Below are positions 1 to 61,180 of a DNA stretch of 61,180 nt, in pieces. The position numbers were made by a program, and so were the translations under genes. The stretch comes from Candidatus Rifleibacteriota bacterium. Its GTDB lineage: Bacteria; Muiribacteriota; Ozemobacteria; Ozemobacterales; Ozemobacteraceae. Position 1 is the stretch's first letter. The number at the start of each line of letters is the position of its first letter. The DNA is taken from the NCBI GenBank assembly GCA_012517355.1, contig JAAYVD010000141.1, forward strand, positions 1 to 61,180. Reading direction: 5' to 3'. Under the pieces are notes generated by a model. That model searched no databases, was not told the origin of the DNA, and saw only the letters and a program-made list of their open reading frames with translations.

Positions 1-173
1 ATCGGGAGAAGGGGCGAGCGTGGGGACACAGCAGTCGGAGCGCAGATCCCTTTTGGGTTTTGAGAGAAGAAGAGGAAGATGCGGGAGGAACGCAGAGGTT
101 TTGGTAAGGACTCATTTCGGGGACACATGACTTATTTCGGAACGTCCGAGACCCTGGTGCGGTGACAGATTCC
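1..173. other. gene-free left edge with GGGGACACATGACTT repeat
   Basis: No convincing gene is seen here. The 15-mer GGGGACACATGACTT occurs at 119-133 and again at 200-214, exactly 81 bp apart; a related GGGGACAC stands at 22-29. The second copy lies inside the last codons of the cyclase ORF that ends at 174. Similar GGGGACAC/GTGTCCCC words recur near 21330-21460 and at 59498. They resemble the short terminal motifs often found beside REP-associated or IS200-like elements, but no transposase is present. Confidence 0.45.
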
Positions 174-1172
174 TCAAGAGCGCAGGGGGCCCCGATTGTG
201 GGGACACATGACTTTTTTCGCCCCCGTGGTGGCGCCATTTTCTGGTTGGTACAGTTCGACGGGTTCTGACTTGCCCTTCACCGTGCGGGTGGGCAGGAGC
301 CGCGCCGGGAAGGCGGGGCCGAGCAGGGCCCGGACCTCGCCGGTGAGGACGATCCGTGGTTCGGCCGGCAGGGTGGCGGCCACACTTTCGCACCGGGCGG
401 CCAGGTTGACGGTGTCGCCGATGACGGTGTGATCGCGGCGGACGGCGGTGCCCAGGAACCCCGCGAGGACGGGGCCGCAGCTGACGCCGGCCCGGAGTGG
501 GAAGGGAAGCTCTCCCCGCGCGTGCTCCCCGGACAGCCGGCGGCAGGCCTCCACGGCCCGGGCGGCAGCACCGGCGAGGTCGGCCCCTTCCCCGGAGAAC
601 ACGGCCAGCAGTTTCCCCCCCATGATCTTGTCGACGTCGCCCCCGGCCTCCCCGACCACCGCGCAGACGCGCCGGACCTGCCGGTCGAGCCGCGCCATGA
701 CCTCCTCCGGCGCTTCGCGGGCGGCCGCCTCCTCGGCCCCCGCCTGCTCCAGGTAGAGCACGACCATCGTCCGGGTCTCGCCCCGCGCGCCGGCCCCCTC
801 CCCCACGCCGGTCTGGACCGCCGCGCGGGCCGACCCGGAGACCATCCGGCCCAGCAGCCGCCCCTCCGCCAGCCCCTGCACCATTCCGTTGTAGGCCACG
901 CACAGGTCGCCCACCTCGTCGGCCCGCTCGGGGTCGACCCGGCGCGAGAAGTCGCCGCGCCAGACGCACTCCAGGCTCCGCACCAGCGCCAGCACAGGCC
1001 GGAGCAGGTCCCGCGCCGCCGCCAGGGCGGTCAAAAACGCCAGGCCCAGGGCCAGGGCGGCCAGCAGGCGCACCTGCCGCGGCAGGCGGCCGGCCGCCTC
1101 GCGCAACGGGCGTTCGGAGGCGATCCCGAGGGTGATGAACTGGTGACAGGCCAGGGGCGGCACCCCTTCCAC
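174..1172 (-). CDS. C-terminal part of receptor cyclase 2: TM, HAMP and C2-like class III cyclase domain
   Basis: The 332 residues carry a membrane helix (about 36-54), a HAMP domain (about 56-105) and a class III nucleotide cyclase domain (about 133-300). The first metal-binding Asp is Glu142 and the second, in K-x-x-G-D, is Gly186. The purine-binding Lys182 and Thr249 and the transition-state Asn256 and Arg260 are all kept. A homodimer should therefore be unable to bind catalytic metals; the residue set is that of a mammalian C2 domain. The frame is the same as that of the upstream ORF ending at 1188, from which it is separated by one TAG (1190-1188). A GGGGGAGG just after that stop and a GTG 16 nt downstream of it could allow re-initiation. 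Otherwise this is the tail of a broken or mis-assembled gene. The C-terminus runs into the GGGGACACATGACTT repeat. Confidence 0.75.
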   Translation of the reverse strand: MEGVPPLACHQFITLGIASERPLREAAGRLPRQVRLLAALALGLAFLTALAAARDLLRPVLALVRSLECVWRGDFSRRVDPERADEVGDLCVAYNGMVQGLAEGRLLGRMVSGSARAAVQTGVGEGAGARGETRTMVVLYLEQAGAEEAAAREAPEEVMARLDRQVRRVCAVVGEAGGDVDKIMGGKLLAVFSGEGADLAGAAARAVEACRRLSGEHARGELPFPLRAGVSCGPVLAGFLGTAVRRDHTVIGDTVNLAARCESVAATLPAEPRIVLTGEVRALLGPAFPARLLPTRTVKGKSEPVELYQPENGATTGAKKVMCPHNRGPLRS

Positions 1173-1187
1173 CAGCAGGACCTCCCC

Positions 1188-3623
1188 CTACTCCTCGAAG
1201 GTGAACGAGAGCGGCCGGCCGGCCTCCCGCACCCGGCGGGCGGCAACCCGCACGCAGGGCCGCATCTCCCCATCCCACGGATAGAGGGTGCTGCCGACCC
1301 GGGACTGCTCCACCGCATACACCCGGAACGGCCCGGCCTGGCTGGCCAGAGCCCGGGATATGGAACGGCGGTCGGTGCGGCGCATCGAGCCCAGCCAGTA
1401 GACCACGAACCGGGGCGCCACCGCCCCGGGCAGGAGGAACCGCATGACCGAGGTCACGCTGATGCCCAGGCGATAGATCTGGAGCTGGTCGTCCCCCAGC
1501 ATCAGGTCCGCCCACCCGTCGGGGCCGAACGCCGACCGCAACAGCCGCTGGACGGTCTCCTGGGCCAGTTCCTCCCGGACGGCCCGGGAACCTCCCTCCT
1601 CCCGTTGGACGACCAGACCCGCCAGGGCCGGGTTCCGATCCGGGAGGGATTCCCCCGCCGCCCGCGCCAACCAGGTGCCCCCGACCCCCTCCCCGGTCGC
1701 CTCCTCCTGGTTCACCTCGCAGGAGAAGCCCCCCACCCCCGCCACGACCAGGGCGACGAGCTGGAAATCGTTTTCCTCCGCCTGGCCGGGCCGCAATCGC
1801 CCTTGGAGGAAGGCGCGGACCTCGCCGAGGGCGGGGTCCCGCCCGCCACCGCCCACCAGGTGGGCCCGCTGGGCCGGATCCAGCACCCGCAGAAAGCCGG
1901 GGTCGAAGGTCTGGCCCCGAACCCAGGCGAAGGCCCGGGAACGACCGGCCATGAACCGCCCCTGGTATTCCCCGATCGCCTGGCGCAGCCCGAGACGGGC
2001 CTCCTCACGCAAGGCTTCCAACCGCTCGGTTTCCAAAAACCCCGCCAGCCACCAGACGAAGGTCAGGGGAAGGAGGGAGGCCAGCAGGAACCCCCACCAC
2101 AACTGCCCGACCAGGCTGGTGGCCAGGGCCCGCCCCCCGAGGGCCGACAGCCCCCACAGCACCGCCCCCGCCAGGCAGCCGAGGATCACCCCCGCCTCGG
2201 CCCACCCTGACCCCACCGCCCATGACCGGGCCGCTGCGGCCACGCGCGTGGCGATCCGCGCCTCGTAGACCTGGTCGAGCACGACCGTCGCGGTGGCCAG
2301 GATCCATTCCCCTTCCGCGCCCCGCCCGGCCGCCCAGGGCGTGGCGGCAAACCCCGGGGTGGCGGCCGGTTGCCGACCGCCAGGATGTCGGAAGTGCCCA
2401 TTGGCCGCCACGGATGGCGGCGCGAAACGCCCGTTTGGCGCACCCCCAAGGGGCCCTCCGGCCACCGGCGTGAGGGAGATCCGGGTGGTGGGGTCATCCA
2501 CCAGGGCCGTGACCAGGACCGCTTCGTCGGGGAGGGAATCCCTGGCCAGGATCACCAGGAAGCCACCCAGACAGGTTCGCTGGTGGGCCTCGGTGGTGGC
2601 ATCCGCCCACCCGGGCGCCTGGATCCGCTCCGGGGGTAGCTCGCGGGCAAGCGCGGCCACCCGGTTCCTCGATCTCAGGGACTGCCAGAACAGCAGGCAG
2701 GACCGCCCCCGAAAGATCACCGGCACGGAGGACCCGCGCAAGGCGCTGGCGAGGAAGCGGGGCCTCACCGCCCCGGAGAAGGTGGTCGGGAACCGGCGCG
2801 CCACCTCGGGAAACCGGGATTCCGGAGCCCCTCCGGCAAGGTGGTAGTGCAGGAAGAACCGCAGGGTGTCCTGCATCAGCGCGAGTTCGGGGGTGCGGCG
2901 ATCGTCGGGGGTGACGGCGAGCAGGCGGAGTGGGTCGGAGCCTGGACCGGCGCCCGGCAGGGTTTCCTGGTGGATCACCTGGAAGACCAGGGGAAAGAGT
3001 CCCAGCTCCCCGAGTTCGCTCCGGACCCGTTCGGCGGCCACGGCCAGGGCAGCGGGGCTGCCCGGTGCGGCCATGCCCGGACCGAGGGCGGCCATGCCCC
3101 CTGGCCGCGCTTGGGGGTGGCCCGCCTTCCCTGTTTCGACAGCAGCCAGGGAGCCTTCCTCGGCCAGGGCGACCAACCGGTGGCTGCACGCCGCCAGGCG
3201 CTCCTCCAGCAGGCTGTTGACCAACTCTGGGGTGGCGAGCCGCTCCTGCCACGCCCGACACCGTTCCCTCGCCTCCCGATAGGCCGCCTCACGCTCCCGG
3301 GACGTCCGGGCCGCGCCGGCCTGCCAGACCGCCACCGCGGGAAGGGCCAGCAGGACCAGCCCCAGAAGGAACACCAGGAATCGCAGGCCGGTCGGGCGTT
3401 CCCCCGGGGGGGACGAAGAGGCCGGGGATGATGGCGGCGTTGAGGCCGGCGGAGAAGGCGTTGAGGCCGGCGAGGATGACGGCGGGGACGACGGCGGGGA
3501 CGACGGCGGGGACGACGGCGGGGACGACGGCGGGGACGACGGCGGGGACGACGGCGGGGACGACGGCGGGGACGACGGCGGGGAGAGCGGCCCGCTGACC
3601 ACGGCGACGACGGCAGGACTCAT
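1188..3623 (-). CDS. N-terminal sensor part of receptor cyclase 2, ended by an in-frame TAG
   Basis: The ATG at 3623 overlaps the stop of the upstream cyclase gene (ATGA), so the two are translationally coupled. The 811 residues begin with a Ser/Pro tract built from a 12-bp tandem repeat, then a membrane helix (about 80-100), an extracytoplasmic region, a helical hairpin (about 470-535) and a second sensor region ending in FTFEE and TAG. Reading past the TAG gives GEVLLVEGVPP and then the TM-HAMP-cyclase part without a frame change, so both pieces were probably one receptor of about 1149 codons. Around residues 390-415 a copy of the dispersed three-hairpin repeat is read in frame inside the sensor. 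The topology matches the neighbouring cyclase 1, suggesting tandem duplication followed by divergence. The ligand is unknown. Confidence 0.7.
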   Translation of the reverse strand: MSPAVVAVVSGPLSPPSSPPSSPPSSPPSSPPSSPPSSPPSSPPSSPPSSSPASTPSPPASTPPSSPASSSPPGERPTGLRFLVFLLGLVLLALPAVAVWQAGAARTSREREAAYREARERCRAWQERLATPELVNSLLEERLAACSHRLVALAEEGSLAAVETGKAGHPQARPGGMAALGPGMAAPGSPAALAVAAERVRSELGELGLFPLVFQVIHQETLPGAGPGSDPLRLLAVTPDDRRTPELALMQDTLRFFLHYHLAGGAPESRFPEVARRFPTTFSGAVRPRFLASALRGSSVPVIFRGRSCLLFWQSLRSRNRVAALARELPPERIQAPGWADATTEAHQRTCLGGFLVILARDSLPDEAVLVTALVDDPTTRISLTPVAGGPLGGAPNGRFAPPSVAANGHFRHPGGRQPAATPGFAATPWAAGRGAEGEWILATATVVLDQVYEARIATRVAAAARSWAVGSGWAEAGVILGCLAGAVLWGLSALGGRALATSLVGQLWWGFLLASLLPLTFVWWLAGFLETERLEALREEARLGLRQAIGEYQGRFMAGRSRAFAWVRGQTFDPGFLRVLDPAQRAHLVGGGGRDPALGEVRAFLQGRLRPGQAEENDFQLVALVVAGVGGFSCEVNQEEATGEGVGGTWLARAAGESLPDRNPALAGLVVQREEGGSRAVREELAQETVQRLLRSAFGPDGWADLMLGDDQLQIYRLGISVTSVMRFLLPGAVAPRFVVYWLGSMRRTDRRSISRALASQAGPFRVYAVEQSRVGSTLYPWDGEMRPCVRVAARRVREAGRPLSFTFEE
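2373..2455 (+). repeat. three-hairpin repeat R1, copy inside the cyclase 2 gene
   Basis: This copy shares with those at 37261 and 37342 the order GATGTCGG..AAGTGCCC..GCCGCCACGGATGGCGGC..GCGAAACGCCCGTTT. The stem GCCGCCA/TGGCGGC is perfect here. It lies antisense and in frame within the coding strand of cyclase 2, adding about 27 residues to its sensor domain. Confidence 0.7.
3469..3588. repeat. 12-bp tandem repeat, about ten units (Ser-Pro-Pro-Ser)
   Basis: The unit GGCGGGGACGAC is repeated eight times perfectly at 3481-3576, with a degenerate unit on each side. Read on the minus strand it encodes S-P-P-S repeats at the very N-terminus of cyclase 2, before the first membrane helix. The unit is a multiple of three, so copy-number change would alter tail length without shifting the frame. 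Confidence 0.9.
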
Positions 3624-6103
3624 GCGGACCCTCCGGGGGTGGGCCCCTTGCGGGGCACGAAACCGGCGTTGCGCGCCGCCATCCCGGGCGGCACCGGGGA
3701 GGCCCGGTCGACCTCTGGGCGGTCGGGACCCGCCGCCTCGTCGATGACGAAGGCCTCCAGGGGCCGGGCGGCGGCCAGAACCCGCGTCGGGATCCCCGCG
3801 GCCCGCGCCCATTCGGCGACCGCGCCGTCCATGACCAGTGGGACCCCGGGGGCGCTTTTCGAGGCCGCCTCCAGGGCGGCGGCGGCGGGGAGGGGGGTGC
3901 CCAGCAGGGCGAGGTCGAACCGGTGGTCGGGATCGCCGACGTAGCCCATCACCGCCTCCCCCCGGGCGAGGCCGATCCCGATGCGGTAGGGGAAGGTGCC
4001 CGCCGCCACCCGTTCCCGGTTCAGCGCCTCCACGGCTCGCCACATGGCGAGCCCCGCCGCCACGGGATGGCGGGCCGTCCGGTCCAGGGGCTCCTCGAAG
4101 ACGGCCTGGATGGCGTCGCCGATGAACCGGTCGACGCGGCCGCCATGGGCCTCGATGACTCCCGTCATCCTCGTGAAATGCGCTTCCAGCAGGGCCGTGA
4201 CCACGGCCGGGGGCTGACTCTCGCACAGGGTGGTGAACCCGCGGATGTCCGAAACCAGGGCCACGAGGCCCACCCGCCGGGCGGTGGGCATGACGCCGCC
4301 CGCCGCCACCAGGGCGTCCAAGGCCGGCCCGGAGATGAGGCGCGCATAGCGCCGGCGGACCTCGAGGGCCGCGATCATGTGGTCGAAGGTGCGGGTCAGC
4401 AGGCCGATCTCGTCCGCCCTCGCCAGGGCCACCCGCGGGGAAAAGTCCCCCGCCGACACCGCTGCCAGGGCCTGCCGCACCCGTCCGATGGGGGGGCCGA
4501 CCCTGAACCAGACGACGGTTCCCACCACCAGGGCGACCAGGCCGCCACCGGCCGCCAGGCCAAGACCCAGCCAGGCCAGGTGGACCTTCCTGGTCTGGAG
4601 CGGGGCGATGGCCGCCGAGGCCGCGAACACGATGTCGGGGAAGCTCTGGGAGGGAACGGCCACCACCAGCCGGCCGGTCTCCGGGTCGATCCCTTCCGCC
4701 GGCGCCGACCGCCCCCGGATGAGCAGTGAGGACAGGGCAGGCGGGGGGGCGATCGGGGGGAACAGCGGTTCCAAACGGCCCCGGGCCTGCCGGCAGACCA
4801 CGAAGAAGTCTCCGGGGTGGGCCTGCCGGAAGGCTTCCCGCGCCGATCCGAGGATGGCGGGTTCCAGGTCGGAGGATCGCCAGAGGCAGAGGAAGCCGAA
4901 CCGGGGGAGGCCGCCCACGATGATCAGGTCGTGGATCTTCCCGACGAGGTCGTGGCGTGAGGAAAGGGTCTCGGCCACCCCCAGCCGTTCCCGGGCCTCG
5001 GTGGTGACCGACGGATTGGAGCCCAGGGCGGCAAACCCACGCAGGAGGGCCCGGTCCTCGGGACCAACGGGGTCGTCTCCCGGGGGCGGCCGCCCCGTGC
5101 CGGCCTGAAATTCCTCGCGCGCCAGGGTCACCAGGATGTTGCGGTAGAACCGCACCAGGCTCCCATCGTCGACCTGGGCCAGCCCGGGCGAGACCGTGGC
5201 CGTCGCCTGCCCCCGGAGGTCGAGGAAGAACGCACCCAACAGCGGCAGGTCGCTGTCCCCGTACCGGAAAAGAGCCTGGCAGCGGGCCAGGAGCCGCGGA
5301 TGGGCGATCCCCCGGTCGGCCAGGCCGGCGAGGATTTCCGGGTCACGGACGACCCGGCGGGCCGCGGCCACGTAGGCGATGCGCATCTCCTCACGCCGCT
5401 TGTCGACCTGCCGGATCTCGTCCAGCAGCGATTCGCGCACCCGCCGCAGGGCGGCCTCGTGGCTTTCCTGCAGGAAAGCCAGCCCGACCACCCCCGCCAG
5501 GACCAGGAACGTCCCGGTCGATGCTCCGAACATCCCCAGGAACCGCACCCGCAGGGAAACGACCGGCAGCGGCCGGCCCAGGGCCAGCATGGCCAGGAGG
5601 CCCGCCCAGCCCATGGCCCAGGCGACATTCACCAGGGCAAGAACGGCCGGCGGCCGGACTTCCGGCTCCCGGGGCACCAGGACCACCGCGAGGTGGGGGG
5701 AATGGGTGACCGGCCGGACGAAGAGGGAATACCGTCCGAGGTCGCGCCGCCACCGCGGCCCGGTGAAATCCTCGGCCTCGCCCACCAGAGCCCGCCGCGG
5801 GTCGCGCCAGCTCCGCACCCAGGCCCGGAACCGGCGGGAGCGGCGCAAGGCGGGTGCCAGCACGTCCCCCAGCGGCCCCGGCACCACCCGCAGAAAGCCC
5901 GTCAGCGCGGCCGTCTCCCGCTCCCCGAGGCGCCGGGCCAGGTGGAGCGCCCGGATCTGCGAACGCGTCGAATCGGGGACGAGAAGGAAGAAGCCAAGGT
6001 CGCCCCGCCCTCGGCCCCGCCGCCGCCGGAACCGGCATCGGCCATCCCGGCCGGGTTTCGCGCCCGGGCGGGGGGACCCAGGAAATCCCAGGTCAGCCAC
6101 CAC
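3620..6103 (-). CDS. receptor cyclase 1, main part: sensor, HAMP and C1-like class III cyclase domain
   Basis: The open frame has 827 codons, but the first 33 or so are read out of the true frame; the genuine protein enters from the ORF 5902-6966 near 6005. Membrane helices lie at about DNA 5640-5570, 5545-5475 and 4580-4495, with a sensor region between the last two. A HAMP domain (about residues 536-590) and a class III cyclase domain follow. Both metal-binding aspartates are present (Asp619 in V-S-D-I-R-G-F-T and Asp663 in I-G-D-A). In the segment LGTPLPAAAA (about 731-741), however, the transition-state Asn and Arg are Pro and Ala. This is a C1-like half-site, complementary to cyclase 2. 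The gene ends in a partial R1 repeat and overlaps the next start by ATGA. Alone it should be inactive or very weak. Confidence 0.75.
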   Translation of the reverse strand: MVADLGFPGSPRPGAKPGRDGRCRFRRRRGRGRGDLGFFLLVPDSTRSQIRALHLARRLGERETAALTGFLRVVPGPLGDVLAPALRRSRRFRAWVRSWRDPRRALVGEAEDFTGPRWRRDLGRYSLFVRPVTHSPHLAVVLVPREPEVRPPAVLALVNVAWAMGWAGLLAMLALGRPLPVVSLRVRFLGMFGASTGTFLVLAGVVGLAFLQESHEAALRRVRESLLDEIRQVDKRREEMRIAYVAAARRVVRDPEILAGLADRGIAHPRLLARCQALFRYGDSDLPLLGAFFLDLRGQATATVSPGLAQVDDGSLVRFYRNILVTLAREEFQAGTGRPPPGDDPVGPEDRALLRGFAALGSNPSVTTEARERLGVAETLSSRHDLVGKIHDLIIVGGLPRFGFLCLWRSSDLEPAILGSAREAFRQAHPGDFFVVCRQARGRLEPLFPPIAPPPALSSLLIRGRSAPAEGIDPETGRLVVAVPSQSFPDIVFAASAAIAPLQTRKVHLAWLGLGLAAGGGLVALVVGTVVWFRVGPPIGRVRQALAAVSAGDFSPRVALARADEIGLLTRTFDHMIAALEVRRRYARLISGPALDALVAAGGVMPTARRVGLVALVSDIRGFTTLCESQPPAVVTALLEAHFTRMTGVIEAHGGRVDRFIGDAIQAVFEEPLDRTARHPVAAGLAMWRAVEALNRERVAAGTFPYRIGIGLARGEAVMGYVGDPDHRFDLALLGTPLPAAAALEAASKSAPGVPLVMDGAVAEWARAAGIPTRVLAAARPLEAFVIDEAAGPDRPEVDRASPVPPGMAARNAGFVPRKGPTPGGSA
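3641..3683 (-). repeat. partial R1 repeat forming the C-terminus of cyclase 1
   Basis: On the minus strand this reads GGATGGCGGCGCGCAACGCC followed by GGTTTCGTGCCCCGCAAGG, the second half of the dispersed R1 repeat. It encodes the last residues MAARNAGFVPRKGPTPGG of cyclase 1, so the repeat appears to have supplied or replaced the natural C-terminus. Confidence 0.6.
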
Positions 6104-6966
6104 ACCTGCTTCCGGTAGAGGACGCGGGTGGGCACTCCGCGCTGGGACAGCGCCAGGACCGACGGCTGGTGGTGCCGGCCCCAGAGGGCCTGCACCATCT
6201 TGGCCGCCTGCCGCTCCTCCCGTTCGGGGCAGTCCAGGCCCAGCGCCCGTCGCCGCAGATCGCCAAAGACCCGGGCCATCGGCCGCCGCCCCCCCGCCTG
6301 CCGGTCCGGGCCGGCCAGCACCTCGATCCCGCCCGCCATGACGGCCCGGCGCCCCAGGGTCGCCCGGACCGGCGCGACCGCACCGACCACCGGGGCGCCA
6401 TCGCCCCGCGCGATGACACCGCCGGGCGTGACGGGGCCTTCCGCGATGACGGCACCACCTGGCACGACGGCCCTGCTCCCCTCACCGGCCCCGGCGGTCC
6501 CGACGGCACCCCCTGGCGTGACGGCACCGTCCACGTCGGCCCCCACCCGGAACAACCAGCACTCGCCGCCGGAAAAGACCCGCGCCGCCGACCCCGCCAC
6601 GGCCGACCACCGCGGCATAGCCGCCCCGCCGGCCGGCCCCCTGGACGCCGGCCGCCCCGGGGCCTGCGTCCGCGCCAGCGAGGCCGTCAGCCGTTCCGCG
6701 ACCTGCCGGCACCCCGACCGGAGGTCCCAGGCGTTCAGCATCGCCTCGAAGCGGACCGCCGCGGCCCGTCGTTGCCGTTCCTCGGCCCAGGGGCGGGCCC
6801 GGGCCTGCAGGATCCCCCACCCCCCGTTCAGCAACAGGACCGGCAGGAGGCTCAACAGGAAGATCAACCCCAGGTGGGCGGGGCCACCCGTGGCCAAAAC
6901 CGGCCTCCCGCTTCCGCTCGTGGCCGTAGGCCTCCTCCTTCCCGAACCCTCCAGGGAACGGCACAT
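5902..6966 (-). CDS. N-terminal part of receptor cyclase 1, frameshifted near 6005
   Basis: The ORF starts at the ATG at 6966, preceded by GGGGAACC. It encodes a cytoplasmic tail, a membrane helix (LGLIFLLSLLPVLLLNG, about residues 32-48) and an extracytoplasmic domain. The last sensible residues are about GMADAGSGGGGAEGGA; after that the frame becomes low quality, while the frame of 3620-6103 becomes sensible at DLGFFLLVPDSTRS. The switch falls in a G run on the minus strand (plus 6003-6006), where adding one base would join both frames into a receptor of about 1115 residues. The cause could be a homopolymer sequencing error or a real mutation. A low-complexity Val/Gly/Ala segment (about 160-200) lies in the sensor. 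Confidence 0.6.
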   Translation of the reverse strand: MCRSLEGSGRRRPTATSGSGRPVLATGGPAHLGLIFLLSLLPVLLLNGGWGILQARARPWAEERQRRAAAVRFEAMLNAWDLRSGCRQVAERLTASLARTQAPGRPASRGPAGGAAMPRWSAVAGSAARVFSGGECWLFRVGADVDGAVTPGGAVGTAGAGEGSRAVVPGGAVIAEGPVTPGGVIARGDGAPVVGAVAPVRATLGRRAVMAGGIEVLAGPDRQAGGRRPMARVFGDLRRRALGLDCPEREERQAAKMVQALWGRHHQPSVLALSQRGVPTRVLYRKQVWWLTWDFLGPPARARNPAGMADAGSGGGGAEGGATLASSFSSPIRRVRRSGRSTWPGASGSGRRPR

Positions 6967-7269
6967 TCGGTTCCCCGCCGGCCCGCACCGGTCTGGTCAT
7001 GGCCGCCCCGTCCGGGCGCGTCCGGGCGCGTCGGGACGGGGCGGCACCCCCGGCGCCGGTCGGTCCCCCGGACGTGGTTCGGAAGCATCCTATCACGGCG
7101 CGGAAGGATGGAGAACCCGCCCGCCGACGGGCGGGTCCCCGAAAAGGGGGACCCTTACCCTTCGCCAACCCGCCTCGGCGGCCACGGAAAAAAATGATCG
7201 GCGGCACCCATTTCCGCCCCGGGGTATGGTACGGTGAAGGGAAGTCCAATTTCCGCGAAAGGATCGACC
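6967..7269. other. divergent intergenic region with nested hairpins
   Basis: No gene is seen. A 9-bp stem ACCCGCCCG/CGGGCGGGT lies at 7115-7136, and overlapping it GGGTCCCC/GGGGACCC can pair across 7133-7154, so two mutually exclusive hairpins are possible. The region separates the divergent cyclase 1 and kinase-like genes and should hold both promoters; TATGGT at 7226 is a weak -10 candidate for the rightward gene. Confidence 0.4.
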
Positions 7270-8454
7270 ATGACCGTCCACCAGGGTACCAGGGACATCC
7301 TCCAGAACATCGCCACGACCTATGGCCTGCGCCATCTGGCCGAGGTCATCCGCGACGACGGCTCCATCGTGTGGGGCAAGGACGTCACCCTCTGCCTGAC
7401 CAACATCCTGAAGGCGGTGGAGGCCAAGGGCGACACCAAGACGCTCCTCCGGGAGGCGAAGAACCTGTACAACACCCCGATCTTCGCCGTGAACGCCCCG
7501 AAGGGGGAGTTCCTGATCAAGGCCGATCCCGACCCCGCGCGGGCCGTGGCCGAGATGAAGCGCTACGACTTCTGTTTCCGGCTGAGCCCCTACCACGTCA
7601 TCAACACCTTCCTCACCCTCCTGGTGGCCCAGGTCACCGGCCATGATCCGGCCGCCCTGGTCAAAAAGGGCGAGGAACACCTGGAGGCATTCGTCGCCCA
7701 CTCCCTGAAAGAGAACCCGTCCTGGAACCGGGCCACCTTGACCTCACCGCATCCGCTCCTGATCATCCCCATCGGCGCGGCCGGCTGCGGCAAGTCGACC
7801 TTCTTCCGGGAGCTGGGGAACGTGGTGAACGCCTCGTGCGACAACATCCGCTACCTGCTGTTCAAGGACCTCGGCCCATGCTTCGCGCCGTGGGAGAGCA
7901 CGCTCGCCTGGTGGGTGGTCAACCGGCTGACCGACCTCTACCTCGCCAAGGGCTACAGCGTGTTCTACAACGGGGTCAACACCGATCCCGAATACCGCTC
8001 CCCCATCACCATGGAAAACCCGGACCCGCTCTTCGCCGGCATGCCCTACACCTTCAAGCTGGTCTACTTCGAGCCGCCCGTCAGCCTGTTCGAGGCGGAA
8101 CTGGCCCAGCTCAAGGGCATCAACCTCTGGGCCACGCCCCTGGAAAAGGTCGACCGCACGGGGCTCGGGCCCAACGTGCAGGCCGTCCTCGACCTGATCG
8201 CCCGCAACTTCCAGCGCACCATGGAACGGACCGGCGCCATCCGGGAAGGCAAGGCCAGCCAGGATCCCTTCGACATCCTCTACGCCGTGCCGCCGGCCAT
8301 CGTGAAGCTCTTCGTGGAACAGTCCTTCGCCCGGCCCATTGGCCCCCGCGTGGTCACCGTCCCGCGCCGCGAGATCCCCGACCCGGCCGCCCGCGCCGCC
8401 TTCTACCGGGAATACGCCGCCAAGGCGCTCGCCCCCGCGCCCGCCGCCGGCTGA
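7270..8454 (+). CDS. P-loop kinase-like protein (polynucleotide kinase/zeta-type fold)
   Basis: The product has 394 residues. I chose the ATG at 7270 because GAAAGG stands 7 nt upstream; an in-frame GTG at 7234 is less likely. The N-terminal 160 residues include G-x-x-H-L-A-E-V-I and show no familiar domain. A Walker A motif GAAGCGKST (about 168-176) starts a small P-loop domain of the kind seen in polynucleotide kinases and zeta-like phosphotransferases; HPLLIIPIGAAGCGKSTF is typical. The downstream YSVFYNGVNTDPEYR would be the strand carrying the phosphoacceptor-side residues. The substrate cannot be read from the sequence. It is a single-gene unit convergent with the gene ending at 8499. 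It is not a recognisable antitoxin-paired toxin, since no small partner gene is present. Confidence 0.8.
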   Translation: MTVHQGTRDILQNIATTYGLRHLAEVIRDDGSIVWGKDVTLCLTNILKAVEAKGDTKTLLREAKNLYNTPIFAVNAPKGEFLIKADPDPARAVAEMKRYDFCFRLSPYHVINTFLTLLVAQVTGHDPAALVKKGEEHLEAFVAHSLKENPSWNRATLTSPHPLLIIPIGAAGCGKSTFFRELGNVVNASCDNIRYLLFKDLGPCFAPWESTLAWWVVNRLTDLYLAKGYSVFYNGVNTDPEYRSPITMENPDPLFAGMPYTFKLVYFEPPVSLFEAELAQLKGINLWATPLEKVDRTGLGPNVQAVLDLIARNFQRTMERTGAIREGKASQDPFDILYAVPPAIVKLFVEQSFARPIGPRVVTVPRREIPDPAARAAFYREYAAKALAPAPAAG

Positions 8455-8456
8455 GC

Positions 8457-8490
8457 GGAAGGCCCCGGGGCGGCCCGGCCCCGGGCTTCC
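8457..8490. terminator. GC-rich hairpin between convergent genes
   Basis: GGAAG-CCCCGGGG pairs with CCCCGGG-CTTCC across a GC loop, occupying nearly the whole 44-bp gap between two convergent stop codons. There is no T tract, so it may act as a weak bidirectional terminator or simply block transcription read-through. Confidence 0.45.
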
Positions 8491-8498
8491 GGCCCGCC

Positions 8499-10121
8499 TC
8501 AGGGATAGTCGAGGTGGAACCGGGGGGAGGTGCCGGCGAGGTCGGTGGGACTGACGAAGTTGGTGGCGAGCTTGTCGTCGCCGTTGCCCGGCAGCAGGTT
8601 GGCGAGCGCCTTGCCGACCACCGGCCAGGTCTTGACCTTCTCGCGCTTCTCGGCGAGCCAGTCGGTCATCGACAGGATGGTCTTCGCCCCGTCGGGCAGG
8701 TCCACCTTCCCGCCCTTGTCCATGCCGGTCAGGAAGTCGGCGTAGGTGCCCATGTACTTGTACATCGGGGCGATGATGCTGCCGATCAGCTTGGTGAGCT
8801 TGAACAGGCCGGCCCCGCTCTCCTTCGCCAGCCGGTTGAGGTCGCCGACCAGCGAGGTGACGATCTTCGTCTCGGCCGCCAGCTTGCGTACCGCGCCGAT
8901 GCCCCAGCCGGTCTCGAACTTCCCGGCCTTCTTCTTCTCCTCGAAGGCGGCCTTGGCCGCCAGGAAGCCGGGGAACGCCCGGTTGGTGCGAACCTTCTCG
9001 AGCACCCCGCGCAGCTTCTCGCGCGAGGCGGCGGTGGGGAAGGCGTCGGCGAACACCTCGCACCCGGGGGCGAGGTCGTCGACGATGAAGGTGACGAGCT
9101 TCTTCAGGTCGGGGGGCTTCTGGGACGTGTAGTCGAGCGTGAAGTCGACCACCTTCTGAGCCACGGCGTTGCGGTCCTTCGGCTTCATCCCGTCGATCAC
9201 GGCGTTGAGGGCGACGACCATGCGGTCGCGGCCGGCGTCCTTCACCGGCAGGAAGGTGGTCCAGCTGGCGCCGTCGTGGTAGGCCTTCCAGGCCAGCTCC
9301 GAGCAGTAGAAGGCGCGGTTGGCGTCGTTGTTGGTGAACCCGTAGTCGTATGGCTTGCCCAGCTGCCCGACCAGGTAGGCCACGGCGCCATCGATGCGTT
9401 TCTGCGCCTCGGCCGCCGGCAGCCCGGCGGTGGGCCGCAGCAGGCGCCAGCAGGCCCAGTCGGCCAGGTGCTCGTGCCAGGCCGAGACCCGCACCCGGTT
9501 GCTGGTCGGGTCTTCCTTCGAGCCCGTCAGGCCGACCGCCTCGATGAACACGGCGGGGGGGCCGTCGATGACCGTCACCGCGTGGTGGTACTTGCCGCCG
9601 GTCAGGATGGCGATCATGTCGTTCGTCTGGCCTTCCGCGCTCTTGTGGCCGTTCAGCAGGATGTCGCCCCGCTGCGTCGCCGCGCACAGCTTCACCATGG
9701 CGGCGTCTTTCCGGTAGCGGCGGGCCCACGACAGCATGTGGGGCGGCTCGCCGAACCGGCGCGAGTAGACGGCATTCTTGTAGGGGAACAGGGACTTCGC
9801 CTTGGCCTTGGCCTTGTCGAGGCTGCCTCCCTTTTCCTCCTGGGCCAGCTTGATCGTCGGATACCAGGCGGGCAGCAGCTTCAGCGCCATCAGTTCCCGC
9901 TCTTCGTCGGTGAGCAGCAGGTCGGCGGGGTCGGTGGCGATCACCGTGGCCGCCGACCCGGCGCCCGCCTCCTGGACGCCCGTCACGGGCTCGTCGAACG
10001 CGCCCATGGTCTGGGCGAAGGCGGGGTTCCCCCCCGGGCCCGACAGGGTCGGCAGGGTCGACAGGGTCAGCAGGCCGGCCACGACGACGGCGGCGACGAG
10101 AGCAGGCGGGCGACTTCTCAT
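8499..10121 (-). CDS. secreted YiiX/YebB-like NlpC/P60-superfamily protein
   Basis: The 540-residue protein has an N-terminal signal peptide with a likely cleavage after AFA (about residue 35). A permuted papain-like domain of the YiiX/YebB type follows. The strand RGDILLNG opens it, the likely catalytic His is in KYHHAVTVID (about 178) and the likely catalytic Cys is in RAFYCSELAWKAY (about 272). In this family the order of Cys and His is reversed relative to classical NlpC/P60, as seen here. These proteins are thought to cleave amide, lipid or peptide linkages; the substrate here is unknown. About 250 C-terminal residues are alpha-helical and unrecognised, making the protein much longer than YiiX. 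The start has GAGG 8 nt upstream and a good -10 element at 10186. Confidence 0.8.
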   Translation of the reverse strand: MRSRPPALVAAVVVAGLLTLSTLPTLSGPGGNPAFAQTMGAFDEPVTGVQEAGAGSAATVIATDPADLLLTDEERELMALKLLPAWYPTIKLAQEEKGGSLDKAKAKAKSLFPYKNAVYSRRFGEPPHMLSWARRYRKDAAMVKLCAATQRGDILLNGHKSAEGQTNDMIAILTGGKYHHAVTVIDGPPAVFIEAVGLTGSKEDPTSNRVRVSAWHEHLADWACWRLLRPTAGLPAAEAQKRIDGAVAYLVGQLGKPYDYGFTNNDANRAFYCSELAWKAYHDGASWTTFLPVKDAGRDRMVVALNAVIDGMKPKDRNAVAQKVVDFTLDYTSQKPPDLKKLVTFIVDDLAPGCEVFADAFPTAASREKLRGVLEKVRTNRAFPGFLAAKAAFEEKKKAGKFETGWGIGAVRKLAAETKIVTSLVGDLNRLAKESGAGLFKLTKLIGSIIAPMYKYMGTYADFLTGMDKGGKVDLPDGAKTILSMTDWLAEKREKVKTWPVVGKALANLLPGNGDDKLATNFVSPTDLAGTSPRFHLDYP

Positions 10122-10180
10122 GGAAACGACCTCGGCGTTGACGTTCAGGACATCACCGGAAATCGAACCCGGTTCGTTTC

Positions 10181-10186
10181 ATTATA
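10181..10186 (-). promoter_or_regulatory. TATAAT -10 element for the YiiX-like gene
   Basis: A perfect TATAAT reads leftward about 60 bp before the ATG at 10121, giving a leader of about 53 nt. No convincing -35 is present at 16-18 bp, so it may be weak or activator dependent. A small hairpin GGTCCG/CGGACC lies just upstream at 10199-10216. Confidence 0.5.
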
Positions 10187-10279
10187 CCTCGCCACCCCGG
10201 GTCCGGTTTTCACGGACCTCCACCAACCGCCAGGTCCCGTTTCCAGGCCCCGACAGGCGGGGGGGGCAAACCCCCGTTC

Positions 10280-13200
10280 TCAGCCGGCCGGCGGCCGCGG
10301 GGCGGGGCCCGGCGGTTCGCGCAGGAGGGCGAAGAACGGGGCGGGCGACGGGGGGCGCGGGCCGGGCGCCGACCGCTCGAGGGCGTGCAGGAGACGGTCG
10401 ATGCCCTGCTGCCGCCAGCGGATCTGCGACTCCACGTCGCGCAGCTCGGGATGCCGCTTCTGGAAGGCCAGGGTCACCGGTTCCAGCAACGCCTCGCCTT
10501 CGCGGAAGGACTGGAGCATGCGCAGGATGTCCTCCTGCTCGGGCCGCGGGCGCCGGGCGAAACCCCGCAGCCGGCCGGCCAGGGCCATGACCACCCGCAG
10601 CCGCACCAGCTGCACGTCGCGGAACAGCGCCGGCAGCTTCCCCGGCTCGGTCCGCCATTCCCCGAACAGACCGAACTCGAGGATGCCGGCAAGGTCGGCC
10701 CATCGCTGGGCCCGGGCGAACCGGCCGCCCGCGATCAGGCCCGGCACCTGCTCGGCCACCCGGGTCAGCGGCGCCCCCGGGAACGGCTTCAGCTCGTTGA
10801 CCCCGGGCGACGAATCGTAGTCGATCCGGAACCGCCGCACGCGCAGGCAGAGCCGCGCCAGCCGGTACCAGGTGTCGAGCCGGTCCTCCTCGCCGACGAA
10901 GGGGTTGTCGAGCAGCAAAAAGCCGCGCGACCGCAGCCCCGCCTCGTCGAGGGCCGTCAGCACGTCCTCGATCTGCCGGAACCCGTAGGCCGGGGCCGTC
11001 TCGCCACCGGTGGCGGCCAGCTCGCCCACGTCGGTCTTCAGCAGGTGGATGGACGCTTCGGTGTAGGCGTCGATGCCCATCACCACCTCGTCGATGCCCA
11101 GCCCCCGGTAGGCCGCGACCAGCTCGGCATGCACCGCCGGGGCGCCGGGGGTGCGCCGCAGGAAGGCGCGCAGCCCGTTGTGGCGCACGTGGAACTCGAA
11201 CCAGGGTCGCAGCCCCTCCGCCTCGACCAGCTCCGCCAGCCGGATCACCCGCTGCGGGTCGCGGTTGAAGTAGCTGTCGACCAGGAAGATGTCGAGATAC
11301 TCGCCGGGCCGCAGGAACGAACGCGCCCGCAGGTCGCGCAGGATCTCCACCACCCGTTCCGCCGACAGCGCGGTGAACGGCTGGAACCCGCCCGAGCAGC
11401 AGATGCTGCAGCGGTTCCCGCAGCCGCGACTGGTCAGCAGCAGGAAACTGCCCTTCGCCGGATACAGACGCCGCTCGGCCCGGAAATACGCCCGGAAGAA
11501 CTCGTCGTAAGCGCCGGAATAGATCTGTCGCACCGTCGCCGGGTCGAAGACCAGCCGGTCGAGTCCAGCCGGCGACAGCAGCAGCCGCCGGTCGAGCCGG
11601 CCGACCGCCACCGTGCCGTCGTCCAGCCGCTGCACGACCCCGTCGTAGCGGAAGACGTCGGCGGCGGTGAACGGGGCCGCCGCCAGGTCCTCGAGATACT
11701 GCACCAGCCGCCCCCCCTGCTCGTCGCCGGCCATCAGCAGCCAGGCCTCTTCGCCGCCCGCCGCGCCCGGGTCGATGGCCGGCCCCAGGCCCGTGGCGAT
11801 CAGCTTCACCCCGGCGGGCGGGGCGGCCACGTCGCGCATCGGCAGGGCATAGGGAGGATGGAAATACGAGGCGGCGTCGGCGTTGGCGGTGCGGTAGACC
11901 CAGACCATCGACTGGCTGGCATTGGCCACGCGCAGCCCGTGCCGCCGGAACTCCTCGATGGTGGCCGCCGCCAGCAGCCCCTCCTCGGGTTCGGCCGAGA
12001 TCGAGTTCAACCCCTGGACGTGGCAGGCGCCCGGCAACGCCAGGGTCGCCCGCACCTCCCGCGCCAGGTCTCCGAAGGGAACCTGCTGCAGCGGGCCACC
12101 CCGCAGGGCGACGGCCAGGGTGTCGGGGCGGGGACCGCGTTCGCGCCGCCACCGCCCGGTCACCCGCACCGAGGCGAAGGCATGTTCCGCATCCCAGGCC
12201 AGTTCCCACCAGCCCGGCCGGCCCGCCACCACCGCCCGGCCGCCCGGCGCGTGGACCAGGGGGGGCGCCTCGCCCACCGCGGGGACGGCGACGGGGACGG
12301 CAGGGGCAACGGGGACGGCAGGGGCGACGGGGACGGCGGGGGCCGGGATCGCGGGGGCGGCCGGGACAGAGGGCCCACGCGGTGCGCCGCCGCGGCGTTC
12401 ATGGGTCGCAGGTCGGCGGTTGCCGGGCGCGAAGGGGACCCCTGGCGGAGGTTCGGCCACCTCGATCCTCCCTGGCCCGCCACCCGTGACCGGCAGGCCG
12501 TCCGCCTCCTCCGGGGCCAGTTCCAGGTCGATGCGGCCCCCCGCCGGCACCAGCCGGCCGAGGTCGAACCAGGCGACCGCCGTCCGTGCCCAGCGCACGG
12601 CCTGCGGCAGGCTGAGAGACTGCCCGGGCGCCTGCACCACGATCCGGAAGGCCAGGTCGGCGGCGGTCGGGTTGGGCACCTCGACCAGGTCGGCCTGCTG
12701 CCGCAGGAGCCGCAGGAACCGCCGCGTCACCGAGACCACCCGGGCGATGGCCGCCGGCAGGTTGTCCATGTGGTCGGCGAAGTTGCCGGCGTCGGTCACG
12801 CCGCGGATCACCACCAGCGGCACCCCGGAGGCCGCAGCCAGATCCGCCAGGTGGGCGTCTTCCATCTCGATGATCTCGGCTTCGGGGTGCCGGTCGGTCA
12901 GCCGCCGGCGGTGCTCCGCCGACTCGACGAAGACCGGGCTGGTCAGGGCGGTGACGGCGGCGATCCGCTGTCCGTGGAGGCCGGCGGCCAGCACTTCGGC
13001 CGGGAAGGGGTGGTCCAGGCGGTAGCGGGTCTTGCCGGCCAGCACCTCGCGCACCGTCACCACGGCATCGAGGGGCAGCTCGGGCCGGCAGGTCAGGCAG
13101 GTTCCCGCCACGATCACCAGCGCCGGGCGCACCTGGGCCAGGAACGCGCCGAAGATTCCCCGCAGCAGGTCGGGCTTGTCGCCGAAGGGCAACCGCAACA

Positions 13201-13408
13201 CCCCCACCCGCCGGCCGTCCAGCCAGCCTTCCAGCAGGGGGAACTTCGACCCCGCGATCGGCTGCTGGCCGTCCACCGCCACCAATGCGCGCCAGGCCTC
13301 CGCCTCGCGCCGGTCGAAACAGACGATGTGGACCGGCCGGGAAGGGTCACCGGCCCAGTCGGGAAGAGGCTGGTCGGCCGGGCGCAGAGGCCGCGAGGGG
13401 GAGGTCAC
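10280..13408 (-). CDS. MTA/SAH-nucleosidase domain fused to a radical SAM enzyme
   Basis: The GTG at 13408 overlaps the stop of the preceding gene (GTGA), giving 1042 residues. Residues 1-225 look like a 5'-methylthioadenosine/S-adenosylhomocysteine nucleosidase: they have an early acidic strand (CFDRREAEAW), the ribose-binding EMED (about 182-185) and the catalytic Asp in IRGVTDAG (about 203). A beta-rich region and an Ala-Pro-Val linker (about 340-390) follow, then a region of unknown fold. A radical SAM core begins at SRGCGNRCSICC, whose C-x3-C-x2-C (about 661-669) ligates the iron-sulfur cluster. The C-terminus is helical. Radical SAM enzymes release 5'-deoxyadenosine, which inhibits them and is cleaved by MTA/SAH nucleosidases, so the fusion may clear its own by-product. 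The radical SAM substrate is unknown. Confidence 0.8.
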   Translation of the reverse strand: MTSPSRPLRPADQPLPDWAGDPSRPVHIVCFDRREAEAWRALVAVDGQQPIAGSKFPLLEGWLDGRRVGVLRLPFGDKPDLLRGIFGAFLAQVRPALVIVAGTCLTCRPELPLDAVVTVREVLAGKTRYRLDHPFPAEVLAAGLHGQRIAAVTALTSPVFVESAEHRRRLTDRHPEAEIIEMEDAHLADLAAASGVPLVVIRGVTDAGNFADHMDNLPAAIARVVSVTRRFLRLLRQQADLVEVPNPTAADLAFRIVVQAPGQSLSLPQAVRWARTAVAWFDLGRLVPAGGRIDLELAPEEADGLPVTGGGPGRIEVAEPPPGVPFAPGNRRPATHERRGGAPRGPSVPAAPAIPAPAVPVAPAVPVAPAVPVAVPAVGEAPPLVHAPGGRAVVAGRPGWWELAWDAEHAFASVRVTGRWRRERGPRPDTLAVALRGGPLQQVPFGDLAREVRATLALPGACHVQGLNSISAEPEEGLLAAATIEEFRRHGLRVANASQSMVWVYRTANADAASYFHPPYALPMRDVAAPPAGVKLIATGLGPAIDPGAAGGEEAWLLMAGDEQGGRLVQYLEDLAAAPFTAADVFRYDGVVQRLDDGTVAVGRLDRRLLLSPAGLDRLVFDPATVRQIYSGAYDEFFRAYFRAERRLYPAKGSFLLLTSRGCGNRCSICCSGGFQPFTALSAERVVEILRDLRARSFLRPGEYLDIFLVDSYFNRDPQRVIRLAELVEAEGLRPWFEFHVRHNGLRAFLRRTPGAPAVHAELVAAYRGLGIDEVVMGIDAYTEASIHLLKTDVGELAATGGETAPAYGFRQIEDVLTALDEAGLRSRGFLLLDNPFVGEEDRLDTWYRLARLCLRVRRFRIDYDSSPGVNELKPFPGAPLTRVAEQVPGLIAGGRFARAQRWADLAGILEFGLFGEWRTEPGKLPALFRDVQLVRLRVVMALAGRLRGFARRPRPEQEDILRMLQSFREGEALLEPVTLAFQKRHPELRDVESQIRWRQQGIDRLLHALERSAPGPRPPSPAPFFALLREPPGPAPRPPAG

Positions 13409-14457
13409 CGGTCGGCCGACGGGTCGGGAGGCCGGAACCCGGTGATCCCGAGCCGCTGGCGCAGCTGGTCCAGGGCGGCCCGGCCGGCTGGGTCGGCGAC
13501 CATGCCGGTCAGCAGTGCCGTCAGCGAGGCGGGAGCGAGGTCGGGGTCGTCGGCCCTCGCCACCAGCGGGTCGGGAAGGATGGGGGCGGTGGAGGCCAGG
13601 ATCTGCAGGTCGTCGCGGAAGGCGGCTTCCCAGGCATGGGAGCGGGTCAGCAGGTCGGTGACCGCCCCGGCGTCGGCCCGCCCCGCCAGGATCTCCTCCA
13701 GGCAACGGTCGTGGGTTCCGGCGAATTCCACGCGGCGGAAGGCGCGCAGCGGTTCCAGGCCCGCTCCGAGCAGGAGCCGGTTGGGCAGCAGGAACCCGCT
13801 CTTCGACTGGCGATCGACGTAGGCGAACGACCCGCCGGCCAGGTCGGCCAGGCCGCGGAACCCACGGTCGCGCCGGGCCACCACGATCCCGTGGTAGGCG
13901 CCGCCCTCTCCCTCGATGACCGGCTGCCCGATCGGCACCATGCCCAGGCCGTCCGGCCCCGGCCGCCGCCGCGGCGTGAACCAGCCCAGGTCGATGCGGC
14001 GCTGCCGGATCAGCCGGTCGAGCTCGGCGTAGTTCTGGATGACCACCAGCCGCACCGGCCGGCCGAGCCGCTCCTGCAGCCAGCCCAGCAGCGGGGCCAG
14101 CGCTTCGGCCAGGGCCGCCCGCTCACGAAAGGGGAAGGCCCCGAACCGCACGGGCGCCCGCGCCGCCACCTCCAACCTGACCGCGGGTTCCCCCCCACCG
14201 CCACACCCCGCCACCGCCAGGATCACCGCCAGCGCGGCCAGCACCACGAGCGGCGCCGGCGCGGACGGCACCCAGGCCGGTACCGGCGCGGACGGCAGAC
14301 GTGGGGGGCCCTCTGGCCAGGAGCGCCACCGGCCTTTCACGCCGCCATCCGAGGAGGTGGCCCGGGTGTCCGGCCGCTCGCGTGACGGTCGGGCGGCATC
14401 CGGCCTGGACACCTGGAGAAAGCCCTTCCTCGGGGCCGGCAAAGGGGATGTCGACAT
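13405..14457 (-). CDS. PhnD-like periplasmic substrate-binding lipoprotein
   Basis: The 350-residue product resembles phosphate/phosphonate-type ABC binding proteins: FGAFPFRERAALAEALAPLLGWLQERLG, here split as a short family signature, then WFTP, YHGIVVARRD, and GRADAGAVTDLL. A lipobox (ILAVAGC, about residue 90) follows a hydrophobic stretch. The N-terminus is odd, because the ATG at 14457 puts about 65 Arg/Pro-rich residues before the signal sequence. A GTG at the codon of VKGRWRSW is a plausible later start. No permease or ATPase gene is adjacent; instead the gene is coupled by GTGA to the nucleosidase-radical SAM fusion, so it may act as a solute sensor rather than a transporter component. 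Confidence 0.75.
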   Translation of the reverse strand: MSTSPLPAPRKGFLQVSRPDAARPSRERPDTRATSSDGGVKGRWRSWPEGPPRLPSAPVPAWVPSAPAPLVVLAALAVILAVAGCGGGGEPAVRLEVAARAPVRFGAFPFRERAALAEALAPLLGWLQERLGRPVRLVVIQNYAELDRLIRQRRIDLGWFTPRRRPGPDGLGMVPIGQPVIEGEGGAYHGIVVARRDRGFRGLADLAGGSFAYVDRQSKSGFLLPNRLLLGAGLEPLRAFRRVEFAGTHDRCLEEILAGRADAGAVTDLLTRSHAWEAAFRDDLQILASTAPILPDPLVARADDPDLAPASLTALLTGMVADPAGRAALDQLRQRLGITGFRPPDPSADR

Positions 14458-14728
14458 GCCCCCATTAAACCAGACCCGCCCGTCCCGCGCAACGGGCCCG
14501 CCGACAACGGGCCCGCCGGCCGACCGGCCCAATGGCCGACCGGTCCGATGACTGACCGGTCCGATGGCCGACCGGCCCGATGGCCGGAACCCACTCTTCT
14601 TCGGATTTGGGAGCCCCTCCCGGAAGGTGGCCGGTCATGGGACTGGCGGCCCTTCCCATTCCACACGGAAAGGGTCGGAGGCTGGGTCGGAGGCGCCGCG
14701 GCAGGCCCCCCGCACGAACCGACGGGAG
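14458..14728. other. intergenic region with 16-bp tandem repeat array
   Basis: No gene is seen in these 271 bp. The left half is a repeat array (14521-14584 and degenerate units to its left); the right half is unremarkable GC-rich DNA. The array lies directly upstream of the PhnD-like gene, where its promoter should be. Confidence 0.5.
14521..14584. repeat. four 16-bp tandem units, CGACCGGYCCRATGRC
   Basis: Four consecutive 16-bp units differ only at a few positions. Each carries GACCGG, and the middle units contain the self-complementary GACCGGTC. Looser copies (GGGCCCGCCGGCC, GGGCCCGCCGACAAC) precede them. The helical-phase spacing is close to one and a half turns. Confidence 0.85.
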
Positions 14729-15889
14729 TCAGGGCTTTCTGAGGATGAACGTGTACCTGGTGAGGTCGGTCACCGCGCCACTCTTGTCGGTCACCCGCTC
14801 CTCCGCGAGGAGACCGTGAGGGCCGAAGGTCCGGGTGGTCCGGGCTTCCACCTTGCCGTCCGCCCCGAACCTCGTTTCTTCGACGGGACGCCCCTGGGCG
14901 TCATACCGGTATTCGACCTTCCAGGTCAGACGGTCGTTGGTGAACGCCGCCCGGCTGGTCGTCCGGTCGGCGTCGTCGTAGGTCAGCACCGTCCGGGTGC
15001 GTTCCTCTTCCCCTTCCTTATACCGGGTTTCCTCGGTCAGGCGATTCCTGGCGTCGTAGGCCGAAAGCTTCCATTCCACGCTGCCGTCCATGTCCTGGTC
15101 CCGGAACCCGGTCTGGTTGCCGCGTTCGTCGTAGGTGAACTTCCAGCAGCTGTAGCCGTCAGCCAGCGGATACTGCACCTCGGACAGGTTGCCTGCCGCG
15201 TCGTACACCTTGCGGGCGATGATCCGGACCCGGCCGTCGCCGGACCGGTAGCTGACCTCGGTCTCGCGGCCCTCGGCATCGAAGGTGTAGGTCTTGCGCT
15301 CGTCCTTCTCCACGGAAAACTCCTCGGTCAGGTCGCCGGCGGCGTTGAACGTGAACCGTTTCGTGGTGGTCCGTTTCTCCTCGAGATCGTTTTCCACTGA
15401 CTCTACCACGCGCCCTTCCTGGTCATAGGTTTTCCGGTGTTCCTTCTGGAGGGTCGTCCCCCAATAGAACCGGCTGCCGACCTGCCGCTGATCGGCATAG
15501 GAGTAGGTCCATCGCGACATGATCTTCCCGTCGTCCCGGTAATTCGTCTCCTCCAGCGGGAACCCGTCCGGGTCAAACACCTCCTCTCTCTTGAGACGGG
15601 GCTGTTTGGCGGGCTTTCCGTCGAACTTCGGATACTCGTAGGTCTTGATCCTCTCGATTCCGGCGGTTTTGACGAGGCGGGCCTTTTCCAGTTCCTCGGG
15701 CCGGGGCCCCGGCACCCGTTTGGGCTTGACTTTGCCCGAAACCCGGGCGGCCGGCCCGGTTGCCGACACTCCGCCGGGCTGGCCTCCGCCCCCGCCGCCG
15801 CAACCCACAACGGAAGCCGCCACGCAGAACGCAGCCGCTCCCAGGAGAAGCACCATTTCCATGCCCACGGAACCGGCTTCCTTCATCAT
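14729..15889 (-). CDS. lipoprotein with YD/RHS-like repeats
   Basis: The 386-residue protein has a signal sequence with lipobox SVVGC (about residue 30) and a Gly-rich tether. It then consists of repeated beta units such as YTFDAEGRETEVSYR, KVYDAAGNLSEVQY, FTYDERGNQTGFR and YRYDAQGRPVEETRF, the Y-D-x-x-G-x-x pattern of YD/RHS repeats. No toxin domain follows, so it is probably a surface or periplasmic beta-structure rather than a polymorphic toxin. It starts 4 nt after the stop of the transporter-HEAT gene, and its ribosome-binding GGTGAGG lies in the end of that gene, so the two are coupled. Its function is unknown. Confidence 0.75.
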   Translation of the reverse strand: MMKEAGSVGMEMVLLLGAAAFCVAASVVGCGGGGGGQPGGVSATGPAARVSGKVKPKRVPGPRPEELEKARLVKTAGIERIKTYEYPKFDGKPAKQPRLKREEVFDPDGFPLEETNYRDDGKIMSRWTYSYADQRQVGSRFYWGTTLQKEHRKTYDQEGRVVESVENDLEEKRTTTKRFTFNAAGDLTEEFSVEKDERKTYTFDAEGRETEVSYRSGDGRVRIIARKVYDAAGNLSEVQYPLADGYSCWKFTYDERGNQTGFRDQDMDGSVEWKLSAYDARNRLTEETRYKEGEEERTRTVLTYDDADRTTSRAAFTNDRLTWKVEYRYDAQGRPVEETRFGADGKVEARTTRTFGPHGLLAEERVTDKSGAVTDLTRYTFILRKP

Positions 15890-15893
15890 CGCC

Positions 15894-18800
15894 TCACCGT
15901 TTCGTCGTCATCTCCTGCAACATCTGGCCGACAAGCCCGGCCACGGCAGCCCCCACGTGCCTTTCGAGATTCTCGATCAGGAGGGAGGCCGTGAACGCCC
16001 CCTCCTGCCTGGCCCGGGCGACCGCGCCGGCCACGAACCCGGGATCGGGGCACCGGCGGGCCACCAGGGCAAGCAGTTGCCCCGCCCGCTCCCGCAGCCG
16101 CTCCTGCGCCTGTACCTGCACCTGTTCCTGCACGAGCTCTTGCACCGGTTCCTGGCTACGCTCCGGCAATCCCTCTTTTTCCCGATCCTCGGAACCCTCT
16201 TGCCCTCCCTCCGGCGCAAACCCGGCCGCCCTGGCCTTTCGCGAGAAACGCTCCGCCTCGGCCAGCCACCGGCGCAGCAACAGGGCCAACAGGCCGTCGA
16301 CGGCCGGAACCGCCCCGGGCCCGGCCACGGAGGACAGGCCGGTCACACAGGCCCAGGGCCAATCCTCGCGGGTGGCCAGGACCGTCCGCCCGAACCGCTC
16401 CTCGTCCCAGATCACTTCGCCCCCGGCCGCGCCGGCCTGGCCGGCGGCAGCCTGGCCGGCGGCAGCCTGGCCGGAAGCGGCCGCCAGCGGGCCGGCCGCC
16501 GCCGCTTCGATCAGGGCCTCCCCCACCGCCGCCAGCAGCCCCGTCCCGGGGTCGCCAGCGGGCATCCCCGCGCCCCGGTCGGGGCTGCCCCGGCCAGCAC
16601 CCTCCACCACGGCGGTCAGCACCCGCCGGACCCCGGGGTCGCGCACCCGCCAGATCCTTCCCAGCACCGGGGCGCGCGGATCCCCGCGCAGGGTTTCCAG
16701 CCGCCCGACGGCGCGGGCCCGCTCCTCCGCCTCCAGGCCCTCGAGTACTGGCATCAGGTCGTCGACGAGCAAACGCTCGAGGCGCGCGGCCGCCTCGCTG
16801 CAGAAGGCGGCCAGGCCGGCAGGGCCGGGCTGGAAAGCCGCTTCCCGCAGCAGGGAGGCCGCCGCGGCGGTCTTGAGCCGCTCCAGGGCCCGCGCCGCCT
16901 GCCACCGCACCCGCTCGTCGGGGTCCGCCAGACCCGACGCCAACTCGGGCAGGAACGCCTCGTGCTGCAGCAGGCCGAGCACCGCCACGGCAGCCGCCCG
17001 CGCCAGGGGATCGGCCGCCTGCCGCAGCCGCCACAGGCAGGCCAGCGGCGCCTCCAGTTCCGACGGCGTGCGGGCCCACCGCACCAGGGCAAAGGCGGCC
17101 GCTGACCGCACCCGGTGGTGCGGATGGTCCAGCCAGGGCCGCACGCCGGCGGCCAGCGCCGGGGACACTTCCAGGTCGGCCAGGCTCTCCAGCAGGTTGG
17201 CCACCACCCGTGGCTCCTCGCCCCCCGCCTGCACCCGCTCCCACAACCGCGCCGCCGCCGCCTCCCGGCCCCACCGGCCCAGGGCGCGCGCCGCCGAAGC
17301 CCGGACCCGCGGCGGGGCATCGCGGTCGGCCAGCCGCACCAGCAGCCCCCCGGCCTCCTCCGGCGACACCCAGGCCAGGTCCTCGGCGACGGCCAGGTTC
17401 TCCAGGCTCGTCCCGGCCAGGCCCTGCGCCACGCGCCGCTCCCGCTCGAGGTCCTCCAGTTCCCCCGGCCCGTCCGCGGCCAGCCGCTCGAGCCGGGCTT
17501 CCACCTCGCCGGCATATGCCCCGTCCACCTTCCGCACCTGGAGGCACATGGCGGCGAAGACCGCGGCCAGCACGAGGAAGGGAACGACCTCCCCCATGTG
17601 GTCCCGGAAGGCGATCAACGCCAGGCTGGCCGCCAGCGAGGCCGCCGACGACCCCATGCCGATGGCGCTCATCCCCTGCAGCCGCCGGTCCGATGGCATC
17701 GCGCCGAGCACGACCGAGAATGCCGGCTGGTGGAAGCTCTTGGCCACCCAGGTGAACAGGAACTGCGTGAGCAGCACCAGCCCGGGCACCGGCAGGGCGG
17801 CCGTGACCAGGCTCATCGCCCCGGCGACGCCAGGCAGCACCGACAGCGTCCGGATCAGGCCCAACCGCCGCAGCACCCGCCCCGACAAGACCGCCTGGCT
17901 CAGCAGCACCGCCGCGTCGGTGGCCGCGGTGAACACCGCGATGAACGAGGCGAGGTCGCGCGCGGTCGGCCAGGCCTGGTTGATCGCCCGGGAATACTGG
18001 TAGTCGAGCCAGTATTTCCCGACCATGTTCAGCGCCCCCAGAACCACCAGCGCCCCGACCAGCCCCCCCGACCAGCGCCACGGCATCACCGCGTCTCCGG
18101 CCGGCGCCTCGGCGTCGCCGGGTGGTAACGTCGGGCCCCCGGATAGCCCCTTGGCGGAGGATGCGACGGACGGTTCGCGCCGCCCTCCGGGGTGGCCCAG
18201 GGGTTCGGCCGACTTCTGGCCGGCCCGCCCACGCCCCGGAGTGTCCCCGCTTTCCCCGACCGCGGGCCCGACAGGCATCGCCCCTGCCGCCACCACCTCC
18301 GCCCCAGCAGTTGCCACCTCCGCCCCAGCAGCCGCCTCCTTCGCAAGCCCCGCCTCCGCCGGCCCCGCAGCCGGGGCCTTCCCCCGTCCGGCCGCCGACG
18401 GCCCCGCCACCGGCGCGTTCTCCATCGCCGCCGCCACCGGTCGCATGACCGATGCCGCCGACAGCCCCGCCGCCTTCGCGAGCCCCGCCTTCGCGAGCCC
18501 CGCCTTCGCGAGCCCCGCCTCCGCCGGCCCCGCCGACGGCCCGCCCGCCACCCCGGTGGTCGGGAACCCTCGCCGCAGCATGGCAAAGAAGCCCAGCCCC
18601 GCCGCGAACAGCACCAGGTTCCCCCGCAGGATCCCCGCGATCGTCACCCACCCCAGCCCCACCTTCAGCAGGATCCCGCTGGCGATGCAGCTGAGGCTGC
18701 CGAACGCCGCCACCGTGGGCAGGTGGCGCTTGGCCTCCTGCAGCGGGAACACATCGTTCTGGACATGCGTAAAGAACTGGTTGAAGAACAGCTCGAATAC

Positions 18801-19217
18801 CATGATTCCGAGAAGGTACAAGACCGCCAGGGCGAGCGAATCGCCGGGGAAGAGGACGACCCGGACGGCCGCTGCAGCCAGCCACAGCCCGCCCGCCGCC
18901 AGCAGGCAGTCGGCCGACCGCTGCCGCAGGGTCCGCGACGAGGTCCACTGCAGCCCGATGTAGACCACGTTCATCGCTGCATAGACCCACGGCAGGCCCC
19001 GCACCCCCGCCTGCAGGAAGAACTGCGTCTGGAACAGGACGAAGAAGACGTTGATCGAGCACCGGATCAGCAGGTGGAACACCCCGAGCAGCCAGGGAAG
19101 GTTCCCCCCCCCGACAGCCAGGGATGGCGCGGCGGAACCGCCGTCTCGTGAACCGCCCGGCCCCCCTCCCACGGCCGGGCCGGGTGCCGACCGTCCGGAC
19201 ACCGCCATGTCCGTCAT
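15894..19217 (-). CDS. multi-spanning transporter-like protein fused to HEAT repeats
   Basis: I chose the ATG at 19217, 13 nt after the upstream stop, giving 1107 residues. About 12 membrane helices fall into two halves (about 45-235 and 400-560). The pattern FFVLFQTQFFLQAGVRG and WLDYQYS resembles ATP/ADP-translocase or MFS proteins that carry C-terminal HEAT repeats. Between the halves is an Ala/Gly-rich insert of about 160 residues (GLAKAGLAKAGLAKA). HEAT repeats occupy about 590-900 (for example VRASAARALGRWG and VRSAAAFALVRWA), then an AAGQ repeat tract and a charged Gln/Glu coiled region. It sits in an operon with a sensor, a pRiA4b-like protein and a lipoprotein. A role as a nucleotide transporter is an inference from fold only. 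Confidence 0.65.
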   Translation of the reverse strand: MTDMAVSGRSAPGPAVGGGPGGSRDGGSAAPSLAVGGGNLPWLLGVFHLLIRCSINVFFVLFQTQFFLQAGVRGLPWVYAAMNVVYIGLQWTSSRTLRQRSADCLLAAGGLWLAAAAVRVVLFPGDSLALAVLYLLGIMVFELFFNQFFTHVQNDVFPLQEAKRHLPTVAAFGSLSCIASGILLKVGLGWVTIAGILRGNLVLFAAGLGFFAMLRRGFPTTGVAGGPSAGPAEAGLAKAGLAKAGLAKAAGLSAASVMRPVAAAMENAPVAGPSAAGRGKAPAAGPAEAGLAKEAAAGAEVATAGAEVVAAGAMPVGPAVGESGDTPGRGRAGQKSAEPLGHPGGRREPSVASSAKGLSGGPTLPPGDAEAPAGDAVMPWRWSGGLVGALVVLGALNMVGKYWLDYQYSRAINQAWPTARDLASFIAVFTAATDAAVLLSQAVLSGRVLRRLGLIRTLSVLPGVAGAMSLVTAALPVPGLVLLTQFLFTWVAKSFHQPAFSVVLGAMPSDRRLQGMSAIGMGSSAASLAASLALIAFRDHMGEVVPFLVLAAVFAAMCLQVRKVDGAYAGEVEARLERLAADGPGELEDLERERRVAQGLAGTSLENLAVAEDLAWVSPEEAGGLLVRLADRDAPPRVRASAARALGRWGREAAAARLWERVQAGGEEPRVVANLLESLADLEVSPALAAGVRPWLDHPHHRVRSAAAFALVRWARTPSELEAPLACLWRLRQAADPLARAAAVAVLGLLQHEAFLPELASGLADPDERVRWQAARALERLKTAAAASLLREAAFQPGPAGLAAFCSEAAARLERLLVDDLMPVLEGLEAEERARAVGRLETLRGDPRAPVLGRIWRVRDPGVRRVLTAVVEGAGRGSPDRGAGMPAGDPGTGLLAAVGEALIEAAAAGPLAAASGQAAAGQAAAGQAGAAGGEVIWDEERFGRTVLATREDWPWACVTGLSSVAGPGAVPAVDGLLALLLRRWLAEAERFSRKARAAGFAPEGGQEGSEDREKEGLPERSQEPVQELVQEQVQVQAQERLRERAGQLLALVARRCPDPGFVAGAVARARQEGAFTASLLIENLERHVGAAVAGLVGQMLQEMTTKR
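16436..16481 (-). repeat. 15-bp repeat encoding AAGQA, transporter-HEAT gene
   Basis: Three units of GGCCAGGCNGCNGCC on the minus strand encode G-Q-A-A-A. The same peptide repeat, with different third bases, ends the window in the HEAT protein at 61109-61160. Confidence 0.7.
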
Positions 19218-19230
19218 CCGTCCGCTCGGA

Positions 19231-19938
19231 TCACCTGCCCCGCAGCCTCCGGTTGGCGGCCTGGAGATCGAAGGCCTCGGGATCATACTTCCCGAGCCAC
19301 TCCCGCGTCTCGGCATCACTGGCGGAGCGGGGTTTCTTCAACAGGTCGAGGATGTCGAAGTACCCATAGACCGCGCCGCAGTCCTCCGGCGGACAGGCGC
19401 GCTGCCCGGCCACGCAGACTGGCAGGTCCCTTTCCTGGGCGGGAAGGGTCTCCAGGAGCCGGATCGTATGCCCCCAACTGTCGCCGAAATCATACTCGTA
19501 GCCCAGCTTCTGGCCCTTCCGTGCGAAGACGTCGAGCAGCCGGATGCCTTCTTCGTCTTCGATGGCGACCCAGTCGTTGTTGGAGGGGACGCCGATGAGC
19601 CGCTTGCCAAGGCGGAACATGTGCGCATGGTAGCCGTACCACCCCATCGCCCGCTTGATCACCTGGTCCAGGTCTCCCAGGGTGCTGTCGCCGTCGACCA
19701 GCACCTCCCGATTGATGGCAGGCTCGATTTCGTCCAACTGGATCAGCAGCCGGAGCGTTTTTCCGACGGCCACAGGCTTCCTGGCTGGGGAACGCGCGCC
19801 CCGCGGGGTGGACGCCCGCCCCGAGGTCGGCCGGGCCGCTTGGCCACCCCGGCTGGCGGTGCGCACCGGCGGCGTCGAACTTCGCCGGGAACTCTTTCCG
19901 GGAAGGGACTTGGTGGGTGTTTTCTGTGACGTTGCCAT
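19231..19938 (-). CDS. pRiA4b ORF-3-like protein
   Basis: The 235-residue product starts at the ATG at 19938 after GGAGG. A basic, Ser/Arg/Pro-rich N-terminal tail (about 1-60) precedes the domain found in pRiA4b ORF-3-family proteins: LRLLIQLDEIEPAINREVLV, then GDLDQVIKRAMGWYGYHAHMF, YEYDFGDSWGHTIRLL and a late Cys-rich CVAGQRACPPEDCGA. The D-F-G-D-x-W motif is diagnostic. The family is widespread and often drifts near mobile DNA, but its biochemical role is not established. It is the second gene of an operon, 32 nt after the sensor gene and 13 nt before the transporter-HEAT gene. Confidence 0.85.
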   Translation of the reverse strand: MATSQKTPTKSLPGKSSRRSSTPPVRTASRGGQAARPTSGRASTPRGARSPARKPVAVGKTLRLLIQLDEIEPAINREVLVDGDSTLGDLDQVIKRAMGWYGYHAHMFRLGKRLIGVPSNNDWVAIEDEEGIRLLDVFARKGQKLGYEYDFGDSWGHTIRLLETLPAQERDLPVCVAGQRACPPEDCGAVYGYFDILDLLKKPRSASDAETREWLGKYDPEAFDLQAANRRLRGR

Positions 19939-19970
19939 ATTGCCTCCTTCGTGGATCAGCCCCGCGTCGA

Positions 19971-21104
19971 TCACCGGGGACCGGAATGGGGGGGCGGGTC
20001 ACCGGGGCCCTGCCGCCGGAACCGCTCCCAGATGGAGCCGACCGCCATCTTCTGCTGCAGGCCCTCGGCCAGGGAATTGAGGGCCGCCCCGGCCTGGCCG
20101 ATCTCGTCGCCGCCCGGCAGGTCGACCCGGTGCGCGAACTCGCCGGCGCTGACGCGGCCGAGCCCTTCGGTCAGTTCGGCCACCGGCCCGGCCACCGACC
20201 GCGCCAGCAGCAACCCGCCCACCGCGCACAGCACCAGGGAAAGGAACCCGATGGCCAGCCCCTGCTCCCGCAGCACGCGCGACAGGGCGAACGCCTCGGC
20301 CGCCGGGGTGCCAATCGCCACCCAGTGGGCCAGCACCGGGCTGTACGAGACCGACAGCAGGTCGGTGCGCGGCCCGTTGGCGAACTCGCCGGTCCAGACC
20401 CCCGCCTGGGCGGCCTCCCGCGTGGCGGTGGCCAGCACGAACCGCTCGGCCGCCGCCGGGATCCCCGCCCCGCGCCGGGCCACGATCCCCCCCGCCCCGT
20501 CCAGGATGCAGAGGTAATCGTCGCCGGGCAGGGCGAACGTGTCCAGGATGTCCTGCAAATCGGCCCCGCCCAGCCGGGCCCGCGCAGCCAGCACCGCCTC
20601 GATCCGCTCGGGGTCGGCGAAGGCGAAGACGGGAACCAGCAGGTGCAGGACGCGGTCCCCGTCCGCGGTGGGCGGGGCGGCCACCGAGGCGGCGGTGCCC
20701 GAGGCGGCCACCGTCGCCGCCGCCCGAGACACCTCGCCGGGAACCGCGTCCCCGGGCCGCCCGGTTCCCCACACCCGGCTGCCGTCGGTGGCCAGCAGGG
20801 TCAGGGCCTCGAAGAAACTCTGCTCGGGAAGCAGGCCGCCGGCCACCCCGTCCAGCCGCGCCGGTTCCCGGCTCTGGACCTCGGGCGAGGCGGCCAGCGC
20901 TTCCAGCCGCCCCAGCCGTTCCCGCACGAACAGGCTGGTGCCCGTCACCAACCCGCCCAGCACCATGCGGTGCTGCCGGATCGCCTGCTCACGCAGGGCG
21001 CTCCCCGCCGCCAACTGGGTGAGGAGGCCCCCCAGCACCACGGGCAGGAACCCCGCCGCCAGGAAGGCCAGGGCCACCCGCCCCCGGAACGTCTGCCAGA
21101 TCAT
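19971..21104 (-). CDS. cache-type membrane sensor ending in HAMP, no output domain
   Basis: The ATG at 21104 (GGTGGGGGA upstream) gives 377 residues. A membrane helix (about 10-32) leads to an extracytoplasmic sensor of cache type (about 35-290, with ILDGAGGIVARR typical), then a second helix (about 295-315). A HAMP domain (VAELTEGLGRVSAGEFAHRV, about 315-370) follows, and the protein stops about 20 residues later. A cyclase, kinase or methyl-accepting module would normally follow HAMP. It may signal through a partner, or the tail (GSIWERFRRQGPGDPPP) may be a truncation scar. It is the first gene of the sensor/pRiA4b/transporter/lipoprotein operon. Confidence 0.75.
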   Translation of the reverse strand: MIWQTFRGRVALAFLAAGFLPVVLGGLLTQLAAGSALREQAIRQHRMVLGGLVTGTSLFVRERLGRLEALAASPEVQSREPARLDGVAGGLLPEQSFFEALTLLATDGSRVWGTGRPGDAVPGEVSRAAATVAASGTAASVAAPPTADGDRVLHLLVPVFAFADPERIEAVLAARARLGGADLQDILDTFALPGDDYLCILDGAGGIVARRGAGIPAAAERFVLATATREAAQAGVWTGEFANGPRTDLLSVSYSPVLAHWVAIGTPAAEAFALSRVLREQGLAIGFLSLVLCAVGGLLLARSVAGPVAELTEGLGRVSAGEFAHRVDLPGGDEIGQAGAALNSLAEGLQQKMAVGSIWERFRRQGPGDPPPHSGPR

Positions 21105-21132
21105 CGATTCCCCCACCTCGCCTCGTTCGCCC

Positions 21133-21524
21133 TCATCTGGCCCGGACCATCATCCGCGCCTGCCCGGCAGACCATCCCATCCCCCACTCTCCCGAATGCC
21201 CGCAGGAGTCGTCGGCACCGGTCGAGGGGTCGGCCCTTCCGCCTCTTCCCCTCCGTCCCTCATTCCCTTCCGGCTCCCGGAACGCGGGACATCTTGCCCA
21301 CCTCAGAACAGCTTCATCGGGGGTTTCCCAGGAGAACATGGTGTCCCCAATTTTCCCCAATTCCGCCCCGCAGGCGTCGTCGGCTCCGGGCGAGCAGTCG
21401 GCCCCGCTCTCCCCTTCCCCTCCTTCCCCCTTTCCCCTGCCGTCCCCAAAATGGGGACACCTTGCCCTCTGCAAACCTGCTCCAAATGAGGCTGCCAAAA
21501 ATAGTATGGTGTCACCGTTTTTCA
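21133..21524. repeat. two diverged copies of a ~170-bp element with GTGTCCCC/GGTGACACC motifs
   Basis: The blocks at about 21185-21340 and 21360-21520 align in order: CCGCAGG-GTCGTCGGC, then GTCGGCCC, a pyrimidine-rich CCTTCCCCTCC tract, GGGACA-CTTGCC and a 3' end with GGTGTCCCC or GGTGTCACC. No ORF in the region is credible. The end word AAAATAGTATGGTGTCACC resembles terminal motifs of REP-like elements. A related GGTGTCACCAT lies at 45606. Confidence 0.6.
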
Positions 21525-22661
21525 TCAGGGACGCTTCAGCAGCTCGACCACCACGTCGACCACGATCTCCTTGCAGATGAACAGCCCCGCCGGCACGGCC
21601 ACCAGCGTGACCAGCTTCGCCAGCGTCTCGACCCGGAACGGCCATTCCGGCAGGTTCTCGATCTCCTGGATGACCTGCCGCCCCGTCAGGTAGCGGTGGG
21701 CCATCTCCCGGTCGGGCTGCTCGAGGAACCGCCGCTCGATGTCCGCATGCTCCCCGGCAAACAGGCGACGGATCTCCTCCTTGCGCTGGGCCATGATCCG
21801 GTGCAGGCGCCAGATCGGCACCACCAGGTAGGCCAGGGGCACCACCAACGCCAGCAGCAGCACCCCGATCATCGCCGGCAGGGTCTCGGCCAGATCGGCC
21901 GGCCGGTCCATCACCAGCGCCCGCGAGCCCATGACCAGCCAGAACAGGCCCAGTGACAGGAAGGACGCCCCGAAAGCGGTGCGCGCATACCCCGCCCCCG
22001 CCCGCTCCAGCAGCTCGAGTGAGAACATTCGCCCGCCCCGCTCCTCCAGTTCCCGGCTCATGCCGCTGACCAGGACCCCGAACCCCAGAAGGTGCCACAG
22101 GGCCCGCACGAACAGCCCACAGGCGATGGCCCCCAACAGGGTGACCACCAGGCGGGCGGGGACCCCGTGGTAGGGCAGCAGTTCCCAGCTGACCGCCAGG
22201 CGAAACCCGAGGAACAGTCCGGCCGTGCCCCAGCCGGCGACGACGGGACGCCAGCCCCGCTCGACGCGGTTCAGGAAGTGCTCGTAGAGCGGCTCGAACA
22301 CCGGGTCGCCTGCCGCGTGCCGGTCGAGGATGAACCGCAACGCCAACCGCCGCGCCCGGATGAACGCCGGCCCCAACAAGCCTGTCGCCACCAGGTAGAG
22401 CAGGCCCGTCTCGTAGAAGAGGTGGACCTCTTCGCCCAGGCCCCACCGCACCGGAACGGTGACCAGCCAGGCGGCCAGCCCCAGGCCGAGCCACCGCCAG
22501 GCGCGCCCCGGCTCGGCCAGCCAGGCCACGTCCCCGGACGGTTCCCGCCCGGCCGCCGCCGCGGAGGCCGGGGGACGCTCCACCCGCGGTTCGGCCGACG
22601 GGGATGCCCCGGGCAGCCCCGGCCCCGGCCGGCCCGCCCCGTCGCCCGTCCCGGTGTTCAT
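21525..22661 (-). CDS. polytopic membrane protein of unknown function
   Basis: The ATG at 22661 has GGGAGG upstream and gives 378 residues. A Pro/Gly-rich cytoplasmic tail (about 1-50) is followed by six or seven membrane helices (including AWRWLGLGLAAWLVTV, LLYLVATGLLGPAF, GTAGLFLGFRLAV, VVTLLGAIACGLFVRALWHL, FLSLGLFWLVMGS and LLLALVVPLAYLVV). A charged amphipathic region follows (HRIMAQRKEEIRRLFAGEHADIERRFLEQPDREM, here abbreviated from about 295-330). A last hydrophobic helix lies at the C-terminus. No known family is recognised. It starts 37 nt after the STM3941-like gene and is probably co-transcribed with it. Confidence 0.7.
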   Translation of the reverse strand: MNTGTGDGAGRPGPGLPGASPSAEPRVERPPASAAAAGREPSGDVAWLAEPGRAWRWLGLGLAAWLVTVPVRWGLGEEVHLFYETGLLYLVATGLLGPAFIRARRLALRFILDRHAAGDPVFEPLYEHFLNRVERGWRPVVAGWGTAGLFLGFRLAVSWELLPYHGVPARLVVTLLGAIACGLFVRALWHLLGFGVLVSGMSRELEERGGRMFSLELLERAGAGYARTAFGASFLSLGLFWLVMGSRALVMDRPADLAETLPAMIGVLLLALVVPLAYLVVPIWRLHRIMAQRKEEIRRLFAGEHADIERRFLEQPDREMAHRYLTGRQVIQEIENLPEWPFRVETLAKLVTLVAVPAGLFICKEIVVDVVVELLKRP

Positions 22662-22698
22662 CGGTGTCCTCCCGCGGCGCCCGGCCGCCACACCCGGT

Positions 22699-23244
22699 TC
22701 ATGCCGGCCGTCCGTACCGGCCGTGGAATCCACGGACCAGCTCCACGAGCTCGGGAAACCCGATCTGCAGCGCCTGGGAGCCGATGTGGACGGGCGTGCC
22801 GAAATACTCCCAGTTGAGCCGCACCAGCCAGCGCCGCACTCCCGACGCCCGCCGGACGAACCGCTCCGGGTCGGTCACGTCGATCGCCAGGCTCGTCTGG
22901 GCACGGATCGTCACCACCCGGAACCCGGTGATCTCCGACCAGGCGATCCGGCCGGCGCCGACCCCGCTGGCGTTGTCGACGATGCCCTCGGCATCGAGGA
23001 TCAGCCCCGGCGACCGGTCGAGGCACGATCCCAGGGTGACCGCCCCCATCCACCCGAACACCACGAAGACGACCCCCGCCACGGTCTTCACATACAGGCC
23101 AGGGTAGCGGGCCTGTACGTCCGCGATGGTCCAGAGCCAGACGGCCAGGGCCAGGAACCCGACGCACCCCAGCAGGATCGCCACGAGTTTGCCCTTGCTC
23201 AGGGGAACCTCCCGCCGCGTCTCACCCAAAGCCGCTTCTGCCAC
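22699..23244 (-). CDS. STM3941-like membrane protein
   Basis: The GTG at 23244 (GGGAGAG upstream) gives 181 residues. Two membrane helices (about 20-40 and 55-75) follow a short tail containing EVPLSKGKL. A soluble domain then has LILDAEGIVDNAS, RIAWSEITGFRV and a C-terminal VHIGSQALQIGFPELVELVR. This layout matches the small STM3941 family of uncharacterised inner-membrane proteins, in which a PH-like beta domain follows two helices. It is divergent from the zinc-peptidase gene. Confidence 0.7.
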   Translation of the reverse strand: MAEAALGETRREVPLSKGKLVAILLGCVGFLALAVWLWTIADVQARYPGLYVKTVAGVVFVVFGWMGAVTLGSCLDRSPGLILDAEGIVDNASGVGAGRIAWSEITGFRVVTIRAQTSLAIDVTDPERFVRRASGVRRWLVRLNWEYFGTPVHIGSQALQIGFPELVELVRGFHGRYGRPA

Positions 23245-23352
23245 GCCGACTCTCCCGGCCCGGGGTCGAGGTTCCGGCCGAACCGGCCGGGGCCCCGCGC
23301 ACGCCGCCCAGGATAATCCGGGCCCCCGCCCCCTGGCAAGCCGGAGGCGGCA

Positions 23353-23381
23353 TTGACTTTGCCCGGGCGCCCTTCCATAAT
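23353..23381 (+). promoter_or_regulatory. sigma70-type promoter of the zinc-peptidase gene
   Basis: TTGACT at 23353-23358 and CATAAT at 23376-23381 are separated by exactly 17 bp; each matches the consensus at five of six positions. The expected transcript start near 23388 leaves a leader of about 47 nt with AGGAGG before the GTG. Confidence 0.7.
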
Positions 23382-23434
23382 GCCCTCCAAGCCGTGGCGC
23401 CCGCGAGGCCCGGCTGTGCGACAGGAGGCATGAC

Positions 23435-24586
23435 GTGACCAGCCCCGACAAACCGGCGCCCGCCCAGGTTCAGCCCACCCGCCCCGACGAACCCGCCCCC
23501 ACCACGCCTTCCCGTGCCAACGAGCCCGCCCCCGCTCCTGCCGACGACCGCTTCGAGTCCGGCCCCGCCGAGGACATCCCCCCGGAGGTCCTCAACCAGC
23601 GCATCTGCGACTTCCACCTCCGCCTCGAGGGCAGCCCCCTCGAACCCATCATCGCCCGCTTCCGCCAGGAACTGGCCGCGCGCGGCATCGTCCGCCTCGA
23701 ACCCCGGTTCTACCTGTCCGACGAATGGGGGGTCAGCGACGGATCGGTGGCCATCGCCATCCCCTTCTACCTCGCCGACGACCGGCTGCGCCGCATCCAG
23801 CAGCGGAAGGGCGGCATCGTCGAGGGCATCGACCCCGAGGACATCCTGCGCTACCTGCGCCACGAGATGGGCCACGTCGTCAACTATGCCTACCGCCTCT
23901 ACGAGACCGAGGAATGGACCCGCCTGTTCGGCCCCATGGCCCGCCCCTACGTCGACGGCTACCGGTCCGTCCCCTTCAGCATGGATTTCGTGCGCCACCT
24001 GCCCGGCAACTACGCCCAGAAACATCCCGACGACGACTGGGCCGAGACCTTCGCCGTCTGGATGACCCCCGGCCTCGACTGGCACGATCTCTACAGCGAT
24101 GCCCCCGGCGCCCTGCGCAAGCTCCGGTACTGCGAGGCCACCATGTCCGCCCTCCGCGACCGCGACCCCGCCGTCACGGTCGTCGACCTCGACGGGAAGG
24201 TCGATGACCTCGCCATCACCCTGCAGGAATTCTACGGCCCCGCCGAACTCGAGGGGGTCGCCCTCCCCCGCAGCCTCGACGGCGACCTGCGCGGCATCTT
24301 CTCCCCCTGGGCCGGCATCTGGACCACCCCCGACCAGGGACGCCGCGGCTCGGGCGCCGCCCTGCTCCGCCGCAATCTCGACCTGCTGGCCAACACCGTC
24401 TACCGCTGGACGGGCGTCGAGCCCGAGGTCCTCGCCCCCCTGCTCGAGCACCTCGCCCGCCGGGCCCAGACCCTCGGCCTCGCCTACCCGATGGCCGAAC
24501 GCGACACCGTGCTGATGCAGCTCGCGGCCTTCGTCACCACCCTGGCCATGAACTACACCTACAAGGGAACCTTCATCGCCAGCTGA
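23435..24586 (+). CDS. putative zinc-binding metallopeptidase (HEMGH)
   Basis: The start is the GTG at 23435, 7 nt after AGGAGG; the ATG five bases earlier hits a stop at once. The 383-residue protein has a Pro-rich tail (about 1-50) and then a gluzincin-like core. The motif LRHEMGHVVNY holds the zinc ligands His143 and His147 and the catalytic Glu144, and a later acidic HPDDDWAETFAVWM (about 196-209) supplies the likely third ligand. This arrangement matches the putative zinc-binding metallopeptidase family (Peptidase_Mx-like). There is no signal peptide, so it should act in the cytoplasm. It is a single-gene unit; the substrate is unknown. Confidence 0.75.
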   Translation: MTSPDKPAPAQVQPTRPDEPAPTTPSRANEPAPAPADDRFESGPAEDIPPEVLNQRICDFHLRLEGSPLEPIIARFRQELAARGIVRLEPRFYLSDEWGVSDGSVAIAIPFYLADDRLRRIQQRKGGIVEGIDPEDILRYLRHEMGHVVNYAYRLYETEEWTRLFGPMARPYVDGYRSVPFSMDFVRHLPGNYAQKHPDDDWAETFAVWMTPGLDWHDLYSDAPGALRKLRYCEATMSALRDRDPAVTVVDLDGKVDDLAITLQEFYGPAELEGVALPRSLDGDLRGIFSPWAGIWTTPDQGRRGSGAALLRRNLDLLANTVYRWTGVEPEVLAPLLEHLARRAQTLGLAYPMAERDTVLMQLAAFVTTLAMNYTYKGTFIAS

Positions 24587-24772
24587 CCGCCCCCCGCCCC
24601 CATTTCCTCGCCGCTTCCCGGTGACGGATGAATGCTCCGATTGGCGGGAGGATTGGCCACTTCCCACGGGAAGGGAGCGGTTATTCCCAACGGCCCGTTC
24701 GAAGGTCATCCCCCAACGCGCAGCGGGCCTTTCGCTTGGGCAACGCCGCAGCGTTCCCCAAGCCGGAACAAG

Positions 24773-24824
24773 GGGTCCAGGGGCATTGCCCCTGGTGGGG
24801 TGAAGGGGCAAAGCCCCTTCGAAA
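24773..24824. repeat. R2 palindromic repeat, copy 1
   Basis: The copy reads GGGTCCAGGGGCATTGCCCC, then TGGTGGGGTGAAGGGGCAAAG, split here at 24793, ending in CCCCTTCG. CCAGGGGC/GCCCCTGG and GAAGGGGC/GCCCCTTC each form a hairpin with a tiny loop. A second copy is at about 51898-51946. Similar two-hairpin repeats occur in many GC-rich genomes. Confidence 0.7.
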
Positions 24825-24884
24825 AGCCCTGAAGCGGAAAAGAGCGCTGATCCAGTTGCGCCCCCCCAGCCCCTGATTACGGCG

Positions 24885-25035
24885 TTCAGCCGAGTGCAGC
24901 CCGGCCAGCTGTGAGCAGCCGCATCCCGTCGGGCTCAGCTGCGTCCCCCCGCATGCAGCCGCGGCAGGCCCGCCGGCTGTGAGCAGCCGCGTTCAGCTGC
25001 GTCCAGCTGCGTCCAGCCGCGTGCAGCCGGCCTAC
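24885..25035. repeat. irregular CAGC/CAGCTG-rich direct repeats
   Basis: Short units of 10-11 bp (CAGCTGCGTC, CAGCCGCGTG) recur about a dozen times, and CTGTGAGCAGCCGC occurs twice 70 bp apart. The array sits in the gap between convergent stop codons and encodes no credible peptide. Confidence 0.6.
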
Positions 25036-25079
25036 CCCGTTCCCGTCCGGGGTCTCCCGAGTCGAGGCCGGAAAAGGGC

Positions 25080-26831
25080 CTACTTCCAGGGCTCCGGCAG
25101 CCCCACCAGCGAGAACACCGGCCGCCGGGCCAGATACTCGGCCCGCTTCGCCTTCCACGCCTCGAGCTCCCGCCGCACCGGGTCACCTGCCGCCAGCCCG
25201 GCCTCGGGACGGTCGAGAACCTCCCACAGCACGGGAAGGATGCGATGACGGTGCCACTCCATCGGGTCGTCGGCGATCTTCTTCCCGCGCGGGTCGACAC
25301 TGGCGGCCGCGGCCACCCGCTCGACGAACCCGCCCACCACCTCGCGCGCGATCCCGACCTTCTCACCTACCGGCAGCACCTTCCAGGACTCCCACAGCAG
25401 GGTCTCCGGCTCGATCCAGTCGCTCTTCACCCGGCCCCGGCTGGCTTCCAGGTTCTCCTTCTCCGCCTCCCGGCGCAGTTCGTCGAGGCGCGCCGGCCCG
25501 TGCCGCCGCAGCGTCTCCACCGCCCCGCCGAGGATCTGGTCCTGGGCGAGGGAATCGATGACCTTGACGTGCGGGTGGGCCTGCAGCCACTGCGCGTAAT
25601 GGACGTCGAGCAGGAGCGCCTCGGTGAAGTCGCGGGCGCTGGTGCGGCCCATCTGGCCGCGGTCCTCCCAACTGGCCTCATCGTAGAGCATGCCCAGGTC
25701 GAGCGGCGTGTCGAAGGCCGGCACCCGCTCGGCGTCGAGCGTCTTGCCGCTCTTGACGTGGCATTCGCCGGCGATCTGCATCCGGTTGAGGTTGATCTCG
25801 CTGTAGCGCATGATCTGGTCGGGCCGGTAGCCGGTCTCCTTGGGGTGTTGGCTCTGCCAGTAGCCCGGATGCACGTTCTGCCCCAGGAACCGGAAGGCCC
25901 GACCGAAGGTGAAGTTGGTCTGGAACACCTGCCGCGCGTCCCCCACCGGCCCGCGCTGCGGGTCCATCAGGTCCGGGCGCGGTGCGGTCGCCGGCACCCA
26001 CCACTCGTCGAGGATCGCCTGCCCAGCCCGCCTCTCGCCTGTGACCGCCGGGTGGAACCCGCCGTTCCAGTAGGTCTCCAGCACCCGCCGCACCGCCGCG
26101 AACCGCTCGCGGGTGGCGCGCAACGGCCGGTCATCGGGGTTTGGCCAGTCCATGATGAAGGTCGACAGCTCGGGATGGTTCAGCCGCGTGGCGATGTCGT
26201 CGGCCAGCAGACTGCCTCCGAGAAAACACTTGGCCGAGATCGAGAATTGCGCCCCGCCGTGCGCGATGGTCGGCACCAGGCCCATCTTCAGGGGCACTTC
26301 CCAGCAGAACTCCTCGAGGAACCGCACGAAATCGTCCTCGTAGAACCAGGCCAGCGGCACCGGCTTGATGCTGTATTCGAAGGTCTCGGGGTCGATCGAC
26401 ATCCGCACGTTGAACTTGGGCAGCTTCTCGTCGTCCCAGCGGAATTCGAGGCACTGCCGCACCACGCCCCACTGGTCGGGCTCCTCGTCGCGCTTCACCT
26501 TGGCGAACGGGCAGAAGGGCTTGCCGTCCTTGCGTTTCTCCTCGTACTTGTCGTCGATGGCCTTGCCGATCTTCCGCTCGGTCGACAACATGTACTCGTG
26601 CTCGAAATACTTGTCCTCGCCGCCTTCCTGCGCGGCCAGTTCCTTCCACAGGGCGATCGACCGCTCGCTCTGGAAGGTGGGCTCCATGCCGACCCAGCCG
26701 TGGCGCCAGTCGGCCGAGGTGGGGTCCTTGAACCGGTCCAGCACGGCAGTCATCGCCTGCCGGGTCGCCGGGTTCATCCCGTCTTTGCCCTTCCCGTCGT
26801 TCTTCTTGTCGCCCTTGTCGGATCCGCCCAT
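25080..26831 (-). CDS. conserved-looking 583-residue protein of unknown function
   Basis: I do not recognise this protein. The ATG at 26831 has GGGAGG about 11 nt upstream and a good promoter. The N-terminus is Lys/Gly/Asp-rich (about 1-20). The body is soluble, rich in Trp and acidic residues, and has distinctive segments: GWVGMEPTFQSERSIALWKE, FRWDDEKLPKFNVRMSIDPE, IAHGGAQFSISAKCFLGGSL, NPDDRPLRATRERF and FGRAFRFLGQNVHPGYWQ. The last third is helical with many Arg/Glu. There is no signal peptide or membrane helix. The HGGAQFS and RPLRATRER segments could suggest an amidoligase-like nucleotide-dependent enzyme, but this is a guess. No operon partner exists. Confidence 0.6.
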   Translation of the reverse strand: MGGSDKGDKKNDGKGKDGMNPATRQAMTAVLDRFKDPTSADWRHGWVGMEPTFQSERSIALWKELAAQEGGEDKYFEHEYMLSTERKIGKAIDDKYEEKRKDGKPFCPFAKVKRDEEPDQWGVVRQCLEFRWDDEKLPKFNVRMSIDPETFEYSIKPVPLAWFYEDDFVRFLEEFCWEVPLKMGLVPTIAHGGAQFSISAKCFLGGSLLADDIATRLNHPELSTFIMDWPNPDDRPLRATRERFAAVRRVLETYWNGGFHPAVTGERRAGQAILDEWWVPATAPRPDLMDPQRGPVGDARQVFQTNFTFGRAFRFLGQNVHPGYWQSQHPKETGYRPDQIMRYSEINLNRMQIAGECHVKSGKTLDAERVPAFDTPLDLGMLYDEASWEDRGQMGRTSARDFTEALLLDVHYAQWLQAHPHVKVIDSLAQDQILGGAVETLRRHGPARLDELRREAEKENLEASRGRVKSDWIEPETLLWESWKVLPVGEKVGIAREVVGGFVERVAAAASVDPRGKKIADDPMEWHRHRILPVLWEVLDRPEAGLAAGDPVRRELEAWKAKRAEYLARRPVFSLVGLPEPWK

Positions 26832-26877
26832 GGAGTTTCGTCCTCCCTTTCGCTGCCGGTGATGCCGGTATGCCTCC

Positions 26878-26906
26878 GTTATAGCCGACCCGCCCTCCCG
26901 AGGCAA
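26878..26906 (-). promoter_or_regulatory. sigma70-type promoter of the 583-residue protein gene
   Basis: On the minus strand TTGCCT (26906-26901) and TATAAC (26883-26878) are separated by 17 bp. The transcript would start near 26871, leaving a leader of about 40 nt with GGGAGG. Confidence 0.65.
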
Positions 26907-26990
26907 GAGACCAGTACCCTTCGCCGACCGGCCCCGTCCACAGCGCAAATGCTCCCGGGGTTCGCCGGAGGGGAGCGGCAACCAGGAGGG

Positions 26991-27112
26991 CAAGGGGCAC
27001 TTCCGATATCCTGTCGGTCGGGAAAGCCCTCTTGCGTCGGGCGAAACGGACGTTTCGGGCCGCCATCCGTGGCGCCGAGGGGGCACGTCCGACATCGTGT
27101 CGGTCGGGTCCG
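26991..27112 (-). repeat. R1 three-hairpin repeat in minus orientation plus truncated copy
   Basis: Reading leftward from 27112, the order CCGACCGACACGATGTCGGA, then GGCGCCACGGATGGCGGC and CGAAACGTCCGTTTCGCCC matches the R1 unit. A second, truncated start (CCGACAGGATATCGGAAGTG) abuts it at 27021-26995. It lies just downstream of the coiled-coil gene. Confidence 0.75.
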
Positions 27113-27151
27113 GGGCGTGGAACAGGCTTGGCGATGGCCTCGGCGCCCGTC

Positions 27152-27589
27152 TCAGTGGGGCTTTCCCACCCCGCCGTAGACCTCGATCTCCAGGCGCGAC
27201 AGGCGCTGCTTCTGGTCGTGCAGTTGACGCTCCAGCGATTCCTGCCGCATGCGGTCGTCGGGGGTGGCCTCCCGGAAGACCCTCGCCGTGAGCCCGTCGG
27301 CCCCGCCCTCGGTTCCCACCAGGATGCCGTGCAGGGCGAAGACCTCGCCCTTCTCGAACGCCTGGGGCGAACGCAGGAAGGCCCGTTCGCCCGTGGCCAG
27401 GGAGATCCGGTAGCGCCCCGGCTCGAGGCGGGAGAGGATGTGACCCCGCAGGGCGGTGACCCGGGTTTCGGCCAGGCGCCCCTCCAGGGCTTCCACGTCG
27501 CGGCGGAGGTCCCGGAGCTGCTCCACATGTTCCTCCAGGGCTCGGATCTCGCCCTGCAGGTCCGACAGCAACTTCAGCACGTTGCTCAT
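27152..27589 (-). CDS. small coiled-coil protein
   Basis: The 145-residue product begins MSNVLKLLSDLQGEIRALEE. Residues 5-55 form a heptad coiled coil, the middle has a short beta-like segment (LEPGRYRISLATGERAFLRS, then EVFALHGILVG), and the C-terminus is again helical. The ribosome-binding site is weak. No family is recognised; the coil-strand-coil layout suggests an oligomeric adaptor. The R1 repeat follows the stop codon. Confidence 0.55.
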   Translation of the reverse strand: MSNVLKLLSDLQGEIRALEEHVEQLRDLRRDVEALEGRLAETRVTALRGHILSRLEPGRYRISLATGERAFLRSPQAFEKGEVFALHGILVGTEGGADGLTARVFREATPDDRMRQESLERQLHDQKQRLSRLEIEVYGGVGKPH

Positions 27590-27913
27590 ATGCCGCGGCC
27601 AGGATAGCAGAAAGCGGGGTCCCCCGCCACATTTTTCCGGCTCCCCGGGCTGGTCGGGGATGGGGGCTTTGGGACCGGCCCGGATGTCGGTGGTCACCAC
27701 GTGCCGGACCTCCGGTGCCGTTGTGGCCGCGCGGCCAGGGGCCATGGCCAGGAATGGGAGAGAGGCGGGAAGGGGCACTCCCACGCCGGCCCGGAACACG
27801 TCCGGCCCGCCGGGAAGGCGGGCCGGACGGACGGAAATGGGCCTCCCTGCACGCCGTTGGGGCCGGCACTGAGCCCGAACGGAAGGGGCGGGAAGACCCA
27901 GGGGAAGAGGTCC
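27590..27913. other. intergenic region
   Basis: No gene is seen in this 324-bp stretch apart from the terminator-like hairpin at 27800-27828. The remainder is GC-rich and without clear motifs. Confidence 0.4.
27800..27828 (-). terminator. 12-bp perfect stem hairpin
   Basis: GTCCGGCCCGCC and GGCGGGCCGGAC pair perfectly around a GGGAA loop, about 85 bp beyond the stop of the leftward gene at 27914. Only a short TGTT follows on the minus strand, so termination is probable but not certain. Confidence 0.5.
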
Positions 27914-28309
27914 TCAGTTCCCCTTGGTGGGTTCGGCCGCGGGGGCCGGGGCGGCGGCCGGGGTAGCGGCGGTGGCCTCCGTGAACGAGGTGATGCTGAT
28001 GGCCGGCAGGGGATGCTTGGCATCGGCGGGAAGAAGGTTCCCCTTGACGGTGACTTCCTTGCCGTTCATGGCTTCCAGTTTCGGCATGATGTCCTTGGCG
28101 GTCTTGGCGGGCAACAGCTTGAAGACCTCCTTGCCGACCTTCAACAGGACGGTGGCATACTTCTGCTTGGGGCCGGGAGGCTGGACTTCGAGGACGCCGG
28201 TCTTCTCGACCGCTTGCCCCTTGGCCGCCTTGCCCTGGGCGGACGCGGTGGCAACGAGGCTGAACAGGAACAGGCCGAGGGTGAGGGCCACGATCACAGT
28301 CTTTCGCAT
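27914..28309 (-). CDS. small secreted protein with OB-fold-like core
   Basis: The ATG at 28309 follows AAGGAG, and the 131-residue product begins with a clear signal peptide (RKTVIVALTLGLFLFSLVATASA, here residues 2-24) cleaved after ASA. The mature part has GVLEVQPPGPKQKYATVLLKVG, EVFKLLPAKTAKDI and GKEVTVKGNLLP, which reads like a small five-strand OB-type domain of the sort found in periplasmic stress proteins. An Ala/Pro tail ends the protein. It has its own strong promoter and probably its own terminator. The function is unknown. Confidence 0.7.
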   Translation of the reverse strand: MRKTVIVALTLGLFLFSLVATASAQGKAAKGQAVEKTGVLEVQPPGPKQKYATVLLKVGKEVFKLLPAKTAKDIMPKLEAMNGKEVTVKGNLLPADAKHPLPAISITSFTEATAATPAAAPAPAAEPTKGN

Positions 28310-28360
28310 GGATTCTTCTCCTTGAGGAATTCTGGCCGGCCAAAGGTCGGCCTTTTCCTG

Positions 28361-28389
28361 CCTATACCCCCCTTTCCCCTGGAAGTCAA
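28361..28389 (-). promoter_or_regulatory. sigma70-type promoter of the small secreted protein
   Basis: On the minus strand TTGACT (28389-28384) and TATAGG (28366-28361) are 17 bp apart. The leader of about 45 nt contains a GGCCGACCTTTGGCCGGCC inverted repeat upstream of AAGGAG. Confidence 0.65.
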
Positions 28390-28512
28390 CCTTTCGGCAG
28401 ACGGGGCAGCCGTTCACTCATCGATCCGGAGCGTCTCTGACGAACAGGAATTTCCGCAAGGCCCCTCCCCCATCGGCACGACCGTTGTCGATCGATTGGT
28501 CCCGGCCATGCA

Positions 28513-29259
28513 TCACCGCGGCATCAGGGCGAACACACCCCAGCCCAGGTATTCGCGCGTGAAGGTGGCATAGCGCACGGGTTCCGAGGTCAGCTGGGCC
28601 CGGACCTCCTTGGCGAACGCATCGACGGGATTGGCCTGGAGCCATCGGCGCATGGTTAGCCATTTGGCCGCCTCATACCGGTCCCAGCCGTCCTGGTCGG
28701 CCAGGACCATTTCCACGACGTCGCAGCCAAGACGCCCGAACGACGCCAGAAGGTCTGGAAGCAGAAGGAAGTCGGCGATCGAGTGGGCCAGGCACCCCTT
28801 CGCCACGTCTTCCGTCGGCGGCGCCTGCCGCCAGAAGGGCTCGCCGATGAGGAGGATCCCCCCGGGGAGCAGGCTCCGCGACAACAGTTCGATGGTGCCG
28901 GCGACTCCCCCGCCGATCCAGGTGGCCCCGACACAGGCGGCAACCTTGGCCTTCGCGTCCGAGACAAAGCCGGCCGCATCGCCATGGATGAACCTGACCC
29001 GATCGGCCACGCCGAGTTCTTCCGCACGCCGCTTCGCCTGCTCCGTGAACACCGGGCTCAGGTCGACGCCGGTTCCGACGATACCGTGATCGCGGGCCCA
29101 GGTGCACAGCATCTCCCCCGACCCGCTGCCGAGATCGAGCACCCGGGCCCCCGGGTCCAGGCGCAGCGCCGCCCCGAGCGTGGCGAGTTTTTCGGGGGTG
29201 ATCGGGTTGTGGATGCGGTGGGCACTTTCCGTGATCGTGAAGATTCGCGGGATGTCCAT
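28513..29259 (-). CDS. class I SAM-dependent methyltransferase
   Basis: The ATG at 29259 follows AGGAG. In the 248-residue product, motif I is VLDLGSGSGEM (about 40-50), the acidic end of strand 2 is GTGVDLSP, motif II-like HGDAAGF lies at about 93, and GGILLIGEPFWR (about 130-141) is the strand 4/5 region. The substrate is not indicated; the helical C-terminus and the E-P-F-W motif occur in small-molecule methyltransferases. The gene begins 45 nt after the stop of the TPR-gluzincin-ankyrin gene and may be in its transcript. Confidence 0.85.
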   Translation of the reverse strand: MDIPRIFTITESAHRIHNPITPEKLATLGAALRLDPGARVLDLGSGSGEMLCTWARDHGIVGTGVDLSPVFTEQAKRRAEELGVADRVRFIHGDAAGFVSDAKAKVAACVGATWIGGGVAGTIELLSRSLLPGGILLIGEPFWRQAPPTEDVAKGCLAHSIADFLLLPDLLASFGRLGCDVVEMVLADQDGWDRYEAAKWLTMRRWLQANPVDAFAKEVRAQLTSEPVRYATFTREYLGWGVFALMPR

Positions 29260-29304
29260 GGGGGGGAAATTCTCCTTTCGGGCGTGCCATCGGCATCCGC
29301 CCGC

Positions 29305-31182
29305 CTACTGCAGCGCCCCCAGGTCGGCCAGGAGTTTCTCCATGGCCGGCAGGCGCTTGTCCCGGGCATGCATCAGCGCGGTTTTGCCCTGGCGGTCCTT
29401 GAGGTGCAGGTCGACCTTGTGGGCGGCCAGCAGGCGGACGACGGCGGCATGGCCCTTGATGGCGGCCAGCATCAGCGCGGTCAGCCCGCCCTTGCTGTCC
29501 ATGGCGTCGGCGTTGGCCCGGGCGTCCAGCAGGATCCTGGCAATCTCCTCGTGGCCGAAGAAGCAGGCCGCCATGAGCGGGGTCATGCCCGCGGGATTCC
29601 GCGTTTCCACCTTGACCCCCTTGCCCAGCAGCGCCCGCACCGCCTCCACCTTCCCCTCTTTGATAGCTTGGAAGAGGGCGGGCGACAGGGTGGGATCGAC
29701 GGCCGCGGCAGGCGGGGGAGGGCCGGCCCGGGTGGCGCCGTCCTGGTCACCCGCTGTTCGGGCATCCGCCGGCGCGGCGCCAGCCGGGCTGGCGGGTGGC
29801 GCGTCTGGCGGGTCCACGAGGGTCGCGGTCTTGTTCCAGGTCTCCTGGTCCAGCCGGACGGATTCGGCCAGCCGGCTCTCGAAATCGGCCAGGGAGTGAC
29901 GGGTCGCGGTTTCCAGGGCCTGCTCGAGGGTCTGCCCCTTGGCCAGGAGCCCGCACATCTGGTGGAGGGCGGGGAAACCGAACTGGTCGAGGAAGAAGCG
30001 GACGGCCACGGTGGCGTGGAGGTATTTGAGCCCGATCTCCTCGGGCGTCCCCTGGGTCGACGCGTCCAGGTCGATGGAGGCCAGGGCGGGAAGGGACTCC
30101 AGGGGGCGGAAGGCCCGGTCGAACAGTTCCCGGTCGGCGGGGTGGAAGGTGTCGCCGGTGCCGAACCGGACCTTGGCCTCGAAGTATTTCGCGAGCCCCT
30201 CCGTCAGCCAGGAGGGGTGGTTGCGGTTCGTCATCAGGTTGACCAGGACATGGGTCAGCTCGTGGGCGAACAGCCCCTTGACCCGGTCGCTGTCGACCGT
30301 CTCGCCCTCGAGGGGAACGCCGATGCGGAGGTTCTGGGCGATGCCGCCGACCCAGGTCTCGGTGTCGTTCACCTGGTGGAACTCGTCGGCGCGGAAAAAA
30401 ACCACCGTGACCTTCCCCTCGAACCGGAGCTGGAGGTCATCGGTCACCTGGTCGAAGATGCGTTCAAGGGAATCCAGGACCTGGTTTCCGACCTCCTGGC
30501 GGGTGCGGCCGGAAAACTGGACCACGAACCGCTGACTCTCGGTCTGGTCGCCATCGGCGGTGGCGGCCTGCTGGCGGATGGCCTTGTCGAGCGCCTCGCG
30601 GATCCGGGTTTCGGCCTCGGCGGGGGGATGGAGGTCGAGGGCCGCTTCGAACCGGTCGCGGGCCTCGTCGAACCGGCGCAGCTCGGTATAGGTGCGGCCC
30701 AGCGCCACGAGGGCCTCGACGTCCTCCGGCTTCTGCTGGAGGCCCGTCTCCAGGTGACCGGCGGCTTCCTCGTACCGGAGGAGGGCCCGGCAGACGTAGC
30801 CGGCCAGGAACTGGTTGTGGAAATCGTCGGGCCGGTTGGCGACCGCCCGCTGGATGTGCTCATAAGCGGTCTCGTAGTCGCCGGCCTGGAAATAGGTCGC
30901 GGCCAGGTCGTAGCGCACCCATTCGTTCTCGGAGTCGAACTCGTAGGCCTCTTTCAGCAGGTCGAGCTTTCGGTCCGGGTCGAGGTCGGGATTGCCGGCC
31001 TGTCGGCGCAGCAGGTCGGCCAGCTCCTTCCGGGGTTGGTCCGAGGCCCCGTGGGTCTGCGACCGCAGCGCCTCGATCTTCCGCTCGAGCTCGGCCCATT
31101 GGTCGGCCCACAGGCCCGGCCCGAGCAAGCAGCAGGCGCCGAGGACAACCCAGAGGCCAACCGGCAGGCAACGGACGTTCAT
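29305..31182 (-). CDS. secreted TPR-gluzincin-ankyrin protein
   Basis: The ATG at 31182 gives 625 residues with a signal peptide (cleavage near LWA-DQ, about 26). Three or four TPR units (about 60-190) precede a peptidase MA-like gluzincin domain, with AHELTHVLVN (zinc ligands and catalytic Glu, about 300) and WLTEGLAKYF supplying the third ligand. A Pro/Ala linker and four ankyrin repeats (about 510-625, for example GMTPLMAACFFGHEEIARIL and GLTALMLAAIKGHAAVVRLL) finish the protein. Both repeat types are protein-binding, so the peptidase probably acts on or within a complex in the envelope. It is divergent from the large zincin at 31479 across a shared control region. Confidence 0.8.
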   Translation of the reverse strand: MNVRCLPVGLWVVLGACCLLGPGLWADQWAELERKIEALRSQTHGASDQPRKELADLLRRQAGNPDLDPDRKLDLLKEAYEFDSENEWVRYDLAATYFQAGDYETAYEHIQRAVANRPDDFHNQFLAGYVCRALLRYEEAAGHLETGLQQKPEDVEALVALGRTYTELRRFDEARDRFEAALDLHPPAEAETRIREALDKAIRQQAATADGDQTESQRFVVQFSGRTRQEVGNQVLDSLERIFDQVTDDLQLRFEGKVTVVFFRADEFHQVNDTETWVGGIAQNLRIGVPLEGETVDSDRVKGLFAHELTHVLVNLMTNRNHPSWLTEGLAKYFEAKVRFGTGDTFHPADRELFDRAFRPLESLPALASIDLDASTQGTPEEIGLKYLHATVAVRFFLDQFGFPALHQMCGLLAKGQTLEQALETATRHSLADFESRLAESVRLDQETWNKTATLVDPPDAPPASPAGAAPADARTAGDQDGATRAGPPPPAAAVDPTLSPALFQAIKEGKVEAVRALLGKGVKVETRNPAGMTPLMAACFFGHEEIARILLDARANADAMDSKGGLTALMLAAIKGHAAVVRLLAAHKVDLHLKDRQGKTALMHARDKRLPAMEKLLADLGALQ

Positions 31183-31256
31183 GGAATCCACCCAACCCCC
31201 CGTCAGGCGATGGATAGTGGCCTCCTCACAGGAACCCGTGAGAAGCCACGGTTTCT

Positions 31257-31316
31257 CCAGTCTCGTCAGACTGGTCCGAACTGTCAAGCCGTTGGTTTTC
31301 CTCGTTGGTTTTCCTC
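31257..31316 (-). promoter_or_regulatory. promoter with operator-like palindrome and tandem upstream repeats
   Basis: On the minus strand a perfect TTGACA (31287-31282) and GAGACT (31264-31259) are 17 bp apart. The palindrome CCAGTCTcgtcAGACTGG (31257-31274) covers the -10 and the spacer, a classic repressor position. Upstream, GTTGGTTTTCCTC is repeated directly twice (about 31290-31316). Confidence 0.55.
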
Positions 31317-31407
31317 GCACGCAAGCACCATCGGACGTCAGTGATGAGCGGTCAGGGCAACGTTGGCAATTTCCTCCCTGGCCAATGGCCCGCCTCCACT
31401 CCCCCTC

Positions 31408-31436
31408 TTGCAGAGTTCCCCCGAGAGTCGTAGAAT
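31408..31436 (+). promoter_or_regulatory. possible promoter of the large secreted zincin
   Basis: TTGCAG (31408-31413) and TAGAAT (31431-31436) are 17 bp apart; the -10 matches at five positions and the -35 at three. The start near 31443 leaves a 36-nt leader with GGAGGG. Confidence 0.45.
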
Positions 31437-31478
31437 AGGAACGTCAAGGCCCCGATAAGGCTATTTTGGAGGGTGAGG

Positions 31479-34400
31479 ATGAAACGTCTTTGTACTTGGT
31501 TGTTCTTCGTCCTGGTGGCTTGTAGCGCGTTCGCCCAGGATCTCCCGCAGCCCGACTGGCAGCGGATGAGCATCGAGGACGCCACCCCCGTCGAGCCCGA
31601 CCGCCCGTTCTGGATCGACGCGACCCCCATCTTCGACGGGATGGCGCAGGACGCGGCCCGCCGGTTCAAGCCGGTCGTCCGCCGCACCCCGGCCAGGGAA
31701 GGCGTACCCATCGGCGGGGAAGAGACCTTCTGGGCAATGAACATCGCCACCAAGCAGTTCGAACAGGTCACCGCCATCCTCAAACGCATCGGCCGGAACT
31801 GCTACCTCTACGTCGAGAAAGGCCAGGACCTCGAAGACGCCACCATCGACGCCATCCTTCACCAGTTCGACGACACCATCTACCCCACCGACACCTCGAC
31901 CTTCGGCAGCGAGCCCAAGCCAGGCATCGACGGCGACGACCGCGTCACCCTCCTGCTCCTCGACATCAAGGACGGCTGGGAGCCCGGCAAAGGCTACGTC
32001 GGCGGCTATTTCTTCCCGCTCAACGAATACTCGGTGAAGGACTTCCCGCAGAGCAACGAGCGCGAGATGATCTATCTCGACCTCAACCCCTCCAATCCCA
32101 AAGAGAAATTCTACATGGGCGTCGTCGCCCACGAATTCCAGCACCTCATCCACTTCAACCAGGACCCCAAGGAAACCAAGTGGATCAACGAAGGCGGCTC
32201 CCAATACGCCTTCAAGGTCTGCGGCTTTGGCCACCCCAACCAGATCATGGCCTTCGCCCGCACCCCGGACAGTTCGGTGACCGAATGGAAGAACACCATC
32301 ACCGACTACGGCTGCGTCTACCTGTTCTTCTACTACCTCTACACCAAGTATCCCGGCCTCACCGGCCCCCTCTCGCTGCTCGTCTCGGGCAACAAACTGC
32401 AGGGCATCGAAAGCATCGACGACGCCCTCGCCAAGGCGGGTTACAAGACCACCTTCGCCAAGATCTGGGCCGACTGGTCGGTCGCCAACACCCTGTCCGA
32501 TACCTATCCGAATGAAGGGAAGTGGGGCTACGACGAGACCCTCCCCGCCAAGGTCTGGCACCGCTCCGTCGATCCCCGCCAGGCCCCCGTCGCCGTCAAG
32601 GACACCGTCCAGCCCTGGGCCACCGACTACCTCAAGGTCGAAGGCCGCCCCTTCTGGAGCCCCGCCTTCCCCACCGTCGCCGACATCATCTGCATCACCC
32701 TCAACGAACCCGGGTTCGTCATCTGGAACGTCGATGACGGCATCCTCCCCCCGAAAGACCTGTGGCCCCCCGACACCCGTGAGTTCGAGCCCGGCAAGAC
32801 CCTCCTCACCCGCTGCGCCGGCACCTACCCCCTCTTCAAATTCGGCCCCGTCCTCGACAAGGGCATCACCAGACTCAACTTCTCCCTGTTCAACCCCGAA
32901 TACGTCGGCACCGACCACGGCCAGATCACCATCACCGCCCAGGATCCCAACCTGATGCCGATGGAAGGCTCCGTCAAGATCGAGTTCGCCGCCAAGAAGG
33001 GCGCCATCTTCGGTCCCAAGGAAGCCCCCCTCGTCCGCCTGCTGACCCAGGCCTGCTCGACCAAGGTCGTCGACTTCCCCCTCGACAAGGACTGGAAGGG
33101 AACCAAGACCATCAGCGGCGTCGGCACCGACATGAACTTCCTCACCCTCCTGGTCGGGAACACCGCCAAGAAGCCCATCGAATACGAGGCGACCTTCACC
33201 CTCAACCCGCAACCCCCGGCCCTGCGCAGCCTCCTCGCCGGCCTCGACCGCGGCCGCCAGCTCCTCGACACCATGGACCCCCTGCTGAAGGACGGGAAAC
33301 CCGGTCTCGACGCCCTCTACCAGGCCACCACGAAGCAGGTCGAGGAAATCACCCGCGCCGCCGCCGACCTGCTCGATCCCGCCCGCTCCGCCGAGGCCGC
33401 CGCCAACGCCAGGGTGCTCGCCGATGCCGGCGCCAAGCCCGCCTACGAGCCCCTGTTCCGCCTCGTCGCCGAGCGCCGCGCCTTCGCCGACGGCCATGGC
33501 GAACCCTGGGATCCCTCGGTCTCCGAGACCATCGACCAGCTGCTCAAAAACCGGCCGGCCCCCGACCGGGAAAGCGCCGCCCCCGCCACCCTGGGCGACG
33601 ATACCGACACCTCCCACACCAACATCCAGTACCTGTGCAACAAGAAGCAGGAGCTGATCCACAGCCTGACCCACCTGAAGATCGACCCGCAGTTCCTCGA
33701 GGGCCAGATCCTTCAGATGTACAAGCTCCTCCAGCTCAGCCTCAACCTGCCCAACATCCCGCTGCCCGACGGACTCGGCATCGTCGACTACGACGAGACG
33801 GCCGCCCAGTCCTGGATCGACCAGCTCCGCACCGGCGGCGAGCCCGAACCCGACGTCAAAGAGGCCCTCAAGCGCCTGACCCTCTTCGAGGACCTCGCCG
33901 AGCGCCTCTACAACAACAACCTCCTCATGGCCGAGGATTTCGGCTTCTGCCTCTACGAGGCCGTCCGCCTCGTGCTCACCGGCCGCACCACCCTCGTCTC
34001 GATCGCCCACGGCCTGGCCGACGTCCCCATCGTCGGCACCCTCACCCAGAAGGTCGTCAAGCTCATCATCGGCAAGTCGATCGGCGTCATCACCCGCGTC
34101 ACCAACCTGGTCGCGGTCAAGCTCAAGCCCCCCTACAGCACCATCGTTCCCATCGTCGTCCAGGTCGGCGGCAGCATCGCCGCCCATTTCCTGAAGGCCC
34201 CCGCCACCGAGGAGAACTCCTGGATGATGCCCTGGGCGGCCAAGACCGCCACCAAGTATGCCCTCGTCAGCATTCCGAAGATCGGCTACGTCGCCAAGAC
34301 CCAGCCCTGCATCGAGACCGCCGTCTCCACCGCCGTCAAAGGCGATTTCACCGGCACCACCGAAGAGGCCAGGAAGCGGCTGCTCGACGACGGCGACCCC

Positions 34401-35438
34401 GCCGCGGCCGGTTCCCTCTTCGAAGCCTGGCTCGACAAGGTCGCGAAGAAACACGCCTTCACCCTCAAGGAGGTCGAGGCCGCCAAGATCGCCAAGGCCG
34501 TCGCCCAGATCGCCGGCTACGCCAGCCTGATCGACCCCACCAACATCAGCAAGGTCGTCGGCATCGTCGCCGTCACCTTCTCGGGCGGCGCCCTGGTGCA
34601 CGGCATGACCAACACCATGATCGAGTTCTGCCGCGCCAAGGGACAGCTCGACGACGGCCTCCACCTGGCCTTCCACCCCGACCAGCCGCTGCCCGCGACC
34701 AAGGCCCTCCAGCCCCGCGTCAAGGTGCCGTCGGGCAAACTCGGCAGCACCCTGCGCCTGCTGGGCACCATGAAGGCCGAATACGCCGGCCTGGTCGCCC
34801 AGGCCAAGGACGCCTTCGCCGCCAGGGACACCAAGGCCCTCACCCAGCTGACCGAGGAACTGGTCGGCTTCGAGGAGGCCTTCGAACCCAGCGACCGCCT
34901 GTGGGCCCTGACCTGCGAGGCCGCTCTGGCCGGCTCCGCCAAGGAGGCCACCCTCGACGGCCTCACCGACCAGGCGATCACCGCCGACCTCGCCCGCGCC
35001 GACCTCGTCGCCGCCCTCCTGCCCGCCGCCGCCGGCCAGCTGCCCGAGGCTGGCTTCCCCGCCCGGGCCGATGCCGCCGTCGCCGCCGTCAACGAGCACC
35101 TCGGCCAGTGCGCCCAGGTCCTGGCCAAGAGCGACGACGAGGAACTCGCCCCGCGCGTCGGCCTCACCCAGGTCAAGGTCGAAGCCAAGCAAGGCGGCTG
35201 GCTGATCTCCGCCGTCGCCACCCTCGTCGGCCCCGACCCGGCCGAGATCTCCTTCACCCTCTACGGGGCCCCCGACTCCGTCATCAAGCGCGCCCCCCAG
35301 CCCCAGAAGCTCAACCCCTGGGACTCGGTGCCCGTCGAATGGTACCTGGAAGGGTCCTCACAGGCCGGCTTCCCGGTCACCGTCACCGTCGAGGCCCCCG
35401 GCCTGCTGCCCGGCTCCGAACTCACCGTGCTACCCTGA
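31479..35438 (+). CDS. large secreted zinc metalloprotease-like protein
   Basis: The ATG at 31479 lies behind GGAGGG. The 1319-residue protein has a signal peptide cut after AFA (about residue 20). An N-terminal catalytic domain contains VVAHEFQHLIHF, with zinc ligands His and catalytic Glu at about 217-221, followed by WINEGGSQY with the likely third-ligand Glu. This resembles M30/hyicolysin-type neutral zinc peptidases. A beta-rich domain (about 380-570) follows. A very long alpha-helical region (about 580-1240) contains a hydrophobic stretch and many Lys/Asp, and a short beta domain ends the protein. The helical part is unrecognised. The protein is probably exported and may be autoprocessed. 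Codon use is strongly C-ending. Confidence 0.8.
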   Translation: MKRLCTWLFFVLVACSAFAQDLPQPDWQRMSIEDATPVEPDRPFWIDATPIFDGMAQDAARRFKPVVRRTPAREGVPIGGEETFWAMNIATKQFEQVTAILKRIGRNCYLYVEKGQDLEDATIDAILHQFDDTIYPTDTSTFGSEPKPGIDGDDRVTLLLLDIKDGWEPGKGYVGGYFFPLNEYSVKDFPQSNEREMIYLDLNPSNPKEKFYMGVVAHEFQHLIHFNQDPKETKWINEGGSQYAFKVCGFGHPNQIMAFARTPDSSVTEWKNTITDYGCVYLFFYYLYTKYPGLTGPLSLLVSGNKLQGIESIDDALAKAGYKTTFAKIWADWSVANTLSDTYPNEGKWGYDETLPAKVWHRSVDPRQAPVAVKDTVQPWATDYLKVEGRPFWSPAFPTVADIICITLNEPGFVIWNVDDGILPPKDLWPPDTREFEPGKTLLTRCAGTYPLFKFGPVLDKGITRLNFSLFNPEYVGTDHGQITITAQDPNLMPMEGSVKIEFAAKKGAIFGPKEAPLVRLLTQACSTKVVDFPLDKDWKGTKTISGVGTDMNFLTLLVGNTAKKPIEYEATFTLNPQPPALRSLLAGLDRGRQLLDTMDPLLKDGKPGLDALYQATTKQVEEITRAAADLLDPARSAEAAANARVLADAGAKPAYEPLFRLVAERRAFADGHGEPWDPSVSETIDQLLKNRPAPDRESAAPATLGDDTDTSHTNIQYLCNKKQELIHSLTHLKIDPQFLEGQILQMYKLLQLSLNLPNIPLPDGLGIVDYDETAAQSWIDQLRTGGEPEPDVKEALKRLTLFEDLAERLYNNNLLMAEDFGFCLYEAVRLVLTGRTTLVSIAHGLADVPIVGTLTQKVVKLIIGKSIGVITRVTNLVAVKLKPPYSTIVPIVVQVGGSIAAHFLKAPATEENSWMMPWAAKTATKYALVSIPKIGYVAKTQPCIETAVSTAVKGDFTGTTEEARKRLLDDGDPAAAGSLFEAWLDKVAKKHAFTLKEVEAAKIAKAVAQIAGYASLIDPTNISKVVGIVAVTFSGGALVHGMTNTMIEFCRAKGQLDDGLHLAFHPDQPLPATKALQPRVKVPSGKLGSTLRLLGTMKAEYAGLVAQAKDAFAARDTKALTQLTEELVGFEEAFEPSDRLWALTCEAALAGSAKEATLDGLTDQAITADLARADLVAALLPAAAGQLPEAGFPARADAAVAAVNEHLGQCAQVLAKSDDEELAPRVGLTQVKVEAKQGGWLISAVATLVGPDPAEISFTLYGAPDSVIKRAPQPQKLNPWDSVPVEWYLEGSSQAGFPVTVTVEAPGLLPGSELTVLP

Positions 35439-35468
35439 CCGCCTGAGCCTGAACCGCGTCCGCTGACC

Positions 35469-35496
35469 GATGGCGGGGCCCCCCGGCCCCGCCATC
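35469..35496. terminator. 12-bp stem between convergent genes
   Basis: GATGGCGGGGCC and GGCCCCGCCATC form a perfect stem around CCCC, between the stop codons at 35438 and 35547. A short ACCTTTCC follows rightward. It probably serves both genes. Confidence 0.65.
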
Positions 35497-35546
35497 ACCT
35501 TTCCGGGAAGACCGCCGGCGCGGCGCCGCCCCCCAAGAGGACCGCC

Positions 35547-37055
35547 TCACTCCGTCGGGAACACCCGCAGGATCTCGGCGATGCTCGTCGCCCCCGCGAC
35601 CGCCTTCCGGAGGGCGTCGGCGGCCAACGCGACCATTCCCTCCCGCACGGCCAGCGCCCGCAGCTCCTTTTCCGCCGTGCCTTTCATGAAGGCATCGATC
35701 AGGGTCGGGTTGCCTTCCAGGACCTCGAACACCCCCGTCCGTCCGCGGAACCCCGAACCGAAGCACGCCCGACATCCCCGGCCCGCCTGGAAATGCGGCT
35801 TGGGCGGCAGGGGAAGGCCCCCCCGCTCGGCCAGGCCGGCCACCGCCGCCCGCATCTCGCCGGTCAACGCGGCCGGTTGGCCGCACTCGGGACAGACCGT
35901 CCGGACCAGCCGCTCGGCCACCACCCCTACCAGCGCCGACCCCAGCAGGAACGGCTCGATCCCCATGTCCCGCACCCGCAAAAGCGCCTCGACCGCGCCC
36001 GGCGCGTGCAGCGTGGTCAGCACGAGGTGGCCGGTCAGGGCCGCCTGGATGCACCCCAGCATCGTCTCCTGGTCCCGGATTTCGCCGACCATGATCACGT
36101 CAGGATCCTGGCGCATGATCGACCGGAGCGCGGCCGGAAAGGTCACCCCCTGGCCGGGATCGATCTGGGTCTGCGTGCTCCAGGGCATCGCCAACTCCAC
36201 CGGGTCCTCGAGCGTCAGCGTCTTCACCTGCGGCCGGGCGATCTCCTGCAACAGGCTGTAGAGCAGGGTCGTCTTACCGCAGCCGGTCGGGCCCGTGACG
36301 ATGACCAGCCCATGGGACCGGCGGGTCCAGCCCCGCAGGGTCTCCTGGTCCTTTGCCGACAGCCCCAGCCGGTCGAGGCCGAGCACGATGCTCTGCCGGT
36401 CCAGGATGCGCAACACGACCGACTCACCGAAAATGGTCGGCAGGACCGAGGCCCGGAAGTCCACCTCCCGGTCCCGGATCCGGGTCAACATCCGCCCATC
36501 CTGGGGCCGTCGCAGGTCCGGATCCATCACCATCCACTTTTTCAGACAGGATGCCACCGCCGTGGCGACCGCCGCCGGCACCCGCCGGATCTCCTGCAGC
36601 ACCCCGTCAATGCGGAACCGGAGCAGCGACTGCACCTCTCCCCTCTCGTGGACCGCCTCCAGGTGGATGTCGCTGGCCCGTCCCTCGACCGCCAGGGTCA
36701 AAACCGCCCCGATCAGGGCCGAGACCCGGCGTTCGGTTTCGTCCTGGCACTCCTCGTCCATGGGAGGGGCTTCCAGGCGGAGCTTTTTCAACTCCCCGAC
36801 GAAGAAGGCCGCCTCCGCGTCGAGGACCTCGCGGGGAACGGAGGGCAGGACGGTCGCCCCCGGCCCCCGGTCCAGGTAGGCCTGCAGGTCGGCGCGCAGA
36901 AACCGCCACTGGTTGCCCACCTTCCGGCCCTTGATCCGGCCCTGGTCGAGGAACCGGTACAGGGTCGGCTTGCTGGTGCCCAGGAACGCCGCCGCCTCCT
37001 CGAGGGTCAGAAGCCGCTCCGGGTTGCCCAGGGAATCTTCAGAACGCCTAGCCAT
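35547..37055 (-). CDS. GspE/PilB-family ATPase with N-terminal excisionase-type HTH
   Basis: I chose the ATG at 37055, 6 nt after GGAGG, giving 502 residues. Residues 15-65 (LLTLEEAAAFLGTSKPTLY, then GRIKGRKVGNQWRF) form a MerR/excisionase-type helix-turn-helix. The rest is a full secretion ATPase: an N2-like domain with SDIHLEA (about 133), Walker A GPTGCGKTT (about 258-266), Asp box LEDPVEL, Walker B DPDVIMVGEIRD, His box GHLVLTTLHAPGA, and a CPECG...CRACFG zinc site typical of GspE/PilB. All catalytic residues are intact. A DNA-binding head on a pilus-assembly ATPase suggests either autoregulation or a DNA-handling motor. It is a single gene behind an unusual AT-rich region. Confidence 0.85.
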   Translation of the reverse strand: MARRSEDSLGNPERLLTLEEAAAFLGTSKPTLYRFLDQGRIKGRKVGNQWRFLRADLQAYLDRGPGATVLPSVPREVLDAEAAFFVGELKKLRLEAPPMDEECQDETERRVSALIGAVLTLAVEGRASDIHLEAVHERGEVQSLLRFRIDGVLQEIRRVPAAVATAVASCLKKWMVMDPDLRRPQDGRMLTRIRDREVDFRASVLPTIFGESVVLRILDRQSIVLGLDRLGLSAKDQETLRGWTRRSHGLVIVTGPTGCGKTTLLYSLLQEIARPQVKTLTLEDPVELAMPWSTQTQIDPGQGVTFPAALRSIMRQDPDVIMVGEIRDQETMLGCIQAALTGHLVLTTLHAPGAVEALLRVRDMGIEPFLLGSALVGVVAERLVRTVCPECGQPAALTGEMRAAVAGLAERGGLPLPPKPHFQAGRGCRACFGSGFRGRTGVFEVLEGNPTLIDAFMKGTAEKELRALAVREGMVALAADALRKAVAGATSIAEILRVFPTE

Positions 37056-37068
37056 CGCCAACCTCCAT

Positions 37069-37150
37069 TTGAAGAATTGTTGTCAATAATATAATGATCA
37101 AATTTGCATACGTTGTCAATGGCATAAATATGCCAGATGATAATCTTTGA
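37069..37150 (-). promoter_or_regulatory. AT-rich control region of the HTH-ATPase gene
   Basis: This is the most AT-rich DNA in the window. Minus-strand ATTGACAAC occurs twice as a direct repeat; TTGACA is at 37119-37114 and 37086-37081. The first has a TATATT 20 bp downstream (37093-37088). A perfect palindrome GGCATAAATATGCC lies at 37121-37134, just upstream. The repeats and palindrome could be binding sites for the gene's own HTH domain. Confidence 0.5.
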
Positions 37151-37260
37151 AGATATGTCGGTCGGGTGATGCCCGACGACATCGCACCGACCCGTTGGGC
37201 GCGACCCCGACCCACGCCACCCAAAAAACTTCGCCGAAAACGGGAGCGTTGTCGAGCATC

Positions 37261-37422
37261 CCGACCGACACGATGTCGGAAGTGCCCCTTTGCCGCCACG
37301 GATGGCGACGCGAAACGCCCGTTTCGCGCTTCGCAAGGGGGCCGACCGACACGATGCCGGAAAAACCCCTTTGCCGCCACGGATGGCAGCGAGAAACGCG
37401 AGTTTCGCGCACCGCCAAGAGG
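37261..37422 (+). repeat. two tandem 81-bp R1 three-hairpin repeats
   Basis: The units begin at 37261 and 37342. Each contains three successive inverted repeats: CCGACA/TGTCGG, GCCGCCA/TGGCG-C, and GCGAAACGCCCGTTTCGC (stem GCGAAAC/GTTTCGC). The second unit varies in the first stem (ATGCCGG) and in the third. This is the reference locus for the dispersed R1 family. Confidence 0.9.
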
Positions 37423-37678
37423 CTCCCCTCCGCCGCCGACGAGGAAAACCCCCTGCAACCCTAATTGCCGGTGATCCGATCGTCGTTGACCAGACTCCCC
37501 TGGCCCCGGTAGCCCAGGGCGGACCCACGGCACCAGGGCACCCAAGTGCCCCCTCCCGTGACCGGCCCGTGCGCGAATGGGAAACCGACCAATCCCTTGT
37601 GGGCCGGAAACCGGGGGAATCGTGCCGCCGTCCTGGATGGCCGGCGCGGCCCCAGCCGGCATCACGCCCGTCTGTCTC

Positions 37679-39139
37679 CTACCCCGGGATGGGCTCCACC
37701 TTCTCGGGTGCGGCGGCGCGGGGAAGGCTGAGGAGCACCTGGGTCCCCGTGTTGGGGCCGTCATTATGGGAGGTGATGACGATCGAGCCGCCGTACCGCT
37801 CGACGAACATCCGGACCAGCGGCAGGCCGAACCCGGTCCCGCGCTCCCCGCGGGTACCGGGACGGGTGGTTTCCCGGTTCGTTTCGAACAGGTGCGGCAG
37901 CAGGGCGTCGGGGATGCCGATCCCCTGGTCACGGATGGCCACGACGACCTGCGCTTCCCCGGTCTGCAGGTCGACGGCGATCCGGGAGCCCGGGTGGCTG
38001 AACTTGACGGCATTGGCCAGGACGTTCTGCAGGACGCTGAACTGCAGCGAAACCGGTTCGGCCTCCACCCACAGCGCGGGGGAAGGGGCGGCCCCCGCCC
38101 AGGACTTCACCACCTCGACCTGCTTGACCTGCAGGGAACCGGCGAGAGATTCGATCGTCCGGTCAAGGGTTTCGATCAGGTTGACGGCCGACAACCGGAG
38201 CGAGACCTTCCCGTTGGCGGTCGCCCGCAACAGCCGCACGTTCTTGATGATGGCCTGGATGTCGTTCGCGCAGGCTTCCATCTTTTGCAGGTATTCCCCA
38301 TACTCCCCCCGGAGTTTCCTCTGCAGGAGCGCGATGACGGCCAGCAGCCCGGTCAGGGGGTTCGCCACGTCGTGCGTCAGCAGGGAGACCAGGGCGCTGT
38401 TGCTTTCGCTCGATTCGAGCAGGCGTTGCTTCTGCTCCTCGGATCGCCGCAGCGACTCCTCGAGCTGCCGGGCGGTCTTGCGCCGTTCGACCATCTCCTG
38501 CTGGAGGGCTTGCGTCTGCCGGTGCAGTTCTTCCGCCATTTCCTCCGCCTGGTGCGTGTACTCGATGTTGAACAGGGCTTGCGCCACCAGGGGGGCCAGG
38601 CGCATCGCCCGCCGCACGTGCGTGGCCGAGAAGAACCCCCGCCGGGAGTGCAGGCAGACCAGCACCGCCGGGGTCGGTTGCTGCCGGAGCAGCACGTGCA
38701 GGGCCGAGGCGCACGCCCGCCGGACCGACTCCGGCTGGGTGCGCCATTCCGGGACGGCCGCGACGTCGAAGCAGGCGGTGGCCTTTCCCGCCAGCACCCG
38801 CCGCAGCATGTTCCCCACCGGCCAGGTCGCGGCCATCAGAGTCTCCGCGGTGCAGATGGTGGGATGCAGAAGCCCGTCGGACCCCGGCGTCAGGATGAAC
38901 GCCTCCTCGAACGGGATGATGCTGCGCAGCACCTCGATGAGCTTTTCCACGACCCGGCCCCGGGTGCCGGGGTCGGACAGCACGTTCAATCCCGCCAGGA
39001 TCGCATCGGCTTCAGCCCGGGCCTCACGCTCCTTGATGTTGGCCCGCTCGAGGTCGAGCAACGCCTCGCGCAGAACCTCGACCTCCTCGAGGGTTGCGGG
39101 ATCGATCTGGGGGTCGTTCCGCCGCGGGTCCGGGTTCAT
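37679..39139 (-). CDS. GAF-domain histidine kinase
   Basis: The ATG at 39139 overlaps the stop of the FIST gene (ATGA), giving 486 residues. A coiled N-terminus and a GAF-like domain (about 40-200, with AEADAILAGLNVLSD leading in) are followed by a coiled coil (about 215-265). The phosphoacceptor segment is LLTHDVANPLTGLLA. The ATPase domain has an N box QNVLANAVKFS, G1 DQGIGIP and G2 GTGFGLPL. There are no membrane helices, so it is cytoplasmic. No response regulator gene is adjacent. The coupling to the FIST protein implies that the two form one sensory unit. Confidence 0.9.
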   Translation of the reverse strand: MNPDPRRNDPQIDPATLEEVEVLREALLDLERANIKEREARAEADAILAGLNVLSDPGTRGRVVEKLIEVLRSIIPFEEAFILTPGSDGLLHPTICTAETLMAATWPVGNMLRRVLAGKATACFDVAAVPEWRTQPESVRRACASALHVLLRQQPTPAVLVCLHSRRGFFSATHVRRAMRLAPLVAQALFNIEYTHQAEEMAEELHRQTQALQQEMVERRKTARQLEESLRRSEEQKQRLLESSESNSALVSLLTHDVANPLTGLLAVIALLQRKLRGEYGEYLQKMEACANDIQAIIKNVRLLRATANGKVSLRLSAVNLIETLDRTIESLAGSLQVKQVEVVKSWAGAAPSPALWVEAEPVSLQFSVLQNVLANAVKFSHPGSRIAVDLQTGEAQVVVAIRDQGIGIPDALLPHLFETNRETTRPGTRGERGTGFGLPLVRMFVERYGGSIVITSHNDGPNTGTQVLLSLPRAAAPEKVEPIPG

Positions 39140-40332
39140 TCGGCGAACACCAGCAGGGAGATCATCAGGTTGCCATGCCGGTTCTCCCCTCCGACGAAGC
39201 AACCCTGCTCGCCGAAGGTGAAGGCGCCCAGGAAGGGGACGTCCGGGCCGAGCCCCTGGCGCAGGCTTTCCACCACGTCCGCCATCCGGTTCCGGACGGT
39301 GAGCATGCACCCGGCACAGTAGATGACCATCGCCCCCCGGACCGCGACCGGCCTGCCGGGAAGCGACTGCACGGCCGACCGGGCCACCCGGCCCGCCCTC
39401 TTGACCAGGCTTTCCTCGCTGCCCTGCATCAGCCAGACCTCCTGCCCGGATTCCACCCGGGAAAACAGGGCCAACGCCCCATCGGCGGTCATGCTCTCGG
39501 GATGCGACAGCTGGAAGTAGGGAATACCACCGATGCGGCCAGCAACCCGCCCCAACGGCTGCAGGGTGGTTCGCAGCAGGAGGCTGCCGCCCGTGGCCTG
39601 CAGGTCGGCCAGCGCCCCGCCCGTCCAGGCATTGTAGACCTCGGCCGCCGGTCGGCCGTCCAGCGCCCGGATGGTGCGCCCCTCGCCGCTCGTGATGACG
39701 GCCCTCTTCGCCGTCGGGTCATACCCGCTGTGGAAGGAGAAGCCGATGCGGCCCGGAGCGAACAACACCGCCACCACCACCGCGTCGTCGAAGACCTGGC
39801 CGTTGGCAAACTGCCGCCATCGGCCGGCCACCGCATCGTCGGCGGCACTTCCCCCGCCGACGGGGACGTCGGGCCCGAACAGGTCCTCGAGCCCGGCCAG
39901 GACCTCTTCCTCGTGGCCGGGGGCGCTGGTGAGCCAGACCATGGTCGGCGTTTCCCCCTCCCGGCCCGCCTGTCGGAGAGCTTCCTGGGCGGCCCGGCTC
40001 CCGGCACCGCGCGGATCACCGGCCAGCGGAGCGACCCCGACCCCATACGCCCCGTCGGGGTCGTTCAGGGCCAGCATGCCGAGACTCTTCCCAGAGCCCG
40101 GCAGGGCGCCCAGGTGGGTCATGATGCCCTGGCAGGAAGTCCCTCCATGGAGCGGCACCCCTGGAAAGGCCCGGGCCATCTCCTCCATCAGCTCCGCTCC
40201 GTCGTACCCTTCGGAAGCATGAAAAAACACCAGGTGCGGAGCCGGCTTCCCGTGACCGGCCCAGGCAGCCCGAACCTCTCCGACGGCCGCCCGGCCCTCG
40301 GGGTGGCAGGAATGCGCAACGACGGTATGCAT
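39136..40332 (-). CDS. FIST-domain sensory protein
   Basis: The 398-residue product has FIST N (about 25-215) and FIST C (about 220-390) domains. Recognisable pieces are LHGGTSCQGIMT, PVGGGSAADD, GYDPTAKRAVITSGEGR and the C-terminal FLGAFTFGEQGCF. FIST proteins bind small ligands, probably amino acids, and signal to kinases, cyclases or chemoreceptors. The first gene of a two-gene operon, it overlaps the GAF histidine kinase by 4 bp. The start chosen is MHTVVAHSC; AGGAG lies 14 nt upstream, which is long. Confidence 0.85.
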   Translation of the reverse strand: MHTVVAHSCHPEGRAAVGEVRAAWAGHGKPAPHLVFFHASEGYDGAELMEEMARAFPGVPLHGGTSCQGIMTHLGALPGSGKSLGMLALNDPDGAYGVGVAPLAGDPRGAGSRAAQEALRQAGREGETPTMVWLTSAPGHEEEVLAGLEDLFGPDVPVGGGSAADDAVAGRWRQFANGQVFDDAVVVAVLFAPGRIGFSFHSGYDPTAKRAVITSGEGRTIRALDGRPAAEVYNAWTGGALADLQATGGSLLLRTTLQPLGRVAGRIGGIPYFQLSHPESMTADGALALFSRVESGQEVWLMQGSEESLVKRAGRVARSAVQSLPGRPVAVRGAMVIYCAGCMLTVRNRMADVVESLRQGLGPDVPFLGAFTFGEQGCFVGGENRHGNLMISLLVFAE

Positions 40333-40368
40333 GCCGGAATCATCCTCTCCTGACGATCTCTCCCCTCG

Positions 40369-40397
40369 AACATAGGTCGGAAACCATCGGGTGTCAA
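40369..40397 (-). promoter_or_regulatory. sigma70-type promoter of the FIST/kinase operon
   Basis: On the minus strand a perfect TTGACA (40397-40392) and TATGTT (40374-40369) are 17 bp apart. The transcript would start about 30 nt before the ATG at 40332. It lies back to back with the transporter promoter at 40452. Confidence 0.7.
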
Positions 40398-40451
40398 CCA
40401 CTTCGATCACCCACAGGATTGGCGAGGGACGCCGGGGGAGCCGACGCGGGG

Positions 40452-40480
40452 TTGAATTTTCGGCGGGCTCCCCTTACATT
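40452..40480 (+). promoter_or_regulatory. sigma70-type promoter of the BMP transporter operon
   Basis: TTGAAT (40452-40457) and TACATT (40475-40480) are separated by 17 bp. The leader of about 28 nt contains GGGAGG ahead of the ATG at 40515. Confidence 0.55.
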
Positions 40481-40514
40481 GCAGGGGACACAGAATTCCT
40501 TTCGGGAGGTCTCC

Positions 40515-41705
40515 ATGCGAACCGTATTCCGGATCGTTTCCTGCCTCGCCCTGATCGCCCTGGTCGCCCTGGTCGCCGCCGCCATCCCCGCGCAGGCCCA
40601 GGACGACCCGGCCGCAACCCCGCAGAAGAACCTGAAGGCCGGCTTCATCTACGTCGGCCCGATCGGCGACTACGGCTGGACCAACGCGCACGAGCAGTCT
40701 CGCCAGATCCTGGTCAGGAAGTTCCCCTGGCTCGACACGACTTTCGTGGAGTCGGTTCCCGAAGCCGATGCTGCCCGGGTCATCGACCGTCTGGTCGCCG
40801 AGGAGAACTGCGACGTGGTCTTCACCACGAGCTTCGGCTACATGAACGACACGGTGGCCGCCGCCCAGCGGTATCCCGACAAGCTGTTCATGCACTGTTC
40901 CGGCTACAAGCAGGCGAAGAACCTCGGCACCTATTTCGCCGAGTTGTACCAGACCTACTACCTGAACGGCCTCATGGCGGGCGCCCTCTCCAAGACCGGG
41001 AAGATCGGCTACGTCGGCGCGCATCCCATCCCCGAAGTCGTCCGGCACATCAACGCGTTCGCCCTGGGCATCAAGGAGACCAACCCCCAGGCCAGGGTCA
41101 TGGTCAAATGGCTGTATTCCTGGTACGACCCCGCCAAGTGCCGCGAGGCTGCCGAAGCCCTGGTCGCCGAAGGGTGCGACGCCCTCGCCTTCACCGAGGA
41201 TTCCCCCGCCGTCATCCAGGTCGGCGAGGAGCATACCGCCAAGGGGAAACCCGTCTACACCTTCTCCCACTACAGCCCGATGGGCCGCTTCGGCCCCAAT
41301 TCCGCCGTGTCGGGCCAGCTCGTCAACTGGACGGGGATGTACGAGACGATCCTGACCTCCATCCGCGACGGGAAATTCGAGGGCCGCGACCACTGGTGGC
41401 TGATGAAGGAAGGGGCTGCCCTGATCGGGGCCGAGGAAGGCCAGCCGATCAACCCGAAGTTCATCGACGTCCTCAAGAAACTCGAGCACACCGACCCGGT
41501 CCTCGGCAAGATCACCATCTTCGATCTCGTCACCAAACGGCAGGAGCAGATGACCGACGCCACCGTCTCCTTCGACCCCTACACCGGCCCCATCAAGGAC
41601 AACACGGGCCAGGAACGCATCAAGGCCGGCGAGCGCGGCACCCACGACCAGCTCTGGACCATCGACTGGTACGTCGACAACGTCGAAGGCAGCGTCCCCA
41701 AGTGA
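40515..41705 (+). CDS. BMP-family ABC transporter substrate-binding protein
   Basis: The 396-residue protein has a signal peptide cut after AQA (about residue 29). The mature part is a periplasmic-binding-protein-like type 1 domain of the BMP/PnrA family: AGFIYVGPIGDYGWTNAHEQ, then VVFTTSFGYMNDTVAAA, KTGKIGYVGAHPIPEVVRHI and FSHYSPMGRFGPNS. BMP proteins of known function bind purine or other nucleosides. There is no lipobox, unlike many relatives. It heads an operon with one ATPase and two permeases, the complete set for a nucleoside importer. Confidence 0.9.
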   Translation: MRTVFRIVSCLALIALVALVAAAIPAQAQDDPAATPQKNLKAGFIYVGPIGDYGWTNAHEQSRQILVRKFPWLDTTFVESVPEADAARVIDRLVAEENCDVVFTTSFGYMNDTVAAAQRYPDKLFMHCSGYKQAKNLGTYFAELYQTYYLNGLMAGALSKTGKIGYVGAHPIPEVVRHINAFALGIKETNPQARVMVKWLYSWYDPAKCREAAEALVAEGCDALAFTEDSPAVIQVGEEHTAKGKPVYTFSHYSPMGRFGPNSAVSGQLVNWTGMYETILTSIRDGKFEGRDHWWLMKEGAALIGAEEGQPINPKFIDVLKKLEHTDPVLGKITIFDLVTKRQEQMTDATVSFDPYTGPIKDNTGQERIKAGERGTHDQLWTIDWYVDNVEGSVPK

Positions 41706-41814
41706 TCCCCCATCCCCCGGCCAGGCCGCCTGACGGCCGGGCGACCCGGTTCCGCCCCGGTCCCAGGCGGATTGTCCTGTTCCGACCAGGTGTACCAGGT
41801 CCAAGGAGCCGCCC

Positions 41815-43458
41815 ATGACCGGCCGGATCGAGCATCTGGAGATGATCCAGATCCGGAAGGAGTTTCCGGGCATCGTCGCCAACGACGGCATCAATCTGGC
41901 CGTGCGCGGCGGTGAGGTGCTCGGCCTGCTGGGAGAGAACGGTGCCGGCAAGAGCACCCTGATGAACGTGCTGTTCGGCCTGTATCCACCCGACGGGGGC
42001 GAGATCCGGGTCAACGGCGCCCGCGTCCGGATCGCCTCGCCCCGGGAAGCCATGCGGCTCGGCATCGGCATGGTCCATCAGCACTTCATGCTCATTCCCA
42101 CCCACACCGTGGCCGAGAACCTTGCCCTCGCCCTGCCCGACGTCCCCTTCCTGCGGCCAACCGCCCCGGTGCGCGACCGGCTCGCCGGCTTCGCCGAGCG
42201 CTACGGGCTGCGGGTCGACCCCGCGGCCTACGTCTGGGAACTGTCGGCCGGCCAACAGCAGCGCGTCGAGATCCTCAAGGCGCTGCTGGGCGGGGCCGAC
42301 CTGCTGGTCCTCGACGAGCCGACCTCCGTCCTCACCCCGCAGGAGGCCGACGAACTGTTCGCCATCCTCGCCCGCATGCGGCAGGAAGGCCACGCCATCA
42401 TCTTCATCACCCACAAGCTCGACGAGATCATGCGCACCACCGACCGCATCCAGGTGCTGCGCCAGGGGCGGGACGTGGGCACCCTCACCACCGCCGCCAC
42501 CACCAAGGAGGAACTCGCCGCCTGCATGGTCGGCCGGGCCGTCTCCTTCGACCTCGACAAGAAGCCCCTGTTCCCCGGCGAACCCATCCTGGAGGTGGAG
42601 CACCTGACCGTCCTGGGCACCATGGACCGGCCCGCCGTGCGCGACCTGTCGCTGACCGTCCACATCCGCGAAATCGTCGGCATCGCCGGGGTGTCGGGCA
42701 ACGGGCAGAAGGAACTGGTCGAGACCATCGCCGGGCTGCGCCCCCCCGCCGGCGGCACGATCCGGATGGCCGGCCGGCCCCTGCCCCCCGGCGACCCGCG
42801 CGCCGCCGCCATGGCGGGAATCGCCCACATCCCCGAGGAACGCCTGCGCTTCGGCGTGGTGGGCAACCTCGACCTCGCCGAGAACGCCGTCCTGAAGGAT
42901 TACCACACCCCGGCCAACTGCCGGTGGGGAATGCTCCGCGCCGGCGCCCGCGCCGACAAGGCGAAAGCCATCGTCCGCGACTTCCAGGTGGTCCCGCCCC
43001 GGCTCGACGCGCCCATCCGCAGCCTGTCCGGCGGCAACGTCCAGAAGTTCCTCGTCGGACGCGAACTGTGGCAGGATCCGCCGCTGGTGCTGGCCTCGCA
43101 CCCGACCTACGGGGTGGATATCGGCGCCGCCCAGATGATCCGCAAGCGCCTGCTGTGGCGGCGCAGCGCCGGGGGCGGCGTGCTGCTGGTCTCGGAGGAC
43201 CTCGACGAGGTGCTGGCCCTCGCCGACCGCGTCGCCGTGATCTACGAAGGCACCCTGCGCTGGATCGACAACCCCCGCACCGCCACCCGCGCCCAGATCG
43301 GCCTGCTCATGGGCGACGCCCGCGACAGGACAGGCGCGGAGGCACCGGCGGCCCCAGGAACCCCGGAAGCCGCAGCCGGCAACGGGACCGGAACGGGAAC
43401 GGGAAGCCCGGTCGCCGCCGCCGCCGACCGCCCCCCCACCCCACCGGAGATCTTGTAG
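41815..43458 (+). CDS. ABC transporter ATP-binding protein, two nucleotide-binding domains
   Basis: The ATG at 41815 follows AAGGAG by 7 nt. The 547-residue protein has two ABC cassettes. The first has Walker A GENGAGKST (about 41-49), signature LSAGQQQRVE and Walker B LLVLDEPTSVL. The second has the relaxed GVSGNGQKE in place of Walker A and signature LSGGNVQKF, which is normal for the sugar/nucleoside (RbsA/YufO-like) class. A low-complexity Gly/Thr/Ala tail ends the protein. It powers the two permeases encoded downstream; two base pairs separate it from the first. Confidence 0.92.
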   Translation: MTGRIEHLEMIQIRKEFPGIVANDGINLAVRGGEVLGLLGENGAGKSTLMNVLFGLYPPDGGEIRVNGARVRIASPREAMRLGIGMVHQHFMLIPTHTVAENLALALPDVPFLRPTAPVRDRLAGFAERYGLRVDPAAYVWELSAGQQQRVEILKALLGGADLLVLDEPTSVLTPQEADELFAILARMRQEGHAIIFITHKLDEIMRTTDRIQVLRQGRDVGTLTTAATTKEELAACMVGRAVSFDLDKKPLFPGEPILEVEHLTVLGTMDRPAVRDLSLTVHIREIVGIAGVSGNGQKELVETIAGLRPPAGGTIRMAGRPLPPGDPRAAAMAGIAHIPEERLRFGVVGNLDLAENAVLKDYHTPANCRWGMLRAGARADKAKAIVRDFQVVPPRLDAPIRSLSGGNVQKFLVGRELWQDPPLVLASHPTYGVDIGAAQMIRKRLLWRRSAGGGVLLVSEDLDEVLALADRVAVIYEGTLRWIDNPRTATRAQIGLLMGDARDRTGAEAPAAPGTPEAAAGNGTGTGTGSPVAAAADRPPTPPEIL

Positions 43459-43460
43459 CC

Positions 43461-44570
43461 ATGGTTTTCCGCATCGAACGCCGACCGCCTCCCGGCTTCC
43501 TGGCCTCCTTCGGGGTCGTCCTGGCCGCCCTGGCGCTCGGCATGCTGGCTGGCGGCCTGCTGTTCGCCGTCAAGGGCATCGACCCCTTCACCGCCCTGTG
43601 GAAGATCTTCCAGGGCTCGTTCGGCAGCTCCTTCGGCCTCAAGGACACGGTCACCAAGGCGATCCCGCTCATCCTGATCGGGGCCGGCCTCTGCCTGGCC
43701 TTCCGCGGCCGCATCTGGAACATCGGCGCCGAAGGGCAACTGCTGGCCGGGGCCATCGGCGCCTCGGGGGTCGCCCTGTACGGAACCCCCTTCCTGCCCG
43801 AATGGGCCGTCCTGCCCGCCATGTTCCTCGCCGGGGCCATCGGCGGGGCCGCCTGGGCCTGGTTCCCCGCCGTCTGCCGCATCCGCTGGGGGATGAACGA
43901 GACCATCACCACCCTGATGCTGAACTACGTGGCCGCCGAACTCGTCCAGTTCCTCATCTACGGCCCCTGGAAAGGAAAATCGCAGTTCGGCTTCCCCTAC
44001 ACCGACGATTTCGCCGCCTGCGCCACCCTGCCCACCCTGTACGGCTCCCGCATCCACTGGCCCACCCTGGCCCTCGGCGTGGCCACCGCCCTGGCCCTGG
44101 CGCTGCTGGTCTCGCGCAGCCGGTTCGGATTCGAGGTGCGCGTCGTCGGCGAGAATCCCGAGGCGGCCCACTACGCGGGCATGGACCGCGGCCGCGTCGT
44201 GCTGCTCGTCATGCTCGTCAGCGGCGCCCTGGCCGGACTGGCCGGGGTCGGCGAGGTGGCCGGCATCCACCGGCACCTGTCGGCCCCCGCCTCGATCAGC
44301 TCCGGATACGGTTTCACGGCCATCATCACCGCCTACCTCGCCCGCCTCCACCCCGTGGCCGTCATTTTCACCTCGCTGTTCTTCGGCGGCCTGCTGGTCG
44401 GCGGCGACGTCATCCAGACCTCGCTCGGACTGCCGTTCGCCACCGTCCACATCTTCAACGGCATGATCCTGTTCGCCCTGCTGGTGGGAGATTTCCTCCT
44501 CGACCACCGCGTACGCCGGGTGGGCGAGCTGCCGGCGGCCCCGCCCGCTCCCGCCTCGGAGGCTGCCTGA
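43461..44570 (+). CDS. BMP-type ABC transporter permease 1
   Basis: The 369-residue inner-membrane protein begins two bases after the ATPase stop. It has about nine helices and the family segment IWNIGAEGQLLAGAIGA, followed by INETITTLMLNYVA-like GMNETITTLMLNYVAAELV. The second half contains VRVVGENPEAAHYAG, the cytoplasmic EAA-like loop. It corresponds to YufP/NupB-type permeases. The TGA overlaps the ATG of a 31-codon ORF (TGATG). Confidence 0.9.
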   Translation: MVFRIERRPPPGFLASFGVVLAALALGMLAGGLLFAVKGIDPFTALWKIFQGSFGSSFGLKDTVTKAIPLILIGAGLCLAFRGRIWNIGAEGQLLAGAIGASGVALYGTPFLPEWAVLPAMFLAGAIGGAAWAWFPAVCRIRWGMNETITTLMLNYVAAELVQFLIYGPWKGKSQFGFPYTDDFAACATLPTLYGSRIHWPTLALGVATALALALLVSRSRFGFEVRVVGENPEAAHYAGMDRGRVVLLVMLVSGALAGLAGVGEVAGIHRHLSAPASISSGYGFTAIITAYLARLHPVAVIFTSLFFGGLLVGGDVIQTSLGLPFATVHIFNGMILFALLVGDFLLDHRVRRVGELPAAPPAPASEAA

Positions 44571-44665
44571 TGGCCGACTTCGACACGTCCCCCCGGCGAC
44601 CATTGACGCCACGCCGACGGTGGCACACACACCCCGGCCCCGCGCCGGCCAGAGGTGCCGCCTGA
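44570..44665 (+). CDS. 31-residue ORF bridging the two permease genes
   Basis: The ATG overlaps the stop of permease 1 (TGATG) and the TGA overlaps the ATG of permease 2 (again TGATG), so the ORF fills the gap exactly. The peptide MADFDTSPRRPLTPRRRWHT and its HPGPAPARGAA tail is basic and Pro/Arg-rich without a membrane segment. It may be a translated coupling leader that lets ribosomes reach permease 2, or a genuine small protein. Confidence 0.4.
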   Translation: MADFDTSPRRPLTPRRRWHTHPGPAPARGAA

Positions 44666-45600
44666 TGCCCGGGATCGACCCCTCCCTCCTCCTGTCTGTG
44701 CTGCAACGAAGCCTGGTGGCCGGCACCCCGCTGCTGCTGGGAACCCTGGGCGAGATCTGCACCCAGCGGGCCGGCGTCATGAACCTGGGCATCGAAGGCA
44801 TGATGGCGGTGGGCGCCGTCAGCGGCTTCGCCGTGGCCTTCCAGACGCAAAACCCCTGGCTCGGCCTCCTGGCGGCGATGGCCGCCGGAGCCCTGCTGGC
44901 CCTGCTGCACGCCTTCGTCAGCATCACCCTGCGGGCCAACCAGGTGGTGTCGGGGCTCGCCCTGACCTCGCTCGGACTCGGCCTCAGCATGCTGATCGGG
45001 AAGGGGTTCATCGGCCAACCCCTCGCCGCCCGCTTCGAGCCACGGCCCGTTCCCGGCCTGGCCGACCTTCCCGTCGTCGGCCCCCTGCTCTTCCAGCGCG
45101 ACCCGCTGTTCTACCTGGCCGTGGGGCTCGGCGTAGCCCTGTGGGGCCTGCTGTTCCACACGCGTTGGGGCATCGCCCTGCGCTCGGTCGGCGAAAACCC
45201 CCTGGCCGCCGAAACGCTCGGCGTCGATGTCACCCGGGTGCGCTACCTCGCCACCACCTTCGGCGGCATGCTGGCCGGGATGGGCGGGGCCTACCTGTCC
45301 CTGGCCTACAGCCCCTCCTGGATCGAGGGCATGACCGCCGGCCGCGGCTGGATCGTCGTCGCCCTCACCATCTTCTCCCTGTGGAACCCGCTGCGGGCCT
45401 TCCTGGGCGCCTTCCTGTTCGGCGGCATCGACGTCGCCCAGTTCACCCTGCAGACCTACGGCATCTCCCCCCAATTGCTGAAGACGCTCCCCTACCTCGC
45501 CACCCTCGGCGCCCTGTGGTTCAGCTCCTCCCTGACCGCCCGCCGCCGCGTCGGCGCCCCCGCCGCCCTCGGCCTCCCCTACGACAAAGGCACCCGCTGA
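44665..45600 (+). CDS. BMP-type ABC transporter permease 2
   Basis: The 311-residue inner-membrane protein has about eight helices. TLGEICTQRAGVMNLGIEGMM is the family signature (here about 24-44), and LRSVGENPLAAETLGVDVTRVRYLA forms the cytoplasmic loop. The C-terminus has FGGIDVAQFTLQTYGI. It pairs with permease 1 as the YufQ/NupC-type half of a heterodimeric channel. It is the last gene of the operon; a GGTGTCACC word and a short hairpin (GGTGTC/GACACC) follow its stop. Confidence 0.9.
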   Translation: MPGIDPSLLLSVLQRSLVAGTPLLLGTLGEICTQRAGVMNLGIEGMMAVGAVSGFAVAFQTQNPWLGLLAAMAAGALLALLHAFVSITLRANQVVSGLALTSLGLGLSMLIGKGFIGQPLAARFEPRPVPGLADLPVVGPLLFQRDPLFYLAVGLGVALWGLLFHTRWGIALRSVGENPLAAETLGVDVTRVRYLATTFGGMLAGMGGAYLSLAYSPSWIEGMTAGRGWIVVALTIFSLWNPLRAFLGAFLFGGIDVAQFTLQTYGISPQLLKTLPYLATLGALWFSSSLTARRRVGAPAALGLPYDKGTR

Positions 45601-45643
45601 AAAGGGGTGTCACCATGCTGCCGGAGACACCGGTTTTTCCCGG

Positions 45644-46087
45644 TCACCCGGCGCGGGCCAGCACGGCCATGGTACAGGCCCGGGCCACGACCTCCATGCC
45701 CAGGGCCTTCGCCCGTTCCTCCGAGGGGGCGTGATCAGCCCCGGGCTGGAACCAGACCCGCGTGATGCCCAGGGCGTGCGCCTCCTCGATGAGCGGAGGG
45801 ATCCGCTCCCCGGCCACGAACAGGTCGACCAGGTCGATCATCCCCCCCGCCATCCGATGGGCCTCGGTAAGAGTCTTCGCCACGGCCAGGCCGGCGATCT
45901 CGGTGGCGGCCGGATGCACCGGGATCACCCGGTAGCCGTGGTCGTGCAGGAACACCCCGACTTCGTGGCTGGGACGGTCGCGGTTCGGCGACATCCCGAC
46001 CACCGCGATGGTCTTGACCGCCCGCAGGATGGCCACCTGCCGCTCGAACTCCGCCGGCGGCGTCAACGGACACTGTTCATTCCCCAT
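45644..46087 (-). CDS. CoA-binding (YccU-like) protein
   Basis: The ATG at 46087 follows GAGGAGG, and the 147 residues form a single Rossmann-type CoA-binding domain: TIAVVGMSPNRDRPSHEVGVFL, then GYRVIPVHPAATEIAG and VWFQPGADH near the end, where Pro-Gly-Ala lines the nucleotide pocket. The domain is related to the alpha subunit of succinyl-CoA ligase, but such stand-alone proteins have no assigned reaction. It is a single gene, convergent with the BMP operon. Confidence 0.9.
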   Translation of the reverse strand: MGNEQCPLTPPAEFERQVAILRAVKTIAVVGMSPNRDRPSHEVGVFLHDHGYRVIPVHPAATEIAGLAVAKTLTEAHRMAGGMIDLVDLFVAGERIPPLIEEAHALGITRVWFQPGADHAPSEERAKALGMEVVARACTMAVLARAG

Positions 46088-46177
46088 CTCGTCTCCTCCT
46101 CGCATCTGTATTGACCTGGTTTGAACCGCGTTCTTCCCTGGTTCTCCCCGTTTGCCGTCCGGCCACCGGCCGGTGGC

Positions 46178-47785
46178 TCAATAAATCCGGTCGTACCGGT
46201 TGTACCCCTTGGGCGACGAGCCGGTCACCGGCTTCAGCACCAGCACAGTGTGGGCCGGGACGGTCACCTCGAGGCACCCGGAAAACACGGTCGCCTGAAG
46301 ATCCGACAACTGGTCGCGCAGCGGGGTCACGTCCATCATCTTGCTGTCACGCACCTGGATGAACTCCTTGACGGCCCGCGGGCCCGGGTTGGCCACCACC
46401 ACGACCGTCTCGGCCGCCACGTTGGTGCGGCGCAGGAAGGCGAACGTCTTCGCCGACAGCAGTTTCCGGAACTCGCCGTAGCGCAGGGCGGGCTCCCGCT
46501 TCCGCAGCGCGATCAGGTCGCGGTGGAACCGCAGCAGGGGCGGGTCGTCGGCGACGAGGTCCCATCGCATGGGGGCCCGCATCTCCGGGTCCTGGCCGCC
46601 GGTCATACCAAGTTCGCTGCCATAGTACAAACACACCGAGCCGGGCAAGGTGAACTGCAACACCCGCCCCATCCGCTGCTGCCAGTCGGCGGGAAGCATG
46701 GTGGCCAGCCGCGGAGTGTCGTGGTTGTCGAGCACCAGCCAGGCCTTCAGCAGGTGGTCCAGGCCGGCGTCCTGCACCATGGCCTCCCACATGTCGGCCG
46801 CGAGGCCCGGCTCCAGCTTCCCCTCCAGCATCTGCAGCAGGATCTTGCGGCCGTGCATGTTCATGACGGCATCGACCGCCGGGTGCCATTCCTCCGGGTA
46901 GTTCCAGATCTCGCCGATCACCACCGACCCCGGCCGGGCTGCGTGCGCGGCCTGGGTCAGGTCGGCCAGGAACCGGAAGCCAAGGTCGAAGGCCACGTCG
47001 AGACGCCAGCCGTCGATGCCCTCGCGGCGCAGGTAGCTCTGCACCACCGAATCCTCGCGCCGGTACAGGTAGTCCTGCACCTCGGGGTTCTCCAGCCGCA
47101 GTTCCGGCAGGTTCGGCACGTCGAGCCAGCCCACGTACCCCCGTCCGTTGCCCGGGGCCATCTGGAAAAAGTCCCGCCAGCGGCTGTGCGGGTTTTTCAG
47201 GGCATCTTGGAACATGGGACTCTGCCGGCCCATGTGGTTGAACACCCCGTCGAGCACCAGTCGCATCCCCCGCCCGTGCAGGTCGGCGGCCAGCCGCCCG
47301 AGGTCCTCGCGGGTGCCGAACCCCGGATCGACCTTGTGGTAGTCCCAGGCGTCGTACTTGTGGTTGGTGAACGACTCGAAGATGGGATTGAGGTAGACCA
47401 CCTCCACCCCGAGGTTCTGCAGGTAGTCGAGCTTCCCCCGCAGGCCGGCCAGATCGCCGCCCCAGAACTCGATCTCGTGCGACCAGACCTGGGCGTCCTC
47501 GCGGAACTTCCCGGCGCACGGCACCTCGTCCCACTTCTTCAATGCGCGCGGAGCCCGGTAGATGCGCTCCTTGGCCTTCCGGTCGGCCGGCGGGGCGAAC
47601 CGGTCCACCAGCACCTGGTAGACGATCGCCCCGTTCCGCCAGTCGGCGGCCCGCTCGCGCAGCGTCCCGTCCCGGGCGACATCGAACTGGTTCATCAGCC
47701 CGCGATCGGGCTCGGCGGCGACAACTGGCTGGGTCATGAGCAGCAACACTCCTGTCAGGATGAGGATCGTGGCCAACCTGGACAT
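46178..47785 (-). CDS. secreted GH13 alpha-amylase-family enzyme
   Basis: The ATG at 47785 follows GGGAGG. The 535-residue protein has a signal peptide (cut near VVA-AE, about residue 24). The TIM barrel has the conserved blocks: VVYLNPIFE, LVLDGVFNHMG (region I), GWRLDVAF with the nucleophile Asp (about 270), VIGEIWNYP with the acid/base Glu (about 300), and LVLDNHDTPR with the transition-state Asp (about 365). A C-terminal beta domain follows. The VLDGVFNH...GWRLDVA pattern is that of neopullulanase/cyclomaltodextrinase-type enzymes acting on alpha-glucans. It is monocistronic; an 11-C run lies upstream at about 47811. Confidence 0.9.
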   Translation of the reverse strand: MSRLATILILTGVLLLMTQPVVAAEPDRGLMNQFDVARDGTLRERAADWRNGAIVYQVLVDRFAPPADRKAKERIYRAPRALKKWDEVPCAGKFREDAQVWSHEIEFWGGDLAGLRGKLDYLQNLGVEVVYLNPIFESFTNHKYDAWDYHKVDPGFGTREDLGRLAADLHGRGMRLVLDGVFNHMGRQSPMFQDALKNPHSRWRDFFQMAPGNGRGYVGWLDVPNLPELRLENPEVQDYLYRREDSVVQSYLRREGIDGWRLDVAFDLGFRFLADLTQAAHAARPGSVVIGEIWNYPEEWHPAVDAVMNMHGRKILLQMLEGKLEPGLAADMWEAMVQDAGLDHLLKAWLVLDNHDTPRLATMLPADWQQRMGRVLQFTLPGSVCLYYGSELGMTGGQDPEMRAPMRWDLVADDPPLLRFHRDLIALRKREPALRYGEFRKLLSAKTFAFLRRTNVAAETVVVVANPGPRAVKEFIQVRDSKMMDVTPLRDQLSDLQATVFSGCLEVTVPAHTVLVLKPVTGSSPKGYNRYDRIY

Positions 47786-48172
47786 GGGACGGCCTCCCGT
47801 GCGGAAAGTTCCCCCCCCCCGCGGCCGGGGAAGGGACCGCCCTCTGGATACCACAGGTCCCGGCGACGATACAAACCCGCGCCCGCCCGACGGTTTCCAC
47901 ATCCCTCCCGATCCTGGCCTCCCCGCAGGACTGCCGGAGCCGGTCCCGGCCCAGGCCCGGTAATCGCCAGGCGAGCACGGCCCTGACAGCCAATGGGCGA
48001 CCTGACCTCAGAGAGGACGTCGTTTTCCATGGGGGTTTCCAGGAGCCGTGTGGGAGTTGGCCCGAGGATGATTCTGGAGCCGGGCTGAAACCATGAACGG
48101 TCCGGTGCAGGGCGAGGGCTTCGGCCAACACGGCCACTTGACCACGGCCTTCCCCTCATCTACCATGTGGCC
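47786..48172. other. divergent intergenic region
   Basis: No gene is seen here. It contains a C homopolymer (about 47811-47821), GC-rich DNA and, at its right end, the promoter of the SpoIID-like gene. A leftward promoter for the GH13 gene is expected but not clear. Confidence 0.4.
48138..48166 (+). promoter_or_regulatory. promoter placing the transcript start at the ATG (leaderless)
   Basis: TTGACC (48138-48143) and TACCAT (48161-48166) are 17 bp apart. The transcript would begin about 48172-48173, which is the ATG of the SpoIID-like gene, and no ribosome-binding site precedes that ATG. Confidence 0.5.
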
Positions 48173-49555
48173 ATGCAGACAGGCGCCAGACCGCTGACCG
48201 TTTTCCTCCTGCTGATCGTCTCCCTCGTCGTTCCGGCCGCCGCCGTCAGGGCCGCCGAAGCGCACCACTTCCGGGTCCGGGTGGGGTTGTACCAGCTCGG
48301 CTTCCCCCAGAGCATGACCATCGCCCCCTCCAATGGGGTCCTCGAAATCTTCGATCCCATCCAGAAACGGGCCGTCTATTCCGGCGGCTGCCCGGAAATC
48401 ACCCTGACCGCGATCCCCGGCGGGGTGGCCGCCTGGAAAGGGAAGACCCTCCTCGTCCGCAGCGCCAAGCCCTTGCTGGTATCGGCAGTGGGACGGCCCC
48501 CCAGCCATCTCGAGGCCCGCACCACCCTGGCCGGCCCGGCGGTGCAGACCACGGCCGACAGCCACCGGAAGATCTCCCATCGGGCCTATCGCGGCTCCCT
48601 GGCCATCGCCCCCTGGAAGGGCCGCCTGTTCGCCGTCAACGTGGTCGACCTGGAAGAGTATCTGAAATCGGTGGTGCCCGCCGAGATGGGCGACCAGGCC
48701 CCGGCCGCCAGTTTCGAGGCGCAGGCCATCGCGGCCCGCACCTATGCCCTGCGCAACCTGAAGCGCCACGCCGATTCCGGGTTCGACCTGTGCGACCGGG
48801 TCCACTGCCAGGTCTATCCGGGCATGCTCCAGGAGATTCCCGCCGCCACGCAGGCCGTCCAACGCACCTTCGGCGAGGTCCTCCTCCACGACGGCCAGTT
48901 CGCCAACACCGTCTACCACGCGCGCTGCGGCGGCAAACTGGCCTCCTCGCAGGGGGTGTGGGGCGGCAAGGCCGTCCCCTACCTGCCGGCCCACGACGAT
49001 TCGCTCGGCCAGGGCGGCTTCTTCTGCAACCTGTCCGCCGAGGAGGTGAAGGAGGGCGTGGCCAGGCTCGACGCCCAACGGCCCGGGCGCGCCACCGCCG
49101 TCCCCCGCCACCGCCGGTTCCTGCGCCCCGCGCGCGGGCACCGGGTGGGCATGTGCCAGGACGGCGCCATCGGCATGGGCCTGGCCGGCTACCAGAAACC
49201 CGCCATCCTCGGCTTCTACTATCCCGGCACCAGCCTCGCCCTCATGCGGTATGCGCGCGGCCTGCCACCACCACCCGCCGATCCCGCCCCCGCCCCGACC
49301 CTGGCCCGCCGCGGCCCGGCCACCACGCCCGGCGTCACCACCCCCGGCGTCACCGTCCCGGCCGGCCCCTCCCTCCGGCAGACCATCACCGAGATCGCCC
49401 GGACGAACCCCGGCCTCGGAGCCACCCCACCGGCGGGGTTCAACAAGTGGTTCTGGAGCGCCCTTCCGCCCCGCAAGTCCCCGCGGGAGGCCTTTCCCCC
49501 CGATGCCGCCCGGGTCCAGCGCCCCATGCCCACCTCTCCCCGCAAGGAAGGCTGA
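48173..49555 (+). CDS. secreted SpoIID/LytB-domain protein
   Basis: The 460-residue protein has a signal peptide (cut near VRA-AE, about residue 29), an N-terminal beta region, and a SpoIID domain (about 140-360): NVVDLEEYLKSVVPAEMGDQ, AQAIAARTYALRN, TVYHARCGGK and HRVGMCQDGAIGMG. SpoIID-type proteins are lytic transglycosylases acting on denuded peptidoglycan; outside spore formers they act in cell-wall remodelling. The C-terminus is a Pro/Thr-rich tail with repeated TTPGVT and a Lys/Arg-rich end. The recN start follows its stop by one base. Confidence 0.88.
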   Translation: MQTGARPLTVFLLLIVSLVVPAAAVRAAEAHHFRVRVGLYQLGFPQSMTIAPSNGVLEIFDPIQKRAVYSGGCPEITLTAIPGGVAAWKGKTLLVRSAKPLLVSAVGRPPSHLEARTTLAGPAVQTTADSHRKISHRAYRGSLAIAPWKGRLFAVNVVDLEEYLKSVVPAEMGDQAPAASFEAQAIAARTYALRNLKRHADSGFDLCDRVHCQVYPGMLQEIPAATQAVQRTFGEVLLHDGQFANTVYHARCGGKLASSQGVWGGKAVPYLPAHDDSLGQGGFFCNLSAEEVKEGVARLDAQRPGRATAVPRHRRFLRPARGHRVGMCQDGAIGMGLAGYQKPAILGFYYPGTSLALMRYARGLPPPPADPAPAPTLARRGPATTPGVTTPGVTVPAGPSLRQTITEIARTNPGLGATPPAGFNKWFWSALPPRKSPREAFPPDAARVQRPMPTSPRKEG

Positions 49556-49556
49556 C

Positions 49557-51281
49557 ATGCTCACCGAACTCGCCCTCGAGAACTTCCTCTTCGTCCGCCA
49601 GGCGCACCTCGACTTCGGCCCCGGCCTCAACGTGGTCACCGGCGAGACCGGAGCCGGCAAGAGCCTCCTGCTCGAGGGCGTCAAGCTCATCCTCGGCAAG
49701 AAGGGAAAGGCCGGCCTCGTCCTGCCCGGCGCCCCGGCCGCCCGCCTGCATGCGGTGTTCGACCTGGCCGACGCCCCCGCCCCCAGGGCGGTCCTCGATC
49801 AGCTCGGCTTCACCAACGAGGAGGACCCCCGTTCCCTCGTCATCACCCGCACCTTCCGGGGCGAGGGCAGCGACAAGATCTTCGTCAACGGCATCCTCGC
49901 CACCTCGGCCGCCCTCAAGGATCTGGGCCGGCACCTGATGGAGATCCACGGCCAGAACGAACACCAGACCCTCCTGCAGCCTGACGTCCAGCGCCGTCTC
50001 CTCGACCGCACCGGCGGTGAGACCCACGCCCGCCGCCTCGACGACCTGCGCGCGGCCCACGCCGCCTGGCAGGCCCTGCAAAGGCAGGTGAACGGCCTCG
50101 AGGAACGCCTGCAACTGGGTTCACGCCGCCTCGCCGAACTCGAGGAGACCCTCCGCGTCCTCGAAGCCCTCGATCTGCGCAGCCCCGACGAGGAGGAGGC
50201 CCTCCGCCGCGAGGCCGACCGCCTGGCCCACGCCGAATCGATCGCCACGGGCCTGACCGCCGCCGCCGACGCCCTCAACGGCACCGACGACGGCCCCGGG
50301 GCGGTCGGACTCCTCCGCCGCTGCCGCGATTCCCTCCTCGACATCCTCGGCCACGCCCCCGACCAGACCGCCCTGCACGGCCGCCTGGAATCCCTCTTCT
50401 ACGAGGCCGAAGACGCCGGAAAGGACCTGGCCGCCGCCGCCACCGCCGTCGTCTTCGATCCCGGGCGCCTCGCCGAGGTGCAGGCCCGCCTCGCCGACAT
50501 CCACCGGGCCTGCCGCCGGTTCGCCACCGACGCCGCCGGCCTCCTCACCCTCCGCGAGGAGGCTGCCCGCGAGATCGGCGAACTGACCGCCCCTGACTCC
50601 ACCCGCGAACAGCTCCGTGCCGCCCTCGACCAGGCCCAGGCCCGGTTCCTCGAGCGCACCGCCGCCGTCTCCTCGGCCCGCCGCAAACTGGCGGTCGCCC
50701 TGCAGAAGCAGGTCTCCCAGGCCATGGAAGGCCTCGGCTTCGCCGCCTCCCGCTTCCAGATCGAGATCAAGCCTGCCGACCCAGGCCCCGACGGGGCCGA
50801 AACCGTCGAGTTCCTCGTCGCCCTCAACCCCGGCGCCCCCGCCGGCCCCCTGCGCAAGATCGCCTCGGGCGGCGAACTGTCCCGGGTCGCCCTCGCCCTC
50901 AAGCGGGTGCTGGCCAAGGGCGACGACCTCCCCACCCTCCTGTTCGACGAGATCGACGCCGGCATCGGCGGGACCACCGCCGAGGCGGTCGCCGCCAACC
51001 TCCGCGACCTCGGCCACGACAAGCAGGTCGTCCTGGTCACCCACCTCCACCAGATTGCCAAGGAGGGGGTCCGCCATTTCACCGTCGCCAAGCGCGTCGA
51101 AGACGGCAAGACCCAGGTCGAGATCGCCCAGGTGTCCGGCCGGGAGCGCGAGACCGAGATCGCCCGCATGGTCGGCCGCACCGACGCCGACGGCCGCGCC
51201 TTCGCCCGCTCCCTCCTGGCCAAACCCTCCCCGCGGAACGCGGCCAAGCCTGAAAAAGCGCGTACCGCCGCGAAAAACTGA
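49557..51281 (+). CDS. recN: DNA repair ATPase RecN
   Basis: The 574-residue protein begins with LTELALENFLFVRQAHLDFG, has Walker A GETGAGKS (about 28-35), a long coiled coil (about 155-430), the signature IASGGELSRVALALK and Walker B LLFDEIDAGIGG, and ends with the D-loop/H-loop VTHLHQIA. This is the SMC-like head and coil layout of RecN, which loads on double-strand breaks and supports recombination. The length is normal. It overlaps no gene but lies one base after the SpoIID-like stop, so the two are co-transcribed. Confidence 0.93.
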   Translation: MLTELALENFLFVRQAHLDFGPGLNVVTGETGAGKSLLLEGVKLILGKKGKAGLVLPGAPAARLHAVFDLADAPAPRAVLDQLGFTNEEDPRSLVITRTFRGEGSDKIFVNGILATSAALKDLGRHLMEIHGQNEHQTLLQPDVQRRLLDRTGGETHARRLDDLRAAHAAWQALQRQVNGLEERLQLGSRRLAELEETLRVLEALDLRSPDEEEALRREADRLAHAESIATGLTAAADALNGTDDGPGAVGLLRRCRDSLLDILGHAPDQTALHGRLESLFYEAEDAGKDLAAAATAVVFDPGRLAEVQARLADIHRACRRFATDAAGLLTLREEAAREIGELTAPDSTREQLRAALDQAQARFLERTAAVSSARRKLAVALQKQVSQAMEGLGFAASRFQIEIKPADPGPDGAETVEFLVALNPGAPAGPLRKIASGGELSRVALALKRVLAKGDDLPTLLFDEIDAGIGGTTAEAVAANLRDLGHDKQVVLVTHLHQIAKEGVRHFTVAKRVEDGKTQVEIAQVSGRERETEIARMVGRTDADGRAFARSLLAKPSPRNAAKPEKARTAAKN

Positions 51282-51379
51282 GCTTTTCCCGGGTTCCCTT
51301 GCGCTAATCCCCGCACATCTTTGTCAACACCGGTTTCCCGGGATCTGATTCCGGCAATCGGGCTGATGGCCGTCGTCCT

Positions 51380-51402
51380 GAAAAAAAAAACGGTTTTTTT
51401 TC
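51380..51402. terminator. A-run/T-run hairpin between recN and the HU gene
   Basis: Ten A residues, CGG and eight T residues form an A/T-only stem (GAAAAAAAA/TTTTTTTTC). Rightward it looks like a terminator tail for recN; the stem is weak, so it may instead serve as an upstream AT element for the HU promoter. Confidence 0.4.
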
Positions 51403-51411
51403 AATCCAGGC

Positions 51412-51440
51412 TTGCGTCCGTCGGATTTCTTTGCTATAAG
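51412..51440 (+). promoter_or_regulatory. promoter of the HU gene
   Basis: TTGCGT (51412-51417) and TATAAG (51435-51440) are 17 bp apart, with the A/T-rich hairpin directly upstream as a possible UP-like element. The leader of about 34 nt carries AGGAGG. Confidence 0.6.
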
Positions 51441-51481
51441 AATGGCACCACACCTAAATTCTCAACAGGAGGTTCCCCCCC

Positions 51482-51763
51482 GTGAACAAGTCCGAACTCG
51501 TGAAGACCATCGCCAAGAAGGCCGCCATCACCAACGTCGAGTCCGAAGCCGTCCTCAAGGCCTTCGTGTACAGCATCCGCGAGTCCCTCAAGAAGGGCGA
51601 GAAGGTGCAGCTCGTGGGCTTTGGCTCCTTCACCACCGTGAAGCGCGCCGCTCGCAAGGGCGTCAACCCCAAGACCAAGAAGCCCATCAACATCGCCGCC
51701 AAGAAGGTCGCCAAGTTCATCCCCGGCAAAGACCTGAAGGACAGCGTCAACAAGGGCAAGTAA
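51482..51763 (+). CDS. HU-family DNA-binding protein
   Basis: The 93-residue protein starts at the GTG at 51482, 9 nt after AGGAGG. It follows the HU/IHF pattern through its length: NKSELVKTIAKKAAITNVES for helices 1-2, VQLVGFGSFTTVKRAARKG for the beta arm base with the GFGSF signature, NPKTKKPINIAAKKVAKFIPG for the arm and helix 3. It is a nucleoid protein that bends DNA as a dimer. It is monocistronic, with its own promoter and a strong terminator. The arm has NPKT in place of the usual NPQT. Confidence 0.95.
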   Translation: MNKSELVKTIAKKAAITNVESEAVLKAFVYSIRESLKKGEKVQLVGFGSFTTVKRAARKGVNPKTKKPINIAAKKVAKFIPGKDLKDSVNKGK

Positions 51764-51783
51764 CCCTTTTCTCCGGTAAGCCC

Positions 51784-51814
51784 ACCTGCCCCCTCACGGG
51801 GGCAGGTTTTTTTT
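51784..51814 (+). terminator. Rho-independent terminator of the HU gene
   Basis: ACCTGCCCCC and GGGGGCAGGT form a perfect 10-bp stem with a TCAC loop, followed by eight T residues. It begins 20 nt after the stop codon. Confidence 0.92.
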
Positions 51815-51897
51815 CGACCATCCGTTCCAGGGCTGATGACCCGCGAAGTGGAGCTCCCGCGAGGGAAACGCGTCAACGTTCCCCTCGCCAGAAGAAA

Positions 51898-51946
51898 GGG
51901 TCCAGGGCCCCCGGCCCTGGTGGGGTGAAGGGGCAAAGCCTCTTCG
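51898..51946. repeat. R2 palindromic repeat, copy 2
   Basis: GGGTCCAGGGCCCCCGGCCC, then TGGTGGGGTGAAGGGGC and AAAGCCTCTTCG match the copy at 24773 with a few changes. It lies between the HU terminator and the end of the pseudopilin operon. Confidence 0.65.
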
Positions 51947-51980
51947 GCACCCCCTTGATGCGGTCGCTGGATGTCTCCCG

Positions 51981-52382
51981 CTATCGCCAGTCGGCGTAGG
52001 GAACGCCCGCCAGGCTGCGTTCCACACTGGCTGAACGGACCAGGAACCCGCCCGTCGCCGACTCTTCCACGACCCAGTCGGACTTCCCCGTCATCGGGTC
52101 GGGATAGACCCGGCGCAGGAACCGCTGCCCGCCCGGACCTTCCACCAGGTCCTGCAGGTCCGCCGGCCACCGCCCCACCCGCTCGTGGAAACGCGCCGCC
52201 GCCCGCCGGAACTCGCCCAGGACGAACCGCAGTTCCGTTTCCCGGGCCCGCTTGACGTCATTGTTCGCCCGCGGCAAGGCGACCGCCAGCCCCACCCCCA
52301 GCGCCACCAGGCTCAGCATAAGAAGGAGCAGCGCCGCGCCGGCCCGCCGGCCGGCATGGCCCTGACCAGTTCGCGCCGCCAC
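51981..52382 (-). CDS. second GspG-like pseudopilin
   Basis: The GTG at 52382, 13 nt after the upstream stop with GAGG before it, gives 133 residues; an ATG at 52421 overlapping the upstream gene would add 13. A hydrophobic helix (AGAALLLLMLSLVALGVGLAV, about 15-35) follows a basic leader, but the usual G-F-T-L-x-E cleavage motif is absent (R-R-A-G-A-A). The C-terminal part has the GspG-like RETELRFVLGEFRRAAARFH, then GRWPADLQDLVEG and YPDPMTGKSDW. The lack of the conserved Glu5 suggests a minor or atypical pseudopilin. It ends the pilT operon. Confidence 0.65.
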   Translation of the reverse strand: MAARTGQGHAGRRAGAALLLLMLSLVALGVGLAVALPRANNDVKRARETELRFVLGEFRRAAARFHERVGRWPADLQDLVEGPGGQRFLRRVYPDPMTGKSDWVVEESATGGFLVRSASVERSLAGVPYADWR

Positions 52383-52395
52383 GGTCCGGCCGCCC

Positions 52396-52776
52396 TCACC
52401 AGGCGGCAAAGGCCGTCCCATCGAGCGCGATGCCGGGGGCCCCGGAGTGGACGTCGAACACGTCGATCGCCCCTTCCGACGACGGCACCGTGGTCCAGGT
52501 GTCGGCCCGCTCGGTCATCGGATCGACCGGAATCGCCCGCAGGTAGCCGTCGCGCACCAGGGCGTCGAGGTCGGCCGGCCACGCTTCGCGGTCGCGGAAG
52601 TAGAGGTCGATCGTCTTGCGCAGGGCCTGCAGGTCCTCCCTCAGGGCGGTTTCCTTCGCCCGGCGTACGGTCGTGCCGTACAGCGGCACCACGGTGGCGA
52701 ACAGGACCCCGATGATGGCCACGACGACGCTCATTTCGATCAGGGTGAATCCGCCGCGCCAGGCCGAAGCGTTCAT
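52396..52776 (-). CDS. GspG-like pseudopilin with canonical GFTLIE motif
   Basis: The ATG at 52776 overlaps the stop of the preceding PilT-like gene (ATGA). The 126-residue protein has a short leader ending in Gly9, then FTLIEMSVVVAIIGVLF: cleavage after Gly9, N-methylated Phe and Glu at +5. The soluble part has AKETALREDLQALRKTIDLY, DREAWPADLDALVRDGYLR and IPVDPMTE, the calcium-loop-like pattern of GspG. It would be processed by a prepilin peptidase, which is not encoded here. Translational coupling to the PilT-like protein implies a pilus built or regulated by those ATPases. Confidence 0.85.
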   Translation of the reverse strand: MNASAWRGGFTLIEMSVVVAIIGVLFATVVPLYGTTVRRAKETALREDLQALRKTIDLYFRDREAWPADLDALVRDGYLRAIPVDPMTERADTWTTVPSSEGAIDVFDVHSGAPGIALDGTAFAAW

Positions 52777-53810
52777 TTGCTGCTCCGGTACGAGGCCAGG
52801 AAGGCATCGACCGTCTCTTTGGGCAGGACCTGTTCCCGCGCATACTTGGCCAGCGGCACGTCGAAGGGCTGGCTGCCCTCCCCGCCCGCCCGCAGGTTCG
52901 GGTCGATCTGGGTGACCCGGCCCTTCTGGATGATCTGCCGGATCGTGTTGTTCATCAGCATCACCTCGTGGATCGGCACCATCCGGCTCTCCGACGGGCT
53001 GTGCAGCAGGGCCTGCGAGCAGATCCCGAGCAGGGTGTGCGACAGCACGTTGGCGGCATGCTCCCGGTCGTGCTCGGGGAAGGAGTACAGGATCTTCTCG
53101 ACGGTGTTCTGCGCGCCCAGGCTCTGCATCGACAGGATGACGAAGTGGCCCCCGGCAACGTATTCGAGGATGTTGTAGAACGGCACCTCGCGCTTCAGGT
53201 CCCCGAGCACGAGCACGTCCACGTCCATCCGTTTGGCGAAGTTGATGCCCTGCTCGATCGACTGGATGTCCTTCTTGAACTGCCGGTGCGAGATGCGGCA
53301 CTTCTTCGGCTCGAACGTGTACTCGATGGGATCCTCGACCACCAGCACGTGCGCCGAACGGTTCTGGTTGATGCGTTCGACGAACGAGGCGAGCGAGGTC
53401 GAGATGCCCGAGCGGGCCGGGCCGGCCAGGATGAGCAGGCCCTGGGCGGCCTTGGTCAGGGGTTCCAGCGCGAAGGGGAACCCCAGCTCGGCGAACCCGG
53501 GGATCGCCTTGGCGATGATCTTGATGATGATGCAGAACTCGCCCTGCGCCTGCAGGATCTGCAGGCGGTAGTTGCAGGGGGGTTCCCCGAACACGTTGAC
53601 CTCCTGGAACCGCACGTTGGCCAGGCGCTTGCGTTCGTCCTCGGGGAGGGCGGTGGCCAGCACCCCCTTCAGGTCCTCGGGGGTCACGGCGGGCAGGTCG
53701 ATCTTCTTCAGGAAGCGGTTGTGCCGGATCAACGGGGCGGCCCCGACCTTCAGGTGGAGTTCGGTGGCCCCCTGTTGATGGATCTTGGCGAGCAGGTTCT
53801 TCAGGTCCAT
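52773..53810 (-). CDS. PilT-like protein D with degenerate Walker A
   Basis: The ATG at 53810 fits the paralogs' N-termini; a GTG at 53819 that overlaps the upstream stop is an alternative. The 345-residue product keeps the whole PilT layout. Walker A is GPARSGIST (130-138), with Ile136 where the essential Lys should be. The Asp box VEDPIEY (158-164) is intact, Walker B has Asp204 in VLGD instead of GE, and the His box is GGHFVILSMQ with the second His replaced by Gln229. It is therefore unlikely to hydrolyse ATP alone and is probably a structural or regulatory subunit. Confidence 0.85.
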   Translation of the reverse strand: MDLKNLLAKIHQQGATELHLKVGAAPLIRHNRFLKKIDLPAVTPEDLKGVLATALPEDERKRLANVRFQEVNVFGEPPCNYRLQILQAQGEFCIIIKIIAKAIPGFAELGFPFALEPLTKAAQGLLILAGPARSGISTSLASFVERINQNRSAHVLVVEDPIEYTFEPKKCRISHRQFKKDIQSIEQGINFAKRMDVDVLVLGDLKREVPFYNILEYVAGGHFVILSMQSLGAQNTVEKILYSFPEHDREHAANVLSHTLLGICSQALLHSPSESRMVPIHEVMLMNNTIRQIIQKGRVTQIDPNLRAGGEGSQPFDVPLAKYAREQVLPKETVDAFLASYRSSK

Positions 53811-53815
53811 TTCCG

Positions 53816-54877
53816 TCACCTCTTGGCAAACCGCATCTGCATCTCCTGCGGGTCATCCGCCAGGGAGATGGCCGTGCCGGGCGCGATCACGTTCTTCTGG
53901 GCCAGGGTCAGCAGGTGGCGGTCGCAGGTCTGCATGCCCGACGCCTGGTCCTGCTCCTGGAGGCTGCGCAGCATGACGAGGTTCTCGTTCTTGATCAACG
54001 TCTTCACCTGGGCCGTGTTGACCAGGATGTCGAAGACCGGCAACCGCCCGATGCCGTCCTGCCGCGGCGCCAGCCGCTGGCTGATGATCATGGTCAGATG
54101 GGAGGCCAGCTTGCCGCGCAGCATGTCCCGCGCCTCCTTGGGCCGGGCGTAGATCAGCCGCTCGAGGATCTGCTGGCAGTTGCCCCCGTCGGTGGCGGCG
54201 ATCACCAGGCAGCCCGATTCGCACAGGAACAGGGCCTGGTCGAAGGCGTCGGCGTAGTTGATCGAGTCGGTCATCACCACGTCGGGGTACATGCGGTAGG
54301 CTTCCACCAGGCCCTCGTAGAAGTTGGCCACGTCGAGGGGGATCGACCGCTGCACGAAGGCCGACATCTCGTCGCGGAACCGGATCTCGACGGGGTTTTC
54401 CACCGTCACGATGCTCTTCTGGAAATGCGCGTTGATGAACCCCAGCAGGGCCGCGATGGTCGTGGTCTTGCCGTGGCCCGACGGGCTGCCGACGATGACG
54501 AGGCCGGCCGGCTTGGCCAGCACTTTCTTCAGCACCTCAGGCAGGCCGAGTTCCAGCAGGCTGGGCGGTTTGTCGGGGATCAGCCGGATGGCCGCCCCGA
54601 ACGTGTTCTTGGCGAAGAACACCGAGAACCGAAACCGCCCCACCGCCGCGTTCTCGAAGGCGTAGGTGACCTGGCGCGACCGGCCCAGGATCTCCCGGGC
54701 GCGCGGCGTGCTGGTCTGCAGGATGAACTTCTTCACCTCGTCCTCGGTGAAGGAGATGCCGGGGAGGGCTTCCAGCACTCCATTCTTCCGGATGAAGCTG
54801 ACCTCCCCCGGGAAGATGTGGAGATCGGAAACCTTCTTCTTGGCCAGATCGGCCAGGAGCTTGAACAGACCTTCCAT
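53816..54877 (-). CDS. PilT-like protein C with degenerate Walker B and His boxes
   Basis: The 353-residue product starts at the ATG at 54877 behind GAGGG. Walker A GSPSGHGKT (130-138, Lys137) is intact. The Asp box is VENPVE instead of I-E-D-P-I-E, Walker B is DVVMTDSIN with Asp204 in place of the catalytic Glu, and both His-box histidines are lost (Cys223, Asp230). It should bind nucleotide but hydrolyse poorly. Its losses differ from those of protein D, encoded next to it, so the two could form mixed hexamers. Confidence 0.85.
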   Translation of the reverse strand: MEGLFKLLADLAKKKVSDLHIFPGEVSFIRKNGVLEALPGISFTEDEVKKFILQTSTPRAREILGRSRQVTYAFENAAVGRFRFSVFFAKNTFGAAIRLIPDKPPSLLELGLPEVLKKVLAKPAGLVIVGSPSGHGKTTTIAALLGFINAHFQKSIVTVENPVEIRFRDEMSAFVQRSIPLDVANFYEGLVEAYRMYPDVVMTDSINYADAFDQALFLCESGCLVIAATDGGNCQQILERLIYARPKEARDMLRGKLASHLTMIISQRLAPRQDGIGRLPVFDILVNTAQVKTLIKNENLVMLRSLQEQDQASGMQTCDRHLLTLAQKNVIAPGTAISLADDPQEMQMRFAKR

Positions 54878-55172
54878 GGCGCGTCCCTCGAAGTATGAAG
54901 TCAGACCTCTCTATCGGCAGGGTCCGCCCGTTCCCGAACCGTGGCGCCCGAAATCGGCCCGGTCCCCACCCCTCACGAGGGAGAGGGTGCGGGGAAGGAG
55001 GCTGCGCGGGCCCGTGGTGCCTCGCCTGCCGGAAGCCCGGCCGGAGCCAACGCCTGGTCCTTGGTCACCGAGGCGCTTTCCCGCTGGGGGAAGGGATGAC
55101 CGCCTCACCCGCCTCCATCCGTGGCCCCCCCGTTTCCCGCCCGGTCCCTCCGAAGGCCACTTCGGGAAAGGA
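54878..55172. other. intergenic region within the pilT operon
   Basis: No gene is seen in these 295 bp. A palindrome CACCCTCTCCCTCGTGAGGGGTG-like (about 54970-54992) is the only clear structure. It may attenuate transcription from the HEAT/TPR gene into the PilT-like C/D genes, or a second promoter may lie here. Confidence 0.4.
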
Positions 55173-57347
55173 CTATCCCTCGTCTTCCAGCTTCTGGATC
55201 AGCTCCTCGACGTTGCGGAACACCCGGCTGTCGGCGGGCAGCGTCTGGCGCAGGTTGCGCAGCAGCGACAGGGCGCGGGCGTGCTCCTTGACCGCGTAGT
55301 AACAGAGGGCGAGGTGGTAGCACGACGACATGTCGCGCGGGTTGGCGTTCATGGCCTGGGTCAGCGACTCGATGGCCCGCTGGTACCGCTTCAGGTGGAA
55401 GTAGGCCAGCCCAAGCGCCCCCTGCACCTGCGAGAAGGTCTTCGCGTCGGTCTTGGGGATCTTCGCCCGCAGCCCCTCATACAACTTCATCAGCTCGTCC
55501 CACCGCTTCTTCTGGAAATGGATCTGCCCCAGCAGCAGCCCGCCCGCCACGTGCCCGGGCACCTTCTCCATCAGTTCCAGCAAAAAGGGCAGGGCCCGCT
55601 CCACCTCCCCCTGCCGGAACAGGCTGGCGGCCAGGTGGTAGAGCGCTTCGCCGGTGCCTGGGAAGGCGATCAGGTATTCCTTGAAGAACCGCTCCGCCTC
55701 CTCGAACCGCCCCTGGGAGAACAGCTCGACGCCCTTCGGCAGGGCGTCCTTCGCCAGCGCGGGGGCGGCGGCGGCGGCCGGCTCCTGCCCGGCCAGGGAC
55801 TCCACGCCGCCGAGATCCTTCTTGACCTCCTCGGCCAGGGCCTCCACCAGCCGCCGCGAGAACTGCTCGGTCTTCTGCAGGAAGCCGCCGACCTCGCCGG
55901 CCACCTTCACCGCCAGCAGCAGCTCCTCGTCCCGCTTCTTGTCCTGGTCGGCGGCCGCGATCTCGTCCAGCACCGCCAGTTCGCCGTGCAGCAGCAGGGC
56001 GATGTAGTATTCGCGCATGATCTCGGGAGTGGCCGCCCCCAGCGACTTGCGCGCCTTCAGGATGGCGTCGCGCGCCTCCAGGCGGCCGAGCGAGGAAAGC
56101 AGCTTGGGCAGCCCCTCCTCGGGCTCCTCGCGGATCTTCTGGAGGATGCCTTCCACCGCCTGGTCGAGACGCCGCTCGACGATGAAATCGAGCATGGCCT
56201 CGAGCACCGGCGGGCTCTTTTCGGCCTTGAACGCCTCCAGGATGGCCTCGGCGGGGAACTCGGCGATCTTGCGGGCGCAGTCGACCGCCTCGCGCCGGAC
56301 CCACAGGTTGGCATCCTTCAACAGGGGCTGGATCCGGCCGATGCCCACCCCCGTGTCGAGCGCCAGAGCCGCCTTCAGCGCGATCTTGCGCACCGCGTAG
56401 GAGGAGTCGCCCAGCAGCCGGTCGATGAACCCGTCGCGGCCCTTGACGGCCGCCTTCGACAGGACGAAGGCGGCCGACCGCCGGGTGGCCACGTCGGGGC
56501 TGTCGAGCATGGCCTGGATCTCGGCCAGCACCGCCGCCTCGTCGACCTTGTGCAGGGCCAGCGCGGCGTTGGCCCGCACCCGGTTGTTGGGGTGGGCATA
56601 GAACCGCTTCAGCTTCCGCTTCATCTCGAGCCCGGAGATCTTCAGCATCGAGATCGCCTCGACCGCATTGGCCTGGATGCGCGGGTCGAACGACTTCAGC
56701 CCCTCCTCGAACACCTTCAGCAGCTGCGACTCGCCGAACGAGGCCAGGGTGCTGATGATGATCGCCTTCAGCCGGGCGTCGCGCGCGATCTCGAACTGGC
56801 CGACCAGCGACGGGATCGCCTCGACCTCCTTCAGCCGCGACAGGATCTCGAGCACGTTGATGACGATCCACTCGTCGGGATCGGACAGCAACCGGCACAG
56901 GCTCTGCGCCACATCGCGTCCGCCGATCTTGTACAAAGCCCAGGCGGCATGGTATCGCACCATGCGGTCCTGGTCGTGCAGCAGATCTTTCAGGGCCTTC
57001 CCGGCCATCGGGTCGGCGATCTCGCCCAGAACCCGCACCACCTCCTCCTTGAAGGGGTGGTCTGGGGTCTCGAGCAGTTTCAGCAACCGCGGCACCGGGG
57101 CCCCGTTGCGGAAGAAGCCGAGCGCGGAGATCGGTTCGAGCCGGTCCGGGAACCGGTCGAGCGCCCCCTGCAGCACCTCGAGCGAGCCGGGGTCGCCGAT
57201 CTTGCCGAGGGCCAGCAGGGACTCCAGCACCAGGTCGTCCTCCTCCCCCTCGCGGACCCGGCTCTCCAGGCGCGTGATGACCGGCCGCAGCAGCCGCCGG
57301 GCGGTTTTCACCAGCCGGAAGGGTTCGATGTCGGGGGTGAGGCTCAT
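55173..57347 (-). CDS. HEAT and TPR repeat scaffold protein
   Basis: The ATG at 57347 overlaps the pilT-B stop (ATGA). The 724-residue soluble protein has about a dozen HEAT repeats (about 30-440, for example VLESLLALGKIGDPGSLEVL, and VRANAALALHKVDEAAVLAE). A helical Lys/Glu region (about 450-520) and TPR units at the C-terminus (about 530-720: GVELFSQGRFEEAERFFKEY, then LGLAYFHLKRYQRAIESL) follow. There is no enzyme signature. Both repeat classes bind proteins, so its place between the canonical and degenerate PilT pairs suggests a scaffold that connects motor ATPases. Confidence 0.85.
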   Translation of the reverse strand: MSLTPDIEPFRLVKTARRLLRPVITRLESRVREGEEDDLVLESLLALGKIGDPGSLEVLQGALDRFPDRLEPISALGFFRNGAPVPRLLKLLETPDHPFKEEVVRVLGEIADPMAGKALKDLLHDQDRMVRYHAAWALYKIGGRDVAQSLCRLLSDPDEWIVINVLEILSRLKEVEAIPSLVGQFEIARDARLKAIIISTLASFGESQLLKVFEEGLKSFDPRIQANAVEAISMLKISGLEMKRKLKRFYAHPNNRVRANAALALHKVDEAAVLAEIQAMLDSPDVATRRSAAFVLSKAAVKGRDGFIDRLLGDSSYAVRKIALKAALALDTGVGIGRIQPLLKDANLWVRREAVDCARKIAEFPAEAILEAFKAEKSPPVLEAMLDFIVERRLDQAVEGILQKIREEPEEGLPKLLSSLGRLEARDAILKARKSLGAATPEIMREYYIALLLHGELAVLDEIAAADQDKKRDEELLLAVKVAGEVGGFLQKTEQFSRRLVEALAEEVKKDLGGVESLAGQEPAAAAAPALAKDALPKGVELFSQGRFEEAERFFKEYLIAFPGTGEALYHLAASLFRQGEVERALPFLLELMEKVPGHVAGGLLLGQIHFQKKRWDELMKLYEGLRAKIPKTDAKTFSQVQGALGLAYFHLKRYQRAIESLTQAMNANPRDMSSCYHLALCYYAVKEHARALSLLRNLRQTLPADSRVFRNVEELIQKLEDEG

Positions 57348-58381
57348 TCGACGATCTCCTTCATCAGCGCGTTGACCAGCTTGGCATCGACCCGTTCGTC
57401 GCGCAACAGCTCGGTCAGGTTGTCCTTCAGCGTCACGCAGCCCTCCTTGCGGGCCAGCATCAGGGTCGACTTCAGCTGGTTGGTCTTCTTCTCGCGGATC
57501 AGGTTGCGCATCGCGGGATTGAGGATCATCAGTTCATACGCCATCACCCGCTGGTTCTTTTCGCGGCCCGGCAGCAGCACCTGCGAGATGGTGCCCAGCA
57601 GCGACAGCGAGACCTGGGTGCGGATCTCCTCGTGCCGGTGGCCGGGGAAGACGTTGATGATGCGGTCGACGGTCTGCACGGCGCCCACCGTGTGCAGGGT
57701 GGACAGGACCAGGTGGCCGGTCTCGGCCGCCGTCAGCACCATCTCGATGGTGGAGATGTCGCGCATCTCGCCGACCAGGATGACGTCTGGGTCCTCGCGC
57801 AGGGCGTACATCAGGGCCGACTGGTAGTCCTTCGTCATCAGACCGATCTCGCGCTGGGTGAACAACGACCGCCGCGGCTTGTGGACGAACTCGATGGGGT
57901 CCTCGATGGTGATGACGTGCCGCGGGGTCGACTTGTTGATCTCGTGCACCATGGCCGCCAGGGTGTGCGACTTCCCGGAGTTGGCCGGCCCGGTGACCAA
58001 AAACAGCCCCCGCGGCCGCATGGCCATTTCCTTCAGCCGCACCGGCAGCTTGAGCTGGTCGATGCTCGGCACCTTGGTCGGGATGAACCGGAAGGCCCCC
58101 GACAGGCAGCCGCGCTGCCGGAAGATGCAGACGCGGATCCGCCAGCGGTTCTGGTAGTTGAGCATGAAGTTGGCTTCCAGCCGGGTGCGCAGGCCCTCCT
58201 GCTGCCGCACGTCCATCAGCGGCAGGAACAGGGTCGGCATCTCCTGGTGCGCCAACGGCTCCTCGGGCAGCGGCAGCAGGCGCCCTCCCACCCGCAGCGT
58301 CGGCGGGCTGCCCGCCTTCAGGTGCAGGTCGGAGGCCTGCCGGGTGATGGCGGTCTCGAAATACCGGTGGATGCGCAGCAT
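57344..58381 (-). CDS. pilT: PilT retraction ATPase B
   Basis: The 345-residue protein starts at the ATG at 58381 behind GGGAGGG, 12 nt after the stop of pilT-A. All motifs are canonical: SDLHLKAG near the N-terminus, Walker A GPANSGKSH (about 128-136), Asp box IEDPIEF, Walker B DPDVILVGEMRD and His box GHLVLSTLHT. PilT hexamers depolymerise type IV pilus or pseudopilus fibres. The C-terminus is a Lys-rich helix different from that of pilT-A. It is followed with a 4-bp overlap by the HEAT/TPR scaffold gene. Confidence 0.93.
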   Translation of the reverse strand: MLRIHRYFETAITRQASDLHLKAGSPPTLRVGGRLLPLPEEPLAHQEMPTLFLPLMDVRQQEGLRTRLEANFMLNYQNRWRIRVCIFRQRGCLSGAFRFIPTKVPSIDQLKLPVRLKEMAMRPRGLFLVTGPANSGKSHTLAAMVHEINKSTPRHVITIEDPIEFVHKPRRSLFTQREIGLMTKDYQSALMYALREDPDVILVGEMRDISTIEMVLTAAETGHLVLSTLHTVGAVQTVDRIINVFPGHRHEEIRTQVSLSLLGTISQVLLPGREKNQRVMAYELMILNPAMRNLIREKKTNQLKSTLMLARKEGCVTLKDNLTELLRDERVDAKLVNALMKEIVE

Positions 58382-58393
58382 GTTCCGCCCTCC

Positions 58394-59467
58394 CTAATCC
58401 CGTGAGCCTTGCAGCAGTTTCTTGAGGTTGGCAGGCGTTGAGGAATGGGCCAGCGCCTCCTCCGATTTGACCAGGCCCTTCTTCACCAGTTGGGCCATCG
58501 ACATGTCCATGGTCTGCATCCCGAACTCGGTGCCCGTCTCGAGGAACGAGGGGATGAGGTGGATCTTGCCCTCGCCGATCAGCGACCGCACCGCCGAGGT
58601 GTTGATCAGCACCTCGAAGGCGGCGATCCGCCCTCCGTCGGCCTTGGGCAGCAGCGTCTGCGAGACCACGCCCCGCAGCACCATCGACAGCTGGTGCAGG
58701 ATCTGCCGCTGCTGGTTCTCGGGGAAGACGTTGATGATGCGCTCGGCCGTCTGCACCGCCGAGGTGGTGTGCAGGGTGGCCAGCACCAGTTTCCCCGTCT
58801 CGGCCGCGGTGAGGGTCAGGCCGATCGTGCGCGGCTCGCGCATCTCGCCGACCACCACGATGTCGGGGTCCTGGCGCAGAACGGTCAGCAGGCCGTCGTA
58901 GAAGCTCGGCGTGTCCCCCCCCACCTGACGCTGGTTGACGATGCTCATCTGGTCGTCGAACTGGTACTCGATCGGATCCTCGATGGTGACGATATGCCGG
59001 CGGGCGTTGGCGTTGACGTAGCTGATGAAGCTCGCCAGCGTCGAGGTCTTCCCCGCCCCGGTCGGCCCGGTGATCAGGATCAGGCCGTTGGGCTGCTCGA
59101 TCAGCTTCTGCGCCGCCACCGGCAGCCCGATCTCCTCGAACCCCATGACCCGGTAGGGGATCACCCGGAACACCGCGCCGATCCCGTTGACGTCGCGATA
59201 GAGGTTGACCCGGAACCGGCAGACCCCTTCCAGGGCATAGGCGAAGTCGAGTTCGCCCCCCTCCTTGAAGCGGTCCTGCTGGGCGGGGGTCAGGAGGGCC
59301 TCGAGGACCTTCTCGAACTCCCGGCGGTTGAACCGCACCCCCTCGAGGTGGTTGATGGCGCCATCGATGCGGATGGCGGGGGGCTGTCCGACCTTGAGAT
59401 GGAGGTCGGAACCCTTGCGGTCGAACGTGGATTTCAACAACTGGTACAAGCTGTTTTCGTCGGCCAT
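58394..59467 (-). CDS. pilT: PilT retraction ATPase A
   Basis: The ATG at 59467 gives 357 residues. Motifs are SDLHLKVG, Walker A GPTGAGKTS (about 136-144), Asp box IEDPIEY, Walker B DPDIVVVGEMRE and His box GKLVLATLHT, in which the first His is Lys. It is otherwise a canonical PilT. It is the first gene of the operon pilT-A, pilT-B, HEAT/TPR, PilT-like C, PilT-like D and two pseudopilins. No ribosome-binding site is visible, and a TATACT 7 nt before the ATG suggests a leaderless transcript. Confidence 0.92.
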   Translation of the reverse strand: MADENSLYQLLKSTFDRKGSDLHLKVGQPPAIRIDGAINHLEGVRFNRREFEKVLEALLTPAQQDRFKEGGELDFAYALEGVCRFRVNLYRDVNGIGAVFRVIPYRVMGFEEIGLPVAAQKLIEQPNGLILITGPTGAGKTSTLASFISYVNANARRHIVTIEDPIEYQFDDQMSIVNQRQVGGDTPSFYDGLLTVLRQDPDIVVVGEMREPRTIGLTLTAAETGKLVLATLHTTSAVQTAERIINVFPENQQRQILHQLSMVLRGVVSQTLLPKADGGRIAAFEVLINTSAVRSLIGEGKIHLIPSFLETGTEFGMQTMDMSMAQLVKKGLVKSEEALAHSSTPANLKKLLQGSRD

Positions 59468-59474
59468 GGCGGAA

Positions 59475-59480
59475 AGTATA
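59475..59480 (-). promoter_or_regulatory. -10 element just before pilT-A (leaderless start)
   Basis: TATACT on the minus strand ends 7 nt before the ATG at 59467, where transcription should begin. The -35 region is poor (TGTCCC at 17 bp), so an activator may be needed. Confidence 0.45.
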
Positions 59481-59560
59481 CCACGCTGGGGCGGGAGGGG
59501 ACACCCGTTCCCTCCCATGTCCGCTCATCTTCCGGACTTTTCCGGCGGGCCGATCCGTGC

Positions 59561-59566
59561 TACACT
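59561..59566 (+). promoter_or_regulatory. possible -10 element for the HEAT-repeat gene
   Basis: TACACT stands about 48 nt before the ATG at 59614, with a weak TTTTCC 17 bp upstream. It is the best rightward candidate in the 146-bp divergent gap. Confidence 0.35.
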
Positions 59567-59613
59567 GCGCGCAGGCGCTGCCGGCACCGGCGGCCCGCAA
59601 GAGGACGACCCGC

Positions 59614-61180
59614 ATGGAACAAGCCCAGATCCAGGTGATTCTCGCCAAGCTCGAACCCCTCCTCGACACCCTGATCGCCACCTTCAAAAGCGGCGACTAC
59701 GCCCAGCGCCGCGAGGCGGCCATCGCCCTGTCGAAGTTCAAGGGGGAACGGGCCACCGACTTCCTGCTGCGCACCTTCGAGACCGACAACATCCAGGACT
59801 TCATGGCCCTGGCCCTCGGCAACATCGAGAGCCAGAAGGCGGTGTCCCTGCTGATGAACGCCCTCAACGACTCCCAGCAGGAGGTCCGCTTCAACGCCGC
59901 CCAGGCCCTGGGCATGATCAAGAACGACGAGGCCCTCAACGTCCTGATGGAGGCCCTCAACGAGTATGCCGACGCCAACGTCGCCGGCAGCGCCCAACAG
60001 CCCGGCGGCGGCCGCCTCTTCTTCGAGGAGGACGCCATCATCTCGGCCATCACCGCCCTCGGCCGCATCAAGAGCCAGTTCTCCATCCCCCTGCTGAAAC
60101 GCCTGCTGGCCCAGGAGAAAAGCCCCCGCATCCGCTCGACCATCATCATGGCCCTGGGCGGCATGGCCAACGACCGCCTGCTGCCCATCTTCCAGAACGC
60201 CCTGCGCGACGAGGACGCCCGCGTCCGCTCCAATGCCATCGAGGCGATCGAGTCGATCAAGTCGAGCTCCATCGTCGGCATCATCCAGCCCTACCTGGAA
60301 GACCCCAACAACCGGGTCCGGGCCAACGTCGCCAAGGCCATCTTCAAGTACGGCGATTTCGACGTTTCCGAAACCCTCGCCCAGATGCTCGGCCACGACG
60401 ACAAATGGTTCCGCAGCTCGGCCGCCTATGCCATGGGCGAGATCCGCGACGTGCGGTTCATTCCCCGCCTCGCCCAGGCCCTGAAAGACGAAGACCCCGA
60501 CGTCCGCCGCAACGCCACCAACGCCCTGCGCAAGATCGAATCGGCCAACGCCATCCCCCACCTCATCCCGCTCCTCGAAGACCCCAACTACGACGTCCGG
60601 GTGCAGGCCGTCATCGCCCTCGCCCGCTGCTCGCCCGACAAGGCCGTCGACCTGTTCACCCAGAAACTGGCCCAGGAGGAGAACTCCATCGTCCGCGCCA
60701 CCCTCGTCTCCTGCCTCGGCGACTGCGCCGGCGCGGGACACCAGGAGATCCTGGCCCGCTACCTCGACGATCCCGACCCCCGCGTGGTCTCCAACACCAT
60801 CGAGGCGATCCAGAAGGTCAGCCGCCGGAAACCCGACCCCGGCATGATCACCCAGCTCGAAAACCTGCTCTCCCACGAGGACAACCGGGTCAAGAGCAAC
60901 GCCATCAAGGCCCTCTGGATCTGGAACGAGTTCTCCGTCCTCGACAACCTCCACGACCTCCTCCACAACACCGACGAGAAACACCGCCAGTCGGCTGTGT
61001 TCGTCCTCGGCGAGATCGGCCAGGCGATCGCCCGCAGCAAGGCCCTCACCCAGGCGGTCAACGACCTGATCGCCCGCCTCGTGGAAAGCCGGTCGGCCGG
61101 CGTGGCCACCGCCGGCCAGGCTGCGGCCGGCCAGGCGGCGGCCGGCCAGGCGGCGGCCGGGCCCCCCCCCCCCCCCCCCC
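59614..61180 (+). CDS. HEAT-repeat protein, truncated by the window end
   Basis: The ATG at 59614 follows AAGAGGA. The visible 522 codons encode MEQAQIQVILAKLEPLLDTL and then a continuous series of HEAT repeats of about 31-37 residues, for example EVRFNAAQALGMIKNDEALN, ARVRSNAIEAIESIKSSS, VRANVAKAIFKYGDFD and VRRNATNALRKIESANAIPH. There is no signal peptide or enzyme motif. The repeats give way to AAGQ units (from about 61109) and a C homopolymer where the window stops, so the real C-terminus is unknown. It is divergent from the pilT operon whose scaffold has the same repeat class, and may be an adaptor for it. Confidence 0.85.
   Translation, partial: MEQAQIQVILAKLEPLLDTLIATFKSGDYAQRREAAIALSKFKGERATDFLLRTFETDNIQDFMALALGNIESQKAVSLLMNALNDSQQEVRFNAAQALGMIKNDEALNVLMEALNEYADANVAGSAQQPGGGRLFFEEDAIISAITALGRIKSQFSIPLLKRLLAQEKSPRIRSTIIMALGGMANDRLLPIFQNALRDEDARVRSNAIEAIESIKSSSIVGIIQPYLEDPNNRVRANVAKAIFKYGDFDVSETLAQMLGHDDKWFRSSAAYAMGEIRDVRFIPRLAQALKDEDPDVRRNATNALRKIESANAIPHLIPLLEDPNYDVRVQAVIALARCSPDKAVDLFTQKLAQEENSIVRATLVSCLGDCAGAGHQEILARYLDDPDPRVVSNTIEAIQKVSRRKPDPGMITQLENLLSHEDNRVKSNAIKALWIWNEFSVLDNLHDLLHNTDEKHRQSAVFVLGEIGQAIARSKALTQAVNDLIARLVESRSAGVATAGQAAAGQAAAGQAAAGPPPPPP
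61109..61180 (+). repeat. 15-bp AAGQA repeat and terminal C homopolymer
   Basis: GCCGGCCAGGCNGCG is repeated three to four times, encoding A-G-Q-A-A, and then at least 18 C residues end the window. The same peptide repeat occurs in the transporter-HEAT protein (16436-16481). The homopolymer at the edge suggests an assembly break. Confidence 0.7.

Follow-up and report, generated by a model that had tools for sequence, protein, structure and literature searches.

Can two membrane cyclases, each of which lacks one half of the catalytic residues, make up a single enzyme? This question is raised by a pair of receptor-like cyclases encoded in a 61,180-nucleotide stretch of DNA (hereinafter, the window) from Candidatus Rifleibacteriota bacterium (family Ozemobacteraceae; contig JAAYVD010000141.1), for which the initial annotation proposed complementary half-sites akin to those of the C1 and C2 domains of the mammalian membrane cyclases (tmACs, ADCY1-9). 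The roles assigned here to the individual catalytic residues are those known from the established tmAC structures. Both domains are recognized by the Guanylate_cyc (PF00211) profile, with scores of 36.4 bits for C1 and 35.7 bits for C2 (curated cut-off 21.9), and according to Pfam and TM prediction, a TM segment and a HAMP domain lie immediately N-terminal of the cyclase in each receptor. All the residues named in the initial annotation are found where it placed them. The C1 domain (frame 3620-6103) keeps both metal-binding aspartates, D619 and D663, and has Pro739 and Ala743 in place of the Asn and the Arg; furthermore, Arg659 occupies the position of the substrate Lys, and the KGK strand is missing. 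The C2 domain (frame 174-1172) keeps K182, T249, N256, R260 and also Lys299, and carries E142 and G186 at the metal sites. This is the residue pattern of the tmACs, with both metal Asp and no Asn/Arg in C1, and with Lys, Asn, Arg and Lys but no full metal pair in C2. The complete catalytic set per monomer that is typical of the homodimeric bacterial cyclases is found neither in the window domains nor in their paired relatives.

The three open frames of the window locus together encode about 8 TM segments, in two repeats of the same order (TM1, domain, TM2/3, domain, TM4, HAMP, cyclase; Table 1). The tandem repeat in this region encodes a linker of the type Pro-Pro-Ser-Ser that precedes TM1 at the start of receptor 2. 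A scan of the window against Rfam gave no match, and a Pfam search of three fused relatives failed to bring up any named sensor domain.

Table 1. Features of the paired cyclase locus (positions in the window)
Feature	Position	Strand	Evidence
Receptor 1 N-terminal piece: TM1 (GPAHLGLIFLLSLLPVLLL) and start of first extracytoplasmic domain	5905..6966	-	colinear with L046/L027
Receptor 1 coding-frame change relative to uninterrupted homologues	6010..6064	-	L174 tblastn and third-position GC
Receptor 1 remainder: TM2, TM3, second extracytoplasmic domain, TM4, HAMP, cyclase C1	3623..6103	-	
Receptor 1 HAMP	4361..4492	-	PF00672 E=1.4e-10
Cyclase C1 (metal half)	3722..4345	-	PF00211
C1 D619	4247-4249	-	
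C1 D663	4115-4117	-	
C1 Pro739	3887-3889	-	
C1 Ala743	3875-3877	-	
ATGA overlap: receptor 1 stop / receptor 2 start	3620..3623	-	
12-bp tandem repeat, 9.8 copies, 98% matches	3468..3584	-	
Receptor 2 sensor part: TM1, extracytoplasmic domain, TM2, TM3, second extracytoplasmic domain	1188..3623	-	
In-frame TAG ending receptor 2 sensor part	1188-1190	-	
Receptor 2 in-frame continuation past TAG: sensor end, TM4, HAMP, cyclase C2	174..1187	-	
Receptor 2 HAMP	870..1016	-	PF00672 E=2.6e-7
Cyclase C2 (transition-state half)	222..851	-	PF00211
C2 kept K182	627-629	-	
C2 kept T249		-	
C2 kept N256	405-407	-	
C2 kept R260	393-395	-	
C2 kept K299		-	
C2 metal-site replacement E142	747-749	-	
C2 metal-site replacement G186	615-617	-	

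Is the window copy itself a working gene pair? Over its entire length, the region is colinear with the single open frames L046 and L027 (2160 and 2257 aa) of the same genome, and a tblastn search with another single frame, L174, shows that one frame stops at 6064 and the next one begins at 6010; third-position GC likewise shifts phase near 6000. Within receptor 2, the TAG codon at 1188-1190 lies between the sensor and TM4-HAMP-C2, which continues in the same frame. The possibility that both window genes are intact is ruled out by this codon together with the frame change. Thus, the initial annotation, which placed the two halves on separate receptors, was correct in that the frames meet at ATGA, but the genes are not intact, and relatives are often fused. 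Given that the other sampled members of the same sub-family are mostly single frames, it is probable that the copy in the window has been damaged, was misassembled or is only partly expressed. On balance, we lean towards the stronger version of this reading, in which the window pair is inert as written though its relatives work, being either a decaying pseudogene or a gene pair interrupted by assembly errors. In addition to the interruptions, the C2 domain of the window has lost both metal Asp, the second of which is retained as Asp or Glu in most relatives, and there is no close orthologue in 19 genomes of the family, the best match being 34% identical. Against this reading, all residues required for one site remain in the pair, third-position GC is strong throughout the gene and equally so on either side of the TAG, and the TM4-HAMP-C2 piece has a possible start of its own at 1172. 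In any case, the apparent interruption makes the window copy a poor representative for an assay. In two other loci, L125 and L216, C2 resides in a short, 277-aa frame behind a full-length C1 receptor, a layout that resembles the C2 piece after the TAG in the window.

So could the relatives help in understanding what the pair does? The window genome (7.11 Mb) contains 87 Guanylate_cyc (class III cyclase) matches, and in 28 loci C1 and C2 domains are adjacent, with 12 of these loci forming one open frame and three showing the reversed order. Therefore the window pair is no rare oddity, being one of 28 such pairs in its own genome, and the rarity that the initial annotation ascribed to natural bacterial heterodimers does not hold in the Ozemobacteraceae, where paired half-sites are the standard form of the family, often as one fused chain. 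Across all fetched Ozemobacteraceae loci, 136 unique adjacent pairs were typed, some of them neighbours across two successive tandem pairs; the reciprocal substitutions that the half-site proposal implies recur, beyond what chance would give, in practically all of these pairs, and none of the pairs has a complete set in each domain. Both halves are encoded in a single frame, of 1,275-2,681 aa, in 61 relatives, in contrast to the three frames of the window copy. When the domains of these 61 frames are classed by position within the frame, independently of residues, the first one has both metal Asp in every case that can be read (60/60), and various residues (K, A, R, Q, G, E and others) occupy its Asn/Arg positions. 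The second has K, T, N and R, and Lys or Arg at the final position, in 61/61, and both metal Asp in 0/61. Elsewhere, the C1 and C2 labels are defined from the same catalytic residues, and with these labels, the column profiles over 103 C1-C2 pairs show D, D, R, T and E at 100% in C1, with the Asn/Arg columns varying freely, and K, T, D, N and R at 100% in C2, with the first Asp column varying freely. Some loci depart from the simplest rule: in L165, L170 and L171, C2 keeps the first Asp and has Glu at the second position, and in L133, a domain of the C1 family retains Asn/Arg and lacks KGK, as does, similarly, the first domain of L208. The profiles also contain invariants outside the active-site set, namely, in C1 only, an Arg two residues after the first Asp, a Glu nine residues after it and the His in LNxH, and in C2 only, a Lys directly after the second metal position. 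These could possibly be residues of the dimer interface or of the dead pocket.

These patterns bear directly on the possibility that the paired domains are non-catalytic, that is, two pseudoenzymes retained as receptors or scaffolds. A full site is indeed absent from either half alone, but over the 103 pairs, the complementary halves of one site are invariant and the redundant ones drift, and a decay of function would not leave precisely one complete site untouched, so that we consider this explanation quite improbable. Even less credit is due to the notion that, instead of pairing with each other, C1 and C2 pair with and regulate complete single cyclases encoded elsewhere in the genome. Such complete cyclases are present in the window genome, but C1 and C2 are nearly always adjacent, fused or ATGA-coupled, and are duplicated as units. 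Split C1-C2 gene pairs overlap by ATGA or GTGA in 35/44 cases; for the long frames of these loci taken together, which include many spurious ones, the proportion is 37%. The distances among C1 and among C2 domains are strongly correlated (Mantel r 0.83, n = 103 pairs; no higher than 0.08 in 999 permutations), which shows that the partners were not exchanged, notwithstanding that linked inheritance alone could also give mirrored trees. Finally, a chance or alignment artefact, whereby degenerate domains merely appear complementary, has a negligible probability: the C1/C2 labels do derive from the same residues and the C-terminal Lys region is poorly aligned in C1, but the label-independent count by position is without exception at the key residues in 61 frames, the catalytic motifs are clear and ungapped, and no pair among the 136 is complete in each domain.

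Thus, it is highly probable that the window pair belongs to a family of membrane class III nucleotidyl cyclases that are obligate heterodimers when split, or pseudoheterodimers when fused, with one active site; heterodimeric catalysis as the design of this family is well supported. Each half would consist of TM1, an extracytoplasmic domain, TM2/TM3, another extracytoplasmic domain, TM4, HAMP and the cyclase. C1 would contribute the two metal-binding Asp, and C2 the substrate Lys, the Thr, the transition-state Asn and Arg and the last Lys, so that the two domains would form one active site and the mirror site would be dead. The two sets of sensors would probably gate the enzyme jointly, via the two HAMP domains, yielding one enzyme with two inputs. 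Catalysis, its product and joint gating of the paired cyclases are what we infer from this arrangement. The Lys-Thr pair is typical of bacterial adenylyl cyclases. Base-recognizing residues of the ATP type (Lys with Thr/Asp, not Glu/Cys) are present, K and T occurring in 61/61 second domains, and given this Lys-Thr pair in C2, cAMP would be the likelier product. The 24 cNMP-binding domain matches in the window genome are possible receivers of the cyclic nucleotide.

Structural modeling is compatible with this scheme. AlphaFold (AF2) models, with family alignments, were obtained for natural single chains spanning C1 to C2, from the fused relatives L068 (1112 aa, pLDDT 80.7, pTM 0.55) and L213 (1199 aa, pLDDT 80.8, pTM 0.61). 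By E-value, the top Foldseek hits are mammalian membrane cyclases, namely, AC5, AC9 and AC8 for L068 and AC5 for L213, with alignments that span about 1140-1240 columns. Normalized by query length, the TM-scores are 0.31-0.35 for tmACs vs 0.15-0.16 for single cyclase domains (L068), and 0.25-0.27 vs 0.13-0.14 (L213). This approximately twofold difference is, indirectly, what would be expected if both domains superposed simultaneously; only one domain of the L213 model is aligned with sAC (4clt). The structural check suggested by the initial annotation was thereby carried out in part: the models match AC5/8/9 across both catalytic domains, but the modeled chains are those of relatives rather than of the window pair.

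What, then, is the origin of the two halves? Receptor 2 of the window can be aligned with the first half of L046 as well (E=1.6e-32), which shows that the halves stem from the duplication of one receptor cyclase. With the catalytic columns masked, the C1 and C2 trees share sub-groups, and both window domains group with L027, L046 and L174. Counts of the fewest changes on the tree, in which inner support is weak, place most C1 domains in one clade and the C2 domains in two, one of forward-order pairs and another that contains the reversed-order pairs. In six loci (L022, L034, L045, L102, L118 and L133), the C2 gene precedes the C1 gene, and the C2 domains of these form a separate clade, so the loss of half-sites may have arisen more than once. 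Other layouts were encountered as well. L023 is a three-receptor cluster (C1, C1, C2), as if one C2 were shared by two metal halves; in L148 and L157, from two genomes of the window's genus, a complete single cyclase (D-K-D-D-N-R-K type) directly precedes a reversed C2-C1 pair. Tandem arrays of C1-C2 units, each of about 2,000 aa, are found in L150 (G003:C152), L202 and L221 (G030:C314) and L203 (G034:C22), and for the C2-like domain of L050, no partner was found within the fetched stretch.

How do these cyclases relate to the known ones? In the tmACs of animals, the phosphates and the metals are bound by C1 and the base by C2, and forskolin occupies a second, degenerate pocket (PMC8815786). 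The Ozemobacteraceae pairs resemble the mammalian enzymes in having two membrane modules and two catalytic domains, the first providing the metal-binding and the second the base and transition-state residues, in the same order, with presumably one live and one dead pocket, and often in one chain. However, unlike the tmACs, with 6 TM and a helical domain, each half here has 4 TM, two extracytoplasmic domains and a HAMP; in the window, in place of the two 6-TM bundles of class IIIa tmACs proper, there are about 4 TM per half, separated by extracytoplasmic stretches. Moreover, the Ozemobacteraceae form is bacterial and occurs also split into two genes and with the order reversed. The soluble adenylyl cyclase (ADCY10) similarly combines C1 and C2 in a single chain, and its C2 stretch is the best match of the A2 profile, but it is devoid of the membrane or HAMP part. 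The chytrid NeoR/RGC1 and RGC2 are likewise receptor cyclases that obligately heterodimerize and bring together two different inputs, but they keep all the cyclization residues (PMC8815786), and are eukaryotic light sensors encoded by separate genes. Pseudomonas CyaB and Mycobacterium Rv1625c/Cya share with the present family the PF00211 fold and the membrane receptor organization, and HAMP is present as in many bacterial cyclases; they differ in that all the catalytic residues are present in every monomer, giving two equal sites, whereas each domain of the present family has half of them. Homodimeric receptor-type class III cyclases of this bacterial kind are the likely ancestor type.

Within the genomes sampled, in a survey led by C2-like queries, the paired half-site cyclases are restricted to the Ozemobacteraceae lineage. 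In all genomes with a kinship label, the paired loci belong to this family, that of the window; the best matches from the remaining families of Riflebacteria (L188-L198) are complete cyclases that stand alone; and among 45 domains outside Riflebacteria, 43 are complete and the other two keep the Asn and have His at the Arg position, with no neighbouring cyclase beside any of the 45. The single domains closest to the paired cyclases are of the bacterial CyaB/PAC type. The 4-TM/HAMP architecture, the bacterial affinity of the closest domains and the restriction to one lineage together point to convergence with the tmACs, not to membership in the tmAC family.

The class III fold and the logic of half-sites are already known; what appears to be new is the fused pseudoheterodimer in bacteria, where, according to a 2022 review, fused (pseudoheterodimeric) class III cyclases were unknown (PMC9552081). 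We found no papers on Riflebacteria cyclases or bacterial C1/C2 fusions in the open literature, subscription journals lying outside the search. The same review gives the number of class III cyclases per bacterium as up to, or about, 30, and the 87 domain matches in one 7.1 Mb genome amount to approximately three times this figure (PMC9552081). With moderate confidence, we propose that Riflebacteria, independently of eukaryotes, evolved a lineage-wide system in which each genome encodes dozens of pseudoheterodimeric adenylyl cyclases, paired or fused, that respond to two inputs apiece and have a dead pocket that perhaps is regulatory, like the forskolin pocket in animals. This lineage represents a natural experiment in which homologous pairs occur split and fused, in both orders, many times, beside complete single cyclases, and accordingly allows one to test the reason for the division into half-sites, the inputs added by fusion and the role of the dead pocket.
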